From the NCBI GenBank assembly GCA_944390795.1, contig CALXRI010000018.1:1-58392 (forward strand): a stretch of 58,392 nucleotides of DNA. The letters run 5' to 3'. Positions 1-58,392 of the stretch are shown here, piece by piece. Made by a program: the position numbers and the translations under genes. How positions within the stretch are numbered: the first letter of the stretch is position 1; each line of letters opens with the position of its first letter. The notes beneath the pieces were generated by a model. That model searched no databases and was not told the origin of the DNA. It saw nothing but the letters and a program-made list of their open reading frames with translations. This DNA is from an uncultured Victivallales bacterium. GTDB lineage: Bacteria > Verrucomicrobiota > Lentisphaeria > Victivallales > UBA1829.

Positions 1-90
1 TGGCGGAGAGAGGGGGATTCGAACCCCCGAACGGGTTGCCCCGTTAACGGTTTTCGAGACCGCCGCCTTCGGCCACTCAGCCATCTCTCC
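1..90 (-). tRNA. tRNA-Ser (anticodon CGA)
   Basis: Read on the minus strand, the segment folds as a class II tRNA. The 5' acceptor strand GGAGAGA pairs with TCTCTCC, followed by a G discriminator and an encoded CCA at the window edge. The anticodon loop CTCGAAA places CGA at positions 34-36, so it reads UCG. A long variable arm and the T-loop TTCGAAT are visible, as expected for tRNA-Ser. The 3' end coincides with base 1, so nothing can be said about what lies downstream. Confidence 0.96.
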
Positions 91-168
91 GCAACAGGAA
101 AAAGCATGCCTTATAAAATGCATCGCTTTTTCATTTTTTCAAGCGCGGAAAAAAGAGAATGCCGTTTT

Positions 169-891
169 TTATTCATAATCAGGCTGCGAATCCGGATCGT
201 AAATGATATGGGAACAGTTGTCACACTGCACAACCGCGCCTTTCCTGGCCGCATTCATCGTCTGCGGCGTAACTTTCAGCAGGCAGTTGGAACACGCGCC
301 GTTGACAATCGGAACGACCGGCTTTCCCTTCCTGTCGCTTTCCAGCAGACGTTTGTAAATCTCCAGAACATTCAGATCAACCTGCGTCGTAAAGCGTTTC
401 TTGTCGCGCTTCAATTTCAGGACCTCTTCCTTGATCTCGGAAATCAGCGTGTCAAAGTCGGCAAGCTCCGCCTTCACCGCCCGTTCCGCGGCGGAATAGT
501 CCTTCTCCGCGCCCGTCAGCGCCTTTCCGGCGTTCTCCTGCTCGTCATACAGTTCTATTTCACGGGTTTCCAGCTCTGAAATCCGGGTTCTGGTCGCTTC
601 GATATCCGCAAGCATCGCCTGGTATTCCGCATTTTTCTTGACCATGGTGGACTGCGTCTGCGTCTTTCTGATCTTGTCATTCAGCTGGGCGATGTCCGAC
701 TGCGTGGACCGGATGGAGCGTTCGATATTCTGCAGATGTTCCTTCGCCTTCCGGACCACTCCGGCAGCGGCTTCCAGCTCCTCTTTCATCCGAGACTTTT
801 CCTGCGGGATGGTGCGGTATTTGACTTCAAGATCCCGCAGGCGCATGTCAAATTTCTGAAGAGTCAGAATATCGGAAGTCCACTTTCTCAT
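169..891 (-). CDS. Zinc-ribbon coiled-coil protein (CdsZ / C4-type zf-RING_7 family)
   Basis: A 240-residue protein. Residues 1 to about 180 are almost entirely charged heptad-type helix, predicted to form a long antiparallel coiled coil. The C-terminus has a C4 zinc ribbon with cysteines at 200, 203, 223 and 226 (CSNC and CDNC). This matches the widespread bacterial family of coiled-coil plus C4 ribbon proteins, whose characterised members act as nucleic-acid-associated or translation-related adaptors; the role here is not known. Its start overlaps the stop of the upstream SGNH hydrolase gene (ATGA overlap), so the two are cotranscribed. Confidence 0.85.
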   Translation of the reverse strand: MRKWTSDILTLQKFDMRLRDLEVKYRTIPQEKSRMKEELEAAAGVVRKAKEHLQNIERSIRSTQSDIAQLNDKIRKTQTQSTMVKKNAEYQAMLADIEATRTRISELETREIELYDEQENAGKALTGAEKDYSAAERAVKAELADFDTLISEIKEEVLKLKRDKKRFTTQVDLNVLEIYKRLLESDRKGKPVVPIVNGACSNCLLKVTPQTMNAARKGAVVQCDNCSHIIYDPDSQPDYE

Positions 892-2003
892 CCTTCGGAT
901 CCTTTCCGTGTTTTCTTTTTCAGGACTTTTTTCAAGGTCGGAAGAACATGTTTATGCATCCGGTAAAAACCAAGATCGTTCGGATGGCAGCCGTCAACCG
1001 TGCATGCATCGCTCATCTTCCTGCCGAACAGGGTCTCCCCGTCAATGAAATACACATTCCGGTCTCCCCGTTCGACCGCATGCCGCCACGTGGCCCGGAT
1101 GATTTCCCGGCGCCGGTTGCACTCCGGCGTATCCTTGTAGTTGCACATGGAAAGCATGATGACCGGAAGGTCAGGCTGAAGCTGCCGGATGACGCGGAAG
1201 AACTTCTCGTGCGTCTTTTCCAGATGCTCCGCCGTCGGCGCATTATGGTCATAATCATAGATGAATGCCGCCAGCTTCAATTTCCCGATCTCCTCCGCCA
1301 GGGCGGTCTCGCCACGGGCGGAGCCGGAAAAACCGAGATTGATCTGCGGGGCGTCCACGGCGCGGCAGAGCATCGAGGTATAGGCGTTGCCGGGGCGGGA
1401 CGCGCATCCGCCCTGCGTAATGGAAGAGCCGTAAAACAGAATCGGAAGCTCCACACGATGGGGAGTCGGGGAATCAAGACTGCTCCCTTTCACGATTCCG
1501 ATTTCAACTTTTTCCACGCCGCCGTAAAGCGGAAAATTGATCTGCCAGTCGCACACCCCCTTCCCCGGATTGATTCCGAGGAGCGCTTCGATGTCGATCT
1601 GGTCGCGATTCGGCTGAACGGTCTTGCTGTAGCGCTGTTCTTCTCCGTCCGGCGTGCAGTAGGAATCGAAACCGGCGCTTCCGGCGCGCGGCATGTGATT
1701 CATATCGGCAGAATAAGCCAGCTTTGCCCGGACTGTGAGAATCGGGGAATCGGAACGGAAGCGGACGCATACACCCGCGGTATGATTGGCGAGTGAAAGG
1801 ATGCCGCTGTTCGTTTCTGCTTCCGTCATCTTTTTCGGAATGCGGTAGTAGGCGGACCTGTTCTGCCTGAACCAAGCCAGACCTTCCACGACAAAAGGAG
1901 TTTTCTTCACGTCCGTGTAAACGATATTGAAATCTCCGATCCCCGGAGCGGAAAAATTACTGTCGATCCGGGAAATGTCCATCCTGCGTTTCTGAGTCGC
2001 CAT
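888..2003 (-). CDS. SGNH/GDSL hydrolase with N-terminal beta-sandwich (GxDLY-type)
   Basis: A 371-residue protein without an obvious signal peptide. The first 180 residues look like the beta-sandwich that precedes the catalytic domain in two-domain SGNH esterases. Block I reads YGSSITQGG (nucleophile probably Ser194), followed by the oxyanion Gly in NLGFSGSA. The C-terminal Asp/His pair is in DGCHPND (Asp337, His340). Members of this family deacetylate or de-esterify carbohydrates; the substrate is unknown. It overlaps the zinc-ribbon gene downstream. The N-terminal MATQKRR start is accepted because the region before residue 20 is not otherwise conserved-looking. Confidence 0.88.
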   Translation of the reverse strand: MATQKRRMDISRIDSNFSAPGIGDFNIVYTDVKKTPFVVEGLAWFRQNRSAYYRIPKKMTEAETNSGILSLANHTAGVCVRFRSDSPILTVRAKLAYSADMNHMPRAGSAGFDSYCTPDGEEQRYSKTVQPNRDQIDIEALLGINPGKGVCDWQINFPLYGGVEKVEIGIVKGSSLDSPTPHRVELPILFYGSSITQGGCASRPGNAYTSMLCRAVDAPQINLGFSGSARGETALAEEIGKLKLAAFIYDYDHNAPTAEHLEKTHEKFFRVIRQLQPDLPVIMLSMCNYKDTPECNRRREIIRATWRHAVERGDRNVYFIDGETLFGRKMSDACTVDGCHPNDLGFYRMHKHVLPTLKKVLKKKTRKGSEG

Positions 2004-2190
2004 CTTCCATTCATCCTTTTCTTATTGAATGTTTCCCGGTCCGCACCGGGAACATTTTTTCAAAACCTGATTTCAAACGGGATATTCCGGCGCCCCGCGT
2101 CAAATGACCGCGGAGGAACAGGATGTGACAGGACGTTTTCCGCACTTCCGCCTGTTCCCCCTCCGGCAGTGCCGGAAAGCGGACACCCGC

Positions 2191-3636
2191 TCAATACCGG
2201 TAATGCTCCGGTTTGTAGGGTCCTTCCACCGGCACGCCGATGTAATCCGCCTGTTTTTTATTCAAGGTCGTCAGATGTGCGCCGAGCTTCTCCAGATGCA
2301 GGCGCGCGACCTCCTCGTCAAGCTCCTTGGGCAGACGGTAGACGGCGGTTTTCAGATTCTCGGTCGCCAGCTTGATCTGGGCGAGGGTCTGATTCGTGAA
2401 GGAACAGCTCATCACAAAGCTCGGATGCCCCGTCGCGCAGCCGAGGTTCACAAGACGCCCCTCCGCCAGCAGGTAGATGCTGTGCCCGTCCTTGAATGTG
2501 AATTTGTGGACAGGACACTCGCAGCCTTTGATCTCGGTGACGGTCACGCCGGGAAATGCCTTCAGCTTCGCAACCTGGATTTCATCGTCGAAATGCCCGA
2601 TGTTGCAGACAATCGCCTGATCCTTCATTTTCGACATATGTTCCGCCGTAATGATGTCCACGTTGCCGGTGGTGGTCACATAGAGATCGGCCTCGGGAAG
2701 CGCCTCCTCGACCGTCACGACCTGAAGTCCGGCCATGCAGGCCTGAAGCGCGCAGATCGGATCGATCTCGGTGACAAGGACGCGTGCGCGCTCGTTCTTG
2801 AGCGCCTCGGAACATCCCTTGCCGACATCCCCGTATCCGCAGACACAGGCGACCTTGCCGGAAAGCATCACATCCAGCGCGCGCTTGATCCCGTCCGTCA
2901 GCGAGTGACGGCAGCCGTAGATGTTGTCGAACTTGGACTTCGTGACGGAGTCGTTGACGTTGATCGCCGGGAAGAGCAGTTCCCCGCGCTCCTCCAGCTG
3001 GAGCAGACGGTGAACGCCCGTGGTCGTCTCCTCGGACACTCCGCGTAGTTTCTTTGCCACTTTGGCCCAGTGACCGGGCTTCTCTTTCAACACGCGTTTC
3101 AGAAGACGGAATATCACGCCCTGCTCCTCGCTTTCCGGCTTTTTATCCAGAATGCGCGGATTCTTCTCGGCGCTGACGCCGAGGTGAACCAGAAGCGTGG
3201 CGTCGCCGCCGTCGTCGACGATCTGATCCGGTCCGGAGCCGTCCGGCCAGGTCATGGCGCGGTAGGTGCACTCCCAGTATTCCTCCAGCGTCTCGCCCTT
3301 CCAGGCGAAAACCGGAACCCCCCGCGCGGCCATCGCGGCGGCGGCATGATCCTGCGTCGAAAAAATATTGCAGGAGGCCCAGCGGACATCCGCGCCGAGT
3401 TCAAGCAGCGTTTCAATCAGCGCGGCGGTCTGGATTGTCATATGCAGACTGCCCATGATCCGCACGCCCTTGAGCGGTTTTTTCTTTCCGTATTTCCGGC
3501 GTGCGGCCATCAGCCCCGGCATCTCCTTTTCGGCGATGTCGAGTTCCCTGCGTCCGAAGTCGGCAAGTGCAATGTCTTTCACCTTGTAATCGGAAAACTG
3601 TTTCTTCGCCTTTGCAGGCGCCTTCGCCTTAACCAT
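2191..3636 (-). CDS. ahcY: Adenosylhomocysteinase
   Basis: A 481-residue S-adenosylhomocysteine hydrolase, which converts SAH reversibly to adenosine and homocysteine using bound NAD. The NAD-binding glycine motif GYGDVGKG lies at 267-274. The substrate-binding HMTIQTA segment is near residue 65, and the C-terminus ends with the family's typical K-P-E-H-Y-R-Y pattern that closes the cofactor site. A 15-residue Lys/Ala-rich N-terminal extension precedes the conserved fold. The start overlaps the stop of the adenosine-kinase-like gene by 8 bp, so it is the last gene of a metK-kinase-ahcY operon. That gene order supplies SAM and then clears SAH and adenosine. Confidence 0.97.
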
Positions 3637-4663
3637 GATTGCATCCTTGTTTATATTGCTGTCTGATCGTTTGGAACTGTTCCCGGATCGCGCCCCAGCG
3701 CGCGGGAGGGATCTGTGCGCCGAACACCCGGACGACCTCCGAACCGAGCACGGAACCCATCCGTCCCGCCGCCTCGACGCCGCAGCCGTTCAGATATCCG
3801 TAGAGGAAACCGCCCTGCCAGAGGTCCCCTGCCCCGGTCGTGTCGACGGCATCGGCAGGCACGGGAGGAATCCGGTAATCAGCGGAATTTTCCCGGATGA
3901 AGGACCCTTCGCGCCCGAGTTTCACGACAACCGTGGCGCAGCAGCGTGAAAGCTCTTCCGCGGCGCCTTCCGGCGAAAAGGAGTCCTGTCCGCAGAATGC
4001 CCGCGCCTCGTCCTCGTTGGCGAAAATCACGTCAACGTATTCTTCCAGAAGTTCCGGAAGCTCTTTCCGGAACATGCGGACCACCTCGAACGAGGCGAAA
4101 TCCAGACTGACCGTGCAGGAGTTCCGCTTCGCAAGCGAGAGAATTTTCCGCACCGTGTCGAGGAAAAAGAGCAGATACCCTTCCATGTGCACATGAGTCA
4201 CGCCCGTGAAATCGCTTTCGAAAACGTCGTCCGCGCAAAGCGTCGAGGAGGCGCCGAGATCGGTCCGCATCGTCCGTTCGGAATCAGGCGTCACAAGCGA
4301 GAGACACGTGCCGGTCGGAACCTCGGAGCTGTATTTGAACGACGAAACATCGCCGCCGAGCTTCCGGTAGGCATCCGCGTAATAGGCTCCGTTTTCATCA
4401 TTCCCGAGTTTTCCGAGAAAAGCGGTTTTCATCCCGAGCGAGGCAAGAGCGGAAATTGTATTGAATGCCGAGCCGCCGATTGCCCGGGACATTGCATCCG
4501 GCGCAATCCCGGCAATCAAATTCCGCTGTGTCACGGAATCGACGAGAAGCATGCCGCCCTTCTCTCCTTCGACATGCCGGGAGAGAAAGGAATCGTCCAC
4601 GCTGGCAAGAATATCCAGCAGCGCGCTTCCCGCGCCAAGAACTTTCGCAGAGCCGGAAATCAT
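3629..4663 (-). CDS. PfkB-family carbohydrate/adenosine kinase
   Basis: A ribokinase-fold (PfkB) kinase. The glycine-rich N-terminal motif GGSAFNT and the C-terminal DTTGAGD signature (about residues 274-280, last Asp the catalytic base) are both present. Position between metK and ahcY strongly suggests it phosphorylates adenosine made by ahcY, draining the equilibrium; this is inference from context. The ATG at 4663 is preceded by AAAGG at good spacing. An in-frame GTG at 4684 overlapping the metK stop is possible but has a poorer ribosome site. The gene overlaps ahcY by 8 bp. Confidence 0.9.
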
Positions 4664-4680
4664 GGAAAGACCTTTCCCGC

Positions 4681-6024
4681 TCACTTCTTCGCGGCTTTCT
4701 TTCCGGCGGACTTCTTTTCCGGCTTTTTTTCCACACAGGGCTCCTTTTCCCCCGCGGACCCTGCCGGTTTTTTCCTTTCCGCCTTTTTTCCGGCCTCGTC
4801 ATGCCCGCAGCAGCAGTCGCATTCACACTCGTTCCTGGAGTATTTTCCGGCTTCGTTCAGGAGCTCCTCGATTTTGTCGACTCTTTCCCACGGGAAACCG
4901 TCCCGGCCGAAATGACCGTAGGAGGCCGTGTCGCGATAAGACCATGTATCGGGATTCTTGAGTCCGAGAGTCTTGATGATGCCGACCGGCGTCATGTCGA
5001 AGACGGCGCGGACAATCTTCTCCAGAATCGCATCGTCATCAAAGATGCCGGTGCCGTAGGTGTCCACATTGATGGAAAGCGGCCGGGCGACGCCGATCGC
5101 ATAGGCCAGCTGGATCTCGCATTTGTCGGCGAGTCCGGAGGCAACGATGTTCTTGGCGATGTAGCGCCCCATGTAGGCGGCGGAACGGTCGACCTTGGAG
5201 GGATCCTTGCCGGAAAACGCGCCGCCGCCGTGGGAACCGACGCCTCCGTAGGTGTCCACAATGATCTTCCGTCCTGTGAGCCCTGTGTCGCCGTTCGGCC
5301 CGCCGACGACGAAACGGCCGGTCGGGTTGATGTGATACTGGACTTTCCCCTTGAGGTATTTCGCGGGGATGACCTTTTTCACGACCTCCTTCACAAGCTT
5401 TTCCAGCTCTTCGCGCTTCATGTCCGGCGTATGCTGATGGGAAACGACGACCGCCTCGACGGAAACGGGTTTTCCGTCAACATAGCGCATCGAAACCTGA
5501 CTCTTGGAGTCGGGACGCAGAAAAGCGTATTTCTTCGGCTGGGTCTTGCGGAGGCGGGCGAGCTCCTGCACGATTTTGTGGGCGTAGACAATGGTCGCGG
5601 GCATGAGCTCCTTCGTTTCGTTGCTGGCGTAGCCGAACATCATGCCCTGGTCGCCGGCGCCCTGCTCCTTGTGAAGCCCCTCGCCGACGGATACGCCCTG
5701 CGAAATGTCGGGCGACTGGGTGTGCACGCAGACGAACACCTTGCAGTCGTCGGCGGAAAAACCGATGTTTCTGTCATTGTAGCCGATGTCCCGGACAACG
5801 CCGCGGGCGAGCTCCTCCCAGTTGATTTTCGCCTTGGTGGTGATTTCGCCGGAAATCACGATAAGGTCGGTCGTGCAGAGCGTTTCGCAGGCGACGCGGC
5901 TTTCGGGATCCTGTTTCAGACAGGCATCCAGCACGGCGTCGGAAATCTGGTCGCAGACCTTGTCGGGATGCCCTTCCGAAACGGACTCGGAGGTGAAGAT
6001 GTGATCGGCGTAAATCTTGCTCAT
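4681..6024 (-). CDS. metK: S-adenosylmethionine synthetase with Cys/Lys-rich C-terminal tail
   Basis: Methionine adenosyltransferase, which makes SAM from methionine and ATP. Visible motifs are HPDK (19-22), GAGDQG (123-128) and SGKDPSK (271-277), the ATP, metal and phosphate-binding segments. At 447 residues it exceeds the usual length of about 385. The extra tail after residue 398 begins with a cysteine cluster (Cys400, 402, 404, 405, 406, then His408) and continues as a Lys/Ala/Glu-rich segment to the end. The enzyme core is complete, so the tail is an addition. It is the first gene of the SAM-cycle operon; AAGGAA precedes the ATG. Confidence 0.97.
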
Positions 6025-6084
6025 GGGTCAATGTTCCTTATTGTTGAAAATAAATTCTGTTCCCTTTTTTCAATTCAGCTGGGT

Positions 6085-6113
6085 AATTTACATTCCCCCG
6101 GATGCTTTTACAA
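6085..6113 (-). promoter_or_regulatory. Candidate sigma-70 promoter for metK
   Basis: On the minus strand a TTGTAA -35 and TAAATT -10 are separated by 17 bp between the exchanger stop and metK. This predicts a leader of roughly 55-60 nt. Within that leader a 7-bp inverted repeat (TTGAAAA at 6067-6073 with TTTTCAA at 6044-6050) sits just upstream of the AAGGAA ribosome site. Confidence 0.45.
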
Positions 6114-6132
6114 TCGAAAAGCGCCGGAAATC

Positions 6133-7146
6133 TCATAAAAAGCGGCTGATGACGTCTTTGAAGTTGTAAATCAGGAAGCCGCCGTACAAAAGGAGGAAAA
6201 CCACCCCCTGCCAGCGGAAGAGCGCATTCTTCTCCATGGACATGAAGAGGATCAGGAATATGCCCGATCCCAGCATCATGGCGACGTTGATGACGCCCGA
6301 GGCGCTGTTGATTCCGAGGGGCGTAACCAGAGCGCAGACGCCCAGAATCAGAAAAATGTTGAAGATGCAGCTGCCGATGATGTTGCCGATCGCAATGTCG
6401 TGCCGTTTCCGGAATACCCCCGCAAGCGTCACGGCAAGCTCCGGAACCGAAGTGCCGAACGCGACAACCGTCGCGGAGATGACCATCGTATCAATCCCGA
6501 GCCGTTCCGCGCCCCAGACGACGGTATCCACCAGCGCCTTTGAGCCGGCGATCAGCATGACCAGTCCGGCGGCCAGGCGGAAAAAAGCGGCTGCAAAGGA
6601 AGGGGGAGCCGATGCTTCGCCGGATGTCTCTCCGGCTGTTTTCTCCGAATTCGAACGGAAGAGACACAAGCAGTAGCCGATTCCCATCAGAAGAAGAAGA
6701 ATCCCCGACCAGATGTTGATTCCATGCACGGGAACGCCGTCGCGCCCCTGCACAGTGGTTGCAAACACCATCAGGTTGGTCACGACGAACGCGCCGAGCA
6801 TCAGGATCGCGTCGCGGGAAAAGAGCTGCGGGGAAAAGGTCAGCGTCCCCGTGCACAGGACCCCTGCTCCGAGAATCAGCGTGATGTTTGTGGCGTTGCT
6901 CCCGATCACATTGCCGATGATGAAGTCCGTTTCCCCGGCGCATGCGGCATAAAAGCTGCTGGCGAATTCAGGAAGCGATGTGCCGATGCTCACCAGCGTG
7001 AGACCGATGACAAGTTCGGAGACCTTCCAGATGCGTGCAATCGCCGCCGCGGAATCGACAAAAAGGTCGCTGCCCTTGAGCAGACACCATAATCCGGCGA
7101 TAAAAATCAGAGAATTCAACAGAAGACTGTCACAATGAAATTCCAT
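6133..7146 (-). CDS. Calcium/sodium antiporter (CaCA family, YrbG-like)
   Basis: An integral membrane exchanger of about 337 residues with ten or more hydrophobic segments. It shows the two inverted alpha repeats of the CaCA superfamily. The first carries GTSLPEF followed by GNVIGSNATN; the second carries GTSVPEL followed by GNIIGSCIFN. The paired acidic residues in the two GTSxPE motifs are the ion-coordinating ones in the family. The start MEFHCDS at 7146 fits the family's usual N-terminus and has a purine-rich stretch directly upstream; in-frame ATGs at 7170 and 7188 would add a basic extension. It ends 108 bp before metK and is probably a separate unit. Confidence 0.9.
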   Translation of the reverse strand: MEFHCDSLLLNSLIFIAGLWCLLKGSDLFVDSAAAIARIWKVSELVIGLTLVSIGTSLPEFASSFYAACAGETDFIIGNVIGSNATNITLILGAGVLCTGTLTFSPQLFSRDAILMLGAFVVTNLMVFATTVQGRDGVPVHGINIWSGILLLLMGIGYCLCLFRSNSEKTAGETSGEASAPPSFAAAFFRLAAGLVMLIAGSKALVDTVVWGAERLGIDTMVISATVVAFGTSVPELAVTLAGVFRKRHDIAIGNIIGSCIFNIFLILGVCALVTPLGINSASGVINVAMMLGSGIFLILFMSMEKNALFRWQGVVFLLLYGGFLIYNFKDVISRFL

Positions 7147-7361
7147 CCCTCTCGTCGCTCCCCGCTTCATGATTCGAGGTTGGTACAATACACCGGATTG
7201 GTGATTTTACAATATTCAAAAAGGGAATATGGTTCCCGAAATTCTCATCCGGCGATTCCGCCGGAAACGGGGAAACCGCATTGCGAGTGACGGCGAACCG
7301 TTTCGGAGCGTCTCCCGTGCAACCCCTGCGACGTCCGCGGAAGGTTTCCCGTCTTCATCGG

Positions 7362-8381
7362 TCAGGAGCGTTGCGCTTTCCGGAATTCGCCGGTGAACTT
7401 TCCCGACGCATCGACGCCAGTCTGCACCCACTCCCATTCGGATTCCAGACGATATTCCCCGTGATCCAGCGGCAGCACATGGCTGATTCCGAGCACCTTG
7501 CGGCTTCCGTCCTCCAGGCGTCCCGTATGAACGATATAGTCCAGCGCGGCAACAACCTGGTTCCGGATCGCATTGAGCGGCAGATCGAAACCGGCGTACA
7601 TCACGCATGTTTCCAGACGCAGAAGACTGTCCGCGGCATTGTTCGCATGAATGGTAGACATGGAGCCGGAGTGGCCGGTGTTCATCGCCTGAAGAAGATC
7701 AAGCGCCTCGCCGCCGCGGATCTCTCCGAGGATGATCCGGTCCGGGCGCAGGCGCAAGGCGGAATGCAGCAGGTCGCGGAACGTGACCTCTCCCTTGCCG
7801 TCCTTGTCGGGGCGGCGGGTTTCGAACGGCACCAGGTGCGGCTGGCGCAGCTGCAGCTCACAGGAGTCCTCGATCGTGAGAATCCGGTCCGCCGGGTCGA
7901 TGAAGGAACTCAGCACGTTGAGAATGGAAGTTTTCCCCGACGAAGTCGCCCCGCAGACAAGAATGTTCTTTCTTTTCCGAACGAGTTCCCGCAGACTTTC
8001 GAGCATCTCCCCGGAAATGCTGCCCCATTCAATCAAATTCGCGGGCGAAAGCGAATCGGTCCGGAATTTCCGGATGGAGACGACCGTCCCGCAACGGGAA
8101 AGCGGCGGAATCACCACATGAACGCGCGAACCGTCCGGAAGCCGCGCATCCAGACGAGGATATTCCGCATTGAGCACGCGCCCTACAGATTTTGCAATGT
8201 TGCTTGCCGCGGCAAAAAGCGCGGGTTCGCTCGGGAACACCGAATCGACTTTCACGACTTTTCCCGATTTCTCAATGTAGATGTCCTTCGGACCGTTGAT
8301 CATGATCTCGCTTACCGCGGGATCGTCCAGCCACGGCTTGACCGGTTCCAGGAACATTGTCAGATAAGATACTCCGTTCAT
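7362..8381 (-). CDS. CpaF/VirB11-type secretion ATPase (orphan)
   Basis: A 339-residue ATPase of the CpaF/TadA branch of the type II/IV secretion ATPase superfamily. Walker A is GATSSGKT (144-151), Walker B ends in LGEIRG with Glu220, and the histidine box TGHSGSMSTIHAN spans 235-247. The N-terminal domain begins with the typical EIMING segment. In the family it forms a hexamer that powers pilus assembly or export across the inner membrane. No CpaE, TadB/TadC, secretin or prepilin peptidase gene lies nearby, so its partner machinery must be elsewhere. AAGGAG precedes the ATG at good spacing. Confidence 0.88.
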   Translation of the reverse strand: MNGVSYLTMFLEPVKPWLDDPAVSEIMINGPKDIYIEKSGKVVKVDSVFPSEPALFAAASNIAKSVGRVLNAEYPRLDARLPDGSRVHVVIPPLSRCGTVVSIRKFRTDSLSPANLIEWGSISGEMLESLRELVRKRKNILVCGATSSGKTSILNVLSSFIDPADRILTIEDSCELQLRQPHLVPFETRRPDKDGKGEVTFRDLLHSALRLRPDRIILGEIRGGEALDLLQAMNTGHSGSMSTIHANNAADSLLRLETCVMYAGFDLPLNAIRNQVVAALDYIVHTGRLEDGSRKVLGISHVLPLDHGEYRLESEWEWVQTGVDASGKFTGEFRKAQRS

Positions 8382-8657
8382 GGCAGAAGACTCCTTGTGA
8401 TGCAGGCTGTTTGTTTATATTCCGGTGATTCCCCCGATTCCCCGCGCACACAGGGAAACGGTCCGGCTTGAAAAGACGCCCTCCCGCGGCACGTGAACGC
8501 CGGATGTCCCGTGCGGAAAATTCCACATGCGCGGGCGGAGACGGATCCCGGCGGGATTTCCCGGAAGAAAGAAACCGCAAGGAAGAAAACAATGCTCCGC
8601 GGCTCCGCTTGCGGCAGTTCCGGAAAACACTTCCTCCCCTCTCCCGTGCCGAATCCG

Positions 8658-10025
8658 TCAGACGAGCTCCTTTGCCAGTTCGCGCCAGGCGCCCAGCAGG
8701 ACATCGGCGCTCTTCATGGAAAACGGATTGGAACGCGGAGTGTCCTCATATCCGCCGCGTCCGTAGTTCCATGGATTCGGAATGTAGCCGCCGGAATAAG
8801 TCGGCCCGCCCGTTCCGTTGCCATGGGAGGCGACCAGACAGAGCCGGCCTCCGAAGATTCCCTTGCGCAGCTCCAGACCGATTTCGGTGAAAGGCTCGCT
8901 GGGCAGCGAAGCAAGGACGGCATCGCCGCCGAAATTGAATCCGGTGAGATGAAAGACGACAGGGTTTTTGTTGTTCGCCATCTTGACCATGGTGCTGGCG
9001 AAATACTTCAAGGCGAAGGGGGTGCCTCTGGCAAGATCCTCGGAGGTCAGGTCCACGGCGGATTCCAGGCTCTCGACATCAATCTCGGGATATTTTTCGC
9101 AGATGGCCTGCGCCTCGGCCAGCTCCTGCGCGGAAATTTCCCGCGGCGCTGTCGCCGCGTCGCCGTAAACGGTGCGGATCCCGTCTCCCTTGACCGGCTT
9201 CAGGGCGGAGAGAGCCTTCTTCACAGCTTCGGCATATCCGGTTCCAACCCGTTTCGCCTCGTCGTAACAGGTCTGATTCCGATCGGTCCGGGTGTCGAAA
9301 TGATTGATGTTTCCCGCGCATCCGATCAGCGGAATCGCCATGGAGCCGGCTCCCATCTCCGCTTCCATGGCGCGGCGGAAAAAGCCCGCCCAGTCTGCGG
9401 AAACGCCGGTTCCCCCGATCGTATCGGTATGATTCACGATATTGGCGATCAAGACGCGCAGTTTCCCCTCAGTGCGGATCGCCAGCATCGGGATTTCCGG
9501 ATCGATCTCCCCTTCGGGACGGAGAATATCGGGATTCAGTTTCCCCGGGTTTGTGACGACTTTCCCGTTTTTCATCCAGTAACGGCGGTTGAAAATGAAG
9601 CGGTGCTCCTCCGCAAGTCCGCTTTCCAGTTCCCCTTCCTTCCAATTGGAAAGGGCGTCCTTCAGCGCCTCGGCGGCCATTTTCGCCGCAAACGGCGGAT
9701 ATTCCGGATTGGCGCCGGGTTTGCCGCAGCGGAGCTCGGGAGCGGTATGGGTATGCGTGGCCGAAACCAGGAGATTCTCCTTTGTGATCCGGTCGATTCC
9801 AAGTTCCTTCATATCCTGAAGAACATTTTCATAGAGCGACGTGGACACGGTAATCAGGTCGAAATGAAGGATTGCGGCATAATCGGATCCGCTCCGGATG
9901 ACAAGAGCCCGCACTTCCAGATCGTCGAGGACATGATCCCACATGCGCTTGTTGAAATACCCGGCGAGAGACACGGGCATCTGCGGATTGACGCAGCGCC
10001 GTCCGATACCATACTGAATTTTCAT
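8658..10025 (-). CDS. Neutral/alkaline ceramidase-like N-terminal domain protein
   Basis: A roughly 455-residue protein resembling the catalytic N-terminal domain of neutral/alkaline non-lysosomal ceramidases. The metal-binding motif ATHTHTAPE and a later NHTDT segment (candidate zinc ligands) are visible. There is no signal peptide and no C-terminal Ig-like ceramidase domain. In environmental bacteria such single-domain proteins are common and mostly uncharacterised, so amidase activity on a lipid or sugar derivative is only inferred. The ATG at 10025 has GGAAGG 6 bp upstream and is preferred over an in-frame ATG at 10058. It is divergent from the symporter gene. Confidence 0.8.
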   Translation of the reverse strand: MKIQYGIGRRCVNPQMPVSLAGYFNKRMWDHVLDDLEVRALVIRSGSDYAAILHFDLITVSTSLYENVLQDMKELGIDRITKENLLVSATHTHTAPELRCGKPGANPEYPPFAAKMAAEALKDALSNWKEGELESGLAEEHRFIFNRRYWMKNGKVVTNPGKLNPDILRPEGEIDPEIPMLAIRTEGKLRVLIANIVNHTDTIGGTGVSADWAGFFRRAMEAEMGAGSMAIPLIGCAGNINHFDTRTDRNQTCYDEAKRVGTGYAEAVKKALSALKPVKGDGIRTVYGDAATAPREISAQELAEAQAICEKYPEIDVESLESAVDLTSEDLARGTPFALKYFASTMVKMANNKNPVVFHLTGFNFGGDAVLASLPSEPFTEIGLELRKGIFGGRLCLVASHGNGTGGPTYSGGYIPNPWNYGRGGYEDTPRSNPFSMKSADVLLGAWRELAKELV

Positions 10026-10269
10026 CTTGAACCTTCCATTGTATTTCGGTTTTTGCATGAGCCGCTGCTGGAACTATAAGTTTTCTTTCCCGAAAAACAA
10101 GCGGGAAAGAAAAAAAAACAATTCCATTGTAAAAAATGTCAATCCTGTATCCCTCCGATGCGGAAAAAAGAAAAATCCCGATAAAAATTCTGGCAAAGCG
10201 CAAGGAAAAATGATATATTATTCCTCTGGTCCGTTTCCGGAATTCTGGAACCAAACAAGGAGAATTCTC

Positions 10270-11607
10270 ATGCTGAAAAAAGTCCTCATGGGATATTTTG
10301 CCGTTCCGCTCGTCTGGCGCGTAGTCGCCGGTTTCCTTCTGGGCATCGCCGCCGGAATTCTCTGTTCCGAACTGGCGAAACGTTACGGATCGGAAGTGAC
10401 CGGCTGCGTCACGGATGTGGTGGCGCCCTTCGGAACCATACTGATCGCCATGCTGAAAATGGTGGTCATCCCGATCATTTTCTTCTCACTGGTCTCCGGT
10501 GCGGCAAGCCTGCCGGTCAGGAAATTCGGGAAACTGGGAGTTTCCGTGCTCCTGTGGTATTTCCTGACGTCGCTCTTCGCCGGAATGTTTGGAATTTTTC
10601 TCGCCGCAGTCATGAATCCGGCCATGGAAAACGCGCGGAATCTCTCCGAAAAATTCATGCCGCAGGTCGCCTCCCTGAAAATGCACGGCGCATCCGGCGG
10701 GCTTTCCCGCTTCCTTTCAGGTCTCTTCATGAATCCCTTTCAGGCGCTTGCCGAAGGACAGTTCCTCCCGGTGATCGTCTTTTCCATTCTCTTCGGACTG
10801 GCTGCCCGGATCGTGCTCGAACGCCACGGCGACGACAACACGGGAAAATCCGCGGGACTCATGCTGCGGATCATCGACGCCGCACAAAAGGCCTCCTTTC
10901 AGATCATCGACTGGATCATGGAATATTTTCCCGTCGGCGTCTTCGCCCTCACAACGACCAACTTCGCCGTGTACGGAACGGAGCTCTTCGGCCCCTACAT
11001 GCGAATCGCGCTCTGCGTCATCTGCGGCGTCCTCCTGATGATTTTCGTCATCTATCCGCTGCTGCTTCTGCTGCTCTGCCGGGAAAATCCCTACCGGATC
11101 ATGAACCGCATCAAGGTGGCGGTCATCACGGCGTTTCTGACCCGATCGAGCGCGGCGACACTGCCGGTATCCTTCCGTATCGCGAAGGAAAAGCTCCATG
11201 TGAAGGAGCAGCTTTCCAGTTTCGCCCTGCCGCTCGGAGCCACGATCAACATGGACGGTGTCTGCATTCATCTGCCGGTCTTCGCCATTCTTGCCGCGAA
11301 TGTGTTCGGAATTTCCCTGGGGCCATCGCAGCTGGCGCTGCTCCTGATCTCCGTGGTGTTCGCTTCGGTCGGGGCCGGAGGCATTCCGGGCGGAAGCGTG
11401 TTCCTGCTCTTCATGGTTCTGGAGAATCTCGGGCTGAACGACGCACAGGTCGCGACCATTGCGGCGCTCGCCATCGGAATCAATCCCCTGCTCGACATGT
11501 TTGAGACGGCCTGCAATGTAACGGGCGACAACGTCTGCAACTACATCGTCGGGAAACGCGGCGGCATGCTCGAAGCTCCGCCGCAGGAGAATGGCGCGTA
11601 TGAATAA
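10270..11607 (+). CDS. Dicarboxylate/amino acid:cation symporter (DAACS family)
   Basis: A glutamate/dicarboxylate transporter homologue of about 445 residues with eight membrane segments and two re-entrant hairpins. Diagnostic segments are the serine-rich hairpin around TRSSAATLP, the NMDG motif in transmembrane segment 7, the GAGGIPGG hairpin 2, and the C-terminal NPLLDMFETACNVTGD stretch. It would import a dicarboxylate or acidic/neutral amino acid with sodium or protons; the exact substrate cannot be read from sequence. The start at 10270 has AAGGAG at 8 bp. A longer in-frame extension upstream (to 10027) lies in low-complexity intergenic sequence and is rejected. It overlaps the DUF2752 gene. 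Confidence 0.93.
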   Translation: MLKKVLMGYFAVPLVWRVVAGFLLGIAAGILCSELAKRYGSEVTGCVTDVVAPFGTILIAMLKMVVIPIIFFSLVSGAASLPVRKFGKLGVSVLLWYFLTSLFAGMFGIFLAAVMNPAMENARNLSEKFMPQVASLKMHGASGGLSRFLSGLFMNPFQALAEGQFLPVIVFSILFGLAARIVLERHGDDNTGKSAGLMLRIIDAAQKASFQIIDWIMEYFPVGVFALTTTNFAVYGTELFGPYMRIALCVICGVLLMIFVIYPLLLLLLCRENPYRIMNRIKVAVITAFLTRSSAATLPVSFRIAKEKLHVKEQLSSFALPLGATINMDGVCIHLPVFAILAANVFGISLGPSQLALLLISVVFASVGAGGIPGGSVFLLFMVLENLGLNDAQVATIAALAIGINPLLDMFETACNVTGDNVCNYIVGKRGGMLEAPPQENGAYE

Positions 11608-12013
11608 TGCGGAAAAAACGCCGCGGGAATCGAAAGAGGATCGTCTTCTGCGTCTTTTCCTGACTGCCGGTTTTCTTTTCTGCGCCGGAATCGGACTGGG
11701 ATTCCTTTATTTTCATCCTCCGGGCACGACGCGCTGGCTTCCGCAGTGCCTCTTTTACCGACTGACCGGTTTTTACTGCGCGGGCTGCGGTTCGACGCGG
11801 GCGCTTTACGCCGCGCTGCACGGGGAGTTCGCCGCATCGCTCCGCTGCAACCTTCTGCTGTTCCCCCTGCTGGCGCTGGTCTGCCTGCTGCTCCGGAAAC
11901 CGCGTCTTGCGCTGCGTCCATGGCTCGCGCTCTCCGTTCCGGCGATCCTTGTCCTTTACTGGATCCTGCGCAATCTTCCCATGCGCCCGTTTCTCCTTCT
12001 GGCGCCGCACTGA
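11600..12013 (+). CDS. DUF2752 membrane protein
   Basis: A 137-residue protein with an N-terminal hydrophobic helix, the family-defining TGFYCAGCGSTRALYAAL motif, and two further hydrophobic helices. This matches DUF2752, a small membrane family of unknown function. The ATG at 11600 overlaps the stop of the symporter gene (ATGAATAA) and has GGAG at 10 bp; an ATG at 11591 sits too close to that site. Coupled translation with the symporter suggests cotranscription, although no functional link is known. Confidence 0.82.
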   Translation: MNNAEKTPRESKEDRLLRLFLTAGFLFCAGIGLGFLYFHPPGTTRWLPQCLFYRLTGFYCAGCGSTRALYAALHGEFAASLRCNLLLFPLLALVCLLLRKPRLALRPWLALSVPAILVLYWILRNLPMRPFLLLAPH

Positions 12014-12042
12014 GCGGAAGCGCCCGGCGGGAAGAAATCAGA

Positions 12043-13968
12043 TCACTTCCCGGGGGCGTTCCGTCCGGACGCGTTTTGAACGGCAAGCAGGCGGTCAATC
12101 CTGAGCCGGACCTCATCGCGATCCGCTGCGTCGCAGGAAGCGATCAGCATTTTCCAGTCAGACGGAGGCGCGGGAATCCAGCGGAAGCGGTCGAGCGCCG
12201 GCGAATAGGGGAGAAACCCCTCCCGGACCAGGCTCCGGTAAAATGGTTCCGCCTGTTTCGGCATCCGGTTTCTCAGAACATATCCTCCCGCAAGATACGA
12301 AAGAAAACGGAGCTCCGGATTCCGTGCAAGTTTTCCCGCGCGCCGGAAATATTCCGCCTCCCGGATGCGGTAATGAAAGCGCGGGAGAGCGGTGTTTTCC
12401 GAATGCTGTTTGACCGGATAGGTGTCATACCTGCCCTCGCAGATGAAGTAATCGGGCGCAAGCTCATAGCCGAAGAGGGCGATGTCATGGCGGAGCATGA
12501 TCTGCCCGAGGCGGAAACAGGCGGCGGCGCGCCGTTCCTGATCCAGAGTCGAATTTTCCGCCTCCGCGGCCGTCTCGGCAAAGACCCCATGCAGCTCCCG
12601 GAGAGCGGGCGGGAAATATCTTCCCGCATCGGCAAACCGGTTTTCCCGCATCAGGCGGCGTGCGAGAAGATGGCGCAGCTTCTCCGTCATCAGGGGTGGA
12701 ATCTGCGGATTGTTTTCATGGGCGTCGGCGAATTTCCGCAGTTCCGCGGACGACAGATGTTCCTCCGCAATCAGAGCTGCGTCGCTCCAGGCGTTTCCCA
12801 CCAGGAAACTGTACAACGCCTCCAGAAACAGTTCGTTCCGGCACTGAAGCGCGCCAAGCTGCCCCCGGACCACCTCCTGCATGCCGCGCGCGGTCACGGG
12901 ATCGGGCGCATCCATCTGCGGCCAGTAGATTCCGCACCATTCCGGATGGGCGGTGAGAGAGCATCCGGATTTTGTAAAGACGACGGAACGGACGGCAAAT
13001 TCCCCGGAAGAGGTTTTCCTCTTCCCTTCCCGGTAAAGTTCCAGCCATTTCCCGAGCAGCTCCGCGGATTTGCGGTAGTCCCCTTTTCTGCGGGCGAAGC
13101 GCGCCTCCAGATAAAGGCGGATCGGGGAATTCTCCTCCGCTCCCGCAAGCAGCCGCGCAGAGCTGTCCAAATCCCCGCGTTCAAAAGCGCGCAAGGCAAG
13201 CAGATCGCCGCAGACAAACGGACCATGCAACTTCCGGATCAGGTCCGGACGGAAAAGCGCCGCGACCTCGGCGGTCAGCGGATCCTCCAGAAAAGTCCGC
13301 GGATGCTTCCGGATCATGGCGCCGAGTTCGCTCCACAGCTCCCGCCGGAAAGAGCAGACTTTCCGCGGAGCCTCCCTTCCCTCGTCCGTTTCAGGGCATT
13401 TTCCGTAACATGCGGCAAGAACGAGATGGCGAAGGCGTTCCACCGGATCTTTTGCATAGAAATAATTCGTGCGGAAACTCTTCTCCGCAAGATTCAGGGG
13501 ATCCGGAATTCCTCCGTTGACGGCGCTACGGAGCTTCTGATACCATTCATAGGCTTTGCGCGGATTGTCCTGCGCATGAAGATTGCCCAGCAGATACAGC
13601 GTCTGCGCCGTCCGGCGTCTCCGTTCACTTTCCGGCAGCGCCAGAAGCTGCTTCCATGACTCGGGGAAACGATCTTCCGGATTCCGGCGCAGCGTCTCCC
13701 ATCCGGCCTTGAAAAGACGATCCTCCGGCATGTCCCCCTTTCCGGCATCCGCCCTTTCCGCCGGTGCGGGACGTTTCACCGGAACGCAGTCCGGGAAATA
13801 ATGTTTCGCCAGGGCGCAGAGATGAAAATGAACATCCAGTTCCGCTGAATACGCCGCATCCTGCAGATCAATATAGCTCGGAGGCAGATTTTCGCTGCAG
13901 GGATAAGCGGAAACGAATCCGGACAGAAAGAGGGTTGCCGCTATTTTTTTGAATCCGTTTGAATCCAT
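12043..13968 (-). CDS. Secreted alpha-helical (TPR-like) protein of unknown function
   Basis: A 641-residue protein with a short N-terminal signal-like segment (residues about 8-22, ending near a Cys in AYPCSE). The remainder is rich in helices with repeated A-x-x-Y/L-x-G-x-x-x-x-A patterns typical of degenerate tetratricopeptide or Sel1-like repeats, for example around ALRAFERGDL and RYFPPALREL. I do not recognise a catalytic domain. It overlaps the DUF3142 gene upstream by 28 bp, so the two are translated from one message and probably act together at the cell envelope. Confidence 0.72.
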   Translation of the reverse strand: MDSNGFKKIAATLFLSGFVSAYPCSENLPPSYIDLQDAAYSAELDVHFHLCALAKHYFPDCVPVKRPAPAERADAGKGDMPEDRLFKAGWETLRRNPEDRFPESWKQLLALPESERRRRTAQTLYLLGNLHAQDNPRKAYEWYQKLRSAVNGGIPDPLNLAEKSFRTNYFYAKDPVERLRHLVLAACYGKCPETDEGREAPRKVCSFRRELWSELGAMIRKHPRTFLEDPLTAEVAALFRPDLIRKLHGPFVCGDLLALRAFERGDLDSSARLLAGAEENSPIRLYLEARFARRKGDYRKSAELLGKWLELYREGKRKTSSGEFAVRSVVFTKSGCSLTAHPEWCGIYWPQMDAPDPVTARGMQEVVRGQLGALQCRNELFLEALYSFLVGNAWSDAALIAEEHLSSAELRKFADAHENNPQIPPLMTEKLRHLLARRLMRENRFADAGRYFPPALRELHGVFAETAAEAENSTLDQERRAAACFRLGQIMLRHDIALFGYELAPDYFICEGRYDTYPVKQHSENTALPRFHYRIREAEYFRRAGKLARNPELRFLSYLAGGYVLRNRMPKQAEPFYRSLVREGFLPYSPALDRFRWIPAPPSDWKMLIASCDAADRDEVRLRIDRLLAVQNASGRNAPGK

Positions 13969-15116
13969 CGGTGAATTTCTCCTGTTTTGATGGTTGTTCC
14001 GGGAGGGGGGACGAGTCCGCGAATCCGTTCGGGCACACGCCCGGGAACCGCCGGGCGCACGGGGCGGACGCCGTGGAAGAGAAAGACCTCCCCGATACCT
14101 CCGCCCAGTATCTGCGTATGCGTCCGTTCTCCCAGTATGCCGTGATTGGTCCAGTAAATTTCGCTCAGCGTCCCGGAGCGTCTGATTGAAGTTTCCAGCG
14201 TTTCCAGCGGAGGCATCCCGGCATCCAGACGCCGGAGATTCTCCGCCTCCAGACAGAGGCGGTCCCCCGGCACGGCGAGCCGGAACCAGATCACGGGAAT
14301 TTCCGCATATTTTTTCCGGAACTCCAGCAGTTCCGCCCAGTCCGGAAGAGCAGTTTTCACAATTTCATTCCCCCGCTTTCGAGGTGTATTCTCCGCGCTC
14401 AGACGCCGGAATTTTCCTGTTTTTTCCGAATAGTGCAACCGATACGCGTAGGCGGGAAGCGCCATCCTGAACGGCACTTGCAGTCCAAGCGCGGCATCCA
14501 CGGCACGGACGGCGGCGGAGGAATCAAAGAGACGGTATTCCGACGGAAGGTCTCCCGGTCTCTCCAGCGCATGCAGCTGCAGGACGTAATAAGATATCTG
14601 CCGGAAGATGCGCCTCAATTCCTCCGGATGGCGCAGATGGCATGGCAGCAGCGTCACGGAAAAACGCTTTTCCGGAATCTGCGCGCGCAGATTCTCCAGA
14701 AAAAGCGCATATTCATGCAGAAGGGACTCCGGAACGTCGCAGTCGATCTGAATTTCCGGAGAGGGTTCCTGCCGCAGAATCGATGAGAAGCGGCGCGTGA
14801 AGTCCGCTGTTCTCCAGATCCGCGCATCCAGACGGAATACGGGGACAGACTGCGGCGCGGAGACGGCGCGCAGCAGAACAGGCGGCACGTTGTTCCGGAA
14901 CTCGCCGCGCAACGCATAAATCCTCCAGTCTCCGAAGGATGCAAGAATCTGGCCTGTCGCTTCATTCCGTTCCCGATGCCAGAAATAGACGGAACTTTCC
15001 GCACCGGAAAGGCGCAGAGTCGGGAAAAACAGAAGAGAGGAAAGGAAAAACAGCCGAAAGCCATGCGGGATGAAGCATGTACGCAGTTTCAGACATCTCC
15101 GGAATCCGGCACTCAC
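13941..15116 (-). CDS. DUF3142-like secreted protein
   Basis: A 391-residue protein with an N-terminal hydrophobic segment (about residues 18-38). The order of a VYFWHRE start, a buried IQIDCDVPES strand, a SVTLLPCHLRH strand and a YVLQLHAL strand resembles DUF3142, a TIM-barrel-like family of unknown function. The adjacent Asp residues in IQIDCD are plausible functional residues by analogy with barrel hydrolases, but no activity is established. The gene starts 385 bp downstream of the SGNH gene's stop and overlaps the helical-repeat gene that follows. Confidence 0.68.
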   Translation of the reverse strand: MSAGFRRCLKLRTCFIPHGFRLFFLSSLLFFPTLRLSGAESSVYFWHRERNEATGQILASFGDWRIYALRGEFRNNVPPVLLRAVSAPQSVPVFRLDARIWRTADFTRRFSSILRQEPSPEIQIDCDVPESLLHEYALFLENLRAQIPEKRFSVTLLPCHLRHPEELRRIFRQISYYVLQLHALERPGDLPSEYRLFDSSAAVRAVDAALGLQVPFRMALPAYAYRLHYSEKTGKFRRLSAENTPRKRGNEIVKTALPDWAELLEFRKKYAEIPVIWFRLAVPGDRLCLEAENLRRLDAGMPPLETLETSIRRSGTLSEIYWTNHGILGERTHTQILGGGIGEVFLFHGVRPVRPAVPGRVPERIRGLVPPPGTTIKTGEIHRWIQTDSKK

Positions 15117-15501
15117 GTTCCCTGTCTCCTTTTTTCAGCGGCATTTCCGGCGCCGGAACCATTCCCCGATTGAAAAACATCCATGAAACAAACAGGCGGT
15201 TTTCCCTCCGGATTTTTCCGTCTCCCCGCGGTTCCGCAAGTCTCCGGACGGAAGAGTTCCTTCCGGCGGCAGACAGAAAAAGAGCGTCGGTACAGACGGA
15301 ACAATTCATCCGGGAAAACGGAGAGAAACCGCAGGCGGCAGACGGAAAAGAACAGCGGGAACCATGCCTCGAAAAGTCAGCGGAGACCGGCAGGATCAGC
15401 TGAAACGGACAATCCCCGCAGAACATGAAATATAATCCGGAGTGCGGACGGATGCAAATCCGCATCCGGTTTTCTTTTTGAAAAAACGGAGGAGTACGGG
15501 C
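15117..15501. other. Intergenic region without a convincing gene
   Basis: This 385-bp stretch has only shadow frames with biased, low-complexity composition. It contains the hairpin plus T-tract at 15449-15479, and on the minus strand a promoter-like pair (TTGCAT, 17 bp, TATATT around 15432-15460) that could serve the DUF3142 gene with a leader of about 300 nt. I see no protein or tRNA in it. Confidence 0.5.
15449..15479 (+). terminator. Terminator-like hairpin on the plus strand with no matching gene
   Basis: CGGATGC and GCATCCG form a 7-bp stem around a 6-nt loop, followed on the plus strand by a T-rich tract (15470-15479). On the minus strand the hairpin is not followed by T residues, so it does not fit the minus-strand SGNH gene. 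No plus-strand gene ends here. Confidence 0.4.
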
Positions 15502-16146
15502 TCATGCGCGGGGAAGAAGTCTCTCCCGCAGAACCTTTGATGCGACCTGATAGGCGGCGAAGGTCCAGTGCGTGCCGTCCTTCTGGGCGTATTCGGCGGC
15601 GAGCTGTCCCGTCGCGTCGCGCAGCACGGAATGCAGATCGAAGAAACCGGCGAACTCCCTTTCAAAAAGTTCACGGCAGACGTTGTTGAGCGCAACGATT
15701 TTCTCCTGATACTGGAAACGGCCCCAGGCATCCGGCGCGCGCAGCGGCGCAACGCTGTTGCACCAGACGCGGATGCCCTGGGACCGCATCAGCTCCGCCA
15801 CATATTTGAGCCGGGCCACCGAATCGTCGAAATCGCGTTCGATCCCGTTGATGCCGATATGGATCACAACCTGTTTCGGATGGTTCGGAAAGACGTCCTC
15901 GTCCAGCCGGAAATAGAGTCCGTTGATGTTGTCGCCGCCGATCCCCCGGTTGAGATGGGAAAGTTCGGGGAACGCCTCCGCGGTCGGCCAGAGCTCGAAG
16001 ATCGAATCGCCGTAAAAGACGGTGTCGACCGGCCCGTGCGCCAGCGTCCGGTAGCGCACAATGTCGCGCCAGCGGTCGCGCGTATGGAAGAAGGCGTAAA
16101 TCTCGTCCCGGTCCCGTTCCGTGAAAAGCTTGTTGACCTTCATCAT
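15502..16146 (-). CDS. SGNH esterase (platelet-activating-factor acetylhydrolase-like)
   Basis: A 215-residue single-domain SGNH hydrolase. Block I is FYGDSIFE with nucleophile Ser48, the next oxyanion segment is GIGGDNING, block III carries HIGING, and the C-terminal Asp-His dyad is DGTHW. This arrangement is close to PAF-acetylhydrolase gamma-like bacterial esterases that remove acetyl groups from sugars. The start is the double ATG at 16146/16143, which overlaps the stop of the glycosidase gene (ATGATGA) with GGAG upstream. A longer in-frame reading to 16314 runs inside the glycosidase gene and is rejected. It probably de-esterifies the polysaccharide handled by the upstream glycosidase. 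Confidence 0.9.
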   Translation of the reverse strand: MMKVNKLFTERDRDEIYAFFHTRDRWRDIVRYRTLAHGPVDTVFYGDSIFELWPTAEAFPELSHLNRGIGGDNINGLYFRLDEDVFPNHPKQVVIHIGINGIERDFDDSVARLKYVAELMRSQGIRVWCNSVAPLRAPDAWGRFQYQEKIVALNNVCRELFEREFAGFFDLHSVLRDATGQLAAEYAQKDGTHWTFAAYQVASKVLRERLLPRA

Positions 16147-18566
16147 TTCCGCTTCTCCAGAAGAACGGCTTCCCCGTAGGAAGCGGGATCCTTGCCGTCC
16201 GCGATCCCGCCGAACCATTCCAGCCAGTGGCGGCCAGCGCGGTCGCGGTCGTTGACCAGCACGCTCAGGCGCAGTTTCAGCCCCGCGCGACAGCGGATGT
16301 TCAGCGATTTCCATGGAATGGCCGCCTTATAGTGCAGAACGCCGCCGGAAACCGAGCTTTTCGCAATCAGTCCCGGAACCGGAGCGGCAAGCGGCATCCG
16401 GTTGAGGTTCATGCTCGCCCAGACCCATGAACGGTTGTCCGGCGCGATGCCGAATTCGGCATAAGCGGTTTCCTGAATGCCGTCGTTGTTGGCACGGTAC
16501 ATGTCGGACTGAGGGACGCTGATGCCGATCTGCAGCGAATCTCCGTTCCACAAAGAGGCGGAATCACCGGCAGGGAGAAACTCGCGGTCCTTCACTTCGC
16601 AGGCAAGATAGAGATAATTCTCATCGGCCGCAAGATAAAGCTTCCCCTCCGGCCTGTCATAGGCGCCTTTCAGCGCATGACGGCTGTAACGGCCGGTTCC
16701 CAGCGGATATGCGCCGCGCGCGGGCCACTGCGCCGCAGGCAGGGAAACGGCATTTTCGCAATACGGAATCCCGACCGGCAGCGGATTGACGGTCAGCTCG
16801 ATGCGGTACGGCCTGCCACCGGGCGGAGTGATCCGCGCAAAATAACGGGCCGGCCTGGCGGAAACCGTCCCATGCGGGAGAGACAGGGCCGTTTGCACTT
16901 CCGCACGGACGGTTCCGCCGCCGATGACAACATTCCTTTCGTCGAGAATCTCCACCCTGGCCTCGTGTTCCGCAGGGTCATTGGCGCGCAGGCGGAAGGA
17001 GAGAGCAGCCCGCCCGGCAATTTCACATGGCTTCACCTCGGCAAGCTCAAGTTTCGGCTTGATCCGCAGAAGCTTCTGCCAGATGTAGCGGTTGACGCCG
17101 TTCCGGGAGAGCATCAGGAAGAGATCGCATTCTCCCGGCCGGGCGTCGGGAGAGAGGGAGAGTTTCATGGTCCAGTCGCGCCCGGAGCCGCGGAGCGCAG
17201 CCTTGCCCGCGCGGAACGGCTGAAGACGGAGCTGCGCCTGATCGGCGAGATGTTCCGGAAGACGGATTTTCACCGTCAGTGAACCGCCGGGGACGGCAGC
17301 CATCTCCTCCGGCGTGAAGACGGCTTCAAATTTTCCTTCGGCAAACTGGTCAAGCGTGCCGCCGGAGATGTAGACGGGACCTTCGCCGAGGGTCAGTTTC
17401 AGGATGCCGTCCCGGACGGCAACTTTGGAACGGCGGCCGCACATGTCGACTGTCTTCGCCTCCGGAGCCTGAAACGCAAGCTGCATCGGAACGGGTTCCT
17501 GCATCAGGGAATAGGCGACGAGCATGGGCTTCCCCTCCTTTTCGAAAAGCCAGACGCGCATTGTCCGCCCGACATTGAGTTCCCGCAGAAGTTTCGCATT
17601 GTAGAGCATCCGCGACGCGGTCGCCCACGCGGCAAAGGAGGGTTTCGGCTGATAAACCTTGCTGCCCGGCGTCTGTTTGCGGATCAGCGCGAAGTCCAGT
17701 TCCCGCTGCGAGGTCGCCTCGTTCCAGAGTCCGATGTGCCAGACGCAGGCCTTGAGGTTGCGGATCGTGAAATTGAGCAGCATCACGCGGGCGAGATAGG
17801 CCCCCTGCTGGTATTCGGTCACTTCGCCGCCGGGCTTGGCGGAATAGCCGATTTCGCTGATGTACATCGGAACGGGGTGTCCGGCGATTTCGGAAAGTTC
17901 GCGGTTCAGGCGGTTGAGCGTTTCGACGTATCCGGCAAGATCGGGATTCTGCGCGCCGGGGATGTAGGGATGAAGCATGACGCCGTCGATCAGACGGTCC
18001 GCGCCATGGTTTTTGTAGTAGCCGACATACTGGTTGTACTGGTTGGCGTTCATCGGGTTGATGCAGATTCCGGCGATGGCGGCATCGGGATCGACCTTGC
18101 GCACGATGCGGCTTTCAAAGCGGATGATGTCCATCACGTCCTTCATCGTGCCGTGGAAGTTTTCGCCGACCATCGGCTCGTTCTGAGTCTCCCAGACCTG
18201 CACAAGCCCCTTGCGGGAAAGGATGTCCTTTTCCAGTTTTCTCTCCAGTTCCGGCCACTCGTCCCGCTTTACAGGGACCATCTTCTTGAAAGGATTGAGG
18301 ATGTTCATGCAACGGATGATGTTGACCGGCTCCCGGGCAGCGATCTGTTCCGCAGTCGGCGCGACGGCCTGGAAATCCTTTTTCTGGAAGAGGGTGAAGA
18401 AAAGCTGGCGGTCCCATTTGGCGCCGCCGAGCCGCCGGAGTTCGGGATTCAGTCCGCCCCAAACGCCGAAGGCGGGCTGTTCGGTGGTGTAGTAATCCGC
18501 GGGAAGCGGAGTGGTAAGTGCGAAGGTGGTTCGCGCGCTTTTGACACTTTTCCCGTTTTCGATCAC
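16143..18566 (-). CDS. GH-A clan glycoside hydrolase with C-terminal CBM9-like domain (5' end out of frame)
   Basis: The open frame encodes a clan GH-A barrel, then beta-sandwich segments, then a C-terminal domain resembling carbohydrate-binding family 9 (about residues 610-807). In this numbering the acid/base is Glu130 in WETQNEP and the nucleophile Glu238 in YISEIGYS. The first possible start, GTG at 18566, lies inside a beta-sandwich domain and has no ribosome site. The frame stays open for about 220 bp further upstream, with coding-like sequence and no ATG, GTG or TTG start, back to the 12-A tract at the end of the preceding gene. The natural product is therefore probably a fusion with that gene. 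It is coupled to the downstream SGNH esterase; substrate unknown. Confidence 0.85.
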   Translation of the reverse strand: MIENGKSVKSARTTFALTTPLPADYYTTEQPAFGVWGGLNPELRRLGGAKWDRQLFFTLFQKKDFQAVAPTAEQIAAREPVNIIRCMNILNPFKKMVPVKRDEWPELERKLEKDILSRKGLVQVWETQNEPMVGENFHGTMKDVMDIIRFESRIVRKVDPDAAIAGICINPMNANQYNQYVGYYKNHGADRLIDGVMLHPYIPGAQNPDLAGYVETLNRLNRELSEIAGHPVPMYISEIGYSAKPGGEVTEYQQGAYLARVMLLNFTIRNLKACVWHIGLWNEATSQRELDFALIRKQTPGSKVYQPKPSFAAWATASRMLYNAKLLRELNVGRTMRVWLFEKEGKPMLVAYSLMQEPVPMQLAFQAPEAKTVDMCGRRSKVAVRDGILKLTLGEGPVYISGGTLDQFAEGKFEAVFTPEEMAAVPGGSLTVKIRLPEHLADQAQLRLQPFRAGKAALRGSGRDWTMKLSLSPDARPGECDLFLMLSRNGVNRYIWQKLLRIKPKLELAEVKPCEIAGRAALSFRLRANDPAEHEARVEILDERNVVIGGGTVRAEVQTALSLPHGTVSARPARYFARITPPGGRPYRIELTVNPLPVGIPYCENAVSLPAAQWPARGAYPLGTGRYSRHALKGAYDRPEGKLYLAADENYLYLACEVKDREFLPAGDSASLWNGDSLQIGISVPQSDMYRANNDGIQETAYAEFGIAPDNRSWVWASMNLNRMPLAAPVPGLIAKSSVSGGVLHYKAAIPWKSLNIRCRAGLKLRLSVLVNDRDRAGRHWLEWFGGIADGKDPASYGEAVLLEKRK

Positions 18567-18766
18567 CTCGGCGGAAAGCGCATAATAATCAGGCTCGGTG
18601 ATCTGGATGGCAAGCTCGGGTCTGCCCGGCTCGGATTCCGCGGAAAAAAGCTCTTTCCCGAGCGCATCCGTTCCGCGGACTTTCAGGGTTCCCGTTCCGG
18701 CACCGTAAGTGACCTTCAGCGGAAACCCCGTTTCAAAAATCCGGATGTCGCCGGGAAAATGAAAAA

Positions 18767-19813
18767 CTATTCCCCTATTTTTTTTTTTTGATCCGCGGAC
18801 ACGGTTTCGATCTGCAGATTGTCAAGATAGATGCTGCCGGGATTTGCACCGGGTTTTACATGCCAGTAGAACATCAGGTTCTCCACCTTTGTCCCGCGCC
18901 AGTTGTCGGGAAGCGGCCCGAGCTCGTATTCAAAAGTTTTGAATTCACCCTCGACCGGTACCGGATCGGCGAAACGTTTCTGTTCTCCCTTCGGGGCGAA
19001 ATAGGCAAGCGGTGTCTTGCCGCGCATCATCACGCCGAGCGTCAGCTGCGGTCCGTTCTCCGGGACGGAGCTTTTCGCGTCGAAGCGGAGCGTATAGATT
19101 TCGCCGGGCTTCATCGGAAGCCCCTGCACCAGATCGACAACCTTGTCCTCGGGAGTGACCTTCAGGCTTTTGCGTCCGTGGCTTGCGGCTGTGGAGACGA
19201 CTTCGGCGCACTTGCGGCGATTGACCCAGTACTGCGCAAGCCCCTGTTCAAAGGAGCCGTTTTTCAGAATGGATTTCGCAGAGGTCTTGGCCGCGGGGCG
19301 AAGCTCCACCGACAGATTGTCGAGATTGACGCTGCCGCCCTCTTTGGAGCCGGTGATGTTGAAATAGATCATCAGCTTCTTGACGGGGTTCTTTCCGATG
19401 GCTTCCGGGAACGGTCCGAGCTCCAGACTCATGCGCTTGTATTCCGCCGTGAGCGGGAACGGCTTGTTCAGGTCGGGATCGCTGAAGAACGAGAGCGGCT
19501 TACTGCCCTGGAGCATGATCTGCATCCTGAGCTGCGCATCCGTGGCCTTCGCGTCAAAGCTGATCTTGTAATACTGATCCGGCTCGTAGTTGAGTCCCTG
19601 CACGACACTGACGGTCTTGCCGGGAACGACCCTTACGACAAGACTCTGCTTTCCGTCGGTCGGATCGCCGGGTTCGACACGCGCGGAAGCCGGACGGTTG
19701 ATCCAGTATCCGCTGGTTCCCTGTTCAAACGACGGATTGAGGAACACCGGTGCGGCATGAAGCGCTGCGCAGATGCACAGCGCACTTCCGGACAGGAACA
19801 GCTTTCCTTTCAT
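18767..19813 (-). CDS. Secreted protein with two CBM4/9-like carbohydrate-binding domains (N-terminal half of a split glycosidase)
   Basis: A signal peptide (MKGKLFLSGSALCICAALHA) is followed by two homologous jelly-roll domains. Each opens with a N-x-S/G-F-E-Q-G segment and a Y-W-x-N-R motif (about residues 25-170 and 185-345), typical of CBM_4_9 modules. No catalytic domain is present before the stop, which comes just after a Gln-Lys-Lys-Lys run encoded by 12 consecutive A residues. Slippage by one base in that run joins it to the glycosidase frame, giving the common order CBM-CBM-glycosidase-CBM9. The ATG at 19813 has AAAGGA at good spacing; the in-frame region upstream to 19912 is not conserved-looking. 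Confidence 0.82.
   Translation of the reverse strand: MKGKLFLSGSALCICAALHAAPVFLNPSFEQGTSGYWINRPASARVEPGDPTDGKQSLVVRVVPGKTVSVVQGLNYEPDQYYKISFDAKATDAQLRMQIMLQGSKPLSFFSDPDLNKPFPLTAEYKRMSLELGPFPEAIGKNPVKKLMIYFNITGSKEGGSVNLDNLSVELRPAAKTSAKSILKNGSFEQGLAQYWVNRRKCAEVVSTAASHGRKSLKVTPEDKVVDLVQGLPMKPGEIYTLRFDAKSSVPENGPQLTLGVMMRGKTPLAYFAPKGEQKRFADPVPVEGEFKTFEYELGPLPDNWRGTKVENLMFYWHVKPGANPGSIYLDNLQIETVSADQKKKIGE
18778..18789 (-). other. 12-A homopolymer joining two reading frames
   Basis: Twelve T residues on the plus strand (12 A in the message) lie eight codons before the stop of the CBM gene. Frame 0 continues as Lys-Lys-Lys-Ile-Gly-Glu-stop. The alternative frame after the run reads straight into the glycosidase without a stop or a start codon. 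The site is either an assembly or sequencing error in a homopolymer, a recent mutation, or a functional slippage site. Confidence 0.8.
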
Positions 19814-19872
19814 CACTTCTATCCTTTCCTTTATTTTATAATAATCTTCCCTGACCACACAAAGAAAAACAA

Positions 19873-20604
19873 TCAGACGTTCCGCCTTCTGATGGACTCG
19901 TTGTAATACCACTCCTGCACACGCGGGAACAGGTCGATCATCTGTTCCCCGCCGGTCGGGCGAATGCCGCCGTCCAGAAATCCCAGATTCGCCTTATTGC
20001 TGTGGCGGATGGAGACCGACCCCTCTTTGCCTGTATTCCAGCTGAGAACAGCATGTCCTTTTACCACATTGGGAGTCATTTTACTTTTATCGGAAGGAAC
20101 ATAAAGACTGTCGCCGGTCAGCCAGACAACGGAAGGTGACTTTTTGGGAATTGCACTATAGATATTGACGTAATAGCCGGCATTGTCTACAATATGCGAG
20201 CTGTCAGACCTCTGCAGGATATCACGGTTCAGCCCATAGGTATAAAGTGCATCGGGATTGTCTTTCCAGGGAGTTTTTTCATTTTGCTTGGGACACAGGA
20301 ACACCTTGCCTGTCAAAATATATTTCTGACGATAAAGAACATTCGTCCAGTACACAAGATTCTCCGGAACAGCCTTGAGAAGCACTCCCTTGTAGTCGTC
20401 CGCATACAACTGCAGCGCCATGGTAGACTGTTTCACATTGCCGACACACTGTGTGGCTTTGGCACGTTCGCGTGCCTTGCCCAGCGCAGGCAGCAGCATG
20501 GATGCGAGAATTGCGATGATCGCAATCACGACAAGAAGCTCTATCAAGGTGAAATTTGTCCGATTCCGGAACTGGGTCGTCCCCTCCATTACGATTCCTT
20601 TCAT
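19873..20604 (-). CDS. Prepilin-like protein with type IV N-terminal methylation segment
   Basis: A 243-residue protein. After a short basic leader it has the hydrophobic segment [16 protein letters not shown], followed by [15 protein letters not shown], the pattern of the very large prepilin-like (type II pseudopilin, H-X9-DG-like) families of Lentisphaerae and Planctomycetes. The residue before the Phe is Asn, not the Gly usual at the peptidase cleavage site. The C-terminal half ends with the FLDGGIRP segment typical of the family. Its function is unknown; it probably sits in the envelope or is exported. AAGGAGG lies 7 bp before the ATG, 12 bp after the lacI stop, so it is cotranscribed with the regulator or uses the internal promoter described below. 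Confidence 0.87.
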
Positions 20605-20616
20605 TGCATATCCTCC

Positions 20617-21615
20617 TTAACGAGTCGAATTCCGCAAAACAAGTTTCGTCGGAATCACAATATCCCGGCGTTCATAATTTCCAGTGCTTGAAATTCTCTC
20701 CAGCAGAAGTTCTGCCGCCGCGGCTCCGGTCTCAAAGGAGAACTGATCCACGGACGTAAGACACGGCCTCACAAGAGAGCAAAACGGAAGATTGCCGAAC
20801 CCGGTGACGGCAAGCTCCTCAGGGATATGAATCCCGAGATCCCATGCAGCATTGAGCGCCTCGCGCGCAATGTAATCATTGTAGCAGACAATCACATCAG
20901 GGCGGTCGGGCCGCTCCATCAGAGAGCGCGCGACGGCGTAAGCCCCCTGAAACGCCTCGTCCGCAACGGTCAGCAGCGAAGCGTCAATCGGAAGATTGTG
21001 CTCGAACATCGCCTCAAGAAAACCCCGCTTGCGTTCCTCTCCCGAGCTGGTCGAAGGAAAGGCGACAACGCCAAATCTGCGATACCCCTTTGCAATCAAA
21101 TAAGACACAAGCTCATACATTCCCTTTGCATTGTCGCTGCCGACATAGTCGAAATCATGTCCGGGCCAGCGCTGGTCAATCACAACGACCGGACAGTGAA
21201 TATTGCGCAGCTCGGCAAGACGTTCGGAGGGATCTGCCAATTCCGGCGGAAACAGGAGAATCCCGTCCACCCGGCGGCGCGCAAAACGACCGAGAAGTTC
21301 GATCTTGTCCTTGACGAGCTTGTCCCACTGAATCACGAAAGAGTCGTAGTTGTTTTCATGAAGAACCTGCTGAATCCCCTCCATAACCTGACCGGCGAAC
21401 TGGCAGCGGAAGTTGTTGTAGGCGATGCCGATGCTGCGGCTCTGCCCTGTCTGCATGCACTGCACCATGGCATTGGGCTGATATCCGTATTTCCGCGCGA
21501 CCTCGGCGACGCGCTGCGCCGTCGAACGACGGATCGCCGGATTTCCCTTCAGCGCCTTGGAGACGGTCGATTCGGACAGTCCGCAGATTCTTCCGATTTC
21601 CTTCAGTGATATCAT
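20617..21615 (-). CDS. LacI-family transcriptional regulator
   Basis: A 332-residue repressor. Residues 1 to about 50 form the LacI helix-turn-helix (LKEIGRICGLSESTVSKAL), followed by the hinge helix region and a periplasmic-binding-protein-type effector domain. The ligand is not identifiable but, given the glycosidase and esterase genes downstream, is probably a sugar released from a polysaccharide. A perfect 18-bp palindrome overlaps the -35 of its own promoter, and a near-copy lies within its 3' coding region ahead of the prepilin gene, so it probably controls itself and the downstream genes. Confidence 0.93.
   Translation of the reverse strand: MISLKEIGRICGLSESTVSKALKGNPAIRRSTAQRVAEVARKYGYQPNAMVQCMQTGQSRSIGIAYNNFRCQFAGQVMEGIQQVLHENNYDSFVIQWDKLVKDKIELLGRFARRRVDGILLFPPELADPSERLAELRNIHCPVVVIDQRWPGHDFDYVGSDNAKGMYELVSYLIAKGYRRFGVVAFPSTSSGEERKRGFLEAMFEHNLPIDASLLTVADEAFQGAYAVARSLMERPDRPDVIVCYNDYIAREALNAAWDLGIHIPEELAVTGFGNLPFCSLVRPCLTSVDQFSFETGAAAAELLLERISSTGNYERRDIVIPTKLVLRNSTR
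20657..20695 (-). promoter_or_regulatory. Second LacI operator with promoter-like elements inside the lacI 3' end
   Basis: The sequence at 20676-20695 is a 20-bp imperfect palindrome differing from the lacI operator core at two of 18 positions. On the minus strand a CTGGAA (overlapping the palindrome) is followed after 16 bp by TATTGT (20657-20662), the same geometry as at the lacI promoter. It would drive the prepilin and glycosidase genes under LacI control. It lies in coding sequence, so the element must be functional in spite of codon constraints; this is inference. Confidence 0.5.
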
Positions 21616-21650
21616 TCCAGCGTCTTTCCCGATTTTCTGTTTCTCTATAC

Positions 21651-21689
21651 ATTATAACCAGAAAAAGAAAAATTTCAAGTACTTGAAAT
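21651..21689 (-). promoter_or_regulatory. lacI promoter with overlapping operator palindrome
   Basis: On the minus strand the -35 TTGAAA (21673-21678) and -10 TATAAT (21651-21656) are separated by 16 bp. The perfect 18-bp palindrome ATTTCAAGTACTTGAAAT occupies 21672-21689 and covers the -35. A repressor bound there would block polymerase directly, as expected for autoregulation by a LacI-family protein. Confidence 0.78.
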
Positions 21690-21752
21690 ATATTTTTCCA
21701 TGATTTTTCAGAAAAATGAAAAGCCGGAGGAGTCTCAGAAAAAGAAACCCGT

Positions 21753-21782
21753 AAAAAAAAGGCATCCCATGCGGAATGCCTT
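21753..21782 (-). terminator. Rho-independent terminator after the murJ operon
   Basis: On the minus strand, AAGGCAT and ATGCCTT pair around a short loop and are followed by eight T residues. It lies 48 bp after the stop of the hypothetical protein at 21830 and before the lacI promoter, so it separates the murJ operon from the LacI locus. Confidence 0.85.
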
Positions 21783-21829
21783 GTCTCTCGTATTATTCCT
21801 GAAAAATTGGAATATGCAACAAAAGAATC

Positions 21830-22987
21830 TTACAGAAGAGTCATAAATCCCTTGAAAACAGAATCTTCCGGTGCAATCAGCTCCAGGCGCGCTCCATGCG
21901 GCGCAAGCTGGCGGTTCGCCCAGCGGCGGAACTCCAGAAGCGAAGCAAGATCCCAGTGCGGCAGGGACTCGAAGCGGGCTCGCTCCATATGTCCTGCGGA
22001 AACGCAGTAGTGCGGCACGGCATCCGTCACGGCGAACACATCGCCCTCCTCCGCATCCGCCAGTTGCGAACGCAGCCATTTTTTCATCAGATTCAGTGCA
22101 GGGCCGGAACAGAGGCAGACCGGATTGAGACCGGAAGATTTTTTCCGTCTCCCCGCACTTTTTCTGACGGTAAGGACCGCGCGCGCCGCATCCTGCCATT
22201 CTGCGCAATCCAGTGAAAACACGGATTTGAAAGGCGTTTCCCCTGCCTTTTTCCTTCCGGACAGGCGCCAGGAAGCCGCCCAGGTCAGACGCCAGTTGCG
22301 TCCGGCAGGCATTTCCGTATCGGGTTTGAGCGTAAAGAGATGCCAGAGAAAATGAAGCGATCCCCCCAGTTTTTTCACCGTGAAACGGCAGACGCCGCCG
22401 ATCCGTCCGGCGTTCGTCCAGCGCCAGAAATCGTCTCCGACAATCAGATCGATCGCGCTTTTTCCCCCTTCCGCGACAATTCCGAACGGCGGATAAGCCC
22501 CGTCATACAATACCGCCCCCTCCTCCGCGGAGGCAAAATCCTTTCTTTCGGAAAAAACGGGAACAAAACCGCCTTTTTCCGGCATTCCGAGAAAGCGGAC
22601 CTTCTCAACAGGCCCCTCAAGAACAAGGCCGCCTGCGGAAATCTCCTTCATTTCGGCGGAGGCGCGCATGGCGAGATCCATTGTCACGCTGAGAAGCTCT
22701 CCGGAAAGCCGGATTTTGCGCCGGACTGCCGGTTCGCTTCCGAACGGAATCGTGTTCTCCTGTTCGATCAGGACTTCCGAACCGTCCTCGGAAATGTGCG
22801 GACGGCGTTTTGCCGGAAGCGCCATCGACTCGGAGAGTTCGCCGATCCGCACCGGGAGCGTGGAAAGCATGAAATCCTTTCCGATCCGCAGGGTGAACGC
22901 GTCCACCCCCGGAGCATCGGTCGCAATGCGGAGCACGCCGTTCCCGCAGGAAACGGAAGCGTCCGGAGCATACTCGGTTTTCCACAT
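21830..22987 (-). CDS. Hypothetical beta-rich protein
   Basis: A 385-residue soluble protein without signal peptide or membrane helix. The first 270 residues alternate short strands with acidic loops, as in a large beta-sandwich (a galactose-mutarotase-like fold is conceivable). A Lys/Arg-rich linker near 280-290 precedes a helical C-terminal part. I do not recognise a family. It starts 3 bp after the nitroreductase stop, so it is the third gene of the murJ-nitroreductase operon and is followed by a strong terminator. Confidence 0.65.
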   Translation of the reverse strand: MWKTEYAPDASVSCGNGVLRIATDAPGVDAFTLRIGKDFMLSTLPVRIGELSESMALPAKRRPHISEDGSEVLIEQENTIPFGSEPAVRRKIRLSGELLSVTMDLAMRASAEMKEISAGGLVLEGPVEKVRFLGMPEKGGFVPVFSERKDFASAEEGAVLYDGAYPPFGIVAEGGKSAIDLIVGDDFWRWTNAGRIGGVCRFTVKKLGGSLHFLWHLFTLKPDTEMPAGRNWRLTWAASWRLSGRKKAGETPFKSVFSLDCAEWQDAARAVLTVRKSAGRRKKSSGLNPVCLCSGPALNLMKKWLRSQLADAEEGDVFAVTDAVPHYCVSAGHMERARFESLPHWDLASLLEFRRWANRQLAPHGARLELIAPEDSVFKGFMTLL

Positions 22988-22990
22988 TGC

Positions 22991-23497
22991 TCAGTCCACC
23001 ACTTCAAAGAGTTCGCTCAGCGGCTTTCTGGAAAACGGTCCCGGTTCCGCGGCGGGATATCCGAGCGGCGACAGAGCTACGGCGTGGTATTCCGGGTCAA
23101 GTCCGAGCGCCTTGTCCGCCTCCGCGCGGCGGAATGCGCAGATCCAGCAGCAGCCGAGTCCTTCCGCCGTGGCGGCAAGCATGAAATGCTCCATCGCAAT
23201 CGCTGCGTCCACATTGACAATGGTATCGCCCTCCAGACGACGCCAGGCCTCGGATTCGCGCCCGGCAATGACAGCAATGGCCGGCGCTTCCGCAAACCAT
23301 TTCTGCGCATAGACTTTCGCAAGTGCGGCGCGTTTCTCCGGATTGCGGACAATCCACATTTTATACGGCTGGCGGTTGCAGGCCGTAGGTGCGGAACGCA
23401 CGGCTTCGCCGATTCTCCGCAGCGCCTCGTCGGGCACAGGATCCGGTTTATAGGAGCGGATGCTCCTGCGCTTTCCGATCACATCATAGAATTCCAT
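22991..23497 (-). CDS. Nitroreductase-family protein
   Basis: A 168-residue FMN-dependent nitroreductase-like protein. It opens with the family's RRSIRSYKPDPVPDEALRRI segment, continues with the SAPTACNRQPYKMWIV FMN-binding stretch, and ends with the GYPAAEPGP motif. The short length and single-lobe organisation match the TM1586/ydjA-like branch. The physiological electron acceptor is unknown. GAGGTG precedes the ATG at 23497, two bases from the murJ stop; the longer frame to 23686 lies inside murJ and is rejected. Confidence 0.9.
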   Translation of the reverse strand: MEFYDVIGKRRSIRSYKPDPVPDEALRRIGEAVRSAPTACNRQPYKMWIVRNPEKRAALAKVYAQKWFAEAPAIAVIAGRESEAWRRLEGDTIVNVDAAIAMEHFMLAATAEGLGCCWICAFRRAEADKALGLDPEYHAVALSPLGYPAAEPGPFSRKPLSELFEVVD

Positions 23498-23499
23498 CT

Positions 23500-25077
23500 T
23501 CACACCTCTTTCTTTCTGTTTCCGGAGAAACGGCTGTACAGTATTTTCACTTCCCGCATGCGGAATAATATAGCAAGGATCAGGAAGATTGCAACAAAAA
23601 CCGCTCCGGCGGCGCAAAGGGGCACAAAGTCGCGAACCAGCGGAACAAGATCCGACAACGGCGCGGCGAAGCGGCAGACAAGCCAAGCGGGATAGAGCGG
23701 CAGAAGCGAAATCGCCAGAAGCGCCGCCAGATATTTCAGCATATCACGCCACGGCACGCCTCCGACGGCACGTTCCAGAATCACAAGCAGAATCAGGTTG
23801 TTCAGATACGAGCTTATCACGGTCGCCAGCGCAAGTCCCCCCTGCCGCAGCGGCACCATCAGAATCAGATTCAGAACAAGGTTTACGGCAATGCAGAAGA
23901 CCGAGACATACATCGGAGTCTTCATGTCCTTTCGCGCGTAAAATCCGGCAAGCGTGACTTTCATCGCGGCGAACGCCGGAATGCCGAACGCATAGAAAAG
24001 AAACGCCCAGGCAGTTTCCGCCAGCGCGGTATCCCCGAACGCATAGCGGTAGTAGACCATCCGGATCAGCTCCGTATGGAACAGGCACATGAACGCGGCC
24101 AGCGGAACCGTCAGAAAAAGAAGCAGGCGCATGGAGGAGAACATGGTCCTCATCATGTCCTCATAGTCGCGCCGGACCGCCATGCCGGACATCTCCGCCA
24201 GCGACACCGTGCCGAACGCCACGGCGAACACTCCGATCGGCAGATAGACCAGGCGGTCGCTGTATGCCAGCGCGGGCACGGCATAGGGACCGATCCAGCA
24301 CGCGATGCCGCGGTCGGCAATCACACTGAGCTGATAGGCGAGCGCGCCGAAGAGTCCCGGCAGGGTCAGACGCCAGATTTCAACGATCGCCCGCAGCCCG
24401 CAGAGAGTCTTCCGGGAAAAGACGGGCAGGAATTTGTGCTTCCGGAGAAGGAAAAGCATTAGCGCAAGTTCCAGCGCCCCCGAAATCAGGACCGACACGC
24501 CCAGAGCATCCAGCATTTTCGGCGGCTCGGCACGGAAGAGCGGACAGACAAGCCAGAGACAGAGGATCATGCAGATGTTCAGCCCGAGACTCACCAGCGC
24601 CGGCAGGAAAAACACCTTGACACTGTTCATCAGCGATGTCATCGCGCCGATCAGACAGATGAAAATGCAGTATGGCATGACAAGCGGAATCAGCTTCAGC
24701 GTCAGTTCCACGCGCGGAACGCTGGCAAACGGGAGAAGCATCATGGAAACGCTTGAAACAATAATCGTTATGACGCACAGAATCAGACTCAGCCAGATCA
24801 AGATCGTGGAAAAGCGTCTTCTGGCGGTGTCATGTCCGTAACGCTCGATGGTATGCGTCATCATCGGGATCAGGACCGTTGCGAGAAGTCCCTCTCCGAA
24901 AACCCGCCGGCAGAGATTCGGAACCATGAATGCCAGCGACCATGCGGAAGCGATCGTTCCGCCGCCGAGGATGGAAGCCGTCAGAATCTCGCGGAAGAAT
25001 CCGAGAAGGCGGCTGGCGAACGTCGCCCCGGCAAGACCGCCGACCCGCCTGAGTATGCTGTTCAAAGCCGAGGACAA
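23500..25077 (-). CDS. murJ: Lipid II flippase MurJ/MviN family
   Basis: A 525-residue membrane protein with about 14 helices. It contains the MurJ N-terminal signature SRLLGFFREI and the FMVPNLCRRVFGEGLLATV segment, with the conserved Arg and Glu residues of the family. It would flip the peptidoglycan precursor lipid II across the inner membrane. The start codon is a TTG at 25077 with GGAGAG a few bases upstream; an ATG at 25093 is out of frame. It is the first gene of an operon with the nitroreductase and hypothetical genes. Confidence 0.93.
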   Translation of the reverse strand: MSSALNSILRRVGGLAGATFASRLLGFFREILTASILGGGTIASAWSLAFMVPNLCRRVFGEGLLATVLIPMMTHTIERYGHDTARRRFSTILIWLSLILCVITIIVSSVSMMLLPFASVPRVELTLKLIPLVMPYCIFICLIGAMTSLMNSVKVFFLPALVSLGLNICMILCLWLVCPLFRAEPPKMLDALGVSVLISGALELALMLFLLRKHKFLPVFSRKTLCGLRAIVEIWRLTLPGLFGALAYQLSVIADRGIACWIGPYAVPALAYSDRLVYLPIGVFAVAFGTVSLAEMSGMAVRRDYEDMMRTMFSSMRLLLFLTVPLAAFMCLFHTELIRMVYYRYAFGDTALAETAWAFLFYAFGIPAFAAMKVTLAGFYARKDMKTPMYVSVFCIAVNLVLNLILMVPLRQGGLALATVISSYLNNLILLVILERAVGGVPWRDMLKYLAALLAISLLPLYPAWLVCRFAAPLSDLVPLVRDFVPLCAAGAVFVAIFLILAILFRMREVKILYSRFSGNRKKEV

Positions 25078-25106
25078 TTTTCTCTCTCCGCATCAGTTGA
25101 ACGGAT

Positions 25107-26207
25107 TCATACGGAGAATCTTACGAATACGGAATCGCCATCCTGCACGACATATTCCTTGCCTTCGATGCGGAGGCGTCCCGCTTCTTTCGCACCGTTC
25201 CAGGAGCCGTATTTCATCAGGTCGTCGTAGGAGACGACTTCCATGCGGATGAATCCCTTCTGCATGTCCGTGTGAATCTTTCCGGCGGCTTCCGGTGCGG
25301 TCATGCCGCGCGTGATGGTCCAGGCGCGGGACTCGGTCGGCCCCGCAGTGAAAAAAGTGATGTAATCGAGAAGACGATAGCCGGTATGAATCACGCGTTC
25401 CAGTCCGCTCTCCGTGACGCCGATATCTTCGAGAAACACCTGCGCATCCTCGGGTGACATCGTGCTGAGGTCCTCCTCCAGTTTCGCGCAGACGGGAACC
25501 ACTTCAAGACCGTGGCGCGCCGCGCATTCGATCAGACTGCGGGATTTTTCATCCTTCCCGAAGGCGCGGAAGGATTCCTCGTCAGTGTTCGCGCAGACAA
25601 ATGCGGGCATCAGAGTGAGAAGCTGGAGGTCCGCGAGCGCCTTTTTCACCTTCGGGTCGTTTTTATCCGGTTTCGGCAGTCTGCCGTTGCTGAGCTCCTC
25701 GGCGAAAGAGGAGGCCAGTTCAAATTCAAACTTCGCCTCCGCGTCGGCGTTGCGGATCTGCTTGCGCGCGCGGTCGAGCCTCCCCGTGAGATGGTCCAGA
25801 TCGGCAAGCATGAGTTCCGTCAGGATCAGTTCCAGATCGTGCGCGGGATCGACGCGCCCCGCGACATGAACGATGTCCGGATCGTCGAACAAACGGACGA
25901 CATGCGCAATGGCGTCCACGCCGCGAATATGCCCGAGGAACTGGTTGCCGAGTCCCTCCCCCTGGCTTGCGCCTTCCACAAGTCCGGCGATGTCAATGAA
26001 TTTCAGCGTCGTCGGAACGATTTTCGCCGAGTGTTCCATCCGCGCCAGCTCGTCCAGGCGCTTGTCGGGAACGGGCACAATGCCCGTGTTCGGATCAATC
26101 GTGCAGAACGGAAAATTTGCAGAAGCCGCGCCGCCTTTGCACAGCGCGTTGAAAAGGGTTGACTTCCCGACGTTCGGGAGTCCGACGAAGCCGCATGCGA
26201 AACCCAT
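25107..26207 (-). CDS. ychF: Redox-regulated ATPase/GTPase YchF (OLA1 type)
   Basis: A 366-residue Obg-family protein. The P-loop GLPNVGKST spans 9-17, the Switch II region carries DIAGLVEGASQGEGLGNQF, a coiled-coil insertion lies around 135-185, and a TGS-like C-terminal domain ends the protein. YchF prefers ATP because it lacks a canonical NKxD motif, consistent with this sequence. It binds ribosomes and modulates stress responses in characterised members. The gene lies 29 bp upstream of murJ on the same strand. Confidence 0.96.
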   Translation of the reverse strand: MGFACGFVGLPNVGKSTLFNALCKGGAASANFPFCTIDPNTGIVPVPDKRLDELARMEHSAKIVPTTLKFIDIAGLVEGASQGEGLGNQFLGHIRGVDAIAHVVRLFDDPDIVHVAGRVDPAHDLELILTELMLADLDHLTGRLDRARKQIRNADAEAKFEFELASSFAEELSNGRLPKPDKNDPKVKKALADLQLLTLMPAFVCANTDEESFRAFGKDEKSRSLIECAARHGLEVVPVCAKLEEDLSTMSPEDAQVFLEDIGVTESGLERVIHTGYRLLDYITFFTAGPTESRAWTITRGMTAPEAAGKIHTDMQKGFIRMEVVSYDDLMKYGSWNGAKEAGRLRIEGKEYVVQDGDSVFVRFSV

Positions 26208-26367
26208 AAAATCTCCACTCCAATCCTCAAAAATGCGTTAAGTTCCGGGCCGAATGCGCCGCGGAACGGAAATTCCGGAAAAAAGACTCTTAAAAATACT
26301 TCCATGTCGTGTTTTTTTCAATCCATGAAGTATATTTAAAAGAAGAATAAAGCAGGATTATGCAGTT

Positions 26368-27759
26368 ATGAATTTGGAAAACAGCATCATGGTCTGCGGG
26401 TTCGGCGTAAGCGGACAGGCCGCCGCGCGTCTTGCAGCTTATCTGGGAAAACACATTGTCATCGTCGATGAAAACTCCACGCGCGAAATGCGCGAACAGG
26501 CAGCGGAAATCCGGAAACAGTATCCCGGCGTGAAAATGGATCTCTACCTCTCTTGGAAGGAGGAAATCACCCTCCCCCGCTGCGAACTCGCAGTCATGAG
26601 TCCGGGCGTCCGTCGCGGGACACCGCTTTTCCGTGCGGCGGAGCGGATGGCCCCCCGGGTCGCAAGCGAACTCGAATTCGCCCTGGAACACATCTCCTGC
26701 CCGATCGCCGCGATCACCGGCACGAACGGGAAAACAACAACGACGGAACTCACCACCGCGATCCTGCGCGCGTCGGCGATCCGGGCGGAATCCGCGGGCA
26801 ACATCGGCCATGCGCTCAGCGACTGCGCCATCGAGGTATGCAAACGGCGCGTCAACTACCTGGTGATCGAGGTAAGCTCCTTTCAGATCGACACCATTTC
26901 AAAATTCCCGAGCCATCCCGCCGTCATTCTCAATATCGCAAGCGACCACATCGACCGGCACGGCGGCATGGACGCCTATGCGGAAACCAAGTTCCGCATT
27001 TTCTCGGGTTCTCTCGACGCGCCGCCGTCGGCAAGAATCCTCCACAGCGGCCTTCTCGAATACAAAAAGCGTTTTCTCCCTCCCGGCCTCCCCGTGACGA
27101 CCTTCTCCGCCACGGATCACGAAGCGGATTTCACGCTTGAAAACGGCATCATCCGATTCCGCGGACGGGAGATTCTGCCCTTTGCGGAATCCGCGCTGAA
27201 GGGGCTTCACAATGCGGAGAACATCATGGCGGCGCTGGCCCTCGTCCGTGCGCTTCTGGGGGAGGATGCGATCTTCGCCTCCTGCGTCCGCGACGCGATC
27301 CGCGCCTTTCTCCCTGACGCACACCGCATGGAGGTGTTTCTTGAGAAAAACGGCATAAAATACATCAACGACTCCAAGGCGACCAATCCGCACGCGGTGA
27401 ATGCCGCGGTCGCGACCTTCGCCTCGGGGAGAAACATCATCCTGATCCTGGGCGGACTGGACAAGGACATGGATTTCTCGGAACTGGCGCCGAGCCTTCC
27501 GCACATCCGCCAGGCATTCCTGATCGGGCAGTGCAAGGAAAAGATCCATGAGGCGATTGCAGACAAGGTGAAGTGCAAAATGTCCAGCAGCCTGGAATCC
27601 GCCGTCAAGGACGCCTGTTCCATTGCAAAGCCGGGAGACTGCGTCATGCTATCCCCCGCAACGGCCAGCATGGACATGTTCAAAAACTACGCGGAACGCG
27701 GCTGCCGCTTCAAAGAGCTTGTCACAGCGCTGCTCACCGCCGCACAGCAATCCTCGTAA
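26368..27759 (+). CDS. murD: UDP-N-acetylmuramoyl-L-alanine:D-glutamate ligase
   Basis: A 463-residue Mur ligase, which adds D-Glu to UDP-MurNAc-L-Ala in the cytoplasm. The N-terminal UDP-binding Rossmann region carries GFGVSGQAAA, and the ATP P-loop ITGTNGKTTTT lies near 117-126. The central HxxxH-like segment ASDHIDRHGGMDAYAETK and the C-terminal NDSKATNP motif are all in place. It stands alone, away from any dcw cluster in this window, and converges on secA with a shared terminator. Confidence 0.96.
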   Translation: MNLENSIMVCGFGVSGQAAARLAAYLGKHIVIVDENSTREMREQAAEIRKQYPGVKMDLYLSWKEEITLPRCELAVMSPGVRRGTPLFRAAERMAPRVASELEFALEHISCPIAAITGTNGKTTTTELTTAILRASAIRAESAGNIGHALSDCAIEVCKRRVNYLVIEVSSFQIDTISKFPSHPAVILNIASDHIDRHGGMDAYAETKFRIFSGSLDAPPSARILHSGLLEYKKRFLPPGLPVTTFSATDHEADFTLENGIIRFRGREILPFAESALKGLHNAENIMAALALVRALLGEDAIFASCVRDAIRAFLPDAHRMEVFLEKNGIKYINDSKATNPHAVNAAVATFASGRNIILILGGLDKDMDFSELAPSLPHIRQAFLIGQCKEKIHEAIADKVKCKMSSSLESAVKDACSIAKPGDCVMLSPATASMDMFKNYAERGCRFKELVTALLTAAQQSS

Positions 27760-27795
27760 CCGCTCTCTCTTCCCCTCCCCGTCCCGAAGGGAGAC

Positions 27796-27830
27796 AAAAA
27801 AGACGCCCCGGGAATGCCGGAGCGTCTTTT
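27796..27830. terminator. Bidirectional terminator between murD and secA
   Basis: A GACGC...GCGTC hairpin with a CCGG/CCGG inner stem is flanked by A residues on one side and T residues on the other. It can therefore end transcription of both the plus-strand murD and the minus-strand secA. Confidence 0.85.
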
Positions 27831-27854
27831 CCGTAATGGGAAGCGGATGAACAA

Positions 27855-30815
27855 TCACCTGCCGCAGCAGTTCTTGTACTTCTTCCCGGAACCGCAGGGA
27901 CACTTGTCATTGCGCCCGACTTTCGGCACTTCGCGCCGGAAGGAGATCGAAATTTCCTCTTCCGGCGGAGCGCTCTGCTGCCCGTCCGCATCGTCGGAGG
28001 CGAACTGGTCGAGACTCGGGTGATTCAGCGTCTGCGGCAGAGATTCAAACATCTTTTCAAACGCCTGAAGCGACGTGGCGGAACGGAACATGTTCGTCAG
28101 GATCTCCTGATCGATCTCCTGCATGAGGGCGTCGAACATCTTGAACGCCTCCTGCTTGTATTCCACCAGCGGATCCTTCTGCGCATAGGCGCGCAGACCG
28201 ATGCTGGAACGCAGGTTGTCCATGGCATAGAGGTGGTCCTGCCAGAGGCGGTCGATCGCGTTCAGGATGATGTTGCGTTCAAGCCAGCGGAGGGCCTCGG
28301 GCTCCTCAAAGGAGGACTTGAGCGCATAGACCTCCTTGACACGCTCGAGGATTTTGTCGCACATCGCATCCTCGTCGGGAGCGCCGTTCTCCTTGAAAAT
28401 GAAAATTTCCTTTTCATTGAATCCGATCGGGAAGGTCATGTTCAGCCAGGTGAGAAGCGCGTCGCGGTTGATATTGCTCTCCGAATCCTTGTCCGCGGCG
28501 GCAATCGCGTCCTCAATGTGGCGGAAGACTTCATTGTCCACAATCGAGAAGATCAGCTCCTGACAGTTCTCGTTGAACAGCGTCTCCTTGCGGAGGCCGT
28601 AGATGACTTCGCGCTGCTTGTTCATCACGTCGTCGTATTCGAGCGTGCGCTTGCGGATCGAGAAGTGATGCTGCTCGACACGGCGCTGGGCGGTCTCGAT
28701 GGACTTCGTCAGCCAGGGATGCTGAAGCTCTTCGCCCTCTTCAAGCCCGAAACGCTCCATGATCTTGACGATGCGGTCGGAACCGAACAGACGCATCAGA
28801 TTGTCCTCAAGCGAAACATAGAAACGGGATGCGCCGGGATCGCCCTGGCGCGCGGAACGGCCGCGCAGCTGGCGGTCGATACGGCGCGAGTCGTGACGCG
28901 AACTGCCGATCACGTAGAGTCCGCCGAGCTCGGCGACGCCGTCCCCGAGCTTGATGTCGGTTCCGCGGCCGGCCATGTTGGTGGCGACCGTGACGGCGAA
29001 CTTCTGTCCGGCACGGGCGACAATCTCGGACTCTTTTTCGTGGTTCTTCGCATTGAGCACATTGTGCGGAATCTTGCGGTATTTCAGCATGCGGCTGACG
29101 ATTTCGGAATCCTCGACGGAGATCGTGCCGAGCAGCACCGGCTGGCCGCGTTTGTAAGCGGCCTCGGTCTCGTCGACGATCGCGTTGAATTTCTCGCGCT
29201 TGGTCTTGTAGACGCAGTCGTTGTAGTCCACGCGCTGGCAGGGCTTGTTGGTCGGAATCACGACAACGTCGAGCTTGTAGATCTGGTGGAACTCGTTCGC
29301 CTCGGTTTCGGCGGTGCCGGTCATTCCGGCTAGTTTCTTGTAAAGGCGGAAATAGTTCTGGATGGTGATCGAAGCCAGCGTCTGGGTCTCCTTTTCGATC
29401 GTCACGTTCTCTTTCGCCTCCAGCGCCTGATGGAGTCCCTCGCTGAAGCGGCGTCCGGGAAGAATGCGTCCGGTATGCTCGTCGACGATCAGCACCTTGT
29501 TGTCCTGCACGACGTAGTGGACATCCTTCTCGAACAGGCAGTATGCGCGGAGCAGCTGGGAAAGGTTCTGGAGACGCTCGCTCTTTTCGGAGAATTCCTG
29601 CTGGAACGCCTGCTTCTTCTCCATCTTCTGCTGTTCCGTCAGGGTCGGATCCGTGTCGATGGCATGGATCTCCTCCAGGAGATCGGGCAGCACAAAGGCG
29701 TTCGGGTCGGACGGGGAGATCGCCATGCGGCCTTTTTCCGTCAGGTCGGCTTCGTGCTGTTTCTCGTCCATCGCGAAAAACAGGACCTCCTGCACATCCT
29801 GGAGCATGCCGCGATTCTGGTCGCTCTTGACGAACAGCTCCATCTTTTCCAGCCGTTTGAGAATGTCGCTGGACTCAAGGATGTGCATCAGCTGTTTATG
29901 CTGAGGCATGCCGAGCTTCACCTGAAGGAGCTTTGTAACCGCCTCGTCCATTTCCTCCTCGGAGGGGTTCTCTTTGGAAAGAATCGCGCGCGCCTCCTGA
30001 ATGAGACGGCTGCACAGAAGATTCTGGCGGTTGACAAGATCCGCGATGGCAGGTTTGAGCTGTTCGAACTGATGGGTTGAAATTGCGACAGGACCGGAAA
30101 TAATCAGCGGGGTTCTTGCCTCGTCGATAAGGATTGAATCAACCTCGTCGATGATCGCGTAGAAGTGGTCGCGCTGGACAAGATGGGACTTGTCGGTCGC
30201 CATGCCCATGTCGCGGAGATAGTCGAATCCGAATTCGCTGTTCGTGCCGTAGGTGATGTCGCACTCATACTGGGCGCGCCGCGCGGGCGGATCCATTTCG
30301 TTCTGGATGCAGCCGACGGTCAACCCGAGATAGCGGAAGACGGTTCCCATCCACTCGGAGTCGCGCCGGGCAAGATAGTCGTTGACGGTGACCAGCTGGC
30401 AGTTCTTTCCGGTCAGGGCGTTGAGGTAAAGCGGAAAGACCGCGACGAGGGTTTTTCCTTCACCGGTCGCCATTTCCGCGATTTTTCCCTGATGCAGCAC
30501 GATGCCGCCGATCATCTGCACGTCGAAGGGAATCATGTCCCAGACGAGTTCATGATCGCAGACCGTGACGGTGGTTCCGCAGAGTCTGCGGCAGGCGTTC
30601 TTGACGACGGCGAAGGCCTCGCACATGATGTCGTCGGTCGTTTCGCCTTTCTGCAGACGCTCCTTGAACTCCTGCGTCTTGGCCTTGAGTTCCTCCTCGG
30701 AAAGCTTCTGGTAGGAAACTTCGAGTTCGTTTATTTTACTGATCAACGGGCGCAGCCGTTTCACATCGCGGCCGGACTTGCTGCCGAACACCGCTTTCAG
30801 AATCTTAGTCAGCAT
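27855..30815 (-). CDS. secA: Preprotein translocase ATPase SecA
   Basis: A 986-residue translocase motor. The Walker A GEGKT lies at 118-122, the DEAD-type [17 protein letters not shown] segment near 210-230, and helicase motifs [11 protein letters not shown] and [10 protein letters not shown] in the second nucleotide-binding half. The C-terminus ends with the SEC-C zinc motif [13 protein letters not shown], which binds SecB and ribosomes in the family. A helical insertion around 290-420 is longer than in E. coli SecA, as seen in some other PVC and Bacteroidetes members. It is followed at its 3' side by the bidirectional terminator. Confidence 0.98.
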
Positions 30816-30859
30816 GGGAAAAAATACCGCCTTCCTGAGATGGTTTTATGAATAACGGA

Positions 30860-31429
30860 TCAGGATTTTGATCCGGGTCTGACAACGGGAATTCCCTGTT
30901 TGCAGAGCGGACACTCTTCGGGCTGATAGGTCGGGAGGTTCAGCTGGATGAGGCTGAAGAGCGGAATGCCGAAATCCACCGTGCCGCCGCTGCGGTCCGT
31001 GATGATGCCTACCGCGACGGGAACGCCGCCGAGGGATTTCACCAGATCAATCGTCTGCTGGACGCGGCCGCCCTTTGTGACAACGTCCTCCGCAACGATG
31101 ATCCGTTCGCCCTTGCGGATCGTGAAGCCGCGCTTGAGGACGAGTTCATCGTTCTCCTTGTCGGCGAAAATCGCCTGGATCCCGAGTGCGCGGGCGAGCT
31201 CCTGACCGACGAGAATGCCGCCGACGGCGGGAGAGATGACCGTCTCCGCGCCGAGATCCTTCATCCTTTCCGCAAGGGTCCGGCAGAGTTTCTCGGCAAT
31301 GTCCGGATACTTGAACAGGAGTGCCGCCTGGAAGAACTTGTTGCTGTGCAGTTTGCTGCGGAGAACGAAATGGCCGTCGAGAAGCGCCCCGACGTCCTGA
31401 AAGGTTTTGATGATTTCCTGATCGGTCAT
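30860..31429 (-). CDS. pyrE: Orotate phosphoribosyltransferase
   Basis: A 189-residue type I phosphoribosyltransferase, which makes OMP from orotate and PRPP in pyrimidine synthesis. The PRPP loop is IIVAEDVVTKGGRV, and the Lys-rich flexible loop region follows LVLKRGFTIRKGE. The C-terminus carries a C-P-L-C motif, seen in the branch of short OPRTases with a C-terminal cysteine pair. The gene lies 44 bp upstream of secA on the same strand, so it may be cotranscribed with it. Confidence 0.94.
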   Translation of the reverse strand: MTDQEIIKTFQDVGALLDGHFVLRSKLHSNKFFQAALLFKYPDIAEKLCRTLAERMKDLGAETVISPAVGGILVGQELARALGIQAIFADKENDELVLKRGFTIRKGERIIVAEDVVTKGGRVQQTIDLVKSLGGVPVAVGIITDRSGGTVDFGIPLFSLIQLNLPTYQPEECPLCKQGIPVVRPGSKS

Positions 31430-31469
31430 GATGAAAATATCCTTACATAAGGGGAAGAAGTTCTAACGA

Positions 31470-31862
31470 TTAACGGAACGTGTCCGCGGAAGCCGGCTCG
31501 ATCCGGATATGGAAGTCGACTTTCTTCTCTCCGAGATTCAGCGTAATCATGGTGTTGAGGCGCGTAAGCAGCAGCGCATAGGGGATCTTCACCTCTCCGG
31601 CGGGAACCGTGACCGCCACATTGCAGTCTCCGAGAATCGATTCTGCGTCGCGCAGAACGAGAATCAGGTTTTTCAGCTTGTTGAGCTTGGTCTTCAGAGC
31701 CTCGTCAAATGCATAGGGACGATGGCACTTGGGGCAGAGAACCTGAAAATCGTCCGCCGCAAGATCCATCAGATTGAATTTGACAACGCCGCTGCACTCC
31801 GGTTCCACGCAAATAAAATCAAGTTGCGCCTTGCTTGCATCGATTTCATTCTGATTTGACAT
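31470..31862 (-). CDS. Small protein with two cysteine pairs (possible zinc ribbon)
   Basis: A 130-residue protein. Cysteine pairs C-x4-C (near residue 18) and C-x2-C (near 43, in LCPKCHRPYAF) suggest a zinc-binding ribbon at the N-terminus. The rest is an alpha/beta segment ending in a beta strand pair. It is compatible with a small nucleic-acid or protein-binding adaptor, but I recognise no family. It lies 40 bp before pyrE on the same strand. Confidence 0.68.
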   Translation of the reverse strand: MSNQNEIDASKAQLDFICVEPECSGVVKFNLMDLAADDFQVLCPKCHRPYAFDEALKTKLNKLKNLILVLRDAESILGDCNVAVTVPAGEVKIPYALLLTRLNTMITLNLGEKKVDFHIRIEPASADTFR

Positions 31863-32043
31863 GATCGTAATTTACACCATCCCTTTATCATTTAATATAA
31901 TCATCTGAAGAGTGACAAAACACCCGCCGGAACGACACAGGACCATAATATAACGCGACTTCGCACAGATAAAAGAGACGATTTGAAAAAAAACGGCTTT
32001 TCCTCCGGGAACGGGCGGATTCTCCCGACAGCGGCCGTCTTTT

Positions 32044-32907
32044 TCACTCTCCGGAACGCACCAGAGTAATCTTCACGATTTCCGGCGGACACCGGAAACG
32101 CACCGGCAGAAAGGTAATCCCGATTCCGGCGGTAACATACAGTTTCACGGAAGATTCCCTGTGTTCATAAAGACCGTATTCGAAACGTTTTCCGAAAACG
32201 GATGAAGTCAGGACCGCGCCGTATCCGGGCAGACGGATCTGTCCGCCGTGGGTATGTCCGCAGAGAATCAGAGAAACGGAACGCAGATCATCCGGACTCA
32301 TGGCATAAGGAACCGTATCGGGATTATGCGCAAGCACACAGCTGAAAATCTTGTCCGTGCGGGGGGGGACATACCGGGGAAGCCCGAATTTGAAATCGTC
32401 CATTCCCCAGAAACGGATTCCCTCCATGACAAACGGCTCGTTGAGCAGAGGATGGAAAGAGGCATGTTTCAGCTCCTGCTCAAAGACGCGGAAAGGAAAC
32501 CACGCCGCACGCCGTTTGTCCCAGTTCCCGTAAACAGCCAGCTTCCATCTTCCGGGAAGCGCCTTCAGAAAGGCGATTCCCGCATCGAAGCAGCAGATAT
32601 GGCGGACCAGATCGCCGCCGAACAGCGTGAAATCCGGGTGGAAGGAATCGGCCTCGCGCAGGATCTCATCCCCCGGAAAACCGGCATTGCTCCAGGGCGA
32701 AAGTCCCGGCTCCGAAGGAAATGCTCCGGTCGGACGCAGATGAGTGTCGGAAAGAAAGAAGATCCTGCGCCCGTCCAGAAACGAGAAACGTCCCGGAAGC
32801 GGAATGCGGAGCGACACAATTCTGAGAGCGCCGTCCGCATGCGCACGGAACAAATCCGCATGGCTCCGCTTCCAGAGCGAGGGATCGCTTTTCCATTCCC
32901 TTTTCAA
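32044..32907 (-). CDS. Metallophosphoesterase (YkuE-like) with altered GNHD motif
   Basis: A calcineurin-like phosphoesterase of about 288 residues. Metal-binding motifs are SDTHL, GGDLV, GNWDKR in place of the usual GNH(D/E), and CGHTHGGQ. The Trp replaces the catalytic histidine usually found in the third motif, while the Asn and Asp remain. It resembles the YkuE/YaeI branch acting on lipid A or UDP-sugar precursors. The N-terminal methionine is uncertain: a TTG at 32907, 2 bp after the greA stop, is the most upstream reasonable start in this frame, and no in-frame ATG precedes the first metal motif. Confidence 0.82.
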   Translation of the reverse strand: MKREWKSDPSLWKRSHADLFRAHADGALRIVSLRIPLPGRFSFLDGRRIFFLSDTHLRPTGAFPSEPGLSPWSNAGFPGDEILREADSFHPDFTLFGGDLVRHICCFDAGIAFLKALPGRWKLAVYGNWDKRRAAWFPFRVFEQELKHASFHPLLNEPFVMEGIRFWGMDDFKFGLPRYVPPRTDKIFSCVLAHNPDTVPYAMSPDDLRSVSLILCGHTHGGQIRLPGYGAVLTSSVFGKRFEYGLYEHRESSVKLYVTAGIGITFLPVRFRCPPEIVKITLVRSGE

Positions 32908-32909
32908 GC

Positions 32910-35030
32910 TCAGTCTTCGTGGGACAGCTCTTTTGCAAGCGCTTCCGGAAGCGGGGATATCTTCCGGATCGTGACACTTTCCCCGTCGGGGAGACGGACT
33001 GTCTCGCCGACCCGGGCGCCGAGAAGCGCTTCCCCGAATTTCGTCTTGTAGGAAACCAGATTCCTGTCCGGATCGCCGTCCCATGCGCCGACGATGCAGT
33101 AATCCGCGGTTTTCCCTCCGGAGGCCTCCGCAGTGACCATCGTGCCGAAAGAAACTTTCTCCGGATCAATCTTGACCGCACGGAAATCAATGGGCTGAAC
33201 GGTCGCAATGAGTGTTTCCAGTTCGGAACGGCGTCTCTGAAGGAAGCGCCTGCGCTCCTTGGCGGCATCGTATTCGGCGTTTTCACGGAAGTCGCCGAAA
33301 CCGCGGGCATGCTCGATCGCCTTGTTGTTCTCCGGCACCTGAACCTTGACGATGTTGTCCAGTTCGGCCACAAGCCCCTTGTAGGAGCGGACGGAAGTCA
33401 TCGGCGGCCCTTCCTTGGGTTTCCTGCCGGACTCGGCTTCCTGCGCGGCGAGCAGTTTCTTCCCCTCGCCGCTTTCGATATGCTCCTTGAGCGCCTCGGA
33501 ATGGCGCGAGAGTTTCACCAGAAGGCTCTGGCATTCGCCGGGAGCCATGTTGCGCATCCGCTGAATCGCGTTGATCACGGAGGGAATGTTGGAACCGGCG
33601 TTGGCAAGCACGAATTTCTGGAAGTCAGCTTTGTCAAACAGGGATTTCTTGAGCTCGCGCTGCGCCGCCGCCCACTCCTTGGGCAGTCCCTCCACGGAAA
33701 GGGCCGCCGAGATGTTCGCCATCGTGATGAAATCGGTCAGTTCCGGCGGGAATTTCGCACGGTTTTTCCAGATCGCAAGCAGAATGTCGGAGTTGAGGCT
33801 GTTTGCGGCAAAAACGGCATCGCTGATGTCGTCCACGGTCAAGGTCTCGAAAATGATTGAAATGCAGCGGAGAGGAAGCATTGTGGCGAGCTTTGCGATT
33901 TCCAGACGGCTGTAGACCAGGGAGGCAGCTTTCAGAAATCCGGTGAAATGCCTGACGGAAAGCCGTCCCCAGACTTCAAGCTGCTTCAGAGGAACGGCAT
34001 CGCTGATTTCCCGCGGCCAGAAAGCGACCTTTCCCCGCAGCGGCTGATACATGACCTTCAGGGTCTCCGCATCGGCGGAGTCGGCAAGCATGGAGATGCA
34101 TGCCGCCAGCATCTCCAGATCCTTGGGCGACATGACCGGCTTCAGATGGAGGAAGAGCTTCGACAGTTTCTCTGCGGCGGGAAGATCCACCTTGACGGCG
34201 GAGGGATCCAGCGGAGTCAGCAGTGTGGAAAGTTCAAGAATGCTGCGCGCGTCCTGAAATTCGCGCTGCTTCCGCACGGAGCTTTCCGGAGCGTCGCCGG
34301 AAGCCCACCACTTCGCGAATTCATCAGGAGAAAGAATCTGCGGAACAAACATTCTTGTCAGGACGTCTTTGATTTTTGTTTCGGAAATGTCTCCGAGCGC
34401 ATACTTCGCCAGTTTCTGACGGTAGAAGGATGCCGGCTTGAGATTGCGTTTTTCCGTTGCGATGATCGAGGTCATTTCCACGCTCGGTTCGAAGAAGAGA
34501 CAGCCGGCAAGCGCGTTCGCAATCGGAATGGAAAGCTGTGCTCCGGTCGCAAAGGTGTTGACCGCAATTGTCGCGACAACCTTGTCCACGTTGACGACAC
34601 GTCCCCAGCTCTGGGATTCAATCTGGTAGACAAACGCATTGGTTTTGAGTTTGCGCAGTTTCCGGATGCGCGCCGCCACGTCGTGAACGGGAACGGACTG
34701 GTCTCTGGCGCCGACCGTTTTTGCGATTCCGGGACTGGAAATATAGGGGGGAAGAAATTTTCGGACCGCGTTATGCAATGCGGTCCGGAAGTTCTGCGTA
34801 TCGAGAATGGAGTGCTCCGCGAGATAGAGACAAACGGCGGCTTTGTCATCGAACCTGGCGACGGTGTCGTCCCACGCCTCGAAAAGGAAATCGAAATTTG
34901 CTGCCGAATCCTTCAGGAGTTTCACGTCGCATGTTTTGATTTCCGAGAGAAGTTTGATCACCGCCGCGTCATTGTTTTCCTGCGCGGCGGCAACGATCAG
35001 GTCGTCCAACGCCTGCTGTTCCGTAATCAT
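32910..35030 (-). CDS. Large GreA-domain protein (chlamydial GreA type)
   Basis: A 706-residue protein. The first ~520 residues are an alpha-helical region of unknown function. The last ~180 residues contain a GreA/GreB-type coiled coil with the conserved acidic tip FGDFRENAEYDAAKE (GreA DLSENAEYHAAKE), followed by the C-terminal GreA globular domain ending in RLPDGESVTI. Chlamydial GreA proteins have the same size and layout, so this supports PVC affiliation. It should bind RNA polymerase and stimulate transcript cleavage through the acidic tip; the helical part may add a partner or anchoring function. The metallophosphoesterase gene follows 2 bp downstream. Confidence 0.87.
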   Translation of the reverse strand: MITEQQALDDLIVAAAQENNDAAVIKLLSEIKTCDVKLLKDSAANFDFLFEAWDDTVARFDDKAAVCLYLAEHSILDTQNFRTALHNAVRKFLPPYISSPGIAKTVGARDQSVPVHDVAARIRKLRKLKTNAFVYQIESQSWGRVVNVDKVVATIAVNTFATGAQLSIPIANALAGCLFFEPSVEMTSIIATEKRNLKPASFYRQKLAKYALGDISETKIKDVLTRMFVPQILSPDEFAKWWASGDAPESSVRKQREFQDARSILELSTLLTPLDPSAVKVDLPAAEKLSKLFLHLKPVMSPKDLEMLAACISMLADSADAETLKVMYQPLRGKVAFWPREISDAVPLKQLEVWGRLSVRHFTGFLKAASLVYSRLEIAKLATMLPLRCISIIFETLTVDDISDAVFAANSLNSDILLAIWKNRAKFPPELTDFITMANISAALSVEGLPKEWAAAQRELKKSLFDKADFQKFVLANAGSNIPSVINAIQRMRNMAPGECQSLLVKLSRHSEALKEHIESGEGKKLLAAQEAESGRKPKEGPPMTSVRSYKGLVAELDNIVKVQVPENNKAIEHARGFGDFRENAEYDAAKERRRFLQRRRSELETLIATVQPIDFRAVKIDPEKVSFGTMVTAEASGGKTADYCIVGAWDGDPDRNLVSYKTKFGEALLGARVGETVRLPDGESVTIRKISPLPEALAKELSHED

Positions 35031-35255
35031 CGGATCACGCTCCTTGTTTTTATGTCAATTAGCCGTTTGTAAATTTCCATAACCTGATACTATACGATTT
35101 CACGCCTCTTTTTTCAAGAACGTGTTGCGGTTTTCCTGACGTTATTTCGGAAAAAACACAATTCACTGCGGCTTTCCGGCGGCAATGAAAAGGAAAATCC
35201 AGACCGGGATCATGAAAAATGCGCTTTTTCCGGAAGGGGAAGAAATATGGAAGGC

Positions 35256-36422
35256 CTACTTCCCGAAAAGGAGACGGACGCAGGACTCGAAACGCTCCAT
35301 GCAGCGCATCGGGAACGTCTTTTTCGGCACGATCGCCCCTTTCGGGCAGTGCTCCTGGCAGCAGAAGCAGCGGATGCAGTTCGGCAGATCGAAGACCGGT
35401 CTGCCGTCTTTCAGCTTCAGAGACTGCGGCGGGCACATTTTCACGCAGAGACCGCAGCCGATGCACTTCTCCGGGTCAAGAAGCGGCTTTGATATCACCC
35501 AGTCGCGCAGCCGGTCTTTCAAAAACGGAGGAAGAGGAACGCCCCACTCCGTCAGCATTCCCGGGGGATCGGGAAGAAGCAGCGGATTGCGTTCCGGAAC
35601 GTCGCCCGTGTACAGAAACGGAGTCAGCAGCCCGCGGCGTTCCGCGCTTTGGAGCAGAAGAAGATTCTCCACTCCGAGCAGCGGCGCGGCGGAGGCGTCC
35701 AGCGCCAGGGCGTCCGAGGCTCCTGCGACAAATCCCCGCTGAACAGGCGTGCCGCTTCCGGGACCGTTGCCTTCCATGCAGACGATCGCGTCCAGAAGAT
35801 TGAAGCGTGGACGGACGGTCAGATAAATGTCAAGAAGCATATCCGCGAACATGGCGAAATCCCTGCCGACGGCGAGATGCCAGCCCATGCGTCCGCTCCC
35901 GCCCACCAGACCGAAGAGGTTTTTGACGCAGAGCGTCAGCGTCATCATCCCGTGCGTCTTGGCCTTGGCGATATCGCAGACGGCGTCGAAGTCCAGATAT
36001 TCCCGCGCAAGTTCCAGGTTCCGGAAACGCGCATTCTCCGGAAGCGACGCCTTCTCGAAATGTTCGAAACTTGCCACCTTCACATGCATGGCGGCCAGCT
36101 CCCCGGCAATGCCCATCGAACGGATGATCGCCGGCGCGGTCTGCACGGCGGGATTTTCCAGGATCGCGACCTCCGAAGCGCCGGCGTCGAGAAACGCGCG
36201 CGCGCTCTCCAGAAGAAAGGCCGGATGAACACAGGCGACATCCTCCTCGCGCCGCCAGGCGAGAAGATTGGGCTTGAGCATGATTCTTTTCCCGGAAACG
36301 CCGCCGGGGAAATCCTCGATCTGAACGGCGAGCACCTGTTCGATCGCAGCTTTCAGAAGGCGCCGGTCGCGGTAGGAGACGCAACTGGCATAGGCCGTGC
36401 GGACGGGAGGCGGCTGCGTCAT
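35256..36422 (-). CDS. DUF362 protein with two 4Fe-4S ferredoxin motifs
   Basis: A 388-residue protein. The N-terminal three-quarters match DUF362, including KPNLLAW and the conserved KTHGMMTLTL region. The C-terminal quarter carries two [4Fe-4S] motifs, CIGCGLCVKMCP and CIRCFCCQEHCP. Such proteins are common in anaerobes and are of unknown function, possibly redox or iron-sulfur related. The start overlaps the sigma factor stop by 4 bp (ATGA), coupling their translation. Confidence 0.87.
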   Translation of the reverse strand: MTQPPPVRTAYASCVSYRDRRLLKAAIEQVLAVQIEDFPGGVSGKRIMLKPNLLAWRREEDVACVHPAFLLESARAFLDAGASEVAILENPAVQTAPAIIRSMGIAGELAAMHVKVASFEHFEKASLPENARFRNLELAREYLDFDAVCDIAKAKTHGMMTLTLCVKNLFGLVGGSGRMGWHLAVGRDFAMFADMLLDIYLTVRPRFNLLDAIVCMEGNGPGSGTPVQRGFVAGASDALALDASAAPLLGVENLLLLQSAERRGLLTPFLYTGDVPERNPLLLPDPPGMLTEWGVPLPPFLKDRLRDWVISKPLLDPEKCIGCGLCVKMCPPQSLKLKDGRPVFDLPNCIRCFCCQEHCPKGAIVPKKTFPMRCMERFESCVRLLFGK

Positions 36423-37882
36423 GAGAAATAATCCTCGAACATCTTGATGGTGGAAGGATCGCGCAGCTTGGCGATCGCCCCGGATTCGATCTGACGGATG
36501 CGCTCCCGGGAAATGTTGAAATAGCTGCTGACCTCCGTCAGGGATTTCGGACGTCCTCCATCCAGTCCGTAGCGCATGGTCAGCACTTCGCGCGACCGCA
36601 GGGGAAGCGTCCGCAGCGTCTCGAAAAGGCGCTGGCGGAGAAGCTTCTGCGCAAAGCTGCGCATTGGATCGTCATCGTCGCGGAGTGTCATCACCGTATC
36701 TTCGACGGAGGCGTTCCTGCCGTCGTTCCATGCGGAAAGCGGTGCCTGAAGCGAGATCGCCTGCATCGACATCCGTTTCATGGAATTCACCCGTTCGCGG
36801 GTCATTTCCAGAATCGCGGCGATTTCATCCACGGTTGCTTCGCGCCCGTGTTCCTGGAGGAAGCATTGTTCGGCATGATTGATCTTGTTCAAAGTCGTGA
36901 GCATGTGGACGGGAAGGCGGATCACGCGGGACTGCCGCCCGATTGCATGAAATACGCACTGCTTGATCCACCAGGTCGCATAGGTGCTGAAACGGTGTCC
37001 GAGTTTGTAGTCGAACTTGTCCAGGGCTTTCATGAGTCCGATGTTCCCCTCCTGAATGAGATCGACGAAAGGCACTCCCCTGCCCTGGAATTTCTTGGCG
37101 ATGCTTACCACCAGGCGCAGATTCCCTTCCGCAAGGACCCGCCGCTTTTCGTCAAGCAGGTGACAGATCCCTTCCAGCTCCTGGTAGGCAGAGTTGAATT
37201 CTCCGGAGGAGCAAAGCAGTTCCGCGTCAAGCGGAGAACCGTTTTCCCGTCCCTGAGTTTTCAGCTGTCCGGCATAAATGCGAAGGGTCTCCATGCAGCG
37301 GAAGACATGGTCGATCTGAACGGGATAGGTCATCATCAGCTCGACAAGCAGACGCCGCACGCCTTTAATGGTATCCGGATCGCCTCCGGCATAAGCGTCC
37401 TGCAGCTCTTGCAGGCAATGAAGCAGCTCCTCGACGGCGACAGGCATCAGACGGATCATCTCGCCGCTTCCGCCGAGAGCGCGCACGGCCGACTGGGTGA
37501 AAACTTCATACAGCATGTCCGGATTCCGGCATTTCTCGAAAAGCCGCACGTGGAGACGGACGACAAAAGCGAACGGATAGAGTTTGCGCCGCAGCAGATC
37601 GTGAAGTTCGGCAATCTCATCCCAGATGGCATTTTCGTTTTCGGTTGTCAGAGGAACCGCGTCGGCCATGTTCCGCATATAAGTGCGCAGAGCGCCGTCG
37701 CATTCGAAAGAATCTTCCCGCTCCATCAGCGGCAGGTCGGCAGGATCCGGCCCGCCGCCGGACTCCGCGGCCAGTTTTTCAGCCAGCTCTTCGCGTGCGG
37801 AAGCATCATCCGCCGAGGAGAAATCCCCGGAACGGGAGGGATCTCCATTGCCGCTGTTCCTGCTTTTCCTTTTGTAAACCAT
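36419..37882 (-). CDS. Sigma-70 factor, SigA/RpoD-like
   Basis: A 487-residue sigma factor. Region 1.2 begins near ALRTYMRNMAD. Region 2 contains LRLVVSIAKKFQGRG and the -10 recognition helix RFSTYATWWIKQ, and region 3 carries RLPVHML. Region 4.2 has the helix-turn-helix around ISRERIRQIE. This is the layout of housekeeping or group 2 sigma factors. Whether it is the primary sigma or a specialised one cannot be settled here. ATG 37882 has AGGTGG at 5-6 bp and is preferred over an in-frame GTG at 37891. Confidence 0.9.
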   Translation of the reverse strand: MVYKRKSRNSGNGDPSRSGDFSSADDASAREELAEKLAAESGGGPDPADLPLMEREDSFECDGALRTYMRNMADAVPLTTENENAIWDEIAELHDLLRRKLYPFAFVVRLHVRLFEKCRNPDMLYEVFTQSAVRALGGSGEMIRLMPVAVEELLHCLQELQDAYAGGDPDTIKGVRRLLVELMMTYPVQIDHVFRCMETLRIYAGQLKTQGRENGSPLDAELLCSSGEFNSAYQELEGICHLLDEKRRVLAEGNLRLVVSIAKKFQGRGVPFVDLIQEGNIGLMKALDKFDYKLGHRFSTYATWWIKQCVFHAIGRQSRVIRLPVHMLTTLNKINHAEQCFLQEHGREATVDEIAAILEMTRERVNSMKRMSMQAISLQAPLSAWNDGRNASVEDTVMTLRDDDDPMRSFAQKLLRQRLFETLRTLPLRSREVLTMRYGLDGGRPKSLTEVSSYFNISRERIRQIESGAIAKLRDPSTIKMFEDYFS

Positions 37883-38078
37883 CGGGACCACCTGTCTCGC
37901 CCGGTCTTCCGGACGCTTCCAGTTTACTGTAACGATTCTCTCTTATTTTTCAAGTCCATTCCCGATCCAATGCAGAAAAACTTCCGGACAACACGCTCCT
38001 CTTGTCCTTTGACAGCGGATTCCGGAAAAAGTGCGGTGGAGAAATTCCCAGCCTGAACCGCAGGAGCAGCAGGCAGTG

Positions 38079-39659
38079 TCAGGCGTTTTCTCCGGCGGAC
38101 ACCGCCGTCTCTTCCGGGGATTCCAGCCGGAGCTGATCAGATGCATGGTATTTCCCGGGAAGCTGGCGCGGACGCTTCATTTTCACGCCGAGCTGCCTGA
38201 GACGTTCGCCGGAAAGCACCACGCTGTGTTTGCCGTCGCCGCCCTTGAGACGGTCAAGGGATTTCCGGTATGCCTCGCAGGCGCCGTCGAGTTTTCTGCC
38301 CACATCGTCAAACTGTTCATAAAAGGAATAAAGGCGGTCCAGCAGAGTTGCGGCGGTATCCAGAATTTTCTGCTGGTTGCGCTCCTGGTCGGCGCGCGTC
38401 CATGCGATCTGGATCAGCTGCAGCAGCGCCATCAGATTGACGGGGCTGACAATCATGACCTTGCGCTCGAAAGCCCAGCGCCAGAGCCCGGGATCATGAA
38501 TCATGGCCAGCTGGTGCGACGCCTCGTTGGGAATGAACATGATGACAAAATCAACCGCTTCGTGATTCCGCTTCCGGATATAGGAAGCGTAATTCTTCCG
38601 GACCAGCTCCTCGACGTGCGAACGGACGCTGCGGGTATGCCGGGCAAGCGCATTCTCCCGTTCGCCGTCCGTCTCCGCATTCATGTAGTCGGCATAGGCG
38701 CTCAGACTGACCTTGCTGTCGATGACGACATCCTTGCCGTCGGGATAATGCACGATCACGTCCGGACGCATCATGCGGTTTTCCTCGTTCTGCAGGAGAT
38801 TTCCGTCGTCGTCGCGCAGAGTCTCCTGACACTCGTAATGAACGCCTTTTTTCAGTCCCGAGCTGACAAGAATCTCCTCGAGAATCATCTCCCCCCAGCA
38901 GCCCTGCGTCTTGTTGTTTCCCTTCAGGGCGGATGCGAGATTGTCCGCGTTGGCTCCGATCTGCTTCGCCGCCGACATCAGATGCGCGATCTGCTCCTTG
39001 AGCTCGGAATTCAGGGTGATTCCCTTCTCCCGCGCCTGATCGACGGCGGACTTGAAATCGCCGAGTTTCTCCTGGAGCGGTTTCAGGAGCGCGGAAAGCT
39101 GTTCCCTGTTGAGATCGGAAAGACGGCCGGTCTTTTCCTTGAGAATCTCCGAGGAAAGCGTCTTGAACTCCTCCTTGAGAAGATCGGTCTTTGTCTGCCA
39201 GTTCTTTTCCATTTCCTGCTTGCTCTCGCGGAACTGCTGCTCCAGAACGGCAAACGTCTTTTTCAGAGCGTCGCGCTCGGCGGAAAAGGAGCGTTCCAGA
39301 GCGCGGGCCCGCTCCTCGCCTGCCTCCAGCTTTGCCGCAAGCTCCTGCCGGAAGTTCGCACGGAGGGTGTCTATCTCCTTTGCATGAGCCGCGCGCAGCG
39401 CCTGCAGTTCCCGCTCGCGGGCCGCTTCCAGGAGTTCGCGGTCATGTCCGGCCTGTTTTTCCAGTGTCTCCAGCGTGGCCGCGGTCCTTGCCGCGGCAAT
39501 CCGGACGGCGTCCGTTTCCTCGTTCAGCGCCTCGGACGCGGCAAGACGCTCACGCAGAGCATTCAGCTCCGCTTTCCCCGCGGCGTTTTTCGCACGCAGA
39601 ATCAGAAAGGCAAAGAGACAGCCGCCGAGAAAGCCGGCCAGCAGACAGAGAATTTCCAT
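38079..39659 (-). CDS. rmuC: DNA recombination protein RmuC
   Basis: A 526-residue protein. An N-terminal membrane helix (residues 4-22) is followed by a long charged coiled coil (about 30-190) and the RmuC domain. That domain includes GCWGEMILEEILVSSGL, RPDVIVHYPDGKDVVIDSK and FIPNEASHQL, the PD-(D/E)xK-like nuclease signatures of the family. RmuC limits inversion-type recombination in E. coli. The gene ends 187 bp before the start of the sigma factor gene and looks monocistronic. Confidence 0.95.
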   Translation of the reverse strand: MEILCLLAGFLGGCLFAFLILRAKNAAGKAELNALRERLAASEALNEETDAVRIAAARTAATLETLEKQAGHDRELLEAARERELQALRAAHAKEIDTLRANFRQELAAKLEAGEERARALERSFSAERDALKKTFAVLEQQFRESKQEMEKNWQTKTDLLKEEFKTLSSEILKEKTGRLSDLNREQLSALLKPLQEKLGDFKSAVDQAREKGITLNSELKEQIAHLMSAAKQIGANADNLASALKGNNKTQGCWGEMILEEILVSSGLKKGVHYECQETLRDDDGNLLQNEENRMMRPDVIVHYPDGKDVVIDSKVSLSAYADYMNAETDGERENALARHTRSVRSHVEELVRKNYASYIRKRNHEAVDFVIMFIPNEASHQLAMIHDPGLWRWAFERKVMIVSPVNLMALLQLIQIAWTRADQERNQQKILDTAATLLDRLYSFYEQFDDVGRKLDGACEAYRKSLDRLKGGDGKHSVVLSGERLRQLGVKMKRPRQLPGKYHASDQLRLESPEETAVSAGENA

Positions 39660-39823
39660 AACGATCCCCTCCGGAAATGAAGTTGCATCCCATGACGTCT
39701 TGATCGAACGTAATATAACACAGGATGGCGGGCATTTTCAGATCCCGGAAAAGATTTTTTCAGAAAAAAGCGTTTCCTGTCCGTGATTCCGCCAAGAAAA
39801 TTCCCTCTTTTCCCGCGCCAGTC

Positions 39824-39852
39824 TTGACGACGCGGCACGGCCGTGCTATATT
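39824..39852 (+). promoter_or_regulatory. Promoter of the PurF-like gene
   Basis: TTGACG (39824-39829) and TATATT (39847-39852) are separated by 17 bp, close to a consensus sigma-70 promoter. The predicted start is near 39859, about 47 nt before the ATG at 39906. It also excludes an in-frame ATG at 39843, which would lie upstream of the -10. Confidence 0.83.
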
Positions 39853-39905
39853 GCGGACAACTTATTATCCAGTTCCGGTATCAATACTTATTTACGGGTG
39901 TAATT

Positions 39906-41381
39906 ATGGGCGGTTTTTTCGGCGTTGTTTCCACCTCGAACTGTGTTCCCGAACTTTTTTACGGGACGGATTATCATTCCCACCTGGGAACCAAGCGCGG
40001 CGGCATGGCCGTAACGGCCTGCAACGGCAACATTGCAAGGCGCATTCATGACATCACCAACACGCAGTTCCGCACGAAGTTCGACGGCGTGCTCGGCGAG
40101 TTCGACGGAAAATGCGGAATCGGCGTCATCAGCGATTTCGAGGATCAGCCGCTCATCGTCTCCTCCCGGCTCGGACGCTACGCCATTGTCACGGTGGGAA
40201 AAATCAACAACATCGAGGCCCTGGCAAACCGTTCCTTCCGGAGCGGCTACTCCCATTTTTCGGAGATGAGCGACGGGGAGCTCAACCCGACGGAAATGAT
40301 CGCCTCGCTCATCAACCAGAAAACCGGCATCATCGAGGGAATCGAATACGCCATGGACTCCATCGACGGATCCTGCTCCCTGCTCATCATGCTGGACGGG
40401 CATATCATCGCCGCGCGCGACAAATACGGCAGAACCCCGATCTCGCTCGGCAAGCGCGACACGGACGGCGCGGTGGCGGCAACCATGGAGACCTCCGCGT
40501 TTCCCAATCTGGATTTCACCCACCTGCGCGACCTCGGCCCCGGAGAAATCGTGGAAATTTCACCCGACCGCATCACGCAGCATAAAAAACCCGGCGCGAT
40601 CAATCAGATCTGCTCCTTCTTCTGGGTTTACTTCGGTTATCCCTCCTCGAACTTCGAGGGGATCAACACGGAGACCGCGCGCTACCGCAACGGGCAGAGC
40701 CTCGCCGCGGAGGACGACGTCTCCGAAATCGACTCCATCTGCGGAATTCCCGACTCCGGCGTGGCACATGCCATCGGATACTCCAATGCGGCGGGAAAGC
40801 CTTATCTCCGCGCGCTGGTCAAATACACGCCGACCTGGCCGCGCAGCTTCATGCCCCAGAGTCAGGCGGCACGGAAACTGGTCGCAAAAATGAAGCTGAT
40901 CCCCGTGGAGGACCAGATCCGCGACAAACGCCTGCTCTTCTGCGACGATTCGATTGTCCGGGGCACCCAGTTCAAAGACATCACGCGCCGCCTCTACGAG
41001 CGCGGTGCAAAGGCAATTCATCTGCGTTCGGCATCTCCGCCGATCATGTATCCGTGCAAATATCTGAACTTCTCACGCTCGCGCTCCATTCTCGACCTCG
41101 CGGCGAGACGCGCCGTGGAAACGCTTGAAGGAAAGATCGTCGAAGACGAGGAACTCCTCAGGGAATACATTACAGCAGGGACGGAAAAATACAATGCGAT
41201 GGTGGACATCATCCGCAAGGAACTCGGGCTCACGACTCTGAAATATCAGAAACTGGAAAATCTGATCGCCGCGATCGGCCTTCCGAAGGAAAAGGTCTGC
41301 ACCTACTGCTATGACGGATGCGAAGGCGGATGCTGTCCCTGCCGCTGTCCGGACGCAGAGGAAACGCAGGAGCAGAAATAA
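39906..41381 (+). CDS. Amidophosphoribosyltransferase-like protein lacking the catalytic cysteine
   Basis: A 491-residue protein of the PurF family (Ntn-hydrolase glutaminase domain plus phosphoribosyltransferase domain). The N-terminus reads MGGFFGV, so the catalytic Cys that normally follows the initiator Met (CGFFG/CGIVG) is Gly, and the glutaminase should be dead. The PRPP loop LLFCDDSIVRGTQ is intact near residues 335-350. Similar cysteine-less homologues occur in Bacteroidetes alongside a normal PurF, so it is probably an ammonia-dependent or regulatory paralogue. The C-terminus ends in a Cys-rich CTYCYDGCEGGCCPCRC segment. The short start at 39906 is chosen because of the promoter at 39824. 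Confidence 0.85.
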   Translation: MGGFFGVVSTSNCVPELFYGTDYHSHLGTKRGGMAVTACNGNIARRIHDITNTQFRTKFDGVLGEFDGKCGIGVISDFEDQPLIVSSRLGRYAIVTVGKINNIEALANRSFRSGYSHFSEMSDGELNPTEMIASLINQKTGIIEGIEYAMDSIDGSCSLLIMLDGHIIAARDKYGRTPISLGKRDTDGAVAATMETSAFPNLDFTHLRDLGPGEIVEISPDRITQHKKPGAINQICSFFWVYFGYPSSNFEGINTETARYRNGQSLAAEDDVSEIDSICGIPDSGVAHAIGYSNAAGKPYLRALVKYTPTWPRSFMPQSQAARKLVAKMKLIPVEDQIRDKRLLFCDDSIVRGTQFKDITRRLYERGAKAIHLRSASPPIMYPCKYLNFSRSRSILDLAARRAVETLEGKIVEDEELLREYITAGTEKYNAMVDIIRKELGLTTLKYQKLENLIAAIGLPKEKVCTYCYDGCEGGCCPCRCPDAEETQEQK

Positions 41382-41405
41382 TTCTTCCGCACCTCATGCA
41401 CTCAT

Positions 41406-41440
41406 CCCCCGCGCCGGAGACGGCCGCGGGGGGTTCCTTT
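41406..41440. terminator. Terminator between the PurF-like gene and the VWA operon
   Basis: CCCCCGCG and CGCGGGGG form an 8-bp GC-rich stem with an 11-nt loop, followed by T-rich sequence on the plus strand. It ends transcription of the PurF-like gene and may also block the convergent VWA operon. Confidence 0.75.
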
Positions 41441-41446
41441 CATTCT

Positions 41447-44203
41447 CTAATGTCTCCGTGCGCGGCGCAGCGCATCGGCCAGGCCGTTTTCCGCTTCCGG
41501 CGCCGCCGGGAATGACTCCTCTGCGACAGGCAGGGCAGGATTCCTTTCCACCGTGCGTTTCACGGACCTTTTCCGTCTTTTCTCCGGAAGATCCGCTCTC
41601 TTTTTCCGCGGTGCCTTTTCTTTTCTCCCGTCACTGCGGGAGGAAAGAAGCCCGAAGAAATGGAAACGCCGTTCCGCAATTTCAACAAGAAAAAGCAGAA
41701 CGGAGGCAAGCAGAAGCCACGGAACGGGATTGAAAAGACGCTTTTCCGGAGGAAGATCGTTCCAGACGCTTTCACTCCGGAAACGTTCCGATCCGCCGCT
41801 GAGCGCGCAAAGTTCCGCCATCGAATCCACCGCGCCGCCTTCGGCGCTGTCCGGAAGGAACTCGGGCGAACAGGCAAGGCGCACGGGAGCGAGCGCAAGA
41901 GGCCGCGCGCCGTCGCGCAGAAGCGTCGGAAGATACACCGCATCCCCCTCCATCGGGAAGGAAATTTCCATGCGGTCGGGTGTGATCCATTCGAACGTGC
42001 CGCGCTGTTCGACGGGCTTTTCGCCGGGACGGAAAAGCATCGTGACAAGTTCCGGACGACGTGCCCAGGGATCGCGCTCCCGCGCCGGATCAAGCGAGAG
42101 TCCGACCCGGCACATTCCCCTCTCCTGCTCCTGCGTGACGAGGAAATCCTGCGCGGAATCGTCCGCCCTCATCCAGTTTGCCAGCGCGGCAAGAAGCGTG
42201 CCCGCGTCGGGATCGGAGGCGAAACGCCCCGTGTACTCCCCGTCGGCTTCGGCGGTCAGGACGGCAACGCGTCCGAGTCCGCCCTGTCCGATCGCGGCAA
42301 GCGGCGCATGATTTTCATCCCGGCTGAAGAGAAGGGTTTCGCAGTTTTCCTTGAGATAGCAGAGGTTGTAGCCGCCGAAGGCGGTGGATTTCCCCAGCTT
42401 GCGCGAAAGCGAACGGACCGCGTTCGTGTAATCCGCCGGAACATCCCCCTCGACAAACGTGCTGCGCACCATGACGAACGTGTCCTCGGCGAAAATGCGC
42501 GGCAGCTCATCGGCGTTTTCCGAAAAATAGCAGATGCCGTTTCCGCGCCGAGCCACGTCCTTGAGAAACGCCGCGTCGGGATCGCTCTCCGTCCCCAGCG
42601 CAACGACACTGACCGTGATGCCAGTTGCGGAGGTCTTTTCCAGAAGCGCGCGGTAACTGCCAGGCTCCTCCGCGTCGGCGGCGTCGGCGAACAGCAGGAG
42701 ATGGCGGGTCGGCGCTTTGGATTTGAGCAGCATCGCCGTTGCCGAATGGAGCGCGGTATAGGTGAAGATGCCTCCGCCCATGGATTCGATCGAAAGGACT
42801 TTCCCATCCGCATCCCGGATTTCCGAAAGCGGCGCAAGCGGGATCACGCGATGGGGCGAAGAATCCACGGCGATGACGCCGAATTCATCATCCGGATGCA
42901 GCAGTTTATAAACTTCCAGCGTGGCGCGGTTCGCCAGCGCCATTTTCGTCAGATTTCCGACCGGCGCGCTCATGCTTCCGGAACGGTCGAGCGCAACCAT
43001 GACGGCGACCGCGCTTTTCCGGACCTCCCGGCGCTGTTCCATCGAAACGGGAAGCAGTTCCTCGAGCGGGGAGCGGTAGTAGCCGCCTACGGCAAAGGAC
43101 TGCCGTCCGCCGGTCATCATCAGCCCCAGCGCGCCGGAGCGGACCGTCCCGGCAAGCGCGCGCATGCCCTCAAGCCCGAGTTTCGAAGCGGGTACGTTCT
43201 CCAGAATCACGCCGGAATACCCCGCCAGTTCCGCGGCGGTGAGTTCCGCGGGGGATGGTTCTTTCCGGACGACGGGAATCCCGGCTTCCCGCAGCACGCG
43301 CGCGAGGTTGCCGGAGGGCGATTCACTCAGAAGCAGCAGCGGCCGGCTCCCGGAGATCCGGATCAGATGGCGTGCCGTGTTGTTTTCGGGAAACTCGTCG
43401 AGCGCGGCATTTTCTCCCGTGACGGAGATCGTGCAGTCCAGAATTCCGGGCGACTCCGCGCGGTCGCGCCACGTGACGAAATTGACGCCGCGCCGGAACC
43501 GGACGCGTTTCGCGCGCCACGCACCGTTGCCGCGCCGGATGCGGCAGAGCGCGTTCTGCGCCTCGGGGGAATCGATCCGGCAGCTGATCGCGAGGAATTC
43601 GCCGGGCGCGCCCGTCATCGGCGCGTCGACGTGCGTGACTGCCAGATCGTGCACGGTCTGCCGCCGGAGCATCCGGTAGTCCACGGCAATCCCCCGCGCC
43701 GCCGCGGAAGCGAAGAGGGATGAAGCGTCCGCGCCGGTCATTCCTCCATCCGAGAGCAGGAGAATCCGTCCCGGCGCATTCTCCGGAATCAGGGAGAGCG
43801 CGCACTTCATCCCTTCCGCGAGATTCGATGCGTCCGGACGGGAAACCTGACTCCGGAAGGCGTCGAAGTTCGTTTCCTCGGGAAGTTTCTCGATCGCGGC
43901 TTCTCCGGCGAAGGAGACCACGCCCAGACGGGAATCCCCTTTCCGCGTCTTCTCCAGCTTCCGGATCACCTCCAGCGCGGCGACCTCCGCATTTTCCGGC
44001 ATGGAACGGCTCCGGTCGGCAAGCACGATCAGCGTTCCCGCGCGGTCGGGAAGACGGATGCGCGGCGCGCTGAGCGCGAAAACCAGAAGCAGATAAAGGA
44101 GAATGCGCAAAACCTTCTGCGCCCTCCCCTCGGACGAATGGTAAAAACTCCATGCCAGAAGCGGCAGAAGCAGCAGGAACACGGCCGGATACTGAATCGT
44201 CAT
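41447..44203 (-). CDS. Membrane protein with two von Willebrand factor A domains
   Basis: A 918-residue protein. Two N-terminal hydrophobic helices (about residues 5-21 and 31-47) precede a first VWA domain with a MIDAS-like LADRSRSM (Asp63, Ser65, Ser67). A second VWA domain has VALDRSGSM (canonical MIDAS) after about residue 400. A glutamine-amidotransferase-like segment lies between them (around SGVILENVPAS), and a C-terminal transmembrane helix near 825-845 is followed by a basic cytoplasmic tail. It is the last gene of the nine-gene MoxR operon and overlaps the upstream VWA gene by 4 bp. Its likely partners are the MoxR ATPase and the DUF58 protein. Confidence 0.87.
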   Translation of the reverse strand: MTIQYPAVFLLLLPLLAWSFYHSSEGRAQKVLRILLYLLLVFALSAPRIRLPDRAGTLIVLADRSRSMPENAEVAALEVIRKLEKTRKGDSRLGVVSFAGEAAIEKLPEETNFDAFRSQVSRPDASNLAEGMKCALSLIPENAPGRILLLSDGGMTGADASSLFASAAARGIAVDYRMLRRQTVHDLAVTHVDAPMTGAPGEFLAISCRIDSPEAQNALCRIRRGNGAWRAKRVRFRRGVNFVTWRDRAESPGILDCTISVTGENAALDEFPENNTARHLIRISGSRPLLLLSESPSGNLARVLREAGIPVVRKEPSPAELTAAELAGYSGVILENVPASKLGLEGMRALAGTVRSGALGLMMTGGRQSFAVGGYYRSPLEELLPVSMEQRREVRKSAVAVMVALDRSGSMSAPVGNLTKMALANRATLEVYKLLHPDDEFGVIAVDSSPHRVIPLAPLSEIRDADGKVLSIESMGGGIFTYTALHSATAMLLKSKAPTRHLLLFADAADAEEPGSYRALLEKTSATGITVSVVALGTESDPDAAFLKDVARRGNGICYFSENADELPRIFAEDTFVMVRSTFVEGDVPADYTNAVRSLSRKLGKSTAFGGYNLCYLKENCETLLFSRDENHAPLAAIGQGGLGRVAVLTAEADGEYTGRFASDPDAGTLLAALANWMRADDSAQDFLVTQEQERGMCRVGLSLDPARERDPWARRPELVTMLFRPGEKPVEQRGTFEWITPDRMEISFPMEGDAVYLPTLLRDGARPLALAPVRLACSPEFLPDSAEGGAVDSMAELCALSGGSERFRSESVWNDLPPEKRLFNPVPWLLLASVLLFLVEIAERRFHFFGLLSSRSDGRKEKAPRKKRADLPEKRRKRSVKRTVERNPALPVAEESFPAAPEAENGLADALRRARRH

Positions 44204-45945
44204 GCGCGTTTTCCTTTCCCGTAAAGAGACTGGTGAAGCATCAGAAGCGCGAGCGCCGCAAGCAGAAAAGCGAAAGTCAGATTCAGACGCGGAGAGCCGG
44301 GAGCGTCCGAAAGACGAGTCGCGCTCTTCCGGAAGGGAGCTGCATTGCGCAGATCGGACTCGTCGGCGTCAAGATTCGTCACGGCGATTCCGCACCGGGC
44401 GCCCTCCCCCGCGTCGATCCGGTATATGCCGGGCTCTTCCGGCAGGAAAAACGCCGAGCGCCGGACGAGGGGAAGCGTTGCAGTTTTTCCGCCGGGATGT
44501 GTCACACGGATCTGCGCGGGGACGGGATCGGAGGTGCGGACGCGGACCGTCGCTCCCGCGCGGTAGTTGGCGTATTCCGTTCCGGGCCGTTCCCGCCGGA
44601 GAATCGAAGCCAGATTCCAGAAAAAAACGGGCCAGAAGGGACGGCGCGCCGGATTCGACTTCGCAGGATCGAGATTCAGATGGAGTTCATGCTTCCCGTC
44701 CGCGCGTGAGACGATGCTCAGGAGTTCGCTTCTTCCCTGCCGGATCAGAACACGTCCCGGAAGAATAAGCGCGGGATCGGCGCTCCAGCGGAGATCCTGC
44801 ACGGAGAGTCCGCGCGTCAGCTCATTCCCGGCAAGGACGGAAAGCGGATCGGATGTGACGACCGCTCTGCCAGGTTCCGGAATATGCCAGAAAAGACAAT
44901 GTGCTTTTCCATCCGCATTGCGCCGCTTTCCCGGAAGAGAAAAAACAAGCTCCGGCGCGTTGGAGGGAGCCGCGGAAAAGGCGGGATTGGCGGAGAGGAC
45001 CTTCCGGAGATCACGCTTCGCCTTCTCCGGCAGGGCGGAAGAGATCCGCCATGTGAGAGGCGGACGCGTTTCCGGAAGAAGAACGGCGCGGTTGTCCGCC
45101 GGAAGCGGGTCGCCATCGCATTCCAGAAGGACGGAAACGCCTTTCGCGCGCATGGCCGGGGAGAGCGGGATCACGCTTTTGCGCCGTTCTCCGGGTGCGA
45201 GGGTGAAAAACTCTCCGGGAGTCCCCGGTTCCGGCACAAGGCGGACGCGCCGGGGTTCTCCGGAGAGATTCATGCTCTCGGCAAGAAGCTCTTCTTCCGT
45301 GCACCGGACGTTCACGAGTGCCGTGTTGCCGAGCTTCTTTCCTGCGGAGAACCATGAGACGTCGTCAGAGAGCGGGAACTCCGGCGCATGATCGGTGACG
45401 ACCAGAATCTCCGCGTGCTTCGCAAGAGTTCTTGCCAGCGCGACCGCCCCCGCAAGATCGGAAGCGCGCGCGGAGCTTTTCCCGAACGAGTCGAACGGAA
45501 ACGCTTCACTGTCGTCCGCGATCAGGCGCGGCGTCACGCCCGCGGCAATCCGGATCACCCGGCGCGGGGAGACGCGTTTCAGGATTTTTTCCGCATGCTC
45601 CTCCCCTGCCCTCCGGGGGGATTTCCCTCCGGGAGGCGCGGCGTCCATGGAGCTGGAGACGTCGACGATCAGCGCAAGCGGCGGGTATGAGGACTTCCTC
45701 ATCAGGAACGGCGACGCGGCGGCAAGCACAAGAAGAAGAACAATCAGCGCCTCCAGAAGGAAACTTGCGGGCGGAAGATGCGGCGCAAAGCGCGTCCCGC
45801 TCCGGGCGGCATTGACAGGCTCGTCCCACAGAAAGAGCGCGCCGACCTCCCGCGGACGCGAACGGCGGCGCCAGAAATAGAGCGCAAGCAGAAGCGGCAA
45901 TGCCGCAAGTCCGCCGAGAAACACGCTTTCCTCCAATCCCGTCAT
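44200..45945 (-). CDS. BatA-like membrane protein with VWA domain
   Basis: A 581-residue protein. The first 80 residues form the BatA N-terminal membrane segment (two helices). The VWA domain begins with DVSSSM (Asp95, Ser97, Ser99), a canonical MIDAS, followed by a beta-sandwich part and a C-terminal transmembrane helix near 555-575. BatA-type proteins work with MoxR ATPases in Bacteroidetes and other groups. It overlaps the 918-aa VWA gene downstream by 4 bp. Confidence 0.87.
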   Translation of the reverse strand: MTGLEESVFLGGLAALPLLLALYFWRRRSRPREVGALFLWDEPVNAARSGTRFAPHLPPASFLLEALIVLLLVLAAASPFLMRKSSYPPLALIVDVSSSMDAAPPGGKSPRRAGEEHAEKILKRVSPRRVIRIAAGVTPRLIADDSEAFPFDSFGKSSARASDLAGAVALARTLAKHAEILVVTDHAPEFPLSDDVSWFSAGKKLGNTALVNVRCTEEELLAESMNLSGEPRRVRLVPEPGTPGEFFTLAPGERRKSVIPLSPAMRAKGVSVLLECDGDPLPADNRAVLLPETRPPLTWRISSALPEKAKRDLRKVLSANPAFSAAPSNAPELVFSLPGKRRNADGKAHCLFWHIPEPGRAVVTSDPLSVLAGNELTRGLSVQDLRWSADPALILPGRVLIRQGRSELLSIVSRADGKHELHLNLDPAKSNPARRPFWPVFFWNLASILRRERPGTEYANYRAGATVRVRTSDPVPAQIRVTHPGGKTATLPLVRRSAFFLPEEPGIYRIDAGEGARCGIAVTNLDADESDLRNAAPFRKSATRLSDAPGSPRLNLTFAFLLAALALLMLHQSLYGKGKRA

Positions 45946-45957
45946 CGCCCCCCCTTT

Positions 45958-46818
45958 CTATTTCAGGATTCCGCAGCGGAAGAGTTCGCTTAAGTCCCAT
46001 CGTGCCAGAAGCTCTTCGGCGCACATGCTGATCCGGAGCGCCCCGTATCCTGCGGCGGCGCGCTCCCAGAGTGCGCGGTGAGCTTCGAGACGCTGCCGAT
46101 AGCGGGAAATCACCCCTTCCGTCACTTCCAGTTCGCGCACTTCGCCGCTCTCGGGATCCCGGAGCAAAGCGTTTCCGCTTCCTGACGGCGAAAGATCCTC
46201 GCGCGAAAGGACTTCCACAAGCGCCACGCGCATGGCTCCGTCGGCAATGCGGCGCAGAAACGCTCCCGGTTCCTCCGCCCAGAGAAAATCGCTGACGACG
46301 ATCCGGATCCCCCGGCTCTGAAAACGGAGCGCGGATTCCGAAAGCAGTTCGCCGGGATTCCGCGCCGCGTCAAAGGAGATTCCGCTCCACTCTCCGGGAT
46401 GCCCCGGAACGGGCTCCCTTGTCAGCGTCTCCCCGGCATGCCAGACGGCGAGCGAAAATCCGCCGTTGACGGCCGCCTGCGCAAGAAGCGCGCACAGAGC
46501 AAACGCGGCGGGCGCCTTCGCTTCGCTCCCCGCCGCCATCGACGCGGAGTGATCCAGCAGAAGATCACAGCGCGGATCGACCTCCTCGCTGTACAGTTTG
46601 ACCGTCAGCTGCCCGGTTCTCGCATAGACGCCCCAGTCCAGACGGCGCGGATCGTCGCCGGGACGGTAGTCCCGGTATTCGGCGAACTCGAGCGCGTTTC
46701 CGCTTCTCCGTCCGACGCGCCGCCCCTCGATTCCGGAAACGGTCCGGGGGGAAGCCAGCTCGACGCCGGAAGCGCGCGCAAGCGCCTGATGGAGAGTCCG
46801 GGCAAGGAGTCCGTTCAT
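45958..46818 (-). CDS. DUF58 domain protein
   Basis: A 286-residue protein with the DUF58 signature RDYRPGDDPRRLDW (49-62) and a VWA-like LLDHSASM motif (about 86-93). DUF58 proteins are regular partners of MoxR ATPases and Bat proteins and probably act as their VWA-type adaptors. It lies between the second permease and the BatA-like gene, with a 4-bp overlap upstream. Confidence 0.92.
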   Translation of the reverse strand: MNGLLARTLHQALARASGVELASPRTVSGIEGRRVGRRSGNALEFAEYRDYRPGDDPRRLDWGVYARTGQLTVKLYSEEVDPRCDLLLDHSASMAAGSEAKAPAAFALCALLAQAAVNGGFSLAVWHAGETLTREPVPGHPGEWSGISFDAARNPGELLSESALRFQSRGIRIVVSDFLWAEEPGAFLRRIADGAMRVALVEVLSREDLSPSGSGNALLRDPESGEVRELEVTEGVISRYRQRLEAHRALWERAAAGYGALRISMCAEELLARWDLSELFRCGILK

Positions 46819-48110
46819 TTTTCAGCCTTCCTTCCGGGGAAAAGAAAACGTTTCGCGTCCTCCAGAATGTCCGGCAGGAGGAACAGGAACGCCAGCAGGG
46901 CCAGAAGGAGGGCGTAGAATGCCGCATCCGTAAAAAACACATTTTCCGACACCATCCTTCCGACGGCGCCGATGAAAAATGTCGTGCCGATCAGAAGAAG
47001 CGTCAGGGCAAACGCGGCGATGCCGCAGAGATTTTCCATGTTCTGAACGGCAAAAGTTCCGCGGAGCGGATTCCGGAAACGACGGAGAAGCAGAACGCCC
47101 GTCTCTCCGGAAAACAGTGCGCACAGACAGGCAAACTGCCAGAATGCCGGCGTGGACCCCTTCGGCAGACGGTCAAGAATCCACCATGCGCCGGCCAGGA
47201 CGAGACAGGCCCAGATCCATCCGCCCGCGGAGTCGCTCCGGAAGAGGAAGGCCGCCACTCTCCGCGGGAACGCTCCTTTCACGGCACGGCGCGGCAGGTT
47301 GTCCGCACAGGCAAATGCGGAGGAGACCGCGCCGAGCGCGGCGCCGCCTGCCAGAACAATCACATGCGTCTCGGAAAAATGCGAAGTTCGATACAGGCAT
47401 CCGGACGCCGCCAGCAGCAGAAGGAACTGGCAGACGCGCGCGACTCCTTCATGCTCCATCGAAAGCGGCAGAAGAGTGCTGCGGAAGATCACCATACTGT
47501 AGAGAAGCGCCGTCAGGAAAAATCCGGACTCCAGCCACGATAAATCCTTGTCTCCTCCCGCCAGAAGGAAAAACGTGTAAAAAGCAAAGAGCAGAAACTC
47601 CATGCGTATTTTTCCCGAATTTCCCGCGAAATACAGAAAGAGCGGAATCAGATATCCGCAGACGATCCAGATCGGCAGATACTCCCATGATTCCGCGACA
47701 TGAACCAGAGACAGAATCAGAAAGGGAGAGACCAGCAGAAGGAAAAAGATGTAATACAGCGTGAAGGAAAGCAGAATTCCCGTCAGAAGCCGTCCCGGTT
47801 CAATGGGGGAGAAGTCGAGGTAATGCTGAAGCGAACCGCCGGAACGTTTGTGCCTGTTCTTCCGCATGAAACACCCGGAAAGCGCAATCAGCGCCCCGGC
47901 GGAACAGAAGATGAGCTGCATGACATTCCATCCGGGCAGGTCCATTAGGGACAAGTGCCCGCGCGAAAGACTCAAAGCGCAGAGGGCGTCAGACACCAGA
48001 ATCACAACAGAAAGAATCAGAAATGTGTTGCTGTGAAGTGTCTGGCGGATCGACTGCACAAGCCAGAAGTTTCTGTCGTCGCCTCCGGCAAAGAGAAGAA
48101 CCCGTTTCAT
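46815..48110 (-). CDS. ABC-2-type membrane protein, second permease
   Basis: A 431-residue polytopic protein with about 11-12 hydrophobic helices and a cytoplasmic N-terminus. It resembles the partner permease but is more diverged; no family motif is certain. With the ATPase and first permease it is likely to form an asymmetric ABC-2 transporter. Overlaps of 4 bp on both sides show strong translational coupling. Confidence 0.72.
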   Translation of the reverse strand: MKRVLLFAGGDDRNFWLVQSIRQTLHSNTFLILSVVILVSDALCALSLSRGHLSLMDLPGWNVMQLIFCSAGALIALSGCFMRKNRHKRSGGSLQHYLDFSPIEPGRLLTGILLSFTLYYIFFLLLVSPFLILSLVHVAESWEYLPIWIVCGYLIPLFLYFAGNSGKIRMEFLLFAFYTFFLLAGGDKDLSWLESGFFLTALLYSMVIFRSTLLPLSMEHEGVARVCQFLLLLAASGCLYRTSHFSETHVIVLAGGAALGAVSSAFACADNLPRRAVKGAFPRRVAAFLFRSDSAGGWIWACLVLAGAWWILDRLPKGSTPAFWQFACLCALFSGETGVLLLRRFRNPLRGTFAVQNMENLCGIAAFALTLLLIGTTFFIGAVGRMVSENVFFTDAAFYALLLALLAFLFLLPDILEDAKRFLFPGRKAEK

Positions 48111-49522
48111 ATCTTCTCCTCCCCTCCCCGGCGGAAAGCCCGGTATTGTCTCCGCAGCGCGGGAAACACCGGCAGGAGCCCGACGGCGGCAAAAAAGAGC
48201 GCATACAGCGCATAGCGGGGAATCTGCTCCGCTTTGGCAAAGACGGTGAAGGGCGAGGTGCAGAGAAGCACTCCGATATCGTCACCCAGTCCCAGAACGG
48301 CATGCGCCAGAAGCGGCAGAAGAGCAAGAAGGATCGCAACAAGAAGCCACAGAATCCACGGTCTGGCTTTTTTCGGGAAAAGTCCGCGCAGGGAAATGGA
48401 TGCTTCCGCGTAAAAGAGGAAATAAAATCCCGGAATCAGGCAGCGGAGAAACACTGCTCCCCCCGGTCCGGAGGCGATGGGAAGGTATTCCAGAAGCGCA
48501 ATCGGGAGAAGCATTCCCCACGCAAGGAGAATGCCGCCGCCCCATCCGCTGGAAAAAAGGAAGTAGACGAACCGCCCGACCGGATTGTCCGGACAGCGGC
48601 GCGTCACCCGGACCCCGGCACGGTCGCGCTCGAATGCGCCAAGCGTCGCGCAGAGCGACGCAAAGAGCGCACCCCCCGCGCTGAAGGAGACCAGCATGCT
48701 TTCCACTGCGTCAGCAGGTCCGCCGTCAAACAGCGTAAGACACCATCCCGCCGCCGGCATCAGAAGATAGAGAAGGAAAAGATAAATCCGGATCGGCATC
48801 ATCCGGTTGGAGGCCGCCGGACTGATGATCGCGACGCTCAGGACGAAGCAGAGAGCGGAAAGGATCAGAAGAATGCAGAAAACACTGAAAAGAAGCAGGG
48901 GAAAATCGCCGGAAAAACCGCGGAAACGCATCACGTTCATCAGGACGAACATTCCCGGCAGGAACTGCATCGTCAGATAGGCATAAACTCCCGCCATTCC
49001 GCGCTTTCCCGCACTTCCGCAGAGAATTCCGAGCTGCGAGAACGCCAACGCAAGGAAAAAGAGAATCAGAATGGTGAGAAGCATGGCGCGCATCTCGATT
49101 CCGCGCAGGAAATAGGAGATCACCAGAAACGGCAGGCAGAGCGAGATGAGAAAAAGCGCCATCACAAGAACACCCGCAAGTTTCCCGGAGAGAATCCGGA
49201 ACGGCGATAACGTCGTGATGGCGGTGAAATCCAGCTCGCGGTCTCTCCGTTCCGCCGTGAAGCGAAGTTCTCCGGCCAGCCCGCAGACGCAGTAGACACA
49301 TGCCCCCAGAAGCAGAATCAGCGGGACAAGGAGAAATTCTCCGACCGGCCTGTTCAGCATTTCGGACGCGTCCCAGGCATACCGGACAGCGACCAGGGCG
49401 ATCATCTGCCCGGTCAGAAGCCCCGCCATCGTGAAGAGGATGAAGCGGTTGTGGAAGCTCTGGCGGATCTCCTTCACCAGCACGGGGTTGAGATAATCGC
49501 TCAGATCGCGCCCCTCCTTCAT
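48107..49522 (-). CDS. ABC-2-type membrane permease, first subunit
   Basis: A 471-residue integral membrane protein. The N-terminus NPVLVKEIRQSFHNRF is typical of ABC-2 permeases in PVC bacteria. An ERRDRELDFTAITTLSPFRILSGKL segment just after the second helix is the coupling-helix region, and about 12 helices follow. It should form the channel for the ATPase gene directly upstream; the substrate is unknown. Confidence 0.82.
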   Translation of the reverse strand: MKEGRDLSDYLNPVLVKEIRQSFHNRFILFTMAGLLTGQMIALVAVRYAWDASEMLNRPVGEFLLVPLILLLGACVYCVCGLAGELRFTAERRDRELDFTAITTLSPFRILSGKLAGVLVMALFLISLCLPFLVISYFLRGIEMRAMLLTILILFFLALAFSQLGILCGSAGKRGMAGVYAYLTMQFLPGMFVLMNVMRFRGFSGDFPLLLFSVFCILLILSALCFVLSVAIISPAASNRMMPIRIYLFLLYLLMPAAGWCLTLFDGGPADAVESMLVSFSAGGALFASLCATLGAFERDRAGVRVTRRCPDNPVGRFVYFLFSSGWGGGILLAWGMLLPIALLEYLPIASGPGGAVFLRCLIPGFYFLFYAEASISLRGLFPKKARPWILWLLVAILLALLPLLAHAVLGLGDDIGVLLCTSPFTVFAKAEQIPRYALYALFFAAVGLLPVFPALRRQYRAFRRGGEEKI

Positions 49523-50511
49523 TGCACACCTCCCGTCGTGATTTTCATGAAGAGCTCCTCCAGCCCGAGTTCCTGTTTGCGGAATCCGATCACGGGAAGA
49601 TCCGCGGCGAAAAGGGTTCCGACGACACGTGAAATATCGCGGTCGCTTCCGGCGATCACGGCCTCAATGCGGCGTCCGTTTTCATCCAGGCGCGCCTGCG
49701 AAACGGCGGGATGCTCCAGCAGTTTCAAGCGCGCCTTTTCGGTGTCCTCCAGAAGTTCCAGGATTACGGTCGTTCCGGACGGCTGTGCCGGAGAAGCGCC
49801 GGAAGTTCCTTCGCATGGTGCCGCACCCGTGCGGGTCTGCGCGTCATGCAGGAGCTCGTCGAGCGTGCCCGCGGAGAGGAGGCGGCCCTTTTCGATGATG
49901 ACCGCGCCGTCGCAGATGTCCTGCAGTTCGGAAAGGATGTGGCTGCTGAGCAGAATCGCCTTGCCCTGCTGCGCAAGGATTTTCAGGAGCGCGCGCAGTT
50001 CCAGACGCGCGCGGGGATCCAGTCCCGCCGCCGGTTCATCCATGAGCAGGACGGGCGGATTGTGAACCAGTGCCCGCGCAAGGCTGACGCGCTGTTTCAT
50101 TCCCTTGGAGAGCGCGGCAAGGTATTTCCGGCGGATATCGCCGAGATTCGTGAACTCCTCAATTTCGGCAAGCACCTTTTTCCGCCCGGCGCCTTTGAGA
50201 CCGAACGCGCGGGCGAAGAAGTCCAGATACTCCCACACCTCGATGTCGCGGTATTCCGGCAGGGAGTCCGGCATGTAGCCGATCAGACGCCGCACCTTGT
50301 CCGGATCGCTGACCACGGAAACGCCGTCATAGAAAACGTCGCCGCTCTCCGGCTGGTCCAGCGTCGCCATGATTTTGATCGTCGTGGTCTTCCCCGCGCC
50401 GTTGGGGCCGATGAAGCCGAAAATGTTGCCCGAACCGAAGCGGAAGGAGATATCGTCCACCGCGCGGGTCGCGCCGAAGGTTCTGACAAGGTTGCGGATT
50501 TCAATCTGCAT
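49519..50511 (-). CDS. ABC transporter ATP-binding protein
   Basis: A 330-residue ATPase of the ABC-2 or GldA/CcmA type. Walker A is GPNGAGKTT (35-43), the signature LSKGMKQR (134-141), Walker B VLLMDEP (154-160), and the switch histidine is in LLSSHILSEL. The C-terminal extension after residue 215 is a GldA-like regulatory domain. It sits between the 600-aa membrane protein and the two permeases and overlaps both neighbours. Confidence 0.95.
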   Translation of the reverse strand: MQIEIRNLVRTFGATRAVDDISFRFGSGNIFGFIGPNGAGKTTTIKIMATLDQPESGDVFYDGVSVVSDPDKVRRLIGYMPDSLPEYRDIEVWEYLDFFARAFGLKGAGRKKVLAEIEEFTNLGDIRRKYLAALSKGMKQRVSLARALVHNPPVLLMDEPAAGLDPRARLELRALLKILAQQGKAILLSSHILSELQDICDGAVIIEKGRLLSAGTLDELLHDAQTRTGAAPCEGTSGASPAQPSGTTVILELLEDTEKARLKLLEHPAVSQARLDENGRRIEAVIAGSDRDISRVVGTLFAADLPVIGFRKQELGLEELFMKITTGGVQ

Positions 50512-52303
50512 GGTTTTCTTCTCCGGAGTTGTATTTGCCCAGAATCAGCTGACGGCATGTAAACGCGTCGGGAATCACGCCCGGCGTGTAAAAGAGCGGG
50601 GTGTCGGAAAGCGCCGCATAGTGTCCGCGCGGCAGCGTGCGCGCGAGAGTCTTCAATGCGGAGACTCCGCCGTCCGGGTCGGAAAAAGCGGCTTTGGGAA
50701 ACTCCCCTGCAGGCGCGAAACGGAGTTCCCCGGTTTTGTCCGCGCGCCCCGCCTGTTCCAGTTCCGCCCGCGCCCCCGCCGCAACGGGAGCTCCGGAAAC
50801 GTGGAGCCGTCCGTCAGCATCGACCAGCGCAAGGGCGGAAAGATTTCCGGAGAGACCGTTGACCACGCTCAGAATTCCGTCCGCATTCCGGATGACGCGC
50901 AGCCGCTCCTTCCGGGGTTCGGCACGGCTGACAGCATAGATCAGCGGCACGCGCGGCTGAACCAGCGAAGGCGAATAGCGCTGCCCTTCGTTCAGATTAA
51001 GCGTGCACTCTCCCATTCCCCGGGGAAACGCAAGACAGTCTCCGGCGCTGAAGCGCAGACCGTCTTTCGGACGCATCGGCGCGTAAAGGACATTCCATGC
51101 CGTTGTCGCGGCAATGCCGCGCTCCTGATCGAGAAAGGTCACGCCGAAACTCTTTCCGCGCGAATGCCACCCTTCGTGAAAGGTGATGTACAGGATCACG
51201 AAAAGACAGAATGACAGACTGAGCGCCGGCGTCGTCACCAGAATCCAAGGCTCCCGGTTCCTGCGCCGGAGCACGAAATAGTTGACCGGTCCGATCAGGA
51301 TGACAAACGCCAGCATCACCCAGAGCAGAACGGGCAGCGGCACATTCTCCACTTCCGGCATCAGAAGATTTTCATAATGGTTTGACGCCAGTTCCCGCGG
51401 TGAAACCGGCTTTACGGCGAGCAGGGATTTGATGAATGCGTGCGAGGGACTGAATGCCTCCTTCACTCTCTTTTCCTCCGTGGGGGAAAAGGAAGGTTTT
51501 CGTTTCCCTTTCCCTTCCTCCCTCTTTTCCAGCGCCCGGATGGCGCGGGCGGCATCCAGTTCCTTTTCCGGCGGAATCGGGCGGCAGATGATTTCCTTTC
51601 CCCATCCGCAGGATTGGACCAGACAGGAATTTTCCGGCTCGGGAACTCCTTCCGGCCACGGGTCCGACGGGGCGACGTAACGCACCAGAACGCCGCCGAG
51701 CATCATCCAGTTCCGGATCGCGTTTTCTGCTCCGGCGGAAAGTCTGTCCCGCGAGGAGAGGAAAATCATGCCGCACGCGCTGTAATCGCGCAGTTCCGTT
51801 CCCCATTGCGCCAGAGAAACCGTCGGAACGACCGGATGCGGATTTCCCCCTAAAAGTCCGAGTTTCCGATAATCCTCCAGCGGCAGAGCCGGAGATGTCA
51901 GTGCAATTTTCCCCCATACAGCCGACGGGAAAATCAGGGAGGGGCTTTCCACACGTTTCCCATCCACGGCAATGGAAAGTTTCTGATTTCCATAAGATCT
52001 CGGAAGGGGATAAAAAAGCGTCACATTCCTGACTGTATGCGGCGGCAGAAGAAAACTCCGCTCCACGGAGAGAGTTTCGCGATTCCAGGATTCAACCCTC
52101 AGGCTCATCCATACTTCCGCCTTGCGACTTCCCCGGTTCTCGACACGGAATGTTCCGGAAGAACAGGAATCCAGCGTCCGACAGGAAAGCATTCCCGGAA
52201 CGGACTCAAAATGAACGGGGGATTCTCCGTCTTCCGCAAAAAGCCCCGATATTCCCGGCAGACAGAGGAAGATCAGACAAAACCGGAACCAATGCAGGGT
52301 CAT
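50501..52303 (-). CDS. Signal-peptide membrane protein with large periplasmic part
   Basis: A 600-residue protein. A signal peptide (residues about 4-23, ending near FAEDG) precedes a beta-rich periplasmic region. Two membrane helices lie around residues 325-385 (VLLWVMLAFVILIGPV and the SLSFCLFVILY segment), with a further beta domain after them. The FVxLIGPVNYFVLRRRNR segment is seen in several Planctomycete membrane proteins next to MoxR and ABC genes, but no function is established. It overlaps the moxR stop (ATGA) and the ATPase gene. Confidence 0.77.
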   Translation of the reverse strand: MTLHWFRFCLIFLCLPGISGLFAEDGESPVHFESVPGMLSCRTLDSCSSGTFRVENRGSRKAEVWMSLRVESWNRETLSVERSFLLPPHTVRNVTLFYPLPRSYGNQKLSIAVDGKRVESPSLIFPSAVWGKIALTSPALPLEDYRKLGLLGGNPHPVVPTVSLAQWGTELRDYSACGMIFLSSRDRLSAGAENAIRNWMMLGGVLVRYVAPSDPWPEGVPEPENSCLVQSCGWGKEIICRPIPPEKELDAARAIRALEKREEGKGKRKPSFSPTEEKRVKEAFSPSHAFIKSLLAVKPVSPRELASNHYENLLMPEVENVPLPVLLWVMLAFVILIGPVNYFVLRRRNREPWILVTTPALSLSFCLFVILYITFHEGWHSRGKSFGVTFLDQERGIAATTAWNVLYAPMRPKDGLRFSAGDCLAFPRGMGECTLNLNEGQRYSPSLVQPRVPLIYAVSRAEPRKERLRVIRNADGILSVVNGLSGNLSALALVDADGRLHVSGAPVAAGARAELEQAGRADKTGELRFAPAGEFPKAAFSDPDGGVSALKTLARTLPRGHYAALSDTPLFYTPGVIPDAFTCRQLILGKYNSGEENHAD

Positions 52304-53358
52304 TTTCCACCCTCCGGTTCTTCGACACGGACATCGGAACTCCATGCAATCCCGGCGGGATCCACCTTTTCCAGCAGGAGATCAATCAGATCAAACGGCG
52401 TGACTTTCTCCAGACGCGCCTGATAATTGAGGATCAGCCGGTGGTTGAGAACGGCTGGCGCAACGCTCTTCACATCCTCGAACCCGACGGTGGGCCGTCC
52501 GGCGAGCAGCGCCGCGGCCCGGGCGGACTCCGCAAGCGCAATCGCCGCACGCGGAGAGGCGCCGAACGCCGTGAAGCGTTTGATCTCCGGCAGCGCGGCG
52601 GGATCGGAGGGGTGCCCGGCGGCGACCAGACGCGCCATGTAATTCGCCACGGGACCACTGAGGTAAATGCGGTCCATCACGTCGAAAAGGCTCCTGAGCT
52701 CCGCCTTTCCGATCGACCACTCCGGCGCGGGCGGCTCCCCGCGGCGGCGTTCGGAGATGATCCGTGTGAGCGTGCCGGCATCCACGCCCGGAACCGCGAT
52801 TTTGAAAAGGAAGCGGTCGAGCTGCGCCTCGGGAATCGGATAGGTGCCCTCCAGCTCGATCGGATTCTGGGAGGCAAGCACGAAAAAGGGATCCGGAAGC
52901 ATCCGCGTCTCGCCGAGCAGCGTCACGGAACGCTCCTGCATCGCCTCAAGCATCGCCGACTGTGTCTTCGGGGACGCGCGGTTGATCTCGTCGGCAAGCA
53001 CGATATTCGAGAAAATCGCGCCCGGCTGGAAGGTCATGCGACGCGTGCCGTCCGGCTCGGTCCGGAGAATGCTGCACCCGAGGATGTCGCCCGGAAGCAG
53101 GTCGGGCGTGAACTGGATCCGCTTGAAATCCAGCGAAAGAAGCGCGCCGAGCGCCTTGACCAGCGCGGTCTTGCCGACTCCCGGAAGCCCTTCGAGCAGA
53201 ATGTGCCCCCGGCTCAGAATCCCGATCAGGAGCAGGCGGTGCACCTCGTGATGTCCCAGCAGGATGCGGTCCAGTTCGGACAGAATCCTGTTTGCGCACG
53301 CCTGCGCCTCTGCCAGAATCTCCGGCGCGACCAATGATGCTTCGCTTTCCTTTTCCAT
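52300..53358 (-). CDS. MoxR-family AAA+ ATPase
   Basis: A 352-residue MoxR ATPase. The Walker A is GLPGVGKT (57-64), Walker B LADEINRASPKTQ, sensor ASQNPIELEGTYPIPEAQLDRF, and arginine finger follow in order. MoxR proteins act as chaperones or maturation ATPases for VWA-domain partners, consistent with two VWA proteins and DUF58 encoded in the same operon. The start at 53358 fits the family; a longer frame to 53493 runs into the upstream gene. Confidence 0.95.
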   Translation of the reverse strand: MEKESEASLVAPEILAEAQACANRILSELDRILLGHHEVHRLLLIGILSRGHILLEGLPGVGKTALVKALGALLSLDFKRIQFTPDLLPGDILGCSILRTEPDGTRRMTFQPGAIFSNIVLADEINRASPKTQSAMLEAMQERSVTLLGETRMLPDPFFVLASQNPIELEGTYPIPEAQLDRFLFKIAVPGVDAGTLTRIISERRRGEPPAPEWSIGKAELRSLFDVMDRIYLSGPVANYMARLVAAGHPSDPAALPEIKRFTAFGASPRAAIALAESARAAALLAGRPTVGFEDVKSVAPAVLNHRLILNYQARLEKVTPFDLIDLLLEKVDPAGIAWSSDVRVEEPEGGK

Positions 53359-53374
53359 GACAGGACAAATCTCC

Positions 53375-54856
53375 TTATTGTTTCGTTTTCCTGAAATACT
53401 GTTCGACCGTCGCACGATGCTCGGGATGGATCCGGATTTTCCGCTGTTCCACCACGGCTTCGCCGCCGCGCAGGGACCCCGCCTGTGCGGCACGCGCCTC
53501 TTTTTCGGGATTTTCCGGCGCGCCGGTCCCGGAAACGATCAGATTCGTCCGCTCCGGGTCGGGCATATTGGATTCCAGCGTGAAATCCCGATGTTTTCCG
53601 GTAAAGGCGGGCGTGTTTCCCGTGTGATTCAAAGGAGCGCTCCCCGGCCCGCGCGACACGCCGCCTGTTCCGGCTCCCGCCCCCTGCCCTGCTCCGGCAA
53701 GCAGAAGAAGGAGCTCCTCGGACTGGGGAAGATTCTCATTGAGCCACTGCGCGAGATCCATGTCCTCCTCACTCATGCATGCGCCGGAACACGCGCCATT
53801 CTCCCCCGAACACATTCCGGGATTCCGGCATTTGCTGCCGGTCAGCTTTGCCAGCATGAGTTTCGCCAGACGCTCCATCTGTTCGCGGCTGCAGTTTTCG
53901 AGCGTTTCCGCAAGTTTGCGCATCGTCTCGGGTGTGAGTTTCCCCGGCTCTATGCCGGCCTCCCTGAGCGCTTTCAGAAGTGCGGGATTGTCCGCGGCGA
54001 TCTGGCGGATCGCCTCGGCAAGCTCCGAAGAGACTTCCGGCGTGATCCGTTCGCCGGGAAGCTGAGATAGAGCTTCAAGCGCATGGGAAAGCATGTCCGC
54101 AAGTTCTCGTGTGCGTTTCGCCTGCTGCGCCGCCTCCTCGCCGACGCCGTCCGCGCGGCGGTTCAGTTCTTCCAGCAGACTGTAAGTGGCTCCCGCATCG
54201 CCCGCGTCGTTTTTCTCGGAAACCTCCTTGAGAATCTTTTTCATTTCGGAAGCTTCCGGCGCGGACAGAAGTTTTTCTTCCTCCAACACACGGAGTTTCT
54301 CTTCCAGAATAGCGCTCTCCTCGGTCACATCCAGACGGCGCGGCATGTCCGGTGACTCCATTCCGTGCGATATGGGGCAGATCAGAGCTCCCAATAGAAA
54401 ACACCCTCCGAGGAGTGCCGGAATGCAGAAGCGCGAAGGCTTCACAGAAACACGGGGCACGTCCGGCACGGCGATCCGAGCGCGCCAGAGACCGGGATCC
54501 ACTTCAAGCGATGCGGAAAGCAGTCCGCCGGAACGGTCCAGATAAACCAGAAGTTTCTCATGGTCCGGCAGAATTTTCCGGACGGACAACAGCGTCAGCA
54601 TTCCGGCACAGAGGATCGAAAGCAGAAGAAGGAGAAGCGAGAAATGCATTGGCCAGCGAGGCAAAAGGAAACGACCGCCGAGAATCAGAAGCCCGCAGAC
54701 AAAAAGCGCAAAGGTCAGAAAAAAGGGGAATTCCTTCCGGAACAGTGCAACAGCGATCCGCATACGCAGAATCCGCGCGGAACGCCATGCTTCTTCAAGC
54801 GCATTCCTTCCGCCGGAACCATATCCCGCTCCCGGTCTCTCTTTGCCCATCTGCAC
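53375..54856 (-). CDS. Membrane-anchored helical protein, first gene of the MoxR operon
   Basis: A 493-residue protein with three hydrophobic segments (about residues 44-62, 69-88 and 145-162). A long charged helical region follows, then a Cys-containing and Gly-rich stretch around 345-420 (CSGENGACSGACMS and GAGQGAGAGTGGVSRG). No family is certain, though it resembles DUF4175-type proteins next to MoxR genes. It is the first gene after the repeat cluster. A GTG start (54856) and an ATG at 54850 are both possible; AGGAG at about 5 bp favours the GTG. A candidate TTGAAA -35 lies about 85 bp upstream. Confidence 0.7.
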   Translation of the reverse strand: MQMGKERPGAGYGSGGRNALEEAWRSARILRMRIAVALFRKEFPFFLTFALFVCGLLILGGRFLLPRWPMHFSLLLLLLSILCAGMLTLLSVRKILPDHEKLLVYLDRSGGLLSASLEVDPGLWRARIAVPDVPRVSVKPSRFCIPALLGGCFLLGALICPISHGMESPDMPRRLDVTEESAILEEKLRVLEEEKLLSAPEASEMKKILKEVSEKNDAGDAGATYSLLEELNRRADGVGEEAAQQAKRTRELADMLSHALEALSQLPGERITPEVSSELAEAIRQIAADNPALLKALREAGIEPGKLTPETMRKLAETLENCSREQMERLAKLMLAKLTGSKCRNPGMCSGENGACSGACMSEEDMDLAQWLNENLPQSEELLLLLAGAGQGAGAGTGGVSRGPGSAPLNHTGNTPAFTGKHRDFTLESNMPDPERTNLIVSGTGAPENPEKEARAAQAGSLRGGEAVVEQRKIRIHPEHRATVEQYFRKTKQ

Positions 54857-54967
54857 GGTGTCTCCTGCTGGAAATTCCGTATTTTTTCACCGAAAACATC
54901 CCGTCAGGATACGATTACCATGTCCGTACTGTTTTTCAAGCGGAATCCCGAAAATATCGGAGAAATA

Positions 54968-55146
54968 CGGAAGAATGCGCATGCATTCTTCTCGGGGTCA
55001 AGGGCCATTTGGCCCTTGGCGAGGTCCAGCGGCGAAACGCTGGGCGTGCGGAGCACGAAATCCCCCGCCCGGAGCGGTTCAATCCGCTCAGTGACGAGAA
55101 CTTTTCGTTAAGAAAAGTTCGAGAGCTCCGGGCGTCCCCATCAAGA
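54968..55146 (+). repeat. Structured repeat, direct copy 1 (179 bp)
   Basis: First of two nearly identical tandem units of period 179 bp, beginning CGGAAGAATGC and ending GTCCCCATCAAGA. Inside are successive hairpins: AAGAATGC/GCATTCTT, CAAGGGCC/GGCCCTTG (loop ATTT), CCAGCG/CGCTGG, CGTGC-GGA-GCACG, GAGCGG/CCGCTC and GAACTTTTC/GAAAAGTTC. The unit length is not a multiple of three, so the frames change between copies and it is unlikely to be protein-coding. Confidence 0.93.
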
Positions 55147-55325
55147 CGGAAGAATGCGCATGCATTCTTCTCGGGGTCAAGGGCCTTCCGGCCCTTGGCG
55201 TGATCCAGCGGCGAAACGCTGGGCGTGCGGAGCACGAAATCCCCCGCCCGGAGCGGTTCAATCCGCTCAGTGACGAGAACTTTTCGTTAAGAAAAGTTCG
55301 AGAGCTCCGGGCGTCCCCATCAAGA
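55147..55325 (+). repeat. Structured repeat, direct copy 2 (179 bp)
   Basis: Second tandem unit, differing from copy 1 only at a few positions: the second hairpin's loop is TTCC instead of ATTT, and the following segment reads GTGATCC instead of GAGGTCC. All other stems are identical. Confidence 0.93.
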
Positions 55326-55342
55326 CGGAAGAATGCGCATGC
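55326..55342 (+). repeat. Truncated third direct copy
   Basis: Only the first 17 bases of the unit (CGGAAGAATGCGCATGC) remain before the sequence changes to a T-rich stretch leading to the inverted copy. Confidence 0.85.
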
Positions 55343-55376
55343 TTTTTTCGTCTCTTTAATACTCATTAATCAATTA

Positions 55377-55567
55377 CGAGAGCTCCGGGCATTTCCCCAA
55401 GGTGATACACTGTACCGGCGGCTCTCGAAGCTTCGCTTCTCGTCCTTGAGCGGATGGAACCGCCGCCGGAAAGGAGATTTCGCCTCCGGCGACCAGCTTG
55501 CGCAGCTGGACCGCGCAAGGGTCAACGACCCTTGACCCCGAGAAAAATGCAACGCATTTTTCCGTCT
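55377..55567 (-). repeat. Diverged inverted copy of the structured repeat
   Basis: Read on the minus strand, this segment runs in the same order as the direct copies: AAAAATGC/GCATTTTT, then CTCGGGGTCAAGGG, CAAGGGTC/GACCCTTG, GGTCCAGC with CCAGCT/AGCTGG, a GGA-capped hairpin, CGAAATC, GGTTCCATCCGCTCA, and GAAGC/GCTTC. Paired positions change together relative to the direct copies in at least four stems. It ends next to the stop codon of the DUF2149 gene. Confidence 0.9.
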
Positions 55568-55568
55568 C

Positions 55569-55910
55569 TTAATGAGTCCCGTTTTCCGGAACGTAGATAA
55601 TCTCTCCCGTTTCCAGCCGGTAGGCAATTCCGACCCGCTCGCCTTTCCCCGAACCGGTCGTCTTCTCCGATTTGAAACGCGAAACCTTGTTATCCTTTTT
55701 GACGATGATCTCCATATCCGGCTTCCCCGCATTCTTGACATAAGTGACATCCTGCGAAGTCAGAAATTCAGTCATACGGCTCTGGATGACGAAAGCCACC
55801 ATCAGCGCAACGGCAAACACCATTGCCGCATCGAAAAGATTGATGAGTCCGGTCAGCGGATCACACTCCTCCTCCCCGTCAAACGGTTTATATCGCGGCA
55901 TTCTTCCCAT
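55569..55910 (-). CDS. DUF2149 protein (HmuV-like)
   Basis: A 113-residue protein. The N-terminal DPLTGLINLFDAAMVFAVAL segment is the DUF2149 signature and forms a single membrane helix; the C-terminus is a small periplasmic beta domain, like ExbD/TolR. In haem-uptake operons of Bacteroidetes the DUF2149 protein HmuV follows an ExbB-like HmuU. AAGGAG lies 7-8 bp before the ATG. The gene overlaps the ExbB-like gene by 23 bp, and the repeat cluster starts 2 bp after its stop. Confidence 0.8.
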   Translation of the reverse strand: MGRMPRYKPFDGEEECDPLTGLINLFDAAMVFAVALMVAFVIQSRMTEFLTSQDVTYVKNAGKPDMEIIVKKDNKVSRFKSEKTTGSGKGERVGIAYRLETGEIIYVPENGTH

Positions 55911-56496
55911 GGGACGTCTCCTTTCTCAGATGAATGTCGAGCGCATAGCGGAGTCCGGCAATCTCATCGGCAAACCAGTGTTTTTTCACCGAGTAAAGAA
56001 GAAGCCCCACCCCTGCGACGAAAATTCCAACAACCGTCGTGCCGAACGCGATCTGCATATTGTATGCCATCGAAGAGACGTCGCCGGACGCCAGTCCCGC
56101 CAGCGCGGGCCCCATCGGAATCAGCGTCCCCATCAACCCCAGCATCGGCCCGATCTTCATCATGAATTTCGCCCGTTCCAGCTCATGCTCATAATTCTGC
56201 GAAAAATCGAAGATCAGTTTTTCACAGTGAATCTCATCCCAGTTCATTTCCGCAAGCGCCCCCAGATGCCGCGCAAAAATCCCCTGCCCCAGAATCGACG
56301 GATCAATCCGCTGATCGCGCCGCAGCAGTTCCATAATCGCTTCGCGCCGCTTTCTGTGCCGGAGAAGGGTCAGCCAGGTCGAGCAGAAACCTCCCAGCTC
56401 GATCAATGCAAAGATCATTGCCGCAAGCAGCAGGACAATATCGGGAAGCATGAAACTGCCCGATACCCAGTTCAGAATTTCCGTTACGTAACGCAT
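55888..56496 (-). CDS. MotA/TolQ/ExbB proton channel protein (HmuU-like)
   Basis: A 202-residue protein with an N-terminal membrane helix near residues 18-38 and a cytoplasmic segment. Two further helices around residues 115-165 contain the conserved GPMLGLMGTLIPMGPALAGL and a TTVVGIFVAG motif of proton channels. It would use the proton gradient to energise transport or a partner protein through the neighbouring DUF2149 protein. It overlaps both flanking genes. Confidence 0.9.
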   Translation of the reverse strand: MRYVTEILNWVSGSFMLPDIVLLLAAMIFALIELGGFCSTWLTLLRHRKRREAIMELLRRDQRIDPSILGQGIFARHLGALAEMNWDEIHCEKLIFDFSQNYEHELERAKFMMKIGPMLGLMGTLIPMGPALAGLASGDVSSMAYNMQIAFGTTVVGIFVAGVGLLLYSVKKHWFADEIAGLRYALDIHLRKETSHGKNAAI

Positions 56497-57221
56497 TGCC
56501 TCTTCTCATCCTCTTTCTTTTTTATGAAACTTTTTTCCTTGTATTTACGATAAAAGTGAATTGCGCCTCCCGAAAAGATAACGCATCCGCCGAGAATCCC
56601 GAGAATGCAGAAATCCCGGAGAGGTTCCCACTGTGCGCCGGATCCGGCCTGTGCGGAAAACTCCCCCTCCGCCGCCGCAGGCAGAAAAACAGCCAGAAGA
56701 ACCAGAATCCATGTTGCATTCAGTGCGGCAGTGATCTTCACCATGGTTCCATGCCCGATCAGGAGCGGCAGGAGTTCGCACGCCAACGCTCCTGCCGCAA
56801 CCAGAAGGAATGCCGTTCCCCACATGATCGCGTCAAAATCATAACGGATCAGCGTATTGAAGGCAATGGCCTCTGCATACATCGCTCCGGCCGGCAGCAG
56901 AATGGAAGGCAGAAGCGCGGCGTATTTCCAGAAAGGGTTCGGTCGTCCCAGTTCGCGGTTCTTCAGAAGCGAAAATCCAAGCAGCAGCGCCAGAAGCTCC
57001 TGAATGACAACCAGTGCACAGAAATCCCGCAGATTGACAGGATCGGAGAGAAATTCGCCAATCGACTGAAAACTCGATGATGCCAGACGCTCGCGGAAAA
57101 AGAAGACCGGAAGAACCGACAGAATCAGAATTCCCCATCGGTAAATGCGCGGCACAAGCGTCAGCTTCAGCATGCTTTGCAGCCATGCGGCAAACAGGAT
57201 CACCAAAATAAAAAATTCCAC
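56484..57221 (-). CDS. Polytopic membrane protein (HmuT-like)
   Basis: A roughly 245-residue protein with about six hydrophobic helices and a charged C-terminal tail. It occupies the position of HmuT, the membrane protein preceding the ExbB-like HmuU in haem-uptake operons; sequence similarity is limited to overall topology, so this is inference from gene order. A TTG at 57239 is in frame, but the GTG at 57221 has GGAG at 6 bp and is preferred. Expression is probably controlled by the dyad at 57241-57256, which lies just upstream of its ribosome site. Confidence 0.72.
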   Translation of the reverse strand: MEFFILVILFAAWLQSMLKLTLVPRIYRWGILILSVLPVFFFRERLASSSFQSIGEFLSDPVNLRDFCALVVIQELLALLLGFSLLKNRELGRPNPFWKYAALLPSILLPAGAMYAEAIAFNTLIRYDFDAIMWGTAFLLVAAGALACELLPLLIGHGTMVKITAALNATWILVLLAVFLPAAAEGEFSAQAGSGAQWEPLRDFCILGILGGCVIFSGGAIHFYRKYKEKSFIKKKEDEKRQCVT

Positions 57222-57240
57222 TTTTCGCTCCTGATACAAG

Positions 57241-57256
57241 ATTAGTCACAACTAAT
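57241..57256 (-). promoter_or_regulatory. Proximal 16-bp metal-box-like dyad
   Basis: ATTAGT and ACTAAT are perfect 6-bp arms around a 4-nt spacer, immediately upstream of the HmuT-like ribosome site. The dyad resembles operators of DtxR/MntR-type metal regulators in general form (TTAG...CTAA), but the cognate regulator is not in the window. Confidence 0.6.
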
Positions 57257-57263
57257 AAAAAAT

Positions 57264-57284
57264 TCAGTTAAATACCGCTGACAT
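57264..57284 (-). CDS. Six-codon leader reading frame
   Basis: An ATG at 57284 preceded by AGGAGG at 7 bp opens MSAVFN followed by TGA, between the two dyads and upstream of the HmuT-like gene. The ribosome site is much better than expected by chance for such a short frame. It could be a leader peptide regulating the operon or the remains of a lost gene. Confidence 0.4.
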   Translation of the reverse strand: MSAVFN

Positions 57285-57360
57285 GAAAAATCCTCCTAAT
57301 CAGTCTTTCGCGGCAAGCATCAGAAATATAACAGGGGAAGTATAAAATTCAAACAAGATA

Positions 57361-57376
57361 ATTAGAAATAACTAAT
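57361..57376 (-). promoter_or_regulatory. Distal 16-bp metal-box-like dyad
   Basis: ATTAG and CTAAT arms, matching the proximal dyad at 13 of 16 positions when read on the minus strand, lie 120 bp further upstream. A candidate promoter (TTGAAT, 16 bp, TATATT) lies between the two dyads. Confidence 0.55.
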
Positions 57377-57539
57377 TTTTAATAAAAAAAATTGGTTCTT
57401 CTGCACTTTATGGAAAAAATGGGATGGAATATCCGGAACCCCTGTGCAGTCAAGTCCCAATCCGGCATAATCGGTCGCGATGCTCCCTTTTATTCCGTTT
57501 GAAACTTGACAGCTTCGGGAACCCGTCTGAAAAGTGCGG

Positions 57540-58392
57540 TTGTCCCCGAAAACTGGACAACTTGACTTGGTGTAAAATGCCCGTTAAATTGACCTGGAAA
57601 GGATGGGCATTTTATGAAAAAGTCGTATGACTCCAAATTCAAAGTCGTGGCATTGGACGCGCTGTGCGGGAATTGACCGTCGCCGAGATCGCGGGAAAAT
57701 ATCAGGTTCATCCGAATCAGGTCCAGCAGTGGAAAAAGAAACTCATGGAAGGAGCTTCCGGGATTTTCCAGTCCAAGGCAGAACGGAAAGAAAGCAAGCC
57801 GTATACCGAGGACGGTCTGATGAGGAAAATCGGACGCCTTGAAATCGAGAATGACTTTTTACGAAATGTGTCCTTGGCCTGCGGCTTGAATCCCGGAAAG
57901 CTCAAATAAGCGATCAGAATCCGGCTTTAAGCGTGAATCGTCAGTTGAAACTGCTTCGGGGCCCTCATTCAAGTTTTTATTACAAGCAGTGGATTCCTAT
58001 GGAAAGCCGGAGACTTTTAATTCGGATCAAGGGAGCCAGTTTACCTGCTCGGAGTTTGTAACGGAACTTCGGAACCATGGCATTCAGATCAGCATGGACG
58101 GACGGGGACGATGTCTGGATAATGCAAAGATGGAGCGTTTCTGGTGGGCATTGAAATATGAGGACATCAAAATAAAAGAGTACGTCAGCTTGCCGCAGCT
58201 CCGTTTCGGGGTGCAGCATTATGTGAATTTTTACAACTCCAGGCGGATTCATTCGGCTCTCCAATATCGGACGCCGGATGAAGTCTATTTCGGAACTTGT
58301 AATCGGCAAACAATGGAATAAGCATCGTTGCATAAATTTCTATATCAATAAATTCCAGATACCCAGCCCGACATTGAGAGGCGTTGCCAAGC
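57540..58392 (+). mobile_element. IS3-family insertion sequence, decayed, running off the right edge
   Basis: The left end near 57540 carries a TGTCCCCGAAAACTGGACA segment resembling IS3-family terminal repeats, followed by a broken OrfA and an internally deleted OrfB. No matching right end is visible before the window stops at 58392. Confidence 0.75.
57614..58321 (+). pseudogene. IS3-family transposase OrfA/OrfB remnants
   Basis: OrfA starts at 57614 (MKKSYDSKFKVVALDAL) but stops at 57676. The rest of OrfA continues in another frame from 57664 to 57909 (TVAEIAGKYQVHPNQVQQWK), so a single-base indel has broken it. The OrfB N-terminal sequence (NPALSVNRQLKLL) follows. The rve catalytic core then resumes at about 57989 with SDQGSQFT and CLDNAKMERFW, skipping the region with the first catalytic Asp. 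OrfB is therefore both out of frame and internally deleted. Confidence 0.85.

Follow-up and report, generated by a model that had tools for sequence, protein, structure and literature searches.

The repeat locus and its stems

The window analysed here, the whole stretch of 58,392 nucleotides, corresponds to contig 18 in the draft genome (G000, 3.44 Mb) of an uncultured Victivallales bacterium. It carries a hairpin-rich repeat in three copies, two direct units and one diverged inverted unit, whose stems differ by paired base changes. Are these changes the mark of a functional structured RNA or of a folded mobile repeat, the two readings offered by the original prediction? On one side the repeats adjoin a 493-aa ORF and a MoxR gene, and on the other a DUF2149 gene preceded by a MotA/ExbB gene; the genes on both sides lie on the minus strand. 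The MoxR side had been placed correctly, and the HmuTUV-like genes named as the other neighbour are replaced by the DUF2149 and MotA/ExbB genes, as no HmuTUV gene was found adjoining the repeats.

Direct unit 1 (54964–55142, plus strand, 179 bp), delimited by repeat search, consists of a core of about 97 nt in the order ACGG-H1-linker-H2-linker-H3-T-H4-AAATC, followed by a branched domain, P1(P2,P3). The core was placed at 54967–55063 by profile, and the unit scored 109 bits with the covariance model. All its stems are on the plus strand. H1 (AAGAATGC gcat GCATTCTT, 54971–54990), read from the sequence, has its arms at 54971–54978 and 54983–54990. H2 (CAAGGGCC attt GGCCCTTG, 54999–55018), H3 (CCAGCG gcgaaa CGCTGG, 55026–55043) and H4 (CGTGC gga GCACG, 55045–55057, followed by the conserved AAATC) were identified in the sequence and in the family alignment. 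P1 (GCCCGGAGC/GCTCCGGGC, 55067–55133), seen in the sequence and counted over the copies, encloses P2 and P3, the arms of P3 being GAACTTTTC (55098–55106) and GAAAAGTTC (55112–55120).

Direct unit 2 (55143–55321, plus strand), also of 179 bp and found by repeat search, is 97% identical to unit 1 and has its core at 55146–55242 (profile; 109.6 bits for the unit with the covariance model). The same search detected a partial third copy (55322–55349, plus strand), which consists of an H1-like hairpin only and belongs to the spacer between the inverted units. The diverged inverted unit (55415–55567, minus strand), recognised from inverted repeats, reads P1', then H4', H3', H2' and H1' towards 55567. 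Its P1' arms are CCGGCGGC (55415–55422) and GCCGCCGG (55462–55469), its core occupies 55473–55565 on the minus strand (profile; 77 bits for the unit), and its H1' arms are AAAAATGC (55543–55550) and GCATTTTT (55554–55561). Unit 2, the spacer and the inverted unit together form a composite of about 420 bp (55143–55570, no strand assigned), defined by blastn against the genome and by full-copy alignment. It is a near-palindrome with inverted arms of about 100–130 bp, and its DNA fold over 55143–55570 is far beyond chance (z = −12.3).

The predicted common order of stems in the two direct 179-bp units and the diverged inverted unit was borne out by the sequence and the repeat search. The paired changes in H1 (AAGAATGC/GCATTCTT against AAAAATGC/GCATTTTT), in H2 (CAAGGGCC/GGCCCTTG against CAAGGGTC/GACCCTTG) and in H3 (CCAGCG/CGCTGG against CCAGCT/AGCTGG) are present in the sequence, as are the other changes listed. 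To the stems already described, the branched P1/P2/P3 domain must be added, and with it a further covariation, in which GCCCGGAGC/GCTCCGGGC of the direct units is replaced as a block by CCGGCGGC/GCCGCCGG in the inverted unit.

Stem mismatches point to hairpins maintained as DNA

The covariation was checked in a large alignment of 145 distinct cores, made with a covariance model for which copies close to one another in length had been taken; a MAFFT alignment of all cores was set aside because it misplaced the variable loops. Of the 3,741 stem cells, 98.9% are paired, and H1 is paired in 98.6% across the family. Double changes occur in 22 of the 27 stem pairs and account for 442 cells, as compared with 120 in shuffles; one-sided changes are few, and sliding the pairing partner abolishes the signal. 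These pairing figures are biased upward, as the alignment was fitted to a given structure and the sequences are related. Despite this bias the signal is too strong for chance, and the predicted covariation holds.

A structure-led alignment can inflate the percentage of paired cells, but it is not expected to tilt the count towards A·C at the expense of G·U. The two kinds of mismatch were compared. Among the 3,741 stem cells, G·U mismatches (GT+TG) number 23 and A·C mismatches (AC+CA) 20. SRP RNA (RF00169) of the same order, represented by 26 distinct sequences and analysed with RNAalifold, was used as control in place of tRNA, which yielded only 7 sequences. Its stems covary like those of the repeat, but in them G·U far outnumbers A·C (122 against 3), which is not so in the repeat. 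The mismatch ratios of the two differ with a Fisher p of 2.6e-11, a value resting on 43 cells from copies linked by descent and exchange, and hence not fully independent. Mismatches in P1 are balanced as well (one G·U, one A·C); a second count gave 9 and 9 with a loose pattern that also catches unrelated matches. An RNA function on one strand would tolerate G·U but not A·C. As the two are about equally rare, the pairing is strictly Watson-Crick and strand-symmetric, which points to stem pairing kept at the DNA level, as in DNA hairpins.

Orthologous copies in G000 and in G002, a genome of the same genus, have stems diverged by 1.9%, linkers by 8.1% and loops by 10–38%; their flanks are mostly 1–10% diverged. 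Within one orthologous locus (L145 against L330), two stems have switched on both arms, CCGGCG/CGCCGG to CCAGCG/CGCTGG and CGTGC/GCACG to CGCGC/GCGCG. Paired switching of stems at one and the same site is thereby shown. The pattern is what would be expected of hairpin-templated repair, of exchange between copies and of selection for a DNA hairpin alike.

Spread and placement of the repeat family

A BLAST search of the repeat against G000 gave 95 places, with both strands counted since the inverted arms resemble each other. By profile, about 80 cores were found in the window and 36 further stretches of the genome, and the composite form recurs at about ten other places in G000. Within the same genus, G002 and G003 have 50–70 matches each and G001 five. 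In genus g10 of the same family, three genomes have 32–48 matches, and the copies examined there are mostly single cores without the P-domain. The covariance model matched 17 of 289 genomes sampled from the phylum, and all 17 belong to the same order; among the sampled genomes, the repeat family was found only in this one bacterial order. Many G000 contigs end in or near repeats, so that the copy counts are likely to be too low and some arrays may have been collapsed. Contigs ending inside or beside repeats are C8, C13, C21, C23, C27, C38, C40, C41, C43, C46, C57 and C61. No match to the repeat was present in the phage and plasmid collections searched. At the gathering score, no Rfam family was detected in the repeat region; a permissive scan returned two matches far below the cut-off, to a plant miRNA precursor model and to a piece of a lncRNA, which seem only to track the long palindrome.

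Cores occur singly, in inverted pairs, or as the composite of two inverted units. The modules recombine, and both orientations relative to genes are seen. The tandem number also varies, G002 having at least three direct units at the locus of the window. Copies are mostly intergenic, as judged from gene calls made with our own crude codon-usage script. The gene between two head-to-head copies (L113:5743–7455) was considered as a passenger transposase and rejected, its translation resembling, by eye, a host membrane protein.

Solo H1 hairpins with the full ACGG...CCGT palindrome were seen at L113 (near 4870–4900), and G003 has a related remnant where the L139 site lies (L423). We suggest that the solo H1 hairpin (ACGGAAGAATGC....GCATTCTTCCGT) is perhaps what remains of a composite that lost its interior. 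At L130:4960–5260, an A-type core (that of the composite family) is nested between two halves resembling degenerate MITE pieces. Another expansion of the module is found in G019 (L211:1495–1700), as tandem repeats of about 80 bp, each with the H2-H3-H4 hairpins.

A 150-bp IS200-type MITE carries the same hairpin module

The H2-H3-H4 module is also found inside a 150-bp element, family B, most copies of which are 97–100% identical. Its ends are sharp (CAAAAAAATTTAGGTTAATACC-hairpin ... AATACC-hairpin-GGTAATTTATT), and head-to-tail tandems occur. In G000 it is present at L117:4877–5026 and at about 27 places, often in tandem, and is polymorphic between G000 and G002. One site is empty in G002 (GCTTTTTTTATT/TTAAAAAAA), and there G000 carries the element, exactly 150 bp long, directly behind TTTATT. 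The left end gave 43 fuzzy matches, 18 of which lie directly after an exact TTTATT or TTCATT; the others are near variants or chance matches.

IS200/IS605 elements insert as single strands after a short target, without duplicating it. Matching ends were found in relatives at loci of Y1 (IS200-like) transposases. In G020, the gene encodes a PF01797 protein (E = 2.7e-33), and the locus has TTTATT as left flank, then a GGTTTAATACC-hairpin, and a right end of GATACCCCG..CGGGGTAGTTCATT. The left flank TTTATT differs from TTCATT at the right end, and therefore no target duplication is present. The Y1 locus of G047 has the end anatomy of family B (GATACCTCG..CGAGGTAGTTCATT), and that of G024 a similar, truncated one. 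Family B is thus an IS200/IS605-type MITE, with hairpins close to both ends, insertion on the 3' side of a short, fixed T-rich target without extra duplication, and ends that match those of a Y1-transposase element of the same bacterial family. It differs from such MITEs in carrying the internal H2-H3-H4 module in common with the REP-like family. In G039, from another family of the order, a 198-bp MITE combines IS200-like ends with the core.

In an array of G003, a chimera was observed in which the left end and core of family B continue into the P-domain of the composite. From the shared core and this chimera it follows that the composite and the MITE have a common history, though their ends differ. 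The window composite (family A) does not have the ends of family B or of the Y1 element; its cores begin with ACGG-H1 at the outer end, and no TTTATT target is present.

No intact Y1 element with family B ends was found in G000, where the only Y1 match is partial. Nor is any transposase gene in G000 flanked by the composite, which was counted against a mobile origin. A search beside Y1 genes with the core profile gave no full core and one partial match (L239). A RAYT gene in G012, considered as possibly flanked by the repeat, was found to have other ends. No clean empty site for the composite was obtained, the sites tried in G001 and G003 being degenerate, rearranged or filled. Composite sites are largely common to G000 and G002, and recent movement of the composite is therefore not seen.

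Comparison with REP and BIME repeats

The family resembles the REP, BIME and REPIN repeats (Di Nocera 2013, PMC3733652; Bertels and Rainey 2011, PMC3116915) in that short palindromes with compensated stems lie between genes in many copies, form inverted pairs and are specific to a lineage. It differs in unit length and complexity: REPs are 20–40 bp long with one stem, whereas the present repeat has four to seven stems in a unit of 97–179 nt. Two tagged groups of REPs, GTAG and CGTC, have been described, in the PVC group as well, and those with CGTC are without a dedicated transposase (PMC3733652). The window repeat shares this last property with CGTC REPs and, unlike RAYT-linked REPs, flanks no RAYT gene at the Y1 loci examined. 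The GTAG tag, which marks the foot of the palindrome in its group, is absent from the aligned copies, in which cores begin with ACGG and end with AAATC. Membership of the CGTC group, whose tag reads GACG on the other strand, was rejected, as a G directly precedes ACGG in only 28 of 90 copies. The repeat is probably a variant of the known REP/BIME-like repeats, with a tie to IS200-type MITEs. An open-access literature search found no report of such repeats in Victivallis or Lentisphaerae.

Origin of the repeats and alternative explanations

Taken together, the repeats of the window are probably one of many scattered loci of a mobile palindromic DNA repeat of this bacterial order, REP/BIME-like and related to IS200/IS605-type MITEs. 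The mobile-repeat half of the original prediction is supported by the presence of dozens of copies between genes, by the modular build of the inverted pairs and by a module in common with a clearly mobile IS200-type MITE. The hairpins would be extruded in single-stranded DNA during replication or transposition, and the MITE form, if not more, may have been moved by a Y1 transposase acting in trans. Spread of the composite could have followed that route or a similar one, or have come about through rearrangement of palindromes linked to replication. Hairpin-templated repair or exchange between copies would match the arms of the stems to each other, and the exposed loops would mutate fast. There is a small chance that the multi-hairpin module is passed between IS200-type MITEs and REP-like composites and kept as a single-stranded DNA structure for a purpose of its own, such as docking of a host or transposase protein. 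If so, whole sets of stems and a three-way junction would be conserved as DNA, not RNA.

Repeats of mobile origin might instead have been taken over by the host as putative 3' ends of transcripts, acting in termination or mRNA protection. Several copies do begin 4–12 nt past a stop codon, in the direction of the gene; in the window, the DUF2149 gene ends at 55569 and the core of the inverted unit begins 4 nt away, at 55565. A-type clusters lie between convergent or codirectional genes, with divergent pairs nearly avoided (1 of 15), and stems have diverged less than loops and linkers. An ordinary hairpin-T terminator is present in G000 and G002 at one site where G003 has an array. However, terminator-like sites in the repeat region are in no excess over shuffles (2 against a mean of 1.5), and selection against the disruption of genes would by itself leave the copies between genes, so that we regard such a use as unlikely. 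The other half of the original prediction, a functional structured non-coding or cis-regulatory RNA of about 180 nt in many copies, is disfavoured and appears very unlikely. It would account for the strong covariation with conserved linkers, the conserved single-stranded stretches of the branched domain, the RNA fold of a single unit (z = −6.3) and the retention of copies at orthologous sites. Against it stand the equal rarity of G·U and A·C, unlike in SRP RNA, the hypervariable loops, the recombining modules in both orientations to genes, the failure of any Rfam family to reach the cut-off, and a repeat region in which no promoter-like site was found. Least probable is a reading that leaves IS200 aside, in which the repeat would be the MITE of an unknown DDE transposon and have long terminal inverted repeats. 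The near-palindromic composite with its long inverted arms has the appearance of such an element, but target duplication is not seen, single cores also stand alone, and the core is common to an IS200-type MITE.

The covariation thus failed to discriminate between RNA and a DNA repeat because palindromic DNA can covary without RNA function. Palindromic mobile DNA yields the same covariation signal as RNA, and a functional RNA cannot be recognised from strong covariation alone, even where conserved linkers and a branched domain accompany it. Counting G·U against A·C mismatches tells the two apart and could serve for other RNA candidates found by covariation. In a poorly studied bacterial order, this repeat family joins REP-like repeats to IS200-type MITEs through a common hairpin module, and its MITE form is still polymorphic between species.

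Other features of the window

The MoxR protein of the window is 77% identical to MoxR of an uncultured Victivallis. Two ORFs of the MoxR cluster, at 53375–54856 (493 aa) and 50501–52345 (614 aa), both on the minus strand, have no Pfam match. IS3-type transposase pieces (HTH and integrase core) lie at the right end of the window (57664–58321, plus strand), and at its left end Rfam identified a tRNA gene (4–90, minus strand).
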